Shown: positions 1 to 38,059 of the stretch, one piece after another
How positions within the stretch are numbered: position 1 is the stretch's first letter
Layout: every line of letters begins with the position of its first letter
Translations under genes and position numbers: made by a program
The notes under the pieces: generated by a model
Told to the model about the DNA's origin: nothing
Seen by the model: the letters and a program-made list of their open reading frames with translations, nothing else
Databases searched by the model: none
NCBI GenBank assembly: GCA_016794525.1
Contig: JAEUJY010000145.1
Location: 1-38,059, forward strand
Source: Myxococcales bacterium
GTDB lineage: Bacteria > Myxococcota_A > Polyangia > Haliangiales > Haliangiaceae
Reading direction: 5' to 3'
Length of the DNA: 38,059 bases

Positions 1-108
1 CCGGCCAGCCTCATCGCGACCAGCGCGCGCGGCGGGGGACGTGCGCGGGGGCCGCGAGGGTGAGAGCCAGTCAACCCAGGAGTCACCATGCAGCGCGCGA
101 GTCATCAC

Positions 109-330
<222 letters not shown>

Positions 331-336
331 TATCGC

Positions 337-984
337 TCAGCCGCGGCGGGCGGCGGCGGGGGCGCGGTTGCCCTTGCCGGGCGTGCGCTTCTTGGCGGCG
401 GCCTTCTCGGCCGACGACGAGCGGGTGCGGGACGCGTCGCCGCGGCGGGCGCCGCCGGCGCGCAGCTCGTCGACGATGCGCTTGCCGCGGCGGGTGAGGG
501 CGTGGGGGCGCAGCCGCTCGTTGCCGTCGGGCGCGGCGAAGCCGGCGACGAGGCCGGCCTCGCGCAGCGCGGCGAGCGCGCGGCTCGCGCTCGACTTGTG
601 GCGGCCCATCGTCAGCGCGACCTCGGTCGGCGTCTCGGCGCCCTCGGCCAGCGCGATGAGCGCGCTCTTGTACGGCTCGGTCTTGGCGTAGTGCAGGATC
701 TCGCGCTCGGTGTCTTCCTCGCCGAGCTCGGCCTGGAACGAGCGCAGCAGATCCTCGATCGCCGCCAGGTAGCCGGCGCGGAAGCCGGTGCTGGTGGTGT
801 CGGCGACCCGCGCCCGCGCGACGTCGGGCGCGCGCATCGCGCCGGCGAGCGCGGCCATCGCGGCGCCGAGGTGATCGCCGCGGCGGCGGGTGAGCTCGAG
901 GCCGAGCGAGCTGGCCAGGGCCCGCAGCCGCTCGGGATCGGCCGGCGCCTGCTCGAACCACACGATCAGCTCGGTGAACTCCAT
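337..984 (-). CDS. Winged-helix (MarR-like) transcriptional regulator
   Basis: A 215-residue cytoplasmic protein. Residues about 105-175 form a winged helix: TMGRHKSSASRALAALREAG holds the helix-turn-helix, and residues 148-170 look like the wing. The N-terminal 100 residues are helical and probably serve dimerisation or sensing, but I do not recognise a ligand domain. The last 40 residues are a basic Arg/Lys/Ala/Ser tail, unusual for MarR proteins and possibly a non-specific DNA contact. ATG at 984 is preceded by AGAGGT. Upstream lie the palindromes CGTTGCAACG and TTGCGCAA, which could be its own operator. The gene is separated by about 100 bp from the hydrolase gene on the same strand. Its target is unknown. 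Confidence 0.75.
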   Translation of the reverse strand: MEFTELIVWFEQAPADPERLRALASSLGLELTRRRGDHLGAAMAALAGAMRAPDVARARVADTTSTGFRAGYLAAIEDLLRSFQAELGEEDTEREILHYAKTEPYKSALIALAEGAETPTEVALTMGRHKSSASRALAALREAGLVAGFAAPDGNERLRPHALTRRGKRIVDELRAGGARRGDASRTRSSSAEKAAAKKRTPGKGNRAPAAARRG

Positions 985-1014
985 GGCGACCTCTGCTGCC
1001 GATCAAGCTAGCGG

Positions 1015-1033
1015 CGTTGCAACGGTTGCGCAA
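1015..1033. promoter_or_regulatory. Two adjacent palindromes upstream of the winged-helix gene
   Basis: CGTTGCAACG (1015-1024) is a perfect 10-bp palindrome and TTGCGCAA (1026-1033) a perfect 8-bp one. They sit 31-49 bp before the start of the minus-strand regulator, a usual place for an autoregulatory operator. Assignment to that regulator is inference. Confidence 0.35.
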
Positions 1034-1081
1034 TGGTTGTTCGGGCGATGCCGGCGAATCCGCGCGCTTGCCGCGCCGCGT

Positions 1082-2437
1082 TCACGGCGGATCGGGGCGC
1101 AGCGACAACAGCAGACACACCGGCGGGGTGACCTCGGAGCGGCGGACCACCTCGGACAGCCCCCACGGCACCGGCCGCGTGACGATCGCCACCGCGGCGT
1201 CCTCGTGGGCGCCGTCGGACGGATCGACCTGGTTGACGACGATGCACGTCGTCTGGGTGGTGCCGGTCAGCCCGAGCGCGTCGGTCTCGAACACCGCGGT
1301 GCGCTCGGTCATCGCCGGCACGATCACCACGCTGGGCCGCGCCGCGGTCAGGAGCTGGTGGGCGCCGAGCGACAGGAAGTCCTTGCAGATCAGCACCGCG
1401 ACCGACCACGCGAAGCGGCCGCTGGCGTCGATCGCGCCGCGCACGTGGAGCTGCGCCGGCGCGCTGGTGATGCCCTCGACCAGATCGCCGACCGCGAACG
1501 GGTTGAACTTGTCGGCGGTGAACCGGTCGTCGCCGGCGATCACCGTCGCGCGGTTTCGGGCCTCGCCGTCGACGGTGACGTGCCGGCTGCCCGCCACCAC
1601 CAGCGGGCGGTGCGGGGCCGCCGCGGCCGCGCGCTCGAGCTCGGGCAGCGCGCCGGCGTCGACTGCCAGCTCGGGGAAGACGACGATCGCCGCCTCCGAC
1701 GACAGCGCCTCGGCGGTCAGCGCCCGCACCGCGGCGGCGACGGCGGCGGGATCGCGGGGCCGCACGCCGGTGAACCGGCCGCGCTCGCGGTCGATGTCCC
1801 AGGTCAGCTCGCGCAGCGGCGCGGCGATCGGCAGGCACACCGCGATCGCCGCGGCGGCGTCGGGCATCGCGACCCCGCCGTCGAGGTCGAGCACCAGCTC
1901 GACGCCGTCGGCCTCGGGCGCCAGCGCCAGCCGGCTGGTGCGATCGATCGGCAGGTCGCGGACGTCGGGGTGGGTGGTCAGGTGGCGGCCGAAGACGTCG
2001 CGCAGCGACGGCTCGCCGATCGGGAACGGCTCGCCGGGGCGCACCAGCCACTGCCGGCGCTCGCGGAACGCCGCGACGAAGCGGTGCCCGACCGCCTCGT
2101 CGAGCGCGTCGGCGCACACCCGCGCCACCAGCACCGCCGCGATGTCGGGGCGCTCGGGCAGCCCGGCGTGCAGGCGGGTCCACAGGATCTCGAGCGGCGT
2201 GCGGCTCTCGAGGTGGGCCAGCGACGCCACCGTCGTCCGCAGCACCAGCCGCAGCGCGTCGGTGAGCGTCGAGCGCCAGCCCGCGACCGAGCGATCGAGC
2301 CCGGCCGAGCGCGCCTCGCGCAGCGCGCCGGCGTGGCGGCGGATGAAGCGCAGGAAGCACGCGGTCAGGCGATCGAGCGGCAGCGGGCCGGCCGGCCCGA
2401 GGCCGGTCAGCCACTCGGTGAGCGACGGCGGGATCAC
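1082..2437 (-). CDS. Carbon-nitrogen hydrolase (nitrilase superfamily) protein
   Basis: A 451-residue protein. The C-terminal half (about 195-445) carries the Glu-Lys-Cys triad of the carbon-nitrogen hydrolase superfamily: E256 in VVFPELAVD, K310 in FTADKFNPF and C351 in VLICKDFLS. The family cleaves or forms amide bonds in nitriles, amides and carbamoyl compounds through a thioimidate/thioester on Cys; the substrate here cannot be read. The N-terminal 190 residues form a helical extension I do not recognise and that most nitrilases lack. No signal peptide is seen, so it is probably cytoplasmic. The GTG start at 2437 overlaps the stop of the 5'-nucleotidase gene as GTGA, implying translational coupling. 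Confidence 0.75.
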   Translation of the reverse strand: MIPPSLTEWLTGLGPAGPLPLDRLTACFLRFIRRHAGALREARSAGLDRSVAGWRSTLTDALRLVLRTTVASLAHLESRTPLEILWTRLHAGLPERPDIAAVLVARVCADALDEAVGHRFVAAFRERRQWLVRPGEPFPIGEPSLRDVFGRHLTTHPDVRDLPIDRTSRLALAPEADGVELVLDLDGGVAMPDAAAAIAVCLPIAAPLRELTWDIDRERGRFTGVRPRDPAAVAAAVRALTAEALSSEAAIVVFPELAVDAGALPELERAAAAAPHRPLVVAGSRHVTVDGEARNRATVIAGDDRFTADKFNPFAVGDLVEGITSAPAQLHVRGAIDASGRFAWSVAVLICKDFLSLGAHQLLTAARPSVVIVPAMTERTAVFETDALGLTGTTQTTCIVVNQVDPSDGAHEDAAVAIVTRPVPWGLSEVVRRSEVTPPVCLLLSLRPDPP

Positions 2438-4185
2438 GGCGGCGGGCGGGTGGCCGCGCCGCACTTGACCGGGCGCGGCGGCGGGTAGGCGAGGCGCGGC
2501 TGATCCGGGTTGAACAGATCGCCGACGTCGATCGTGCCGCCGCGCTTGCCCAGCTCGGCGGCGATGGCCTCGCGGATGATGACGTCGGTCTCGACCACCG
2601 CGCCGTCGGGCAGCTTGAGCCGCCCGATCGCGCCGTCGCCGCCCGAGGCGAGGAAGTCGCTGGTCGCCAGCACCAGCGTGCGATCGTCGGCGATCGGCTT
2701 GCCGCGCTCGTCCTTGAGGAAGACCTCGAGCGCGCCGCCCTTGCAGGTCGCGGTGACCCGCAGCCCGGACCACGAGAAGATGCCGCTGCCCGACTGCAGG
2801 TTGTTGGACACCAGCCGGCGCAGGTGCGCGCCGGTCAGCGTCACCCGCGCGAACCGGTTGTCGAACGGCATCGCCTCGTAGAGCGCGCCGTAGGTGAGCG
2901 GCCCGGCCGGCAGATCGGCGCGGAGCCCGCCGCCGTTGGTCAGCGCGACGTCGGCCTTGGGCAGCGCGGTGCGCATCAGGTCGGCGAACAGGTTGCCCTC
3001 GGCCGACTCGCGGTCGTAGGCCTTGGGCACCGCGGCGGTCAGCGTGACGCCGAGCGGGCGGCGCTCGGCGGCCGCGGCGTTGTCGAGGGTCGGCTTGATG
3101 ATCGCCGCGATCTCGCCCGACGGCGTGACCGGGCGCCCCTCGTAGCTGCCGGCGACGCAGGCGTCGGCCGCGACCGGCGCGCCGTCGGCGTTGGGGCACA
3201 GATCCTGGGGCGGCGAGATCGACTTGCCGGTGACGACGCCGCTGGCGTTGACCCGCAGGTCGACCCGGCCGAACGCGCGGCCGCTCGAGTACGACTCGAT
3301 CACCGCGGTCTCGCCGAGGCGGTGGGCCATCGCCGCGTGGGTGTGGCCGGCGACGATCACGTCGACCAGCCCCGCCGGCAGCGCGTCGGTCATCGTGAAC
3401 AGCTCCTCCTCGCGATCGCACGACGACAGGTCGGCGGGGTCGTGGAGGTCCTGGCACTTCGAGCCGACGTGGGCCGCGACGACGATGATCTGCGCGCCGC
3501 GCTTGCGCAGCTCGGTGGCCTCGGCGGCGATCGCCAGCGCCGGCTTGGCCATCGCCAGGCCCAGGAAGTTGGCCGGCATCGTCGTGAACGGCGTCGCCTC
3601 GGTGGTCACGCCGATCACGCCGACCACGATCGGGCCCTTCTCGAGCATGACCGAGCCGAGGACGTTGTCCCAGGCCGGGCGCTTGCCGGTCTGGGCGTCG
3701 AGCACGTTGGCCGACAGGAACGGGAAGTTGGCCTCGGCGGCGCGGGCCCGCAGCGCGCCGCGGGGATCGTCGGTCGGGCCGCTGGCGGTGACCGCCGGGC
3801 CGACCGGGCCGAAGTCGAACTCGTGGTTGCCGATCGCGGCGGCGTCGTAGCCGATCGCGTTGTACGCGGCCACCACCGCGGCGCCCTCACCGAGGTTCGA
3901 GCCCAGCGTGCCCTGGAACATGTCGCCGGCGTCGATCAGCAGCACCTGGCCGCCGTCGGCTTCGCGCGCGGCGCGCACGTTGGCGACGTAGCCGGCCAGG
4001 ATCGGCAGCCGATCGATCGCGCCGTGGAGATCGTTGGTGCCGAGGATCGTCAGCGTGAACGACCCGGCCTTGGGCCTGGGCGGCGGCCCGGGCGGGCGAT
4101 CACCCTGGCCCGACGACCGCGGGCAGCCGGCGACCGCGAGGGCGAACGCGCTGGCGATCGCGAGACCGGAACCACGAGACAGCAT
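2434..4185 (-). CDS. 5'-nucleotidase (UshA/metallophosphatase family) lipoprotein
   Basis: A 583-residue exported lipoprotein with lipobox LAVAGC (Cys21) followed by a Pro-rich linker. The N-terminal calcineurin-like metallophosphatase domain (about 42-300) has all family motifs: GTNDLHG (D52, H54), DAGDMFQG (D85, D88), GNHEFDFG (N120, H121), AAHVG (H239) and GHTH (280-283). The C-terminal 5'-nucleotidase domain (about 355-560) has NGGGLRADLPAG and MPFDNRF, which form the nucleotide pocket in this family. It should hydrolyse nucleotides or related phosphoesters outside the inner membrane in a dinuclear-metal site. The ATG at 4185 lies 7 nt after TAGTAT, with no clear ribosome binding site. 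It is coupled to the downstream carbon-nitrogen hydrolase. Confidence 0.9.
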   Translation of the reverse strand: MLSRGSGLAIASAFALAVAGCPRSSGQGDRPPGPPPRPKAGSFTLTILGTNDLHGAIDRLPILAGYVANVRAAREADGGQVLLIDAGDMFQGTLGSNLGEGAAVVAAYNAIGYDAAAIGNHEFDFGPVGPAVTASGPTDDPRGALRARAAEANFPFLSANVLDAQTGKRPAWDNVLGSVMLEKGPIVVGVIGVTTEATPFTTMPANFLGLAMAKPALAIAAEATELRKRGAQIIVVAAHVGSKCQDLHDPADLSSCDREEELFTMTDALPAGLVDVIVAGHTHAAMAHRLGETAVIESYSSGRAFGRVDLRVNASGVVTGKSISPPQDLCPNADGAPVAADACVAGSYEGRPVTPSGEIAAIIKPTLDNAAAAERRPLGVTLTAAVPKAYDRESAEGNLFADLMRTALPKADVALTNGGGLRADLPAGPLTYGALYEAMPFDNRFARVTLTGAHLRRLVSNNLQSGSGIFSWSGLRVTATCKGGALEVFLKDERGKPIADDRTLVLATSDFLASGGDGAIGRLKLPDGAVVETDVIIREAIAAELGKRGGTIDVGDLFNPDQPRLAYPPPRPVKCGAATRPPP

Positions 4186-4192
4186 GGCGCAG

Positions 4193-4198
4193 ATACTA
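4193..4198 (-). promoter_or_regulatory. -10 hexamer TAGTAT, leaderless spacing
   Basis: On the minus strand TAGTAT is followed by 7 nt and then the ATG of the 5'-nucleotidase gene. A transcript would start at or next to the start codon. Confidence 0.5.
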
Positions 4199-4223
4199 GC
4201 GCGCCCCCGTGATCGTCGGGCGC

Positions 4224-4820
4224 TCACCCGCCGGTGGTCGGGGGCGGGGCGTCGACGCCGGCGTCGGCCGGGTCGTCGTCGCCGTCGGGCTCCTCGCCCT
4301 CGGCCTCGTCGGTGTCGAGGGCCCGCGACTGGCGCTCGAGGTCGGCGGGATCGGCGGGGGCCCGGCGCGCGTCGGCGATCGCCGCGGTCAGCGCCAGCTC
4401 GACGTCGACCGCGCCGTCCACCGCCACGTCGACGAACGCCGCGCCACCGCCGGCCAGCGCGCACTCGAGCCGGTCGCCGCTGGCGCCGGCCAGGCGCAGC
4501 GGCCCGCAGTCGACCGCCTGCTCGGCGCCGACCGACGCCAGCGCCGCGTGGACCTCGGCGGCGATCGGCCGCGGGTCGAGCAGGTCGACGGTCTCCCACG
4601 CCACCGGCGACCGGCCGGTCAGCGTCACGGCGATGCGCAGCCCGGCGGCCGTCTCGGCCTCGCAGGCGGCGGCGCGGCAGCGCACCCAGCGGATCGGCTC
4701 GCCCAGCTCGCGGGCCAGGTCGCGGCGGATCGCGGCGGCCACCCGGTCCTCGCCCCGGCCGCACGCGGCCGTCGCGATCAGCGCGAGGGTGGGCGCGAGC
4801 GTGGCGGCCGGGACCCGCAT
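4224..4820 (-). CDS. Hypothetical lipoprotein
   Basis: A 198-residue protein with a lipoprotein signal ending LIATAAC (Cys20). The mature part begins with a helical stretch containing the Cys pair in VRCRAAACEAE, followed by alternating strands and, at residues 160-198, an acidic Asp/Glu/Pro tail. No family is recognised. The start at 4820 has TAAGCG six nt upstream, resembling the leaderless -10 pattern of neighbours. It lies 38 bp upstream of the 5'-nucleotidase start on the same strand and may share periplasmic function with it, but this is not shown. Confidence 0.7.
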   Translation of the reverse strand: MRVPAATLAPTLALIATAACGRGEDRVAAAIRRDLARELGEPIRWVRCRAAACEAETAAGLRIAVTLTGRSPVAWETVDLLDPRPIAAEVHAALASVGAEQAVDCGPLRLAGASGDRLECALAGGGAAFVDVAVDGAVDVELALTAAIADARRAPADPADLERQSRALDTDEAEGEEPDGDDDPADAGVDAPPPTTGG

Positions 4821-4847
4821 CGGCCTCGCTTACCACGAACCGGCCCG

Positions 4848-5354
4848 TCAGTCGTCGTCATCGTCGGCGGTGGCCGGACCACCGCCCGCCGGCGCGGCGC
4901 GTGTGGCGACGCTCGCGGCGCCGTGCTGGTACACCAGCGCGCCGCCGGCCTGGCCGACGCGGTAGCCGAGGCCGAGCACCACCAGCGCCGCCAGCACCGC
5001 CGCCCCGGCCGCGCCCAGCGCCAGCGCCGGTGGCTTGATCACCGCGGCGGCGGTGATCGCGGCCAGCCCCACCAGCGCGCCGATCACGAACACCGTCGCG
5101 GCCTCCTCGTGGGCCTCGAGCGGCGCCTCGCCGACCACGGCCTCGACCCGCTCCTCGTCGGCCTCGCCGGTCTCGCGGGCGTAGAGCGCCGAGCCCACCA
5201 GCACCGCCTGCAGCGCGACCGCGATCCACCACGTGCGCCGCGGCAGCATGTCGCGCCACCACGCGATCAACAGTCCCGCGGTGATGAGCGGCATCAGCAC
5301 CGCGAGGGCGATCGGCAGGTGGACGATCTTGGGATGCAGTGGCAGCGTGTCCAT
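4848..5354 (-). CDS. DUF2231-type membrane protein
   Basis: A 168-residue inner-membrane protein with four predicted helices (about 9-32, 42-60, 85-106, 110-130). The N-terminus LHPKIVHLPIAL is the hallmark of DUF2231 membrane proteins. Charged residues including EEAATVF lie between helices 2 and 3. The C-terminus ends in five Asp residues. The function of the family is unknown; some members sit beside heme or cytochrome genes, but none is present here. ATG at 5354 was chosen because AAAGGAG precedes it at good spacing. It is transcribed divergently from the membrane LuxR regulator 86 bp away, which suggests that regulator controls it. Confidence 0.75.
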   Translation of the reverse strand: MDTLPLHPKIVHLPIALAVLMPLITAGLLIAWWRDMLPRRTWWIAVALQAVLVGSALYARETGEADEERVEAVVGEAPLEAHEEAATVFVIGALVGLAAITAAAVIKPPALALGAAGAAVLAALVVLGLGYRVGQAGGALVYQHGAASVATRAAPAGGGPATADDDDD

Positions 5355-5415
5355 GACATGGCTCCTTTGGGTTGCCCCCACGCTGCGGCGCGCGCGCGCC
5401 CGGCGCCATCCGGCG

Positions 5416-5427
5416 GGTGTGAACACC
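5416..5427. promoter_or_regulatory. Inverted repeat GGTGT-GA-ACACC between divergent genes
   Basis: Five-base arms separated by two bases, placed 14 bp before the GTG of the LuxR-type gene and 62 bp before the DUF2231 gene. It is a candidate operator for the LuxR-type regulator. The arm length is too short for certainty. Confidence 0.35.
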
Positions 5428-5440
5428 AGGTCCGACAGAC

Positions 5441-6016
5441 GTGATCGCCGAGGAGCCAGGCCTGGTTGCGGCGGCGGCGCGAGGTCGCCGCGGCGCGATC
5501 CTCGCCGCGATCGCGCTGGCCGCGGTGGCGGTCCTGGCCGCGATCGACCTCGCCACCGACGCGCGTGAAGGCGTGGCGCTCGGCCACGCGCTGCTCGAAG
5601 GCGCGATCGTGCTGCTCGGCGCGGCCGGCACGGCGGTGCTGGTCGGGCAGGCCCGCCGCTGGCGCGCGCAGCTGACCGAGGCCGAGGCCGCCAACCGCGG
5701 GCTGGTCCGCGACGTGGCGCGCGCCGAGGCCGACGCCGCCCGCTGGCGCGCCGAGGCCGGCGCGCTGGTGCGCGGGTTGTCCGACGCCATCGACGCGCAG
5801 TTCGCGACCTGGGGCCTGACGCCGACCGAGCAGGAGGTCGCGCGGCTCCTGCTCAAGGGGCTGTCGCACAAGGAGATCGCGTCGGCGCGCGGCGGCTCCG
5901 AGGCCACGGCGCGCCAGCAGGCCACCGCGGTCTACAAGAAGGCCAACCTCGCCGGGCGCGCCGAGCTGGCGGCGTTCTTCCTCGAGGATCTGCTCGCGCC
6001 GCCGCCGCCGCGCTGA
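5441..6016 (+). CDS. Membrane-anchored LuxR-type transcriptional regulator
   Basis: A 191-residue protein with two N-terminal transmembrane helices (about 18-37 and 46-68), a helical, probably coiled-coil linker (70-118) and a C-terminal LuxR/GerE helix-turn-helix (about 125-185) containing LTPTEQEVARLLLKGLSHKE and the dimer helix around RAELAAFFLEDLL. No receiver or ligand domain is seen, so it is probably a one-component regulator sensing through the membrane segment or through a partner such as DUF2231. The GTG start at 5441 has no good ribosome binding site and is the only in-frame start before the first helix. Confidence 0.8.
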   Translation: MIAEEPGLVAAAARGRRGAILAAIALAAVAVLAAIDLATDAREGVALGHALLEGAIVLLGAAGTAVLVGQARRWRAQLTEAEAANRGLVRDVARAEADAARWRAEAGALVRGLSDAIDAQFATWGLTPTEQEVARLLLKGLSHKEIASARGGSEATARQQATAVYKKANLAGRAELAAFFLEDLLAPPPPR

Positions 6017-6028
6017 CGCCGCGCGCCG

Positions 6029-6418
6029 CTACTTGCGGAACGCCGCGGTGATCGCGTCGATCGTGCGGCCGGTGGGATCGGCCTTGCGCCGATCGACCAC
6101 GACCAGCAGGCGGCTGCCGCGCGCCAGCGCCGCGCCGGTGGCGTCGCCGACCGCGGCCAGGCCGAGATCCTGCGCCGCCTGCGCGTCCTCGCCGCTGCCG
6201 TAGTTGCACAGCACGACGTCGACGCCCGACACCGTCCCGCCGCGGCACGCGGTCGCGCCGTACGGCTTGGCGTCGACGGTGGTCAGCGCCGACACGTCGA
6301 GCTTGGCTGCCTTCCACGCCGCGACCATGCCGTCGTCGCTGCTGGCCGGCTTGGCCTCGCTGCCGCCGCACGCGGCCAGCGCGATCACCAGCGCCCCGAG
6401 GCGCCGGGTGCCGATCAT
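6029..6418 (-). CDS. Hypothetical lipoprotein
   Basis: A 129-residue protein with lipobox ALAAC (Cys17) and a small alpha/beta mature domain. Two Cys (in TACRGG and VLCNYG) probably form a disulfide outside the cytoplasm. A basic stretch with DRRKADPTGRTIDAITAAF closes the protein. No family is recognised. Its ATG overlaps the stop of the upstream His-rich secreted protein gene as ATGA, so the two are translationally coupled and probably act in the same compartment. Confidence 0.7.
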   Translation of the reverse strand: MIGTRRLGALVIALAACGGSEAKPASSDDGMVAAWKAAKLDVSALTTVDAKPYGATACRGGTVSGVDVVLCNYGSGEDAQAAQDLGLAAVGDATGAALARGSRLLVVVDRRKADPTGRTIDAITAAFRK

Positions 6419-7173
6419 CGATGCCCCCGGCCGCGCTTCTTCCACTTGCCCTTGCCGCCGTGCCAGCCGTGGTCGTGGTGGTCGTGGACGATCACGCCGC
6501 CGCCGATGCCGATCTGCACCGTCGGCACGCCGATCTCGACGCGCAGGCTGGGCGCGGGCACGTGGACCTCGACGCCGGCCGACACCCGCGCGGGGCGCGC
6601 GGGCACGACGACCACCGGCGCCGGCGCGACGACGATCGCGCCGTACCAGCCGGGCGGGGCGGCGTCGACGACGACGGTCGGGCGCTCGTAGCGGATCGGC
6701 TGGTACACGACGTCGATCGGATCGTAGACCACCTTGCCCTCGGCGTAGGCCGGCGGGAACGTGCCGACGTACCAGTACGCGCCGGCGCGCAGCTCGAGGT
6801 CGAGCTTGGGCGGGGGCGCCCACGCGTGGAAGTGCGGGCCCTCGAGGTAGCAGTACTCGGTGTCGGGGTGATCGTCCTCGACGATGACGTCGACCGGGAT
6901 CGGGTGGTGGCCGTAGTAGCTGGTCTTGGGGCCGTCCCAGCCGTACGCGACCGGATCGCCGACGAAGTAGTTCCAGCCGTCGTGGTCGCGGAACTGCACC
7001 TTCACGTCGATCGGCGCGTAGACGTGGACGTGGGGCGCCTGGATGTGGCAGACGCCGCCGCCCGCCGCCTTGGCGATCGGGTGGATCCCGACGTAGCGGT
7101 ACTGCTTCTTGTCGGCCTTGGCCGTGCCGGCCCAGCAGACCAGCGCGATCAGTGCGGCGATGTAGGTACGCAT
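6415..7173 (-). CDS. Secreted His/Pro-rich protein with duplicated CxxxPHxHxxAP module
   Basis: A 252-residue protein with a signal peptide (cleavage near residue 20, after TAKA). The mature part contains two copies of one module: CHIQAPHVHVYAP (C42-P54) and CYLEGPHFHAWAP (C108-P120), each followed by an aromatic segment (WNYFVGDP and YWYVGTFPP). The paired Cys and His suggest a disulfide and a metal site, but that is inference. Residues 150-215 are Pro/Val-rich, and the C-terminus is a Gly/His/Lys/Arg tail (HDHHDHGWHGG). I do not know its function. The strong ribosome binding site AGGAGG fixes the ATG at 7173. It heads a two-gene unit with the lipoprotein downstream. Confidence 0.75.
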   Translation of the reverse strand: MRTYIAALIALVCWAGTAKADKKQYRYVGIHPIAKAAGGGVCHIQAPHVHVYAPIDVKVQFRDHDGWNYFVGDPVAYGWDGPKTSYYGHHPIPVDVIVEDDHPDTEYCYLEGPHFHAWAPPPKLDLELRAGAYWYVGTFPPAYAEGKVVYDPIDVVYQPIRYERPTVVVDAAPPGWYGAIVVAPAPVVVVPARPARVSAGVEVHVPAPSLRVEIGVPTVQIGIGGGVIVHDHHDHGWHGGKGKWKKRGRGHR

Positions 7174-7256
7174 CGACTCCTCCTGGGGAGGATAGGACAG
7201 CAAGCGCCGATCCAGGGGGGCAGGGCGCGCGATCGCGGACTTACGGTCAACAGAAT

Positions 7257-7290
7257 GGAGCCGAGCGGTTCCATGGAGCCGATCGGTTCC
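7257..7290. promoter_or_regulatory. Tandem 16-bp near-palindromes (putative operator)
   Basis: GGAGCCGAGCGGTTCC (7257-7272) and GGAGCCGATCGGTTCC (7275-7290) are direct repeats with an 18-bp period, and each is nearly palindromic around CCGATCGG. A further half site, GGCTCCGATCG, follows at 7295-7305. They lie directly upstream of a TAGGCT -10 hexamer, where a bound protein would block or recruit RNA polymerase. An in-frame ATG at 7255 could make them coding (MEPSGSMEPIGS), but the downstream start at 7306 is better supported. Confidence 0.5.
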
Positions 7291-7292
7291 GC

Positions 7293-7298
7293 TAGGCT
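7293..7298 (+). promoter_or_regulatory. -10 hexamer TAGGCT, leaderless spacing
   Basis: TAGGCT is followed by 7 nt and the ATG at 7306 of the FHA-sigma54 activator. It overlaps the third half site of the tandem palindromes. Confidence 0.4.
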
Positions 7299-7305
7299 CC
7301 GATCG

Positions 7306-8652
<1,347 letters not shown>

Positions 8653-8661
8653 CCCGCCTGC

Positions 8662-8667
8662 TATCGT
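8662..8667 (+). promoter_or_regulatory. -10 hexamer TATCGT, leaderless spacing
   Basis: TATCGT is followed by exactly 6 nt and then the GTG at 8674 of the small Cys protein gene. Confidence 0.45.
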
Positions 8668-8673
8668 CCGCCG

Positions 8674-8913
8674 GTGCTCGGCAAGGCCATGACCACCCGC
8701 GGTCGCCAGACCGCCGCGCTGTTCGGCGTCCTGGTCGCGATCGCGCTGCCCAAGCAGGTGCCGTGCGAGATCCCCGGCGACACCTGCGAGGTGATCCGCG
8801 ACCACCGCGCGTGCCAGCCCACCGACGTCGAGCCGCTCGGCGTCTACGCGATCGAGTGGATGCTGCACCGCGATCTGCCGATCGCGTACTCGCACCGCGT
8901 CCAGTGCCCGTGA
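8674..8913 (+). CDS. Small hypothetical protein with N-terminal hydrophobic segment
   Basis: A 79-residue protein with a hydrophobic stretch at residues 14-26 (AALFGVLVAIALP), probably a signal or membrane anchor, followed by a Cys-rich polar part with four Cys (in VPCEIPGDTC, RACQ and VQCP), enough for two disulfides. No family is recognised. The GTG at 8674 is favoured by the -10 hexamer 6 nt upstream; ATG at 8689 is the alternative. It sits between the FHA activator and the M48 peptidase on the same strand with its own candidate promoter. Confidence 0.6.
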   Translation: MLGKAMTTRGRQTAALFGVLVAIALPKQVPCEIPGDTCEVIRDHRACQPTDVEPLGVYAIEWMLHRDLPIAYSHRVQCP

Positions 8914-8961
8914 TCACGTCCGACGGCGCCGCGCGCCGCTGAGCGGCCGCGGGCCCGGTGC

Positions 8962-8967
8962 TACAAC
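8962..8967 (+). promoter_or_regulatory. -10 hexamer TACAAC, leaderless spacing
   Basis: TACAAC is followed by exactly 6 nt and the GTG at 8974 of the M48 peptidase gene. The same hexamer forms the -10 of the promoter proposed at 25952-25980. Confidence 0.45.
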
Positions 8968-8973
8968 CGACGG

Positions 8974-10485
8974 GTGGCGGCGACCCCTTCGATCGTGGCG
9001 CGGGCGGTGCTCGCGCTGGTGCTGATGGTGCTGTTCTTCGTGGCGGCGGCCGGCGCGGTGGTGGCGCTGGTGCTGGCCGGCAAGTTCCTGTTCGAGCTCG
9101 CCGCCGAGATCCACGGCCGCGGCATCCTGTTCATCGGGCTGGCCGCGCTGGCGTGCTTCGGCGCCGCCGCCGTGGTCGCGTGGTCGGTGCTGCCGCGCCC
9201 CGATCGCTTCGAGCCGCCGGGACCCGAGATCTCGGCCAACCGGCAGCCGACGCTGTTCGCCGAGCTGCGCCGGGTGGCGGTGGCGACCGGCGAGGCGATG
9301 CCGGCCCACGTCTACGTGGTCAACGACGTCAACGCGTTCGTCACACAGCGCGGCGGCATCATGGGCCTCGGCAGCCGCCGCGTGATGGGCCTGGGCATGC
9401 CGCTCCTGCGCACGCTCACCGTCAGCGAGCTGCGCGCGGTCATCGCGCACGAGATGGGGCACTTCTACGGCGGCGACACCAAGCTCGGGCCGTGGATCTA
9501 CAAGACCCGCGGGGCGATGGTGCGCACCGTCGTGAACCTGTCGAAGGCCGGCGCCGAGGCCGGCAGCATCCACGAGCTGATCCCGCTGATGTTCGCGGCG
9601 ATCCGCGCGCCGTTCCTGTGGCTCGCCAAGGGCTTCCTGCGGGTGTCGCAGGCGGTGAGCCGCGCGCAGGAGTACTCGGCCGACGGCGTCGCGGTGCGCA
9701 CCGAGGGCGCGCCGGCGCTGATCAACGGCCTCAAGAAGACCCACGCCGCGGCGCTGGCCCACCGGCTCTACCTGCAGAACGAGGTCGAGCCGATGATCGA
9801 GCGCGGCGTCCTGCCGCCGGTGGGCGAGGGGTTCTCGCGCTTCCTCGGCAACGCCGAGATGGGCAAGCTGCTCGACGGCGTGGTCGCCGCCGAGCTCGCC
9901 GAGGGCACCCAGGACCCGTACGACTCGCACCCGCCGCTGCGCGATCGCATCGCCGCCGCCGAGCGGCTGACCGGCGCGCGGCGCACGCCCGACGATCGAC
10001 CCGCGATCGAGCTGGTGATCGAGCCCGAGCAGTACGAGACCGAGCTGGTGCGGTCGATGGTCGATCGGCCGCTGGCCACGGTCAGCTGGCGCGACACCGC
10101 CCGCCACTGGGAGGCGACGTGGCGCGAGCAGCAGGCCAAGGCCCGCGCCGCGCTGGCCGACCTGACCATCGCGACCCTGCCGCGCGGGCTGCGCGAGCTG
10201 CGCGCGCTGGCCCGCCGGATCCACGGCGAGGCCGCCGATCACGTCGACGACGACGACATCCGCGGCTGGGCGGTGGGCGCGGTCGGCGCCGCGGTCGCGC
10301 TGCTCCTCGGCGAGGCGGGGTTCGAGCTGGTCGCGACGCCGGGCGCGCCGCACCAGCTGGTCGCGGGCGACGTCGCGATCGAGCCGTTCCGCGAGCTGTC
10401 GGCGTGGTGGCGCGGCGAGACCGCCGCCGACGCGCTGGTCGAGCGCTTCGCCCCGCTGGGCCTGGCCGATCGCCCGCTGGCGTGA
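8974..10485 (+). CDS. M48-family membrane zinc metallopeptidase
   Basis: A 503-residue protein with two N-terminal transmembrane helices (about 8-36 and 50-72) and a catalytic domain containing the zinc motif HEMGH (H159-H163) and the downstream third ligand E233 in SRAQEYSADGVAV, the arrangement of M48 (Ste24/HtpX-like) peptidases. These cleave membrane or misfolded envelope proteins. A hydrophobic stretch near 200-225 may re-enter the membrane, as in HtpX. About 230 residues follow the catalytic core, longer than HtpX, with a segment rich in WRDTARHWEATWREQQ-type helices of unknown role. The GTG start has a leaderless -10 six nt upstream. Confidence 0.88.
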   Translation: MAATPSIVARAVLALVLMVLFFVAAAGAVVALVLAGKFLFELAAEIHGRGILFIGLAALACFGAAAVVAWSVLPRPDRFEPPGPEISANRQPTLFAELRRVAVATGEAMPAHVYVVNDVNAFVTQRGGIMGLGSRRVMGLGMPLLRTLTVSELRAVIAHEMGHFYGGDTKLGPWIYKTRGAMVRTVVNLSKAGAEAGSIHELIPLMFAAIRAPFLWLAKGFLRVSQAVSRAQEYSADGVAVRTEGAPALINGLKKTHAAALAHRLYLQNEVEPMIERGVLPPVGEGFSRFLGNAEMGKLLDGVVAAELAEGTQDPYDSHPPLRDRIAAAERLTGARRTPDDRPAIELVIEPEQYETELVRSMVDRPLATVSWRDTARHWEATWREQQAKARAALADLTIATLPRGLRELRALARRIHGEAADHVDDDDIRGWAVGAVGAAVALLLGEAGFELVATPGAPHQLVAGDVAIEPFRELSAWWRGETAADALVERFAPLGLADRPLA

Positions 10486-10508
10486 GCCGGCGGGCGTGAG
10501 CCGGCGGG
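10481..10508. repeat. 14-bp tandem duplication at the M48 gene end
   Basis: CGTGAGCCGGCGGG occurs twice in direct succession; the first copy contains the TGA stop of the M48 gene and the second repeats it. Probably a replication-slippage duplication. Confidence 0.7.
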
Positions 10509-10543
10509 CGTCGCGCCGCGCGGCGTCGGCGCGATCGAGCGGA

Positions 10544-11443
10544 TCAGGGCGTGGCCTGGAACAGCGCCCAGGCGGCGCTCGCCGCGAAGCTGGGCCAGCC
10601 GTGGCCGCTGAACTGGGTGTCGGCGTGCTGGCACCAGCGCACGGTGCGGCCGCCGGCGCAGCCGTCGTAGGCGACGCACGGCGCCGGGGCGATCGGCGTC
10701 GACGTGGTGGCGCAGCCGGCGGCGCTGCGCCAGTGATCGCGCGAGCCCTCGCCCTGGGCGATCGGCACGACGGTGTCGTTGCTGCCGTGGATCACCGTCG
10801 CCGACACCGGATCGCCGGGGCAGGCGCCGAACGGGCCGCCGCCGGCGACCGGCGCGATCGCCCGGACCTCGCCGGGATCGGTCCCGCCGCGGAAGCAGGC
10901 GACCGCGTTGCTCATGTAGCCGCCGAAGCTGTGGCCCATGCTGTACGCCGCGCCGACGCAGTAGGTCGCGCGCAGCTGCGCCGACAGCGCGTCGTAGAAC
11001 GCGATGTCGCGGCCGTTGGCGGTCAGCTCCCAGCCGGTGTCGTTGGGGTCGGCGGTGACCGGCAGGCCCTGCGGGTACACGACGATCGCGCCGCCGCCGC
11101 TGGCCGCCTCGATGCCGAAGTACGCCCGCGCGTTGGCCGCCGTGCCGGTGCGGCCGTGCCACGCGAAGATGAGCGGCGTCGGCCGGTCCGGATCGTAGCC
11201 GGCTGGCACTGACAGCACGTAGGTGCGCGGGGTGCCAGCGACGGTGATCGTGCCGTTCTGCACGCCGGTCGCCTGCGGGGTGCCGCAGCCGCCGGTGGGC
11301 GCCGCGTCGATCGCCGCGCCGGCGTCGTCGCCGCCGCCACCGTCGACGTAGATGCTGCCGTCGTCGGGTGGCGTGACCGCGTCGTCACCGCCGCAGGCGC
11401 CGAAGCCGAGCCACGCCAGCGCGCACAGGCGGGTGAACCTCAT
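10544..11443 (-). CDS. Secreted alpha/beta-hydrolase lipoprotein (PHB depolymerase / feruloyl esterase-like)
   Basis: A 299-residue lipoprotein with lipobox LGFGAC (Cys17), an Asp/Gly/Ala-rich linker to residue 50, and an alpha/beta-hydrolase domain of the LpqC / polyhydroxybutyrate depolymerase type. Seen are VPAGYDPDRPTPLIFAWHG with the oxyanion strand, nucleophile S172 in SMGHSFGGY, D223 in HGSNDTVVP and H281 in SGHGWPS, a complete triad. Several Cys pairs fit disulfides. The family hydrolyses polyhydroxyalkanoate, feruloyl or acetyl esters; the substrate is not resolved. Its ATG at 11443 lies 6 nt after TACGCT. It is convergent with the M48 peptidase. Confidence 0.85.
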   Translation of the reverse strand: MRFTRLCALAWLGFGACGGDDAVTPPDDGSIYVDGGGGDDAGAAIDAAPTGGCGTPQATGVQNGTITVAGTPRTYVLSVPAGYDPDRPTPLIFAWHGRTGTAANARAYFGIEAASGGGAIVVYPQGLPVTADPNDTGWELTANGRDIAFYDALSAQLRATYCVGAAYSMGHSFGGYMSNAVACFRGGTDPGEVRAIAPVAGGGPFGACPGDPVSATVIHGSNDTVVPIAQGEGSRDHWRSAAGCATTSTPIAPAPCVAYDGCAGGRTVRWCQHADTQFSGHGWPSFAASAAWALFQATP

Positions 11444-11449
11444 CGCGGC

Positions 11450-11455
11450 AGCGTA
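11450..11455 (-). promoter_or_regulatory. -10 hexamer TACGCT, leaderless spacing
   Basis: On the minus strand TACGCT is followed by exactly 6 nt and the ATG of the esterase gene. The identical hexamer and spacing recur before the fatty acid hydroxylase gene. Confidence 0.5.
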
Positions 11456-11489
11456 GCAGCCGCCGCGCGGCGGGTGGGCGCCGTCCACG

Positions 11490-12212
11490 TCACCGGCCGA
11501 AAGGAGCCAGCGCCGCCTCGAGGTCGCGGTAGAGGTCGCGGGTCCAGCCCGGCGCGTCGGCCGGCGGCGCCAGGCCGTGGTCGCGCAGATCGGTCGGCGC
11601 CAGGATCGCGCGGACCCGCGGCCGCGCGCGGTCGCCGTCGTGCCACAGGCCGGTGTCGGCGACCAGCGTGAACAGCTCCTCGATCGCCGGGTCGCCCATC
11701 GCCAGGCAGCCGATCGACACGTCGCTGCCATGGATCATGATCGCGCCGCCCAGCGCGCGACGGCCGTCGACGGCGGCGTGGGCGCGGTCGAACGCGTTGG
11801 GGTAGTCGACGTGCAGCGACAGGTGGTAGTCGCTGCGCGGGTTGAGCCAGTCGATCGTGTAGACGCCCTCGGGCACCTGGCCGTCGCCCTCGCGCAGCTT
11901 GGGGCCGGCGCCGCCGCTGGCCGCCAGCACCGGGTAGTCGGCGATCCACGCCCAGGCGCCGTCGCGCCGCGCCCACACCTCGAGGCGCGCCTCGTCCTTG
12001 ACCGCCACCAGCGTCACCTCGGCGGGCGGGTAGGCGACGCCGGCGGCGCCGAAGTCGTCGGCCAGCCGGGCCCGCGCCGCGCCGCCGTACTGCGCGAGCC
12101 GGCTGGCGACCGTCGGCCCGCCGCCGCCGCGCTCGAGCAGCGCGCCGAAGCCGCCGTCGGCGCCGCAGCCGAGGCCGCCGAGCATCGCCACCACGAGCAG
12201 CCGCGCGCGCAT
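11490..12212 (-). CDS. L,D-transpeptidase (YkuD-family) lipoprotein
   Basis: A 240-residue protein with lipobox LGGLGC (Cys16). The catalytic signature IMIHGSDVSIGC (H161, S166, C169) is that of YkuD/ErfK L,D-transpeptidases, which cross-link peptidoglycan or attach proteins to it through a Cys thioester. Strand segments LVAVKDEARLEVWAR and VPEGVYTIDW match the start of the fold. It resembles the YafK/murein L,D-transpeptidase subgroup in having a helical C-terminal part. CACGCT lies 6 nt before the ATG. It is expected to act in the periplasm. Confidence 0.85.
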   Translation of the reverse strand: MRARLLVVAMLGGLGCGADGGFGALLERGGGGPTVASRLAQYGGAARARLADDFGAAGVAYPPAEVTLVAVKDEARLEVWARRDGAWAWIADYPVLAASGGAGPKLREGDGQVPEGVYTIDWLNPRSDYHLSLHVDYPNAFDRAHAAVDGRRALGGAIMIHGSDVSIGCLAMGDPAIEELFTLVADTGLWHDGDRARPRVRAILAPTDLRDHGLAPPADAPGWTRDLYRDLEAALAPFGR

Positions 12213-12218
12213 GCGTGA

Positions 12219-12224
12219 AGCGTG
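12219..12224 (-). promoter_or_regulatory. -10-like hexamer CACGCT, leaderless spacing
   Basis: On the minus strand CACGCT is followed by exactly 6 nt and the ATG of the L,D-transpeptidase gene. It has C in place of the first T of TANNNT. Confidence 0.35.
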
Positions 12225-12255
12225 CGCGGTGCCCCGGGCCCGCGCAAGCCGCGCC

Positions 12256-12936
12256 TCATCGGTCGAGGGTCCCGAACACCCAGTCGGCGATCGGGAACGT
12301 GATGTTGAAGTTGGTCCGCTGCATCCGCCGCGGATCGTGGTGCGCGGTGTGGTGGCGGCGCAGCACCCGCACCACCGCGCGCCGGCCCAGCCAGCCGTCG
12401 GCCGGCAGGTGATACGCGAAGTGCAGCCACTCGTAGGTCAGGAAGTACGCCATCGCGGTCGCGGCGAACAGCCAGCCCACGTTGGGCGCGAGCAGCGCGC
12501 CCAGCGCCAGGCCGATCGGCGTGGCCAGCGCGCCGAGGAAGAACACCAGCATCGCCGGCGGGAACAGCACCATGTGGAAGTCGCGGTGCGACTCGGCGGC
12601 CATCGCCGCGTCGGTGTAGAAGCGGTGGTGCTGGCGGGTGTGGCGCTCGTGGAGGATGCCCAGGCCCTTGCGGCGGTGGTGCATCGGGCCGCGGTGGCCG
12701 GCGTACTCGCCGAGGTTCGCGACCAGGAACGCCGCCGGGATCGTGAGCAGCTCGCGCCAGGTCGGCGCGTCGACCATCACCGCCGCCACGACGATCGCCG
12801 CCAGCGCGCCGACCGTCGTCGTCGCCAGGTGCCGCCACCCGCGGTAGCGCGGGCCGACGTGCGCGGCGCGGTACGCTGCGCGGAACGCCGCCACGTCAGC
12901 GGGGATCACCCCGGGCCGGTCATCGCCGTGGGTCAC
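12256..12936 (-). CDS. Fatty acid hydroxylase / sterol desaturase family protein
   Basis: A 226-residue membrane protein with hydrophobic segments at about 38-56, 65-80, 120-140 and 145-170. It carries the His clusters that bind the di-iron centre in this superfamily: GHRGPMHH (H81, H86, H87), HERHTRQHH (H96-H104), LHFAYH (H172, H176) and RHHTAHH (H195-H200). The family hydroxylates or desaturates lipids with O2. The lipid substrate is unknown. The GTG at 12936 has TACGCT exactly 6 nt upstream and no ribosome binding site. It is divergent from the lipoprotein gene at 13008, with only 71 bp between the two starts. Confidence 0.88.
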   Translation of the reverse strand: MTHGDDRPGVIPADVAAFRAAYRAAHVGPRYRGWRHLATTTVGALAAIVVAAVMVDAPTWRELLTIPAAFLVANLGEYAGHRGPMHHRRKGLGILHERHTRQHHRFYTDAAMAAESHRDFHMVLFPPAMLVFFLGALATPIGLALGALLAPNVGWLFAATAMAYFLTYEWLHFAYHLPADGWLGRRAVVRVLRRHHTAHHDPRRMQRTNFNITFPIADWVFGTLDR

Positions 12937-12942
12937 CCCGCG

Positions 12943-12948
12943 AGCGTA
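12943..12948 (-). promoter_or_regulatory. -10 hexamer TACGCT, leaderless spacing
   Basis: On the minus strand TACGCT is followed by exactly 6 nt and the GTG of the fatty acid hydroxylase gene. Confidence 0.5.
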
Positions 12949-12995
12949 CCGCGTGACGGCGGTCGCGCGGTGTGGCCGCGGTCGGCGCGGGCGCG

Positions 12996-13001
12996 TACCG
13001 T
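12996..13001 (+). promoter_or_regulatory. -10 hexamer TACCGT, leaderless spacing
   Basis: TACCGT is followed by exactly 6 nt and the ATG at 13008. With the opposing site at 12943-12948 it makes a compact pair of divergent leaderless promoters. Confidence 0.45.
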
Positions 13002-13007
13002 CACCGC

Positions 13008-13664
13008 ATGCCCTCGACCTTCCGCCTCGTGCTCCTCGCCGCCGCGCTCGCCGGGTGCGGCGGCGGCTCGTCCGTGACGCCGCGCGGCCACCGCACCGCC
13101 TCGGACTGCGAGCGCCTCGTGCGCCACACGATCGACGCGCTCGCGCGCGAGAACGGCGCCGGGGCGCCCACCGACGAGCAGCGGCGCGAGATCGACGCGC
13201 TGGTCGACGAGCGGTGCGGCGACGCCAGCTACCTCGCGTGGGTCGACGACCTGCCCGACGCCAGCTACGGCTGCCTGATGCGAGCCCAGACCATGGCCGA
13301 GGGCGACGCGTGCATGGCCGCGCTGCCGGCGGCGGCGCCCGCGCCCACGCGGCCCGCGCCGCCGGCCGGCCCGAAGTGCGCGGCGTTCGACGGCGACGCC
13401 ACCGGCAGCGCGACGCTGATGGGCGTGGTCACCACCGCCGACGGCGCGCCGTTCGCCGGCGCCACCGTCGTCGCGACCAGCGGTGATCAGGGGGAGCTCA
13501 CCGCCGTCACCGACTCCAAGGGCGGCTACCTCTTCATCGACCGCACGCCCGGCATCTACGAGATCACCGTCTACGCCGGCGAGCAGATCATCCCCCACCA
13601 CTGCGTCTCGGTCCCTGGCGCCGACGCCACCACCACCGTCGACGTCACCATCCCCGCGCCCTGA
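13008..13664 (+). CDS. Lipoprotein with carboxypeptidase-regulatory-like domain
   Basis: A 218-residue protein with lipobox LAGC (Cys17). Residues 25-120 are helical with several Cys (in DCERL, ERCGD, YGCLM and DACMA). After a Pro/Ala linker, residues about 125-215 form a CarboxypepD_reg-like Ig fold, with GVVTTADGAPFAGATVVATS and GGYLFIDRTPGIYEITVYA typical of the repeat. Such domains bind or present surface partners and often occur in outer-membrane proteins of this phylum. A specific role is unknown. Confidence 0.75.
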   Translation: MPSTFRLVLLAAALAGCGGGSSVTPRGHRTASDCERLVRHTIDALARENGAGAPTDEQRREIDALVDERCGDASYLAWVDDLPDASYGCLMRAQTMAEGDACMAALPAAAPAPTRPAPPAGPKCAAFDGDATGSATLMGVVTTADGAPFAGATVVATSGDQGELTAVTDSKGGYLFIDRTPGIYEITVYAGEQIIPHHCVSVPGADATTTVDVTIPAP

Positions 13665-13674
13665 GCGGCGCGGA

Positions 13675-14187
13675 TCAGCGGCGGCGGCGCGCGGGCGCGG
13701 CCGGTTCGTCTTCGAACAGCATCCGCGGGGCGACCTTGTCGGCCCCGATCGCCGCCGCCAGGCGGTCGAGCGCGCGGACCAGCTCGGCGCGCTGCGCCGA
13801 CGGCAGCGCCCGGATCGCGGCGATCATCTGCGCCTGCGGGGCTCGCGGGGCCCGCGCGACCATGCGCTCCCCGGCCGCGGTCAGGCGCAGCTCGGCGCGC
13901 CGGCGATCGACGGGGGAGGGGGTCCGCCGGACCAGCCCGCGCGCGACCAGGCGGGCCACCACCGTCGACACCGAGCTGGGGTCGGTCAGCGTGCGCTGGG
14001 CCAGCTCGCCCACCGAGGCCGCCGGCTGATCGCGCAGCGAGTGCAGCACGAACAGCTGCGCCGCCGACACCTCGGCGGTCGCCTCGGCGTCGCGGTCGGC
14101 CAGCCGCAGGAACCGGACGATCCGGCGCAGCGCGGTCAGCACGGCGGTGGCGTCGTCGGTCGGCGCCGGGCGCGCGGCGGTGGGCAT
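13675..14187 (-). CDS. MarR-family transcriptional regulator
   Basis: A 170-residue protein with the full MarR fold: N-terminal dimer helix, winged helix at about 45-110 with SVGELAQRTLTDPSSVSTVV, ARLVARGLVRRTPSPVDRRR (wing, including the family DxRR motif) and LTAAGERM, then C-terminal dimer helices. MarR proteins are usually repressors relieved by small phenolic ligands. It follows the helical-repeat protein gene on the same strand, 12 bp downstream, and TAACGT lies 9 nt before its start. The divergent ClC/LPG promoter region about 900 bp upstream is full of palindromes and is a plausible target. Confidence 0.88.
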   Translation of the reverse strand: MPTAARPAPTDDATAVLTALRRIVRFLRLADRDAEATAEVSAAQLFVLHSLRDQPAASVGELAQRTLTDPSSVSTVVARLVARGLVRRTPSPVDRRRAELRLTAAGERMVARAPRAPQAQMIAAIRALPSAQRAELVRALDRLAAAIGADKVAPRMLFEDEPAAPARRRR

Positions 14188-14199
14188 CGCGCGCCGACG

Positions 14200-15027
14200 T
14201 TAGCCGATCGCGGCGAGCTGCGCCGCGAGCGTGCGCGCCAGCTGATCGACGTGGGCCGGCAGGCGGTGGCCGGTCGCCGGCGGCTCGAGCGCGGACACCG
14301 GCGCCGCGTCGGCGGTGCAGGCGTGGACGAAGGCCAGCTCGCCGAGCACCAGCCAGGCCAGGTCGTAGACGTCGCCGGGGGCCACGTCGGGCGGGGCCGC
14401 GCCCAGCGTCAGCGCCGGGCCGGCGTGCCGCGCCGCCGTCGCGGCCACCATCGTCAGGCACGCCGCCAGCGCGCGGTAGCAGTCCGCGGGCCGGCGCCCG
14501 CGCGCGAACGGCGCCAGCGCGGCGACGCCGCCCAGCCGGGCGGCGTAGCTCGAGGCCCGCGCGACCACGCCGTAGACGTCGCCGGGCGTGATCGGCCGCT
14601 CGAGGGCGCGCGCCAGCTGGCGGTTGACCTGGACCAGCGTCGCCAGCACCGCGCTCGGCTCCTGGTCGGGCGCGACCGCCGGCGGCGCGACCGCCTCGGT
14701 GATCTGCAGGTGCTGCTTGATCGCGTCGACCCGCGCCAGCGCCGCGTCGATCACCTGGCGGACGTGGCCGGGCACGATCGCCGGCGGCGGCGGCGCGGCG
14801 TGGGCGAAGCGCGCGCTGGCCACGCCGAGCTCGGCGGCCAGCCGATCGAGCTTGTGCCAGGTGGCCAGCGCGACGGCGTAGCAGGCCCGGGGGCGCGCGC
14901 CGGCGACCGCGAGCGGGGGGCGGGCGTCCTCGGCGCGGCCCAGCTCGGCGCGGATCAGGTCGACCTCGGCCAGCAGGCGCTGGGCCTGGGCCAGGCAGTC
15001 GTGGGGGCGAACGTCCTCGAGCTTCAT
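14200..15027 (-). CDS. Uncharacterised helical-repeat protein
   Basis: A 275-residue, mostly helical protein with no signal peptide or clear membrane helix. A motif of the form xPx[DH][VC], usually followed by Tyr and a hydrophobic helix, recurs about eight times. It starts near residues 7 (RPHDC), 45 (RPRAC), 85 (VPGHV), 123 (EPSAV), 147 (TPGDVY), 179 (RPADCY), 216 (APGDVY) and 256 (LPAHV), mostly 37-40 residues apart. This looks like a repeat solenoid or a duplicated helical bundle. I do not recognise the family. GGAGG repeats precede the ATG at 15027. It is cotranscribed with the MarR regulator and divergent from ClC. Confidence 0.75.
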   Translation of the reverse strand: MKLEDVRPHDCLAQAQRLLAEVDLIRAELGRAEDARPPLAVAGARPRACYAVALATWHKLDRLAAELGVASARFAHAAPPPPAIVPGHVRQVIDAALARVDAIKQHLQITEAVAPPAVAPDQEPSAVLATLVQVNRQLARALERPITPGDVYGVVARASSYAARLGGVAALAPFARGRRPADCYRALAACLTMVAATAARHAGPALTLGAAPPDVAPGDVYDLAWLVLGELAFVHACTADAAPVSALEPPATGHRLPAHVDQLARTLAAQLAAIG

Positions 15028-15072
15028 CAGCGGAACCTCCGCCTCCAGCCTAGGACACGTTGCCGCACCGAT

Positions 15073-15111
15073 TCCATTGGAGCCCATGCAATTCGACGCA
15101 TGGGATCCCAT
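15073..15111. promoter_or_regulatory. Clustered palindromes in the divergent ClC / repeat-protein promoter region
   Basis: TCCATTGGA (15073-15081), the inverted repeat CCCATGC (15083-15089) / GCATGGG (15098-15104) and the perfect palindrome ATGGGATCCCAT (15100-15111) are packed between the two divergent starts. They are candidate operators, most simply for the MarR regulator encoded next to them. If the ClC gene used the upstream ATG at 15086 they would be partly coding. Confidence 0.45.
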
Positions 15112-15130
15112 CCATGTTACCTGGCGAGCC

Positions 15131-16936
15131 ATGGACGACCTGACCGACCTCGGCGACTTCACGGCGACCCGCCGGATGATCCCGATCGCGGCGCTGGCGA
15201 TCGCGGTGGGGATCCTGGCCACCTTCGTCGCCGAGCTGCTGCTGCTGCTGATCGCCCTGTGCACCAACCTCGCCTACTTCCAGCGCTGGTCGCTGGCCCC
15301 GGCGTCGCCGGCCGCGCACCACCTGGGGCTGGTCAGCGTCGTCGTGCCGGTGGCCGGCGCGCTGATCATCGGGCTGATGGCGCGCTACGGCTCCGAGCGG
15401 ATCCGCGGCCACGGCATCCCCGAGGCGCTCGAGGCGATCATGACCCGGGGCAGCCGGGTGCAGGCGCGGGTGGCGTTGCTCAAGCCGATCTCGTCGGCGA
15501 TCTCGATCGGCTCGGGCGGGCCGTTCGGCGCCGAGGGGCCGATCATCATGACCGGCGGCGCGTTCGGCTCGTTGATCGCGCAGCTGTTCGCGCTGACCGC
15601 CGCCGAGCGCAAGACGTTGCTGGTCGCCGGCGCCGCCGCCGGCATGGCCGCGACGTTCGCGGCGCCGATCGCGGCGATCCTGCTGGCGGTCGAGCTGCTG
15701 CTGTTCGAGTGGAAGCCGCGCAGCTTCGTGCCGGTCGCGCTGGCGAGCGCCACCGCGGCCACGGCCCGCACGTTCGTGATGGGCGCCGGGCCGCTCTTCC
15801 CGGTGGCGGCCCACGGCGGGGTCGGCGTCGAGGTGCTGGCGTGCTGCGCGCTGGCCGGGCTGGCGGCGGGGGCGTGCTCGGGGCTGCTGACCGGCGCGGT
15901 CTACGCGTGCGAGGACTGGTTCAAGCGCCTGCCGTTCCACTGGATGTGGTGGCCGATGCTGGGCGGCCTCGCGATCGGCGTCGGCGGGTTGATCGCGCCG
16001 CGCGCGCTGGGCGTCGGCTACGACGTCATCGGCGACCTGGTCCGCGACGACTACCCGCTGCAGGCGGTGCTGGTGCTGGTCGTGGTCAAGGCGCTGATCT
16101 GGTCGTTCTCGCTGGGCTCGGGCACGTCGGGTGGCGTGCTGGCGCCGCTGCTGATGATCGGCGGCGCGCTGGGCGCGCTCGAGGGCCGGCTGTTCCCCGA
16201 CGCCGGCCTCGGCTTCTGGGCGCTGATCAGCATGGGCGCGATCCTCGGCGGGACGATGCGCGCGCCGCTGACCGGGATGGTGTTCATCGTCGAGCTCACC
16301 CACGACCTCGACCTGCTGGTGCCGCTCGCGGTCGCGGTCACCGTGGCCCACGGCTTCACCGTGCTCGCGCTCAAGCGCTCGATCCTGACCGAGAAGATCG
16401 CGCGCCGCGGCCTGCACGTCAGCCGCGAGTACGCGATCGACGAGCTCGAGGTGCTGTTCGTGCGCGACGTCATGGCGACCGAGATCGAGGTGCTGCGCGC
16501 GGGCGATCCGGTCGCCGCGGCGCTCGCGACGCTCGGCCCGGCCGACCACGAGCGCAGCCCGCACCTGTTCCCGGTGCTCGACGACGCCGCCGAGCTGGTC
16601 GGCGCCGTGACCCGCCGCGAGCTGCAGGCGTGGGCCGCCGATCCGGCGCAGGCCGGGGTCGCGCTGGCCGCGCTGGCGCGGTCGGCGCCGACGGTGCGCA
16701 CCGCCGCGACGTTGCGCGGCGCGGTCGCGGCGATGGCGGCCCACGACGTCACCGCGCTGGTGGTGGTCAATCCGGCCAACCCGCGCCACGTCGTCGGCAC
16801 GATGCAGCTGCACGACCTGCTGAAGGCGCGGGTCCGCCACCTCGAGGACGAGCAGCGCCGCGAGCGGGTCCTGCCGTGGGAGTACGTGCTGCCGCGCTGG
16901 ATCCGCCCCCGCCCGGCGGCGGCGAGGCCGACGTGA
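15131..16936 (+). CDS. ClC-family chloride channel/antiporter with CBS domains
   Basis: A 601-residue membrane protein. The transport core (about 14-415) has the ClC selectivity motifs GHGIPE (93-98), GAEGP with the gating glutamate E135, and GSGTSGGVLAP (329-339). E193 in FEWKPR aligns by eye with the internal proton glutamate of E. coli ClC, favouring H+/Cl- exchange; this is inference. His replaces the usual Ser in GSGIPE. The C-terminal cytoplasmic part (about 445-570) contains two CBS domains (VRDVMATEIEVL and VVVNPANPRHVVGTMQLHDL) that usually bind adenine nucleotides. Its stop overlaps the next start as GTGA. The start at 15131 avoids the palindromic operator region; 15086 and a TTG at 15077 are alternatives. 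Confidence 0.93.
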   Translation: MDDLTDLGDFTATRRMIPIAALAIAVGILATFVAELLLLLIALCTNLAYFQRWSLAPASPAAHHLGLVSVVVPVAGALIIGLMARYGSERIRGHGIPEALEAIMTRGSRVQARVALLKPISSAISIGSGGPFGAEGPIIMTGGAFGSLIAQLFALTAAERKTLLVAGAAAGMAATFAAPIAAILLAVELLLFEWKPRSFVPVALASATAATARTFVMGAGPLFPVAAHGGVGVEVLACCALAGLAAGACSGLLTGAVYACEDWFKRLPFHWMWWPMLGGLAIGVGGLIAPRALGVGYDVIGDLVRDDYPLQAVLVLVVVKALIWSFSLGSGTSGGVLAPLLMIGGALGALEGRLFPDAGLGFWALISMGAILGGTMRAPLTGMVFIVELTHDLDLLVPLAVAVTVAHGFTVLALKRSILTEKIARRGLHVSREYAIDELEVLFVRDVMATEIEVLRAGDPVAAALATLGPADHERSPHLFPVLDDAAELVGAVTRRELQAWAADPAQAGVALAALARSAPTVRTAATLRGAVAAMAAHDVTALVVVNPANPRHVVGTMQLHDLLKARVRHLEDEQRRERVLPWEYVLPRWIRPRPAAARPT

Positions 16937-18051
16937 GCCCGGCGGCGCGGGCGCTGGCGCTGCTGCGCCGCTACGGCTGGAACGCCACCGGCTTCCAGGT
17001 GCTCGAGCCCGGGTACCGCTACTGGTTCGATGGCGACGACGCCTGCGTCGCGTACGTCGACACCGGCCGGGCGTGGGTGGTGGCCGGGGCGCCGATCGCG
17101 CCGGCGACACGGCTCGCGGCGGTCGCGGCCGGGTTCGCGGCGGCGGCGAGCGCGGCCGGGCGGCGCACCACCTGGTTCGGCACCGAGCGCCGGTTCGGCG
17201 ACGCCACCGGCTGGCCGGCGCTGCAGATCGGCGAGCAGCCGGTGTGGTCGCCGGCGGCGTGGCCTGCGGTGCTGCGCGGCAGCCGCAGCCTCCGCGAGCA
17301 GCTGCGGCGGGCCCGGGCCAAGGGCGTCGTCGCGCGCGCGGTGACCGCCGCCGAGCTGGCCGCGGGGCACCCGACGCGGGCGCAGCTCGATCGGCTGATC
17401 GCCGCGTGGCAGGCGGCGCGCCCGCTCGCGCCGATGGCGTTCCTGGTGCAGGTCGACCTGTGCTCGTTCGCGACCGAGCGCCGCTGCTTCGTCGCCGAGC
17501 GCGCGGGCGTCGTGGTCGGCGTGCTCGGCGTCGTGCCGATCTACGCCCGCGAGGGCTGGTTCTTCGAGGACTTCCTGCGGGCGCCCGACGCACCCAACGG
17601 CACCGTCGAGCTGCTGGTCGACGCCGGCATGCGCGCCGCCGCCGCGGCCGACATCGCGCTGGTCACGCTCGGGCTGGCGCCGCTCGCCGGCGACGTCGGG
17701 CGCTGGCTGCGGCGGGCGCGACGGCTGGGCGGCGCGCTGTACGACTTCGACGGGCTGCGCGCGTTCAAGGCCAAGTTCAAGCCGGCGCGCTGGGACCCGA
17801 TCTTCGTCGCGTATCCACCGCCCGGCAACCCGGTCGCGGCCGTCCACGACACCCTCGCCGCGTTCGCTGGCGGCGGCCTGGTACGGTTCGGCCTCGCGAC
17901 GCTGCGCCGGAGCCCGGCCCTCATCGCCGGCGCCCTCGCGGTCACCGCGGTCGCGGTCGCCGGCCTCCTCGCGCCGCCCGTCGTCGCCGTCGCCATCCTG
18001 GTCTCCACCCTCGCCGCCGCGCTCGCCTGGCGCCCCGCCGACCACCGCTGA
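16933..18051 (+). CDS. DUF2156 / lysylphosphatidylglycerol synthase C-terminal-like protein
   Basis: A 372-residue protein. Residues 1-300 match the DUF2156 / MprF C-terminal fold, a tandem GNAT-like aminoacyltransferase domain: RYGWNATGFQVLEPGYRYWF, AYVDTGRAWVVAGAPIAP, SLREQLRRARAKGV, EDFLRAPDAPNG and FKAKFKPARWDPIF. In MprF this domain moves Lys or Ala from tRNA to phosphatidylglycerol. The N-terminal flippase of MprF is absent. Instead two hydrophobic helices lie at the C-terminus (about 318-345 and 346-365). GTGA coupling to the ClC transporter indicates coordinated synthesis. The amino acid and lipid used cannot be inferred. Confidence 0.82.
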   Translation: MSPAARALALLRRYGWNATGFQVLEPGYRYWFDGDDACVAYVDTGRAWVVAGAPIAPATRLAAVAAGFAAAASAAGRRTTWFGTERRFGDATGWPALQIGEQPVWSPAAWPAVLRGSRSLREQLRRARAKGVVARAVTAAELAAGHPTRAQLDRLIAAWQAARPLAPMAFLVQVDLCSFATERRCFVAERAGVVVGVLGVVPIYAREGWFFEDFLRAPDAPNGTVELLVDAGMRAAAAADIALVTLGLAPLAGDVGRWLRRARRLGGALYDFDGLRAFKAKFKPARWDPIFVAYPPPGNPVAAVHDTLAAFAGGGLVRFGLATLRRSPALIAGALAVTAVAVAGLLAPPVVAVAILVSTLAAALAWRPADHR

Positions 18052-18064
18052 CCGCTCCCGCATG

Positions 18065-18275
18065 CACCCCGCGCTGAACCCTCCGGCCGGTGGCCACGCC
18101 GCCCCCGCGCTGAACGCTCCGGGCCCGCCCCCGCGCTGAACGCCGGACCATCGCCGGTGGCCACGCCCACCCCGCGCTGAACGCGTGGCCGGTGGCAACG
18201 CCCAGCCCACGCTGAACGCTCCGGGCCGTCGCCGGTGGCCACGCCGCCCCACGCTGAACCCTCCGGGCCGTTTCA
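18065..18275. repeat. GC-rich imperfect repeat array beyond rpoD
   Basis: Six copies of a CCCCGCGCTGAACSCTCCGG-like unit with partial GTCGCCGGTGGCCACGCC flanks, at irregular spacings of about 26 to 42 bp (GCTGAAC at 18073, 18109, 18135, 18176, 18211 and 18253). It fills the convergent gap between the DUF2156 gene and rpoD. On the rpoD side it joins a GACGTGGGGCCCCC-ACCTGAAACG core (18269-18293) and then the rpoD hairpin. No CRISPR-like regular spacers are present, and no gene is supported in 18052-18341. Confidence 0.75.
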
Positions 18276-18300
18276 GGTGGGGGGCCCCACGTCTTGTGGG

Positions 18301-18327
18301 GGGAGGGCCTTTGCGAAAGGCCCTCCC
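18301..18327 (-). terminator. Hairpin after rpoD
   Basis: A perfect 12-bp stem GGGAGGGCCTTT / AAAGGCCCTCCC with a 3-nt loop, 14 bp past the rpoD stop. It has no following T tract. It probably terminates or protects the rpoD transcript and may also serve the convergent DUF2156 gene. Its CTTTCG-AAAG centre is shared with the hairpins at 26986 and 37929. Confidence 0.8.
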
Positions 18328-18341
18328 AAGGAACACGGATC

Positions 18342-20498
<2,157 letters not shown>

Positions 20499-20500
20499 GG

Positions 20501-22315
<1,815 letters not shown>

Positions 22316-22319
22316 GCAG

Positions 22320-22535
22320 CTACCGGGCCTGGTGCGTGGCGTCGCCGTGGTCGGCGGCGGGCGGCGTCGGGCCGCGGCCGGCGTCGACCATCGCCCACAG
22401 GAGGGCGATCAGCGTGCCGGCGATCCACAGCCCGAGCAGGCCCTGGATCGCGCGGGTGGTACCCGCCGCCATGACCGGGCCATGATCCTCATGGCCGAGA
22501 TCGTGGCGGTGCTTCTTGACGGCGCCGTCGGTCAC
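22320..22535 (-). CDS. Small single-pass membrane protein upstream of dnaG
   Basis: A 71-residue protein: a His-rich N-terminus (KKHRHDLGHEDHG), one transmembrane helix at about 28-51 (IQGLLGLWIAGTLIALLWAM) and a polar tail. No family is recognised. The GTG start at 22535 is supported by CATGGT exactly 6 nt upstream, the spacing seen at other leaderless starts in this window; an internal ATG at 22472 is an alternative. Its stop lies 4 bp before dnaG, so it would be the first gene of the dnaG-rpoD transcript. Confidence 0.55.
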   Translation of the reverse strand: MTDGAVKKHRHDLGHEDHGPVMAAGTTRAIQGLLGLWIAGTLIALLWAMVDAGRGPTPPAADHGDATHQAR

Positions 22536-22541
22536 GGGCGG

Positions 22542-22547
22542 ACCATG
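22542..22547 (-). promoter_or_regulatory. -10-like hexamer CATGGT, leaderless spacing
   Basis: On the minus strand CATGGT is followed by exactly 6 nt and the GTG of the small membrane protein gene that precedes dnaG. Confidence 0.35.
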
Positions 22548-22573
22548 CCGGGAGGCGGGCGCCGGGTCAAGTG

Positions 22574-23140
22574 TCACCGCGGCGGTGACACGCGATCGCC
22601 GCGATCGCCGTGATCGCCCGCCGGCCCCCGCGCCGCCTCGAGCGCGGCGAGCCGGGTTCGCAGGCGCTGCCGGGCCCGCAGGATGCGGGTGCCGACCGTG
22701 GCCACCGGGATGCCCAGCCGGTCGGCGATCGCGCGGTACGAGGCGCGCTCGACGGTGAACATCCGGAACGGCGCGGCGAGCGCCGGCGGCAGCGTGTGCA
22801 GGTGGTCGCGGACGGTGTCGAGATCCAGCTCGTGCCACCACGGCGGCGGCGGCTCGGGGGTCGCGGCGGTGGTCGCCGCCAGCGCGGCCTGGCAGCGGCG
22901 GCGGGTGGCGCGGCGGCGGCACCCGTCGAGGAAGCGCCGGCGGATCACCGTGGTCAGCCACGCGCGGGCGTCGTCGACGGTGGGCAGCGGTTGGTCGCGG
23001 CGCAGCGCGGCCAGGAGCGCGTCCTGCATCAGATCGTCGGCGTCGGCCGACTCCCGGCACAGGTGGCGGGCGTAGCCGCGCAGGTACTGGTGGTGGTCAC
23101 GCGCGACGTGGGCGATCAGCTGGTGCGAGGCGGCTTGCAT
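22574..23140 (-). CDS. ECF-type RNA polymerase sigma factor
   Basis: A 188-residue sigma-70 family protein with only regions 2 and 4. Region 2 is at about 15-80 (ARHLCRESADADDLMQDALL, then DDARAWLTTVIRRRFLDGCR). Region 4 is at about 110-165 (LPPALAAPFRMFTVERASYR and AIADRLGIPVATVGTRILRA). ECF factors direct stress or envelope regulons and are normally held by an anti-sigma factor, but no standard anti-sigma gene adjoins it; the small membrane protein downstream lacks a visible anti-sigma domain. It lies 38 bp upstream of that gene on the same strand, so read-through into dnaG-rpoD is possible. Confidence 0.9.
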   Translation of the reverse strand: MQAASHQLIAHVARDHHQYLRGYARHLCRESADADDLMQDALLAALRRDQPLPTVDDARAWLTTVIRRRFLDGCRRRATRRRCQAALAATTAATPEPPPPWWHELDLDTVRDHLHTLPPALAAPFRMFTVERASYRAIADRLGIPVATVGTRILRARQRLRTRLAALEAARGPAGDHGDRGDRVSPPR

Positions 23141-23201
23141 CGCCGTCGCGAGATTGCAGCCACCGTGCCCGCGTAACCGCGCGATCCGACGCGCCCCGGT
23201 G

Positions 23202-24542
<1,341 letters not shown>

Positions 24543-24551
24543 CGGGCGGGC

Positions 24552-25835
24552 TCAGCGCTGCGCCGCGCGCAGCAGCCGCGAGAAGGCGACGCCGGACGCC
24601 TCGGCCATCGCCACCACCATCGTCGCGGCCTCGGTCAGGTCGACGTGGCCGTGGCCGTAGAGCATGCACACGATCTGATCGCCGATCGAGATCGGCGCGA
24701 TCGTCGCCGCGGTCGGCGGGCGCCCGCCCATCACCGACCACATCTGGCGATCGACCTCGGCGGTGGTCGCCGGCGCGAGGCTGACCGTCAGCGGCCGCTG
24801 CTCCTGGTAGCACCGCGCGACGACGCCCTCGCCGTGGAGCGCCAGCGCCAGCGACTCGATCGCGGCGCTGCCTTCGTTGCACACGCCCTTCCAGCCCATC
24901 GCCACCCGCTGCCGCACCACCAGCAGCGCCACCGCGTCGAGCGGCACGCCGGGCAGGTCGGCCAGCGACGTCAGCACCAGCTCGGCCACGCGGTCGCGGC
25001 TGGGGGCGCGGCGGATCGCGCGCAGCAGGTCGTCCTTGGTGCGCGGCGGCCCGTCGCCGAGCTCGCTGACCGGGCGCAGCCCGACCTCGGTGATCACCTG
25101 GCGCACGGCGATGCGCGCCAGCTGGTTGGTCGGCTGCGGTTGACCCAGCTGCGCGACGAACCGGCGGCGGGCGCGGCCGACGTCGTCGTCGACCGCCGGC
25201 GCGGTCTGGTAGTCGAGGGCCGCCGGCTCGACGTCGCTGCTCGGGGTCACCGGCGGCGGCGTCGGCGCCGCCGCGTCGCCGCTCCACGCCGGCATGTCGA
25301 CGTCGGAGTCCTCGCTGGCGGTCGGCGGCGCCTGGGGCACCGAGATGACGCCCGAGCGATCGCGATCGACGCGCAGGAAGCGGTTGGCGCGCGGGATCTG
25401 GTACGCCAGCTCGAGGTGGTAGTAGAGCCGGAGCTCGGGCGCGACCGCCTCGACGAGCTGGTCGGGCTCGACGTCGAGGTGGAACGCCAGCTCGCCGCGG
25501 GCGTGCTCGCTGAGGCGATCGCGCACGGCGATCGCGATGCGGTCCGAGTCGTGGGCCAGCTTGCCCAGCGGCACCGCCTTGAGCTTGGCCGCGAGGTCGG
25601 CCGGCACCATCGCCTGGATCGCCAGGTCGCGGCGCTCGAAGTGGCCGGCCAGCGCCGCCGGCAGCTTGGCGCGGCGGGCCAGCCCGCGCGCCAGGTTGTC
25701 GAGGTTGATGTGGCCCAGCTCGATCAGGTTGGTGCCGAGCCGGGCGCCGTACAGCACCTGCGCCGCGAGCGCGCTCTGCACCTGCTCCGGGGTACACAGC
25801 CCGAGCTTGACGAGGATGTCACCGAGGCGTGCCAC
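24552..25835 (-). CDS. MshEN-domain protein with C-terminal GAF-like domain
   Basis: A 427-residue protein. Residues 3-26 and 32-55 are two RLGxxLxxxG-type motifs ([10 protein letters not shown] and [10 protein letters not shown], each ending in a helix) as in MshEN / GspE N-terminal domains, which bind cyclic di-GMP in some proteins. The helical domain continues to about 150. An acidic/Pro/Ala linker follows (165-235). Residues about 265-427 look like a GAF-type sensor fold. The ATPase of true GspE/PilB is absent. The GTG at 25835 has GATCAT 6 nt and TACGAT 9 nt upstream. Encoded directly before an FHA-sigma54 activator, it may be a c-di-GMP input module for it; that is inference. Confidence 0.75.
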
Positions 25836-25951
25836 GCGGCGATGATCGTACACGAGGCCGGCCCGCCGCCACCACTTCGCGGGGGCGCAACCGTCGGCGG
25901 CGACCGCCGCCGGCCACCCCGGTCGACCCGAGGGACCGATTCCTGAACTGT

Positions 25952-25980
25952 TTGCAATCAGGCCCCGGCCTCGATACAAC
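25952..25980 (+). promoter_or_regulatory. Candidate sigma70 promoter for the 26036 lipoprotein
   Basis: TTGCAA (25952-25957) and TACAAC (25975-25980) are separated by 17 bp, giving four of six matches to each consensus element. A start near 25987 would leave a leader of about 50 nt carrying the GGAGG before ATG 26036. The rest of the 200-bp gap shows nothing else. Confidence 0.5.
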
Positions 25981-26035
25981 GCAGGACGCGCGGGGGGGCT
26001 CCGCCGCGTTTGTTCGACTGCCTTGTGGAGGATTC

Positions 26036-26977
26036 ATGCGCCGTCTCGCGACTCTCGGTTTCGCTCCCCTGTTCGCTCTCGTCGCCTGCGGCGACGATGG
26101 CGGCTCGACCACCATCGACGCGCCCATGCTGGAGAACCCGGGGTTCCCGGTCCCGACCGCCGTGACCAAGGCCAACTCGGACTCGACGGGCTCGTGGGTG
26201 GAGATCGGTGACGCCGATTGGACTTGCCTCAACACGCCGTCGGCTGACCAGCCGTCGACGCAGACGATCGCGCTGACCGGCAAGATCCGCGACTTCCAGA
26301 CCAGCAGCAACTCCATCGGCAACGCCACCGTCACCGCCTTCGCCGGCTTCGACACGACCGGCAACCTGGTCCAGGCCACGTCGAGCAACGTCGCGCAGAC
26401 GCGCGGCGACTACTCGATGATGGTGCCGGTGCTGCCGTCGGGGCAGACCCGCGTCGGGTTCAAGATCGAGGCCGCCGGCTGGCTCAAGACCTACCTGCTC
26501 AACCAGTACCTCACGCCGAGCAACCCGACCCAGAACCTCAACATCAGCGCGGTGTCGGAGTCCACGGCCAACGCGCTGCCGGCGTTCGTCGGTGTCACGC
26601 GCGATCCCGCGGACGGCGTGCTGGCCGGCGCGATGCGCGATTGCCAGGGGCGCGAGGTCTCGAACGCGGTGGCGACGGTCAGCTCGACGATGGGCACCGT
26701 GGCCCACCTCCCGGGCGCGGAGACGTTCTACTTCTCGGCCGCCTCGACCAGCCTCCCGGTGCGTCACAGCCAGGCGCCGACGACCAACAAGGACGGCCTG
26801 TTCGTCGTGCTGGGGCTGCCGCCGCAGACCGCGCCCGCGTACATCCAGGTGTGGGGCTTCCCGACCGCCGCCGATCTGGCGATGGGCGCCGCGGGCCTCA
26901 AGCTGCTGTCCGAGATGCCGTCGCCGGTCGAGGCCAACGCGGTCATCACCGGATCGTTCGAGCCGAAGCGGCAGTGA
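26036..26977 (+). CDS. Large hypothetical lipoprotein
   Basis: A 313-residue protein with lipobox ALVAC (Cys18) followed by GDDGGS, an Asp-rich start typical of surface lipoproteins here. The mature part is beta-rich, with Thr/Ser/Asn-rich strands and two apparent Ig-like or carboxypeptidase-regulatory-like halves: IALTGKIRDFQTSSNSIGNA and ATVTAFAGFDTTGN near 72-110, and a second region around MRDCQGREVSNAVATVSSTM. Two mature Cys may pair. It is probably an outer-membrane or surface protein of unknown role. GGAGG 5 nt before the ATG decides the start. A hairpin and repeat array follow the stop. Confidence 0.75.
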   Translation: MRRLATLGFAPLFALVACGDDGGSTTIDAPMLENPGFPVPTAVTKANSDSTGSWVEIGDADWTCLNTPSADQPSTQTIALTGKIRDFQTSSNSIGNATVTAFAGFDTTGNLVQATSSNVAQTRGDYSMMVPVLPSGQTRVGFKIEAAGWLKTYLLNQYLTPSNPTQNLNISAVSESTANALPAFVGVTRDPADGVLAGAMRDCQGREVSNAVATVSSTMGTVAHLPGAETFYFSAASTSLPVRHSQAPTTNKDGLFVVLGLPPQTAPAYIQVWGFPTAADLAMGAAGLKLLSEMPSPVEANAVITGSFEPKRQ

Positions 26978-26985
26978 TACAGAGA

Positions 26986-27004
26986 GGGTCTTTCGAAAAG
27001 ACCC
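26986..27004 (+). terminator. Hairpin after the 26036 lipoprotein
   Basis: An 8-bp perfect stem GGGTCTTT / AAAGACCC with loop CGA, 8 bp past the stop codon and without a T tract. Near-identical to the hairpin after tonB and related to that after rpoD. Confidence 0.75.
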
Positions 27005-27015
27005 AGGTGGTGGCA

Positions 27016-27043
27016 GGTGGCGCGCCAGGCGTCATGCGCCACC
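27016..27043. other. Second inverted repeat between hairpin and repeat array
   Basis: GGTGGCGC (27016-27023) and GCGCCACC (27036-27043) can form an 8-bp stem with a 12-nt loop. It lies between the terminator-like hairpin and the 53-bp array in a gap (26978-27284) without any supported gene. Confidence 0.5.
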
Positions 27044-27056
27044 ACGGTGTGGCGGG

Positions 27057-27216
27057 GACGTCCCCCCACCCGAAACGCGAGAGCGTGGTGCGCGGGTCGG
27101 GTGGATGACGTGGGGCCCCCACCCGAAACGCGAGCGCGTGCTGCGCGGGTCGGGTGGATGCCGTGGGGCCCCCACCCGAAACGCGAGCGCGTGCTGCGCG
27201 GGTCGGGCGGATGACG
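27057..27216. repeat. 53-bp tandem repeat array, about three copies
   Basis: ACCCGAAACGCGAG starts at 27068, 27121 and 27174, an exact 53-bp period. Each unit contains CCACCCGA and TCGGGTGG as inverted ends and CGCG-rich middle sequence, so each can fold into a long hairpin. Units are joined by GACGTGGGGCCCCC, and the first joint is 3 nt shorter. The core joint plus ACCYGAAACG also occurs once, in gene-sense orientation, beyond rpoD (18269-18293). No protein is credible here. Confidence 0.9.
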
Positions 27217-27272
27217 CGGCGAAAGCCTCGTGACGGCGACGCCGGGTGGCCGAAAGCCCCCGGCGTTTCTGT

Positions 27273-27278
27273 TATGGT
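27273..27278 (+). promoter_or_regulatory. -10 hexamer TATGGT, leaderless spacing
   Basis: TATGGT, preceded by TGT, is followed by exactly 6 nt and the ATG at 27285. No -35 element is apparent. Confidence 0.5.
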
Positions 27279-27284
27279 CACGGC

Positions 27285-29041
27285 ATGTCCGGGGGACTCA
27301 TGAACCGCCGTCTGCTCTCTGTCGTCACCGGTGGGGCGCTGCTGGCGCTGGCCGCGCCGGCCCACGCCGATCTCACCGAGCTGAAGTGGGCCAGCGAGGG
27401 CTACTTCCGCACCCGCACGGTGACGCTCACCAACCTGGCGCCGCAGCCACGGGTCGTGACCACCTACCCGGGCAACGGCGAGCAGCTGATCATCCCCGAC
27501 ATCCGCTCGACGAGCTACATCGTCAGCCGCCTGCGCATCATGCCGTCCCTGCAGTTCGGCAAGCAGGTCCGGATGAACTTCCAGATCGACGCGCTCGACG
27601 ACGTGCTGTGGGGCGACAACAACGGCCTGTCGACGGCGCCCTTGTTCGCGACCGACGGCTCCAACCAGGGCTACCTGGGCGGCCCCGTCGGCGACTCGGT
27701 GACGATCCGCCGCGCCTGGGTGCAGTTCCCGGTGCCGGTCGGCCTGATGCGCGTCGGGCGGATGCCGTCGCACTGGGGCATGGGCCTGCTCGCCAACGGC
27801 GGCGGCACCGGCTGGATGGATCCCGAGAGCCCCAAGGGTGAGCCGCAGCGGCGCATCCTCGACAACTTCTTCGACGACGACTTCGGCGACAACCACTTCG
27901 GGTCGAGCGCCGATCGCATCCTGTTCATCACCAAGCCGATCACGATCTACCGGACGCTCAAGAAGCTCGGCAAGGTCGACCACCCGCTGGTGCTCGGCTA
28001 CGCGTTCGACAAGCTGTCGGAGGCGCCGCTCTTGCCGTTCGAGGCGTTCGAGCGCAAGTTCCGCCCGTTCGGCCAGCAGGGCTTCATCTCGCGCGGCTCG
28101 GACGACGACGTCAACGAGCACGTCGTGCTGGCGGTGTGGAACGACCCCGACTGGGACAAGAAGTCGTTCCAGGACGAGCTGCGGGTCGGCTTCTACGGCG
28201 TGCTGCGCACGTCGAAGGAGGGCTCGACCCAGCCGTCGCGCCTGACCGACCCGACCGCGGTGTGCGGCACGTTCGACGGCCAGCCGTACCCGTGCGTCGA
28301 CACCGGCTCGAAGGTGTGGATCGCCGACCTGTGGTGGCGCATCCGCTACGGCAAGATGTTCACCGAGGGCGAGGCCTACTACATCGGCGGCAAGACCTTC
28401 GGCGGCGTGCCGTTCCCGTCGCGCAACACCAAGAAGGAGGCCGCGATCAACGCCGGCGTCGCGCGCTTCGCGTGGCTCGAGAACAAGTACGACGCGGTGC
28501 TCGAGCTCGGCCACGCGTCGGGCGACGACATCCTCGAGGACGAGCACTTCAAGCAGCGCGCGATGCACCCCGACTTCAACGTCGGCCTGATCCTGTTCGA
28601 GGAGACCCTCCGCGAGCTGACCGCGCGCGCCTACGGCGTGCCGTTCTTCTCGGTCGAGAACCCGCAGGGCGCGATGGGCCTGATGTCCAACGGCGGCGTG
28701 ATCAACGCCAACTACGTCTTCCCCAAGGCGCGCTGGCGGCCGACCCCGGTGGCCTCGACCGAGCTCACCGCGGGCGTGCTGCTGGCGTGGGTCGACACGC
28801 TGGCCACCGCCGGCACCGCGCTGTTCCGCGCGTGCTCGGGCCCCAACGGCGAGTGCGCCGCCGACGAGACCGACTCGAAGTACCTGGGCACCGAGATCGA
28901 CGTCGCGGCCAAGGCGTCGTTCGCCGGCAACATGCGCGTCTCGCTCGAGGCCGGCTACCTGATGTACGGCGACGCGCTGAAGAAGCAGCTGACCGAGGCC
29001 GACCACTCGTTCACGTTCCAGTCGTCCATCGCGTTCGTCTG

Positions 29042-29045
<4 letters not shown>
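27285..29045 (+). CDS. Outer-membrane beta-barrel protein
   Basis: A 586-residue secreted protein with a signal peptide (hydrophobic core [14 protein letters not shown], cleavage about residue 28). The mature sequence alternates short amphipathic strands with aromatic girdle residues, such as [57 protein letters not shown] and [16 protein letters not shown], and ends with FQSSIAFVW, an aromatic-terminated strand typical of barrels. It resembles uncharacterised porin-like proteins of Myxococcota; the cargo is unknown. The ATG at 27285 fits the leaderless -10 spacing; ATG 27300, preceded by GGGGGA, would give a 581-residue version. The stop overlaps the CPBP protease start as GTGA. Confidence 0.8.
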
Positions 29046-29797
<752 letters not shown>

Positions 29798-29800
29798 CGC

Positions 29801-30676
29801 TCAGCGCCGGGCGGCGATCAGCCGCAGCGGCAGGGACCACGTGCGGGGCACCTCGTGGACGTCGCGGAAGCCGGCGGCGGCGACCCACGCGATCGCCTCG
29901 GCCGCGGTCATCGGCAGGCCGCCCGAGCGCGCCGTGCGCAGCGCGATCACCGCGTCGGCCAGCGGGTCGTCGGGGCCGGCGTAGATGCCGAAGCAGACGA
30001 CGCCGCCCGGCCGCAACGCGGCGCGGGTCCCGTCGAGGATCGGCGCGAGCGTGGCCGCCGGCAAGAACGGCCCGGGCACCCACGCGAGATCGTAGCGGTC
30101 GCGCTCGTCGAGCGCCGTCGCGTCGCGGGCGGCGATCGTCACCCGATCGCCGAGGCCGGCGTCGGCGACGTTGGCGCGGGCGCAGGCCAGCGCGGGTGGC
30201 CAGACGTCGACGCCGGTCACGTGGGCGTCGGGCAGCGCCTCGGCCAGGCCCAGCGCCAGGTGGCCGGCGCCGGTGCCGATGTCGAGCACGTGGCGGTGGC
30301 CGACGGCCGGCGGCCCGAGCCGGGCGAGCTGCGCCGCCAGGATGGGCCCGAAACCGCGCGACGCCCGGCCTTGCTCGTCGAGCATGGCCGGGTCGTCGTA
30401 GCTCCATCCGGCGGGGCGGGTCGGCGCCGCGACCAGGTCGCCGGCCTGGCGCAGCAGCGCGCGGATCGCGCCGAGGGTCGCGCGCTGCACCGGCGCGGGG
30501 GCCTCGCCCAGCCCCGGCGCCGCCACCGCCGCCACCGCCCGCGCCCGCGCCGCGATCTCGGCGGGCACCGCCGCCCCCTCGAGGCGGACCGCCAGGTCAG
30601 CGGCGATCCCGGCCACCGCCTCGGCGGCGGTCAAGAGGCGCATCACCTCGGCGACACCGGGCGCGGCTGCGATCAT
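29801..30676 (-). CDS. SAM-dependent class I methyltransferase
   Basis: A 291-residue cytoplasmic protein. After an Ala-rich helical N-terminal region of about 125 residues comes a Rossmann methyltransferase domain: motif [21 protein letters not shown] (130-149), acidic residue D157 in VTGVDVW, motif IV-like [11 protein letters not shown] and the post-motif [12 protein letters not shown]. The substrate is unknown. It resembles small-molecule rather than rRNA methyltransferases. It is convergent with the CPBP gene, with 3 bp between the stops. Its ATG at 30676 is 31 bp after the metzincin-propeller gene stop on the same strand. Confidence 0.82.
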
Positions 30677-30707
30677 GGCGCTCGTACGACCGTCGCGCCG
30701 CCGCGGA

Positions 30708-32378
30708 TCAGGAGCCCAGCGAGTACCAGCCGGTCCAGCCGTTCTCGTAGTAGCGATAGAGCAGGGCGCCGTCGGTGCCGCGCGCGAAGACGATCAGCCG
30801 CGAGCCGGCCATCATCGCGGTCGGCGCCGAGCTGACCGCGCCATCGAACGCCATCCAGCCCGACCAGCTCGCGCCGGTGTTGTCCGAGAAGATCTGGTGG
30901 ACGATGCCCTCGTGGTTGGTCACGTAGACCGCCAGGCGCGTGCCGACCATCGTCGCGGTCGGCGCCGACTGGATCAGGCCGCCCAGCGAGATCCAGTTGC
31001 TCCAGCCGTTGGCGTAGTACTTGTAGACCAGCGAGCGATCGGTCGCGCGGGCGAACACCATCAGCCGGCCGTTGGCGACGACCGCCGCCGGCGCCGACGC
31101 GAGCACGCCGCCGCCCGGCACCGCGATCCAGCCGCTCCAGCTCCCGGTGAAGATGTTGTGCGACAGCGAGCCGTCGGGCATGCGCGCGAACACGACGATG
31201 CGGCCCTCGCTGACCACCGGCGCCGGCGCCGAGCCCAGCGGCGTCCAGTCGACGAGCTGCCACGTGCCCCACGCCGCGGTCGCCGGGTCGTAGACCCGCT
31301 GCAGGAGCGCGTTGGCGTACGCGCCGCTGTAGCCGCTGCGCGCGAACAGGTAGGTCTTGCCGTTGTAGACCACGGCGCTCGGCTGCGAGGCCACCGCGCC
31401 GCCGCGCGACGCCCACGGCCACCAGCCCGATCCGGCGTAGTAGCGCTCGCGCACGTCGCTGTTGGCGCCGCGCACGAAGACGTCGAGGTTGCCGGCGCCG
31501 TTCATGATCGCCGCCGGACCGCCGGCCATCGGATCGACGCCGGGATCGACCTCGCAGTGGCACGACGTCGCGCCGACCCCGTCGAGGATGCGCACCGAGC
31601 CGGCCGGGCAGGTGTCGAGCGGGCCGCAGGTCAGCTCGGACTGGCGCAGCACCATGTCGACGCAGGTGCCGATGATGTACGGCGCGGTGTTGACCTGGAA
31701 GTGCCAGGTCGGGTCGCTGCCGTAGCCGCACGCGGTCTTGGCGCCGGCCTGGTCGTTGGCGCCGTGGGTGTAGCCGTGCTGGTGCATCGACTCGTGGGTG
31801 ATGATGCCGGCGCCCCACGGGTTGACCACGCAGGTCGTTCCGTCGCCGGCGCTGCCGCCCAGCGGGCACTGCGGCAGCAGGTAGAAGTTGCGGGCGGCGT
31901 AGAAGAACCAGTTGAACAGGTTCATCCGCTCGGGGCCGACCAGCTCGTACGTGCCGAGGCCGGCGCTGGCGTTGGCGCCTTGCACGTCGGAGCAGCTGAA
32001 CGCCAGCGAGTTCGAGCTGCGGGTCGCGGCGAGCGCGCGCGCGACCTGGGTCGCGATGTCGCTGGCGTAGTACGGGTCGCCGTTGCACTTGCGGTACGGC
32101 CCGATCGACGCGCCCGCCATCGTGATGCCGGTGCGCATCGCCTGATCGAGACACTGGCTGAACGCGGTGCTGGCGATCGCGGTGCGGGCGTGCAGCATCG
32201 TGTCCTCGACGTACGCCTGCACGTCGGCCGGGCAGGTGTTGTCGAAGCTGGTGCCGCCCATCACGGCGGCCTCGTCGGCGCCGAGGTCGGTGGCGTCCTC
32301 GGGCGTGGTGCAAGCGGCGGCGGTCAGGAGCGCGGCCGAGAGCCAGGGGAGCAAGGAGAGCGGAGCGGTCGAGCGCAT
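30708..32378 (-). CDS. Secreted metzincin-like metalloprotease with PLL-type beta-propeller
   Basis: A 556-residue lipoprotein or secreted protein (signal with LLTAAAC, Cys23). The N-terminal domain (45-260) contains HESMHQHGYTH (H195-H205), which fits the metzincin zinc signature HExxHxxGxxH exactly, and many Cys for disulfides. The C-terminal part (about 280-556) has tandem repeats of about 45-50 residues with VFARG/VFARA and a Trp-rich end (NGWSNWISLGG, NGWTGWYSLGS), as in PLL-type seven-bladed lectin propellers. It is probably a surface or secreted protease with glycan binding. AGGA precedes the ATG at 32378. I would call the protease activity likely but unproved. Confidence 0.82.
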   Translation of the reverse strand: MRSTAPLSLLPWLSAALLTAAACTTPEDATDLGADEAAVMGGTSFDNTCPADVQAYVEDTMLHARTAIASTAFSQCLDQAMRTGITMAGASIGPYRKCNGDPYYASDIATQVARALAATRSSNSLAFSCSDVQGANASAGLGTYELVGPERMNLFNWFFYAARNFYLLPQCPLGGSAGDGTTCVVNPWGAGIITHESMHQHGYTHGANDQAGAKTACGYGSDPTWHFQVNTAPYIIGTCVDMVLRQSELTCGPLDTCPAGSVRILDGVGATSCHCEVDPGVDPMAGGPAAIMNGAGNLDVFVRGANSDVRERYYAGSGWWPWASRGGAVASQPSAVVYNGKTYLFARSGYSGAYANALLQRVYDPATAAWGTWQLVDWTPLGSAPAPVVSEGRIVVFARMPDGSLSHNIFTGSWSGWIAVPGGGVLASAPAAVVANGRLMVFARATDRSLVYKYYANGWSNWISLGGLIQSAPTATMVGTRLAVYVTNHEGIVHQIFSDNTGASWSGWMAFDGAVSSAPTAMMAGSRLIVFARGTDGALLYRYYENGWTGWYSLGS

Positions 32379-32555
32379 GGAAGTCCTCGTGCGAGCGCCG
32401 CCGGCGCCCGCCCCCGCATGGGGCGTCGTCCGGCGGCGCCGAGGCCTTTCGCAAGCCCGAGGCCAGCCGCAACCCCGCGCGACGACTGGCGCGCCCGCCG
32501 CTCGCCCCGCCCGCGCGCGCGGACCGCCCGCGGGCGGTCACACGCCGCGCACGTC

Positions 32556-33047
32556 TCAATGGATGATGTTCACGCGCGGGAACGCCGGGATGTCGTCGCG
32601 GACGTCGTTCTTCTCGCGGATCTGCAAGAGCACCAGGTTGGCCAGCACGTCGTCGTCGATCTTGGTGCCGCGCTCGGGCAGGTCGAAGCCGGTGCCGCTG
32701 TACTCGGGGCTGAACAACAGCGCCACGCCGTTGCCGTTGTAGCCGAGCTGCACGAACGTCTCGGGCGTGAACTCGACGCACTTCTTGCTGCAGCAGTGGA
32801 AGGTCTTGGCGACCCGGTAGAAGCCCTCGCGCGGCAGCGGCTTGAGGCCGGTGCCGTCGAACCCCTTGGGCGCGGTCGTGCCGCGGGCCGAGAACTGCGC
32901 GCGGTTCTTCACCCACTTCTCGGGGAAGTAGAAGCCGGGGCCGGGATCGCCGTGGTTGTGGAAGTAGACCAGCCGATCGGCCTCGCAGTCGCCGATCTTG
33001 GTCGTGGTGCGGTACAGGCCGCAGGGCGGGAGCTCGGTGGTCGCCAT
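32556..33047 (-). CDS. Hypothetical protein with HCCxxxC cluster
   Basis: A 163-residue protein with no signal peptide or membrane helix. It carries FHNHGDPGPGFYFPEKWVKN, a His/Gly/Pro-rich loop, and a Cys cluster HCCSKKC plus further Cys near residues 9 and 20, possibly a metal site. I do not recognise the family. The upstream 177 bp (32379-32555) between it and the metzincin gene hold no gene, only a degenerate CTTTCGCAAG near 32446. The ATG at 33047 has no strong ribosome binding site. Confidence 0.65.
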   Translation of the reverse strand: MATTELPPCGLYRTTTKIGDCEADRLVYFHNHGDPGPGFYFPEKWVKNRAQFSARGTTAPKGFDGTGLKPLPREGFYRVAKTFHCCSKKCVEFTPETFVQLGYNGNGVALLFSPEYSGTGFDLPERGTKIDDDVLANLVLLQIREKNDVRDDIPAFPRVNIIH

Positions 33048-33103
33048 CGCCGCGAAGCTTGTCAGGTGAACCGGGGGGAGGGAAGCGTGCTACGCCACCG
33101 GCG

Positions 33104-33754
33104 ATGCGGTCCGCGGCGCTGTTCGACCTCGATCACACCGTGCTCACCAGCGACACCGGCATGAGCTGGATGCGGTTCCAGCGGCGGCGCGGCGAGCTGT
33201 CGACCGCCGGGCTGATGCGCGCGATCGGCTGGAGCCTCCTGTACAAGGCCGCGGTGCTCGACCTCGAGGCGCTGGCCACCAAGCTGACCGCCGAGCTGAC
33301 CGACGAGCCCGAGGCGCCGATGATCGAGGCCGCGGCGGCGTGGTACGCGCAGGACGTCGTGCCGATGATCGCGCCGGCCGCGCGCCACGCGATCGCCACC
33401 CACCGCGCCGCCGGCGACGTCGTCGCGCTGGCCACCGGCGCCACCCAGTACGCCGCCGAGTCGGTGGCGCGCGGCCTCGGGATCGATCACACGCTGTGCT
33501 CGCGGCTCGAGGTCGTCGACGGCCGGTTCACCGGCAAGCTGGCGGCGATGTGCTTCGGCGTGCACAAGGTGACGCTGGTCGAGGCGTTCGCCCGCGCGGC
33601 CGACATCGACCTGGCGACGTCGACGTTCTACTCCGACAGCTACAACGATCTGCCGATGCTGGCGCGGGTCGGCACGCCGGTCGCGGTCAACCCCGACGTG
33701 CGGCTGTGGCGCCACGCCCGCGCGCACGGGTGGCGCATCGAGCAGTGGCGGTAA
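33104..33754 (+). CDS. HAD-IB family phosphatase (SerB-like)
   Basis: A 216-residue haloacid dehalogenase superfamily phosphatase. Motif I is [12 protein letters not shown] with nucleophile D8 and acid D10. Motif II is in [12 protein letters not shown]. Motif III and IV are around [11 protein letters not shown] and [11 protein letters not shown]. The subfamily IB helical cap lies at residues 18-85. Relatives hydrolyse phosphoserine or other phosphomonoesters, including phospholipid headgroups; the substrate is not resolved. The ATG at 33104 follows TACGCC by 7 nt, a weak version of the leaderless pattern. It is followed 26 bp later by nadC. Confidence 0.88.
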
Positions 33755-33768
33755 CCCGCGGCAGCGGG

Positions 33769-33774
33769 CATGCT
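33769..33774 (+). promoter_or_regulatory. -10-like hexamer CATGCT, leaderless spacing
   Basis: CATGCT is followed by exactly 6 nt and the nadC ATG at 33781. It overlaps an inverted repeat GGCAGC / GCTGCC (33760-33777) that could regulate the start. Confidence 0.3.
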
Positions 33775-33780
33775 GCCGCC

Positions 33781-34653
33781 ATGTCGGAGTCCTCCCTGCG
33801 CGGCCTCGCGCTCCTCCCCCACGTCCGGCGGCTGATCGAGCTCGCGCTCGACGAAGATCTCGGCCGCGGCGACGTCACCACCGCCGCCACGGTCGGCCAC
33901 GCCGACACCCGCGCGGTGGCGGTGATGAACGCCCGCGTGCCGCTGACGGTGTTCGGGCTCGACGTCGCCGCCGCGGTGTTCGCGCTGGTCGATCCGCGGA
34001 TCGCGGTCGAGTGCCACGTCGTCGACGGCGCCCGCGTCGAGGGCGGCCGCACGCCGCTGCTCACCGCGCGCGGCCCGGCCGCCGAGATCTTGATGGCCGA
34101 GCGCACCGCGCTCAACTTCGTGCAGCGGCTGTCGGGCGTCGCCACGCTCGCCAGCCGCTACGCCGCCGAGGTCGCCGGCACCCCGTGCCGCGTCGTCGAC
34201 ACCCGCAAGACCACGCCCGGCTACCGCGTCCTCGAGAAGGCGGCGGTCGCGGCCGGCGGCTGCGGCAACCACCGCTTCGATCTCGGCAGCGGCATCCTGA
34301 TCAAGGACAACCACATCGTCGCGTGCGGCGGGGTGCGCCCGGCGGTCGAGCGGGCGCGGGCCCGGGCGCCGCATCCGCTGCGCATCGAGTGCGAGGTCAC
34401 CGACGAGCGCGAGCTGACCGACGCGCTCGACGCCGGCGCCGAGGTCGTGTTGCTCGACAACATGACGCCGGCCGAGGTCGAGCGCGCCGCCGCGCTGGCC
34501 CACGCCCGCGGCGTCAAGGTCGAGGTGTCGGGCGGCGTCACGCTGGCGACGTTGCGCGCCTACGCGCTGGCCGGCGCGGATCTGGTGTCGGTGGGCGCGC
34601 TGACCCACTCGGCGCCGGCGGTCGACATCGGCCTCGACTTCGAGCCGGCGTGA
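33781..34653 (+). CDS. nadC: Nicotinate-nucleotide pyrophosphorylase (quinolinate phosphoribosyltransferase)
   Basis: A 290-residue enzyme of NAD synthesis that converts quinolinate and PRPP to nicotinate mononucleotide, CO2 and diphosphate. The N-terminal domain has [15 protein letters not shown]. The core has [37 protein letters not shown] and IKDNHIV, all family signatures with the basic residues that bind quinolinate and PRPP. Length is normal. nadA and nadB are not in the window. Its stop overlaps birA as GTGA, a common pairing of cofactor genes. Confidence 0.96.
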
Positions 34654-35375
34654 GCTGGCTCGGCGTCGCCCGCCAGGCCCACGCCACCGTCGGCTCCACC
34701 AACGATCTGGCGCTGGCGTGGGCCCGCGCCGGCGCGCCCCACGGCGCGATCGTCACCGCCGAGGCCCAGACCGCGGGCCGCGGCCGCCACGGCCGCGCCT
34801 GGGCGTCGCCGCCGGGCCGCTCGATCTACCTGTCGATCGTGCTGCGCCTGGGCGCGACGGTGCCGGTCCCGCCGCTGACCTTGGCGATCGGCGTCGGCGT
34901 GTGCGACGCGATCCGCGCCGAGGGCGTCGCCGCCGCCGCGCTCAAGTGGCCCAACGACGTGCTGGTCGGGGGCGACGGCGGCTGGCGCAAGCTGGCCGGC
35001 GTGCTGTGCGAGAGCACCGGCGACGCGGTGGTGGTCGGGATCGGCGTCAACGTCAACGGCGCCGCCGCCGAGCTGCCGCCCGAGATCGCCGCCCGCGCGG
35101 CCACGATCGGCGACCTGCTCGGCCGCTGGGTCGAGCGCGACGCGTTCCTCGAGCGCCTGCTGGCCGAGCTGGCGCCGTGGATCGAGCGCTACCAGGCCGC
35201 CGGCGTCGCCGCGATCGCGCCGGCGTGGGAGGCGCGGATGGCGGCCGGGCTGGTCGTGCGCACCGATCGCGTCACCGGGCTCGCGCGCGGGCTCGATCGC
35301 GACGGCGCGCTGGTCGTCGAGGCCGACGGTGCGCGTCACCGCGTGCTCGCCGGCGAGGTCGAGTGGATCGCCTGA
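34650..35375 (+). CDS. birA: Biotin--[acetyl-CoA-carboxylase] ligase, monofunctional
   Basis: A 241-residue ligase that makes biotinyl-AMP and attaches biotin to carboxylase carrier protein. Motifs are TVGSTNDLA, the biotinyl-AMP loop [24 protein letters not shown] with [15 protein letters not shown], and a C-terminal SH3-like domain ending GEVEWIA. The N-terminal DNA-binding winged helix of bifunctional BirA is absent, so it is probably not a repressor. The GTG start overlaps the nadC stop as GTGA. Confidence 0.95.
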
Positions 35376-35386
35376 TGCGTCGGTGC

Positions 35387-35392
35387 TAGTAC
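35387..35392 (+). promoter_or_regulatory. -10 hexamer TAGTAC, leaderless spacing
   Basis: TAGTAC is followed by exactly 6 nt and the ATG at 35399 of the anchored protein gene. Confidence 0.45.
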
Positions 35393-35398
35393 CCGTGC

Positions 35399-36049
35399 AT
35401 GCGTGCTCGTCTGATCGGCGCCGTGGTCGCGCTGGCCGTGATCGCGATCGCCGTCATCTGGTGGCGCAGCGGTAGCTCCTCGTCGTCGCCGCCCGCCGAT
35501 CCACCCGCCGGCTCGGCCGCGCCGCGGGCCGGCGCGACGCCGGCCCCGGGCCGGACGCCCGTCGGCAAGGTCGAGGTGCCCGACGACCGCCCGGCGGCCC
35601 CGGGCGACGTCGCCGGCGGCGCCCCCGCCGATCGCGGCACCCGGACGTACGTCATGGACAACGGCGCGGTCGTCCAGGATCACCGCGGCGACGGCTACGG
35701 CCCGCCGATCGATCCGCCGCCGATGCCGCCCAGCAAGCGCACGATGAACTCGGCGGTGACCGCCAAGATCTACTTGCAGCTCAAGCCGATGGTGACCGCG
35801 TGCGGCGGGAAGGTCGACCCGGCCGACCGCGGCGAGGACCCCTTCGTCTACGTGACGATGACCGTCGCCGTGACCAAGGGCACGCTGGCGCCGACCGACA
35901 TCTACCCGACGCTGCACGATCTCGACGGCGCCAGCGCCGATCGCTTCACCGATTGCCTGCGCACGCAAGCGATGACGATCCGGGTTCCGGACTCTGGTGA
36001 GCCGGATCGCACCGACTACATCGTGCAGTACCCGATCAGGTTGAAGTGA
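35399..36049 (+). CDS. Membrane-anchored hypothetical protein with Pro-rich linker
   Basis: A 216-residue protein: one N-terminal transmembrane helix (4-22, LIGAVVALAVIAIAVIWW), a Ser/Pro/Ala/Gly-rich linker to about residue 115, and a C-terminal domain (about 118-216) with two Cys (TACGGK and TDCLRT) and alternating strands such as VYVTMTVAVTKGTL. This plan, anchor plus Pro-rich periplasmic spacer plus small beta domain with paired Cys, resembles TonB- or AgmX-like proteins of Myxococcota, but the match is weak. It precedes the TPR lipoprotein and TonB genes and may act with them. Confidence 0.65.
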   Translation: MRARLIGAVVALAVIAIAVIWWRSGSSSSSPPADPPAGSAAPRAGATPAPGRTPVGKVEVPDDRPAAPGDVAGGAPADRGTRTYVMDNGAVVQDHRGDGYGPPIDPPPMPPSKRTMNSAVTAKIYLQLKPMVTACGGKVDPADRGEDPFVYVTMTVAVTKGTLAPTDIYPTLHDLDGASADRFTDCLRTQAMTIRVPDSGEPDRTDYIVQYPIRLK

Positions 36050-36207
36050 TGGACGCCGCACCGCGTCGGGCCGTCACGTCGTCGTCGGCGCTGGGACATG
36101 TGTGCGATGCGCGGTCGACGCAACCCGGCGGGGTGCCAGGGCGTTTTATGGCGCGAGGGCATCGTGCGACGGCGCGCTCGTGTATCCCTTGCGGGGTGCG
36201 GAGCCTC

Positions 36208-36236
36208 TTTACGCGTGGGGACCACTTCTGTACAGT
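36208..36236 (+). promoter_or_regulatory. Candidate promoter for the TPR lipoprotein
   Basis: TTTACG (36208-36213) and TACAGT (36231-36236) are 17 bp apart, with four matches each to the sigma70 consensus. The ATG at 36247 lies 10 nt after the -10, so the leader would be very short. No gene is seen elsewhere in 36050-36246. Confidence 0.35.
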
Positions 36237-36246
36237 GCCGCGGCTT

Positions 36247-37140
36247 ATGAGCCGGCCGTCACTTCCGACGAGTGTGTCTGCGACGATCCTGATGGCGCTC
36301 GCGCTCGTCGTCCTCGGCGGCTGCAACGAGCTGTCGGCGCGCCGCGAGGTGCAGGAAGGCAACGCCGAGTACAGCGAGCAGAACTACGACAAGGCGGCGG
36401 CGCACTTCGAGAAGGCGATCGCCACGGCGCCCAACCTCGAGATCGCGCACCACAACCTCGGCATCACCTACAGCCGCATGTTCAAGCCGGGCGTCGACAC
36501 GCCCGAGAACAAGGCGCTGGCCGACAAGGCCGCGGCGCAGCTGTCGTGGTGGCTGGCGAAGCACCCGGACGACACCAAGATCCGCAAGCTCATCACCGGC
36601 ATCTGGATCGACGCGGACGAGTACGAGGCGGCGCTGGCCTTCTGGAAGAAGGAGCACGACCGCGACCCCGCCTCGCGCGACGTGCTGCAGACCGTGGCCG
36701 GCATCTACCTGAAGTCCGGCGACTGGCGCTCGGCCATCGAGTGGTACCGGAAGGACGTCGAGGCCGCCAAGGACATCCCCGGCAAGATCGCCGCGCTGTC
36801 GGCCATCGCCAACGTCTCGTTCGGCAAGCTGTTCGGGGGTCGCGAGAAGGTGTTCGGGGCCGAGCGGTGCGAGATCGCCGAGATCGGCCTCCAGGCCGCC
36901 GAGGAGGGCATCAAGCTCGACCCCAAGGCCATCGCGCTGTGGGGCACGTCCCAGGGGCTGTGGGCCAACCGGTCGGTGGCCAACGGCCAGTCGTGGGCGT
37001 ACCAGATCGATCAAGCAGAAGCTCAGGTCTTTGCCCAGCAGGCGCGCGTTCTACGGGAAGAGGCCAAGAAGGCACAGGCAGCCGCAGGCGGGGACGCCCC
37101 CGCTGCCCCCGCCGGAACTCCCCCCGGTAGCGGAACCTGA
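36247..37140 (+). CDS. TPR-repeat lipoprotein
   Basis: A 297-residue protein with lipobox VVLGGC (Cys26). Mature residues 35-230 contain about four tetratricopeptide repeats, for example GNAEYSEQNYDKAAAHFEKA, APNLEIAHHNLGITYSRMF and IYLKSGDWRSAIEWYRKDVE. The C-terminal 60 residues include a helical QAEAQVFAQQARVLREEAKK and end in a Pro/Gly/Ala tail. TPR lipoproteins next to TonB/Tol genes usually act as periplasmic scaffolds. It was started at 36247 because the lipobox follows directly. It is 24 bp upstream of the TonB-like gene. Confidence 0.82.
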   Translation: MSRPSLPTSVSATILMALALVVLGGCNELSARREVQEGNAEYSEQNYDKAAAHFEKAIATAPNLEIAHHNLGITYSRMFKPGVDTPENKALADKAAAQLSWWLAKHPDDTKIRKLITGIWIDADEYEAALAFWKKEHDRDPASRDVLQTVAGIYLKSGDWRSAIEWYRKDVEAAKDIPGKIAALSAIANVSFGKLFGGREKVFGAERCEIAEIGLQAAEEGIKLDPKAIALWGTSQGLWANRSVANGQSWAYQIDQAEAQVFAQQARVLREEAKKAQAAAGGDAPAAPAGTPPGSGT

Positions 37141-37164
37141 CCGTAGGACCTCGAGGAGCCTGAC

Positions 37165-37926
37165 ATGTTCGAGAACTACGCGGAATCAAAGCGATCGAAG
37201 GGCATGACCTGGGCGATGGGTGTGCTCATCGTCGTGGTCGCCGGCCACGCAGCCGCCGGGACCGCGCTGGTCGTGAAGTCGTTCTGGGACATCAAGAAGC
37301 TGGACGTGCCCGGGTCCGGCGTGGACCTGGCCATCGCGCCGCCGCCCCCGCCGCCGCCCCCGCTCAAGGGCGGCAAGAAGCTCGAGACGCAGAAGAAGCC
37401 GGTCGTCAAGAAGGTCAAGCCGACCGAGCCGGTCCAGCCGACCATCGCCAAGCCGGAGGACAAGCCGGCCGAGGCCAGCGACGGCGCCGAGGGGCCGCCC
37501 GACGGCGATCCGGATGGTGACGAGAACGGTGATCCGAACGGCGTCGCCGGTGGCGTGGCCACGGGTGGCCCGCCGCCCCCGCCGCCCCCGCCGCCCCCGC
37601 CGCCCCCGCCGCAGCCCCCGCAGATCGTGCCGCCGACCGCGTTCGATCAGCAGCGCGTGTCGGGCGACAAGAACATCTTCCCGGACGACGTGACCAAGAC
37701 CGAGATCAGCCGCTCGGGCAAGACCCAGCTGATCATCCCGGTGAAGGTCTGCGTCAGCCGCGGCGGCGCGGTCGACGGCGTCACCGTGCTCAAGTCGTCG
37801 GGCTTCGCCGCCTACGACGAGAAGCTGAAGCGCGAGATCCGCCGCTGGCGATACAACCCGTTCATGATCAACGGGTCGCCGGCGCCGGTGTGTTCGATCG
37901 TCCAGTTCATGTACCGGCAGAAATAA
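37165..37926 (+). CDS. TonB-family energy-transducer protein
   Basis: A 253-residue protein with one inner-membrane helix (15-38, TWAMGVLIVVVAGHAAAGTA), two polyproline blocks (about 59-66 and 136-152) spanning the periplasm with a Lys/Pro and an acidic Gly/Asp segment between, and a TonB C-terminal domain (about 170-253). The latter includes VCVSRGGAVDGVTVLKSSGF, AAYDEKLKREIRRWRYNPF and PVCSIVQFMY, with C196 and C243 able to pair. It should pass proton-motive energy to outer-membrane partners through ExbB/ExbD-like proteins, which would be expected just beyond the contig end. GAGGAG precedes the ATG. Confidence 0.9.
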   Translation: MFENYAESKRSKGMTWAMGVLIVVVAGHAAAGTALVVKSFWDIKKLDVPGSGVDLAIAPPPPPPPPLKGGKKLETQKKPVVKKVKPTEPVQPTIAKPEDKPAEASDGAEGPPDGDPDGDENGDPNGVAGGVATGGPPPPPPPPPPPPPPQPPQIVPPTAFDQQRVSGDKNIFPDDVTKTEISRSGKTQLIIPVKVCVSRGGAVDGVTVLKSSGFAAYDEKLKREIRRWRYNPFMINGSPAPVCSIVQFMYRQK

Positions 37927-37928
37927 GA

Positions 37929-37953
37929 GGAGGGTCTTTCGAAAAGACCCTCC
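37929..37953 (+). terminator. Hairpin after the TonB gene
   Basis: A perfect 11-bp stem GGAGGGTCTTT / AAAGACCCTCC with loop CGA, 2 bp past the stop, without a T tract. It is the third member of the hairpin family seen after rpoD and the 26036 lipoprotein. Confidence 0.8.
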
Positions 37954-38059
37954 CCCCGCCAACCCCGGGGCCCCCCCCCCCACCCGCCCCCACCCCCCAC
38001 CCCACCCCAAGGGGGGCCCCCCCCCCCCCCCGCCCCCCCCCCCGCCCCCCCACCCCCCC
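37954..38059. other. Poly-C low-quality contig end
   Basis: The last 106 bases are almost only C with a few A and G runs, unlike any other stretch of the window. It probably reflects a sequencing or assembly failure at a GC-rich repeat rather than true sequence. It follows the hairpin exactly where the two other copies of the element carry GGGGCCCCC-containing repeats. Confidence 0.8.

Follow-up and report, generated by a model that had tools for sequence, protein, structure and literature searches.

A dispersed two-hairpin element found mostly in one orientation shortly behind stop codons in myxobacteria

The window analysed here, a stretch of 38,059 nucleotides, is the entire contig C83 of the 177-contig, 9.8-Mb assembly of genome G000 (Kofleriaceae, Myxococcota in this analysis). 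In a preliminary description of this DNA, hairpins had been assigned to the 3' ends of rpoD, a lipoprotein gene and tonB. All three were present where they had been placed, at 14, 8 and 2 nt past the respective stop codons. The features of these loci, in which HP1 and HP2 denote the first and the second hairpin of an element, are as follows.

18342..20498, minus strand: rpoD, the gene bearing the element at its 3' end (gene call)
18301..18327, minus strand: HP1 of the rpoD element (GGGAGGGCCTTT-CGC-AAAGGCCCTCCC), 14 nt past the rpoD stop (pattern; fold; match to model R1 at 18259-18335, 72.4 bits)
18286..18300, minus strand: HP2 of the rpoD element (CCCAC-AAGAC-GTGGG), abutting HP1 (fold; covariation)
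18269..18285, minus strand: C-rich linker and AACG tail of the rpoD element (GCCCCCCACCTGAAACG) (core search; alignment of copies)
18083..18268, minus strand: GC-rich tandem array downstream of the rpoD element, with TTCAGCG-type units and a period of ~67 (tandem-repeat scan)
26986..27004, plus strand: HP1 of the lipoprotein-gene element (GGGTCTTT-CGA-AAAGACCC), 8 nt past the stop at 26975-26977 (pattern)
27005..27062, plus strand: structured insert of the lipoprotein long form (AGGTGG...GGGGACGT), replacing HP2 (fold of 26975-27090, z = -5.4)
27063..27216, plus strand: lipoprotein tandem array, 2.9 copies of a 53-bp unit holding the linker/box CCCCCACCCGAAACG (repeat and box matches)
27240..27273, plus strand: conventional intrinsic terminator (CGCCGGG...CCCGGCG TTTCTGTT) downstream of the lipoprotein element (terminator scan)
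37929..37953, plus strand: HP1 of the tonB element (GGAGGGTCTTT-CGA-AAAGACCCTCC), 2 nt past the stop (pattern; R1 match at 37920-37986, 48.8 bits)

The pattern CTTTCGNAAAG, with at most one mismatch, matched three times in the window versus 0.29 expected, and the core GTGGGGCCCCCACCYGAAACG also matched three times versus none in 100 shuffles. The core sequence that had been described was present, but its letters needed correction: the copy at 27160 reads GCCGTGGGG rather than GACGTGGGG, and the copy at rpoD carries one additional C. Hairpin and core had furthermore been taken for separate parts. Both exist, but the core consists of the 3' arm of HP2 plus the linker, and hairpin and core are therefore a single unit. 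In the variant present at the lipoprotein gene, HP1 and the first linker/box are ~58 nt apart, with other structured sequence filling the gap. A structured insert of 60-80 nt between hairpins and box (AGGTGG..GGCAGG...GGGGACGTC) was seen at 27005-27062 of the window and at two other loci (L183:5575-5660 and L205:8200-8350). The tonB element runs into degenerate poly-C at the contig end (window 37954-38059). At its other end the window contains 36.5 copies of the hexamer CGGCTC (108-327).

The anatomy of the element was derived from the flanks of the first 60 genome-wide matches and from an alignment of 41 copies. The stop codon is followed by a short AT-rich spacer (mode 6 nt), HP1, the abutting HP2, a C-rich linker and an (A/G)ACG tail, with a repeat array downstream. 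The element is ~70-80 nt long and its HP1 stem comprises ~10 bp. In type I elements HP1 reads GAGGG(T/G)CTTT-CG(A/C)-AAAG(A/C)CCCTC and is directly abutted by an HP2 such as CCCCAC-AAGAC-GTGGGG or CCCCGGC-ATNC-GCCGGGG, among others, after which the linker CCCCCACCC and the tail GAAACG follow. Some copies have a doubled HP1, and in nearly all copies a C-rich tract comes after HP1 and HP2. Further subfamilies have other stems on the same plan, for instance GGAGGTGCG-TCGC-CGCACCTCC followed by CTCGGCGGGG-CCAGGT-CCCCGCCGAG, CCTCCCACC and AGGACG. The covariance model R2 was built from the type II/III subfamilies only and recovered most type I elements, which places type I and type II/III in one structural group. 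Since a loose descriptor of tandem hairpins proved of no use in GC-rich coding DNA, a strict one took its place.

In type II/III copies (e.g. L303 and L310) the linker behind HP2 tends to repeat the 3' arm of HP1 (GGAAGG with CCTTCC, GAGAGG with CCTCTC), which suggests an alternative pairing or a third strand. Complementarity of the linker to the 5' arm of HP1 was above that of shuffles in type II (1 of 500 was equally high), and not in type I or in other families.

The position of the copies relative to genes was studied in 838 kb of G000 and 360 kb of its congener G025, with genes called by a simple codon-model caller. No copy was located inside a gene in the sampled DNA of either carrier. 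The orientation was that of the immediately upstream gene in 80 of 82 copies in G000 and in all 30 in G025, together 110 of 112, and neighbouring elements within 500 nt of each other were head-to-tail in 16 of 16 pairs. First copies started at most 18 nt past the stop codon in 61 of 75 cases in G000 (14.5 expected) and in 16 of 21 in G025 (1.2 expected); for both carriers this amounts to 77 of 96 versus ~16 if copies were spread uniformly over the intergenic region. The spacing was measured in 90 stop-proximal copies, most of them from G000 and G025 and four from the genome G205 of another family; 27 had exactly 6 nt and 45 had 6-8 nt. The spacer contained 55% A+T, versus 22% after stops generally. 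Some copies overlap the stop codon or begin more than 20 nt away from it.

Fifty of the 66 element-bearing genes in the G000 sample were scanned with Pfam. The hosts included the ribosomal proteins S1, S2, S21, L11, L31 and L33, as well as EF-Tu (tuf), GroES, the omega subunit of RNA polymerase (rpoZ), SSB, cytochrome oxidase subunit III and an NrfD protein; rpoD is a further host gene. Six ribosomal proteins among the 50 compare with ~0.3 expected, assuming 55 ribosomal genes among ~8,700. A codon-bias proxy was higher in element-bearing genes (p = 2e-6, reference genes excluded) and TAA stops were commoner at these genes (12/87 versus 30/898). Copies were also found within the gene pairs groES-groEL, rplK-rplA, rpsB-tsf and rpmG-rpmB. 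The element is thus found preferentially behind highly expressed genes, ribosomal ones among them, and often inside operons, an enrichment that holds relative to neighbouring genes because the sampled regions were picked for holding type I elements.

The spacing of 6-8 nt with its AT-rich spacer could be that of a device acting on translation termination, in which HP1 would press on the terminating ribosome and lower output through stalling and rescue by tmRNA. There is a known parallel in E. coli, where REPs at most 15 nt from the stop codon are reported to affect translation in this way (PMC12306157). Such lowering of output would be unexpected behind rpsA, rpsB, rplK, tuf and groES, and the copies that overlap the stop or start more than 20 nt away do not fit it either. 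We consider this explanation unlikely.

Comparison with relatives gave information on the age of the copies. The groES-groEL gap measures ~30-45 bp without a hairpin in five congeners, versus ~180 bp (G000) and ~350 bp (G025) with elements, and the rplK-rplA gap is 87 and 106 bp in two congeners versus 255 and 369 bp in the carriers. Because the congeners have compact empty sites at these two positions, the copies must have been gained recently. Among orthologue pairs the element was common to G000 and G025 at groES, rplK, rpoZ and two other genes, shared cases that were favoured by the way the G025 regions were chosen. G025 is without the element at rpoD, tuf and one further gene, and since this close relative lacks it there, the element is dispensable at these three genes. 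A conventional terminator is present at tuf in both genomes, without the element in G025 and behind it in G000. The copies are thus recent insertions that lie between the stop codon and whatever comes next, terminator or gene, and they undergo turnover. That the element might be an ancestral rpoD terminator was rejected, as it is missing at rpoD in the congeners seen. At L077 in G025 a different tandem repeat (CTGCACCCGGTGCGTGGCGCGCGGGGATCGTCGTA...) directly follows rpoD in the place of the element.

It had been considered in the preliminary description that the structure is associated with a terminator. Like an intrinsic terminator, the element is a GC-rich stem-loop in sense orientation shortly after the stop codon. 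It differs in having a C-rich tract instead of the U-tract, in forming near-identical dispersed families and in its position, which may be ahead of a conventional terminator or between two cistrons of an operon. A canonical terminator was rejected on the missing U-tract, on the copies between groES and groEL, rplK and rplA, and rpsB and tsf, and on the conventional terminators located further downstream of the element at tuf, rpsA and the lipoprotein gene of the window. A non-canonical, U-tract-less terminator or attenuator that sets cistron ratios in operons would agree with the strong hairpins seen immediately behind genes, U-tract terminators being few in this genus, and with copies between cistrons whose products could be needed in differing amounts. 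The C-rich tract again stands where a U-tract would be expected, groEL, rplA, tsf and rpmB would be silent under full termination unless they have promoters of their own, and the three genes just mentioned already have a terminator downstream. We regard this possibility as very doubtful.

Genome-wide, the HP1 pattern GGGNCTTTCGNAAAGNCCC gave 116 matches and the core GGGGCCCCCACCCNAAACG 79, and neither matched when read backwards. The core is therefore neither restricted to the sites in the window nor randomly oriented, and the earlier impression of an element dispersed behind unrelated genes, at their 3' ends and in a single orientation, was borne out; its appearance is that of a repeat that spreads and that forms a structure at the mRNA 3' end. 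At least 147 matches to R1 were obtained in G000 and at least 124 in G025, and at least 144 and 134, respectively, to R2, with 150 candidates at most scored in each search; R1 and R2 matches may overlap. Because type I scores low with R2 and type II/III occurs at ~1 copy per 60-65 kb in the sampled G000 DNA, ~300 copies per genome is a rough estimate. Contigs often begin or end in or near elements or arrays (G000 C42:1-86 and C156:1-55; the ends of C58, C66 and C70 in G025; the poly-C of the window). With assembly breaks at these positions, the copy numbers are likely underestimated. In arrays of G025 (e.g. L299, L305 and L317) an extra hairpin (such as CGCGCCCCTCCGGGGCGCG) seems to be part of each unit, as does a T-rich tract that precedes the following HP1.

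Two genomes in the family are carriers, namely G000 and G025. In 28 other genomes of the family R1 found no match and R2 a single isolated one, in the congener G028. This copy (L294:1501-1587, contig C144) is type II/III-like, has a long HP1 loop and is not directly behind a called gene; it could have arrived by transfer or lie on a mis-binned contig. Among the 9-mers of G028 no equivalent post-stop repeat was found. When R2 was applied to 282 sampled genomes of the phylum it also matched five genomes in two other families of the class, which gave 49, 54, 21, 8 and 1 matches when more candidates were scored; in one of these families, R2 matches were present in 7 of the 10 genomes. The stems of these elements differ again, and many have a T-rich tract before HP1 or are arranged in tandem arrays. 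Of the eight G205 elements inspected, four had TGA 6-7 nt before HP1. Copies behind stops were also seen in G177 and G153, with looser orientation and stop-proximity and less reliable gene calls. Elements of the same plan in looser form, several with the 6-nt spacing, thus occur in other families of the Polyangia.

Double changes were observed at 15 of 17 pairs in alignment A2 and at 17 of 20 in A4, counts that lean towards the model since both alignments were fitted to one. In both, the covariation score was higher than in each of 500 shuffles, and slid controls were far lower. Both hairpins covary across subfamilies having different stems. Among HP1 variants with a single hit, G-U pairs versus mismatches numbered 6 versus 17 (A2) and 0 versus 14 (A4). 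As G-U pairs were not favoured over mismatches, RNA-specific purifying selection is not visible among the copies. The lack of a G-U preference is what a copying process at the DNA level would give.

This last result is in line with a selfish DNA repeat of the REP or MITE type, a single-stranded DNA hairpin copied by some enzyme, without function, whose copies survive only at gene ends. The many perfect stems with nearly no G-U pairs, the patchy and lineage-restricted presence, the tandem arrays and the differences in presence between close relatives are all compatible with it. A simple survival filter would leave unexplained the one-sided orientation of 110 of 112 copies, the sharp 6-nt spacing and its recurrence in another family, and the enrichment at highly expressed core genes; furthermore, the carrier G025 has no Y1 transposase. 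A functionless repeat of this kind is rather unlikely in our judgement.

The element is a short palindromic, high-copy, extragenic repeat and in this respect falls within the definition of a REP. It resembles REPs and BIMEs in being a set of many short dispersed extragenic hairpins, mostly downstream of genes, patchy between species and divided into several sequence families. It differs in having two abutting hairpins per unit, in being nearly always in sense orientation, mostly anchored to stops and enriched at highly expressed core genes, and in neighbours that are only head-to-tail, whereas REP neighbours often are opposite (dimers). For ~11% of the REPs predicted in E. coli, a stop codon is no more than 15 nt away (PMC12306157, PMC3733652).

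GTAG was found at the foot of the stem in none of the leaders listed. Type II/III shows an invariant GACG, the reverse complement of CGTC, at a distance of about ten nt from HP2, and type I has AACG at this position; REP families with CGTC have been reported without a dedicated transposase. Mobilisation of the element by a REP-type Y1 transposase was not supported. PF01797 (Y1) had no matches in G025, 17 in G000 and was present in the five non-carrier congeners, and no element was found beside the two Y1 loci of G000 that were searched. Mobilisation by Y1/RAYT was rejected on these grounds, the absence of Y1 bearing on REPs of the GTAG type only.

With the attC sites of integrons the element shares a folded, oriented structure directly behind genes. 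It differs in its hosts, which are housekeeping genes in ordinary operons and not cassettes, and neither GTTRRRY nor RYYYAAC boxes were seen in the element consensus of the alignments inspected. A phage or plasmid origin was rejected, as the HP1 pattern was missing from viral contigs and the phage and plasmid collections gave no match. No family of Rfam release 15 matched the element; up to E = 1 the matches were a nearby real tRNA and chance-level scores below gathering. No description of the element was found in open-access papers with the terms used. In kind it can be placed with the dispersed palindromic 3' elements.

A DNA repeat without function is not expected to track the direction and position of stop codons or to prefer highly expressed genes, which indicates an effect in the mRNA. 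By a simple scan, 3-5% of the element-free intergenic regions hold a U-tract terminator. Strong twin hairpins placed shortly past the stop, also inside operons, in a genus where such terminators appear rare, would be consistent with a 3' boundary by which the upstream cistron is protected or insulated. We therefore favour, tentatively, a dispersed two-hairpin family that acts in cis in the mRNA as the 3' boundary of the upstream cistron, a reading that we hold to be plausible rather than probable. HP1 would be at or just inside the mRNA entry of the ribosome reading the stop codon and would refold as the ribosome leaves. The HP1-HP2 pair could then block 3'-to-5' exonucleases and possibly also the onward movement of ribosomes. 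The cistron would thereby obtain a stable and defined 3' end in a genus that seems to have few U-tract terminators. The family would spread by a copying process, and selection would retain mainly those copies that directly follow the stop codon of a highly expressed gene. A wider proposal, to be made with greater reserve, is that the elements form a cis-acting RNA class of their own, anchored to the stop by an unstructured spacer of ~6 nt and occurring in several Polyangia families with unrelated stems and the same anatomy. This class might act on the terminating ribosome or on the 3' ends of highly expressed mRNAs, and might spread via a process dependent on or filtered by translation stops.

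If the boundary function is correct, the element would provide a recognizable gene-end signal for these myxobacteria, in which U-tract terminators appear rare. What is known of the biology of stop-proximal repeats would be broadened by a further phylum and by a design of two hairpins in a single orientation. The recent copies and the compact empty sites at groES-groEL and rplK-rplA would make the origin and the role of dispersed 3' hairpins testable.
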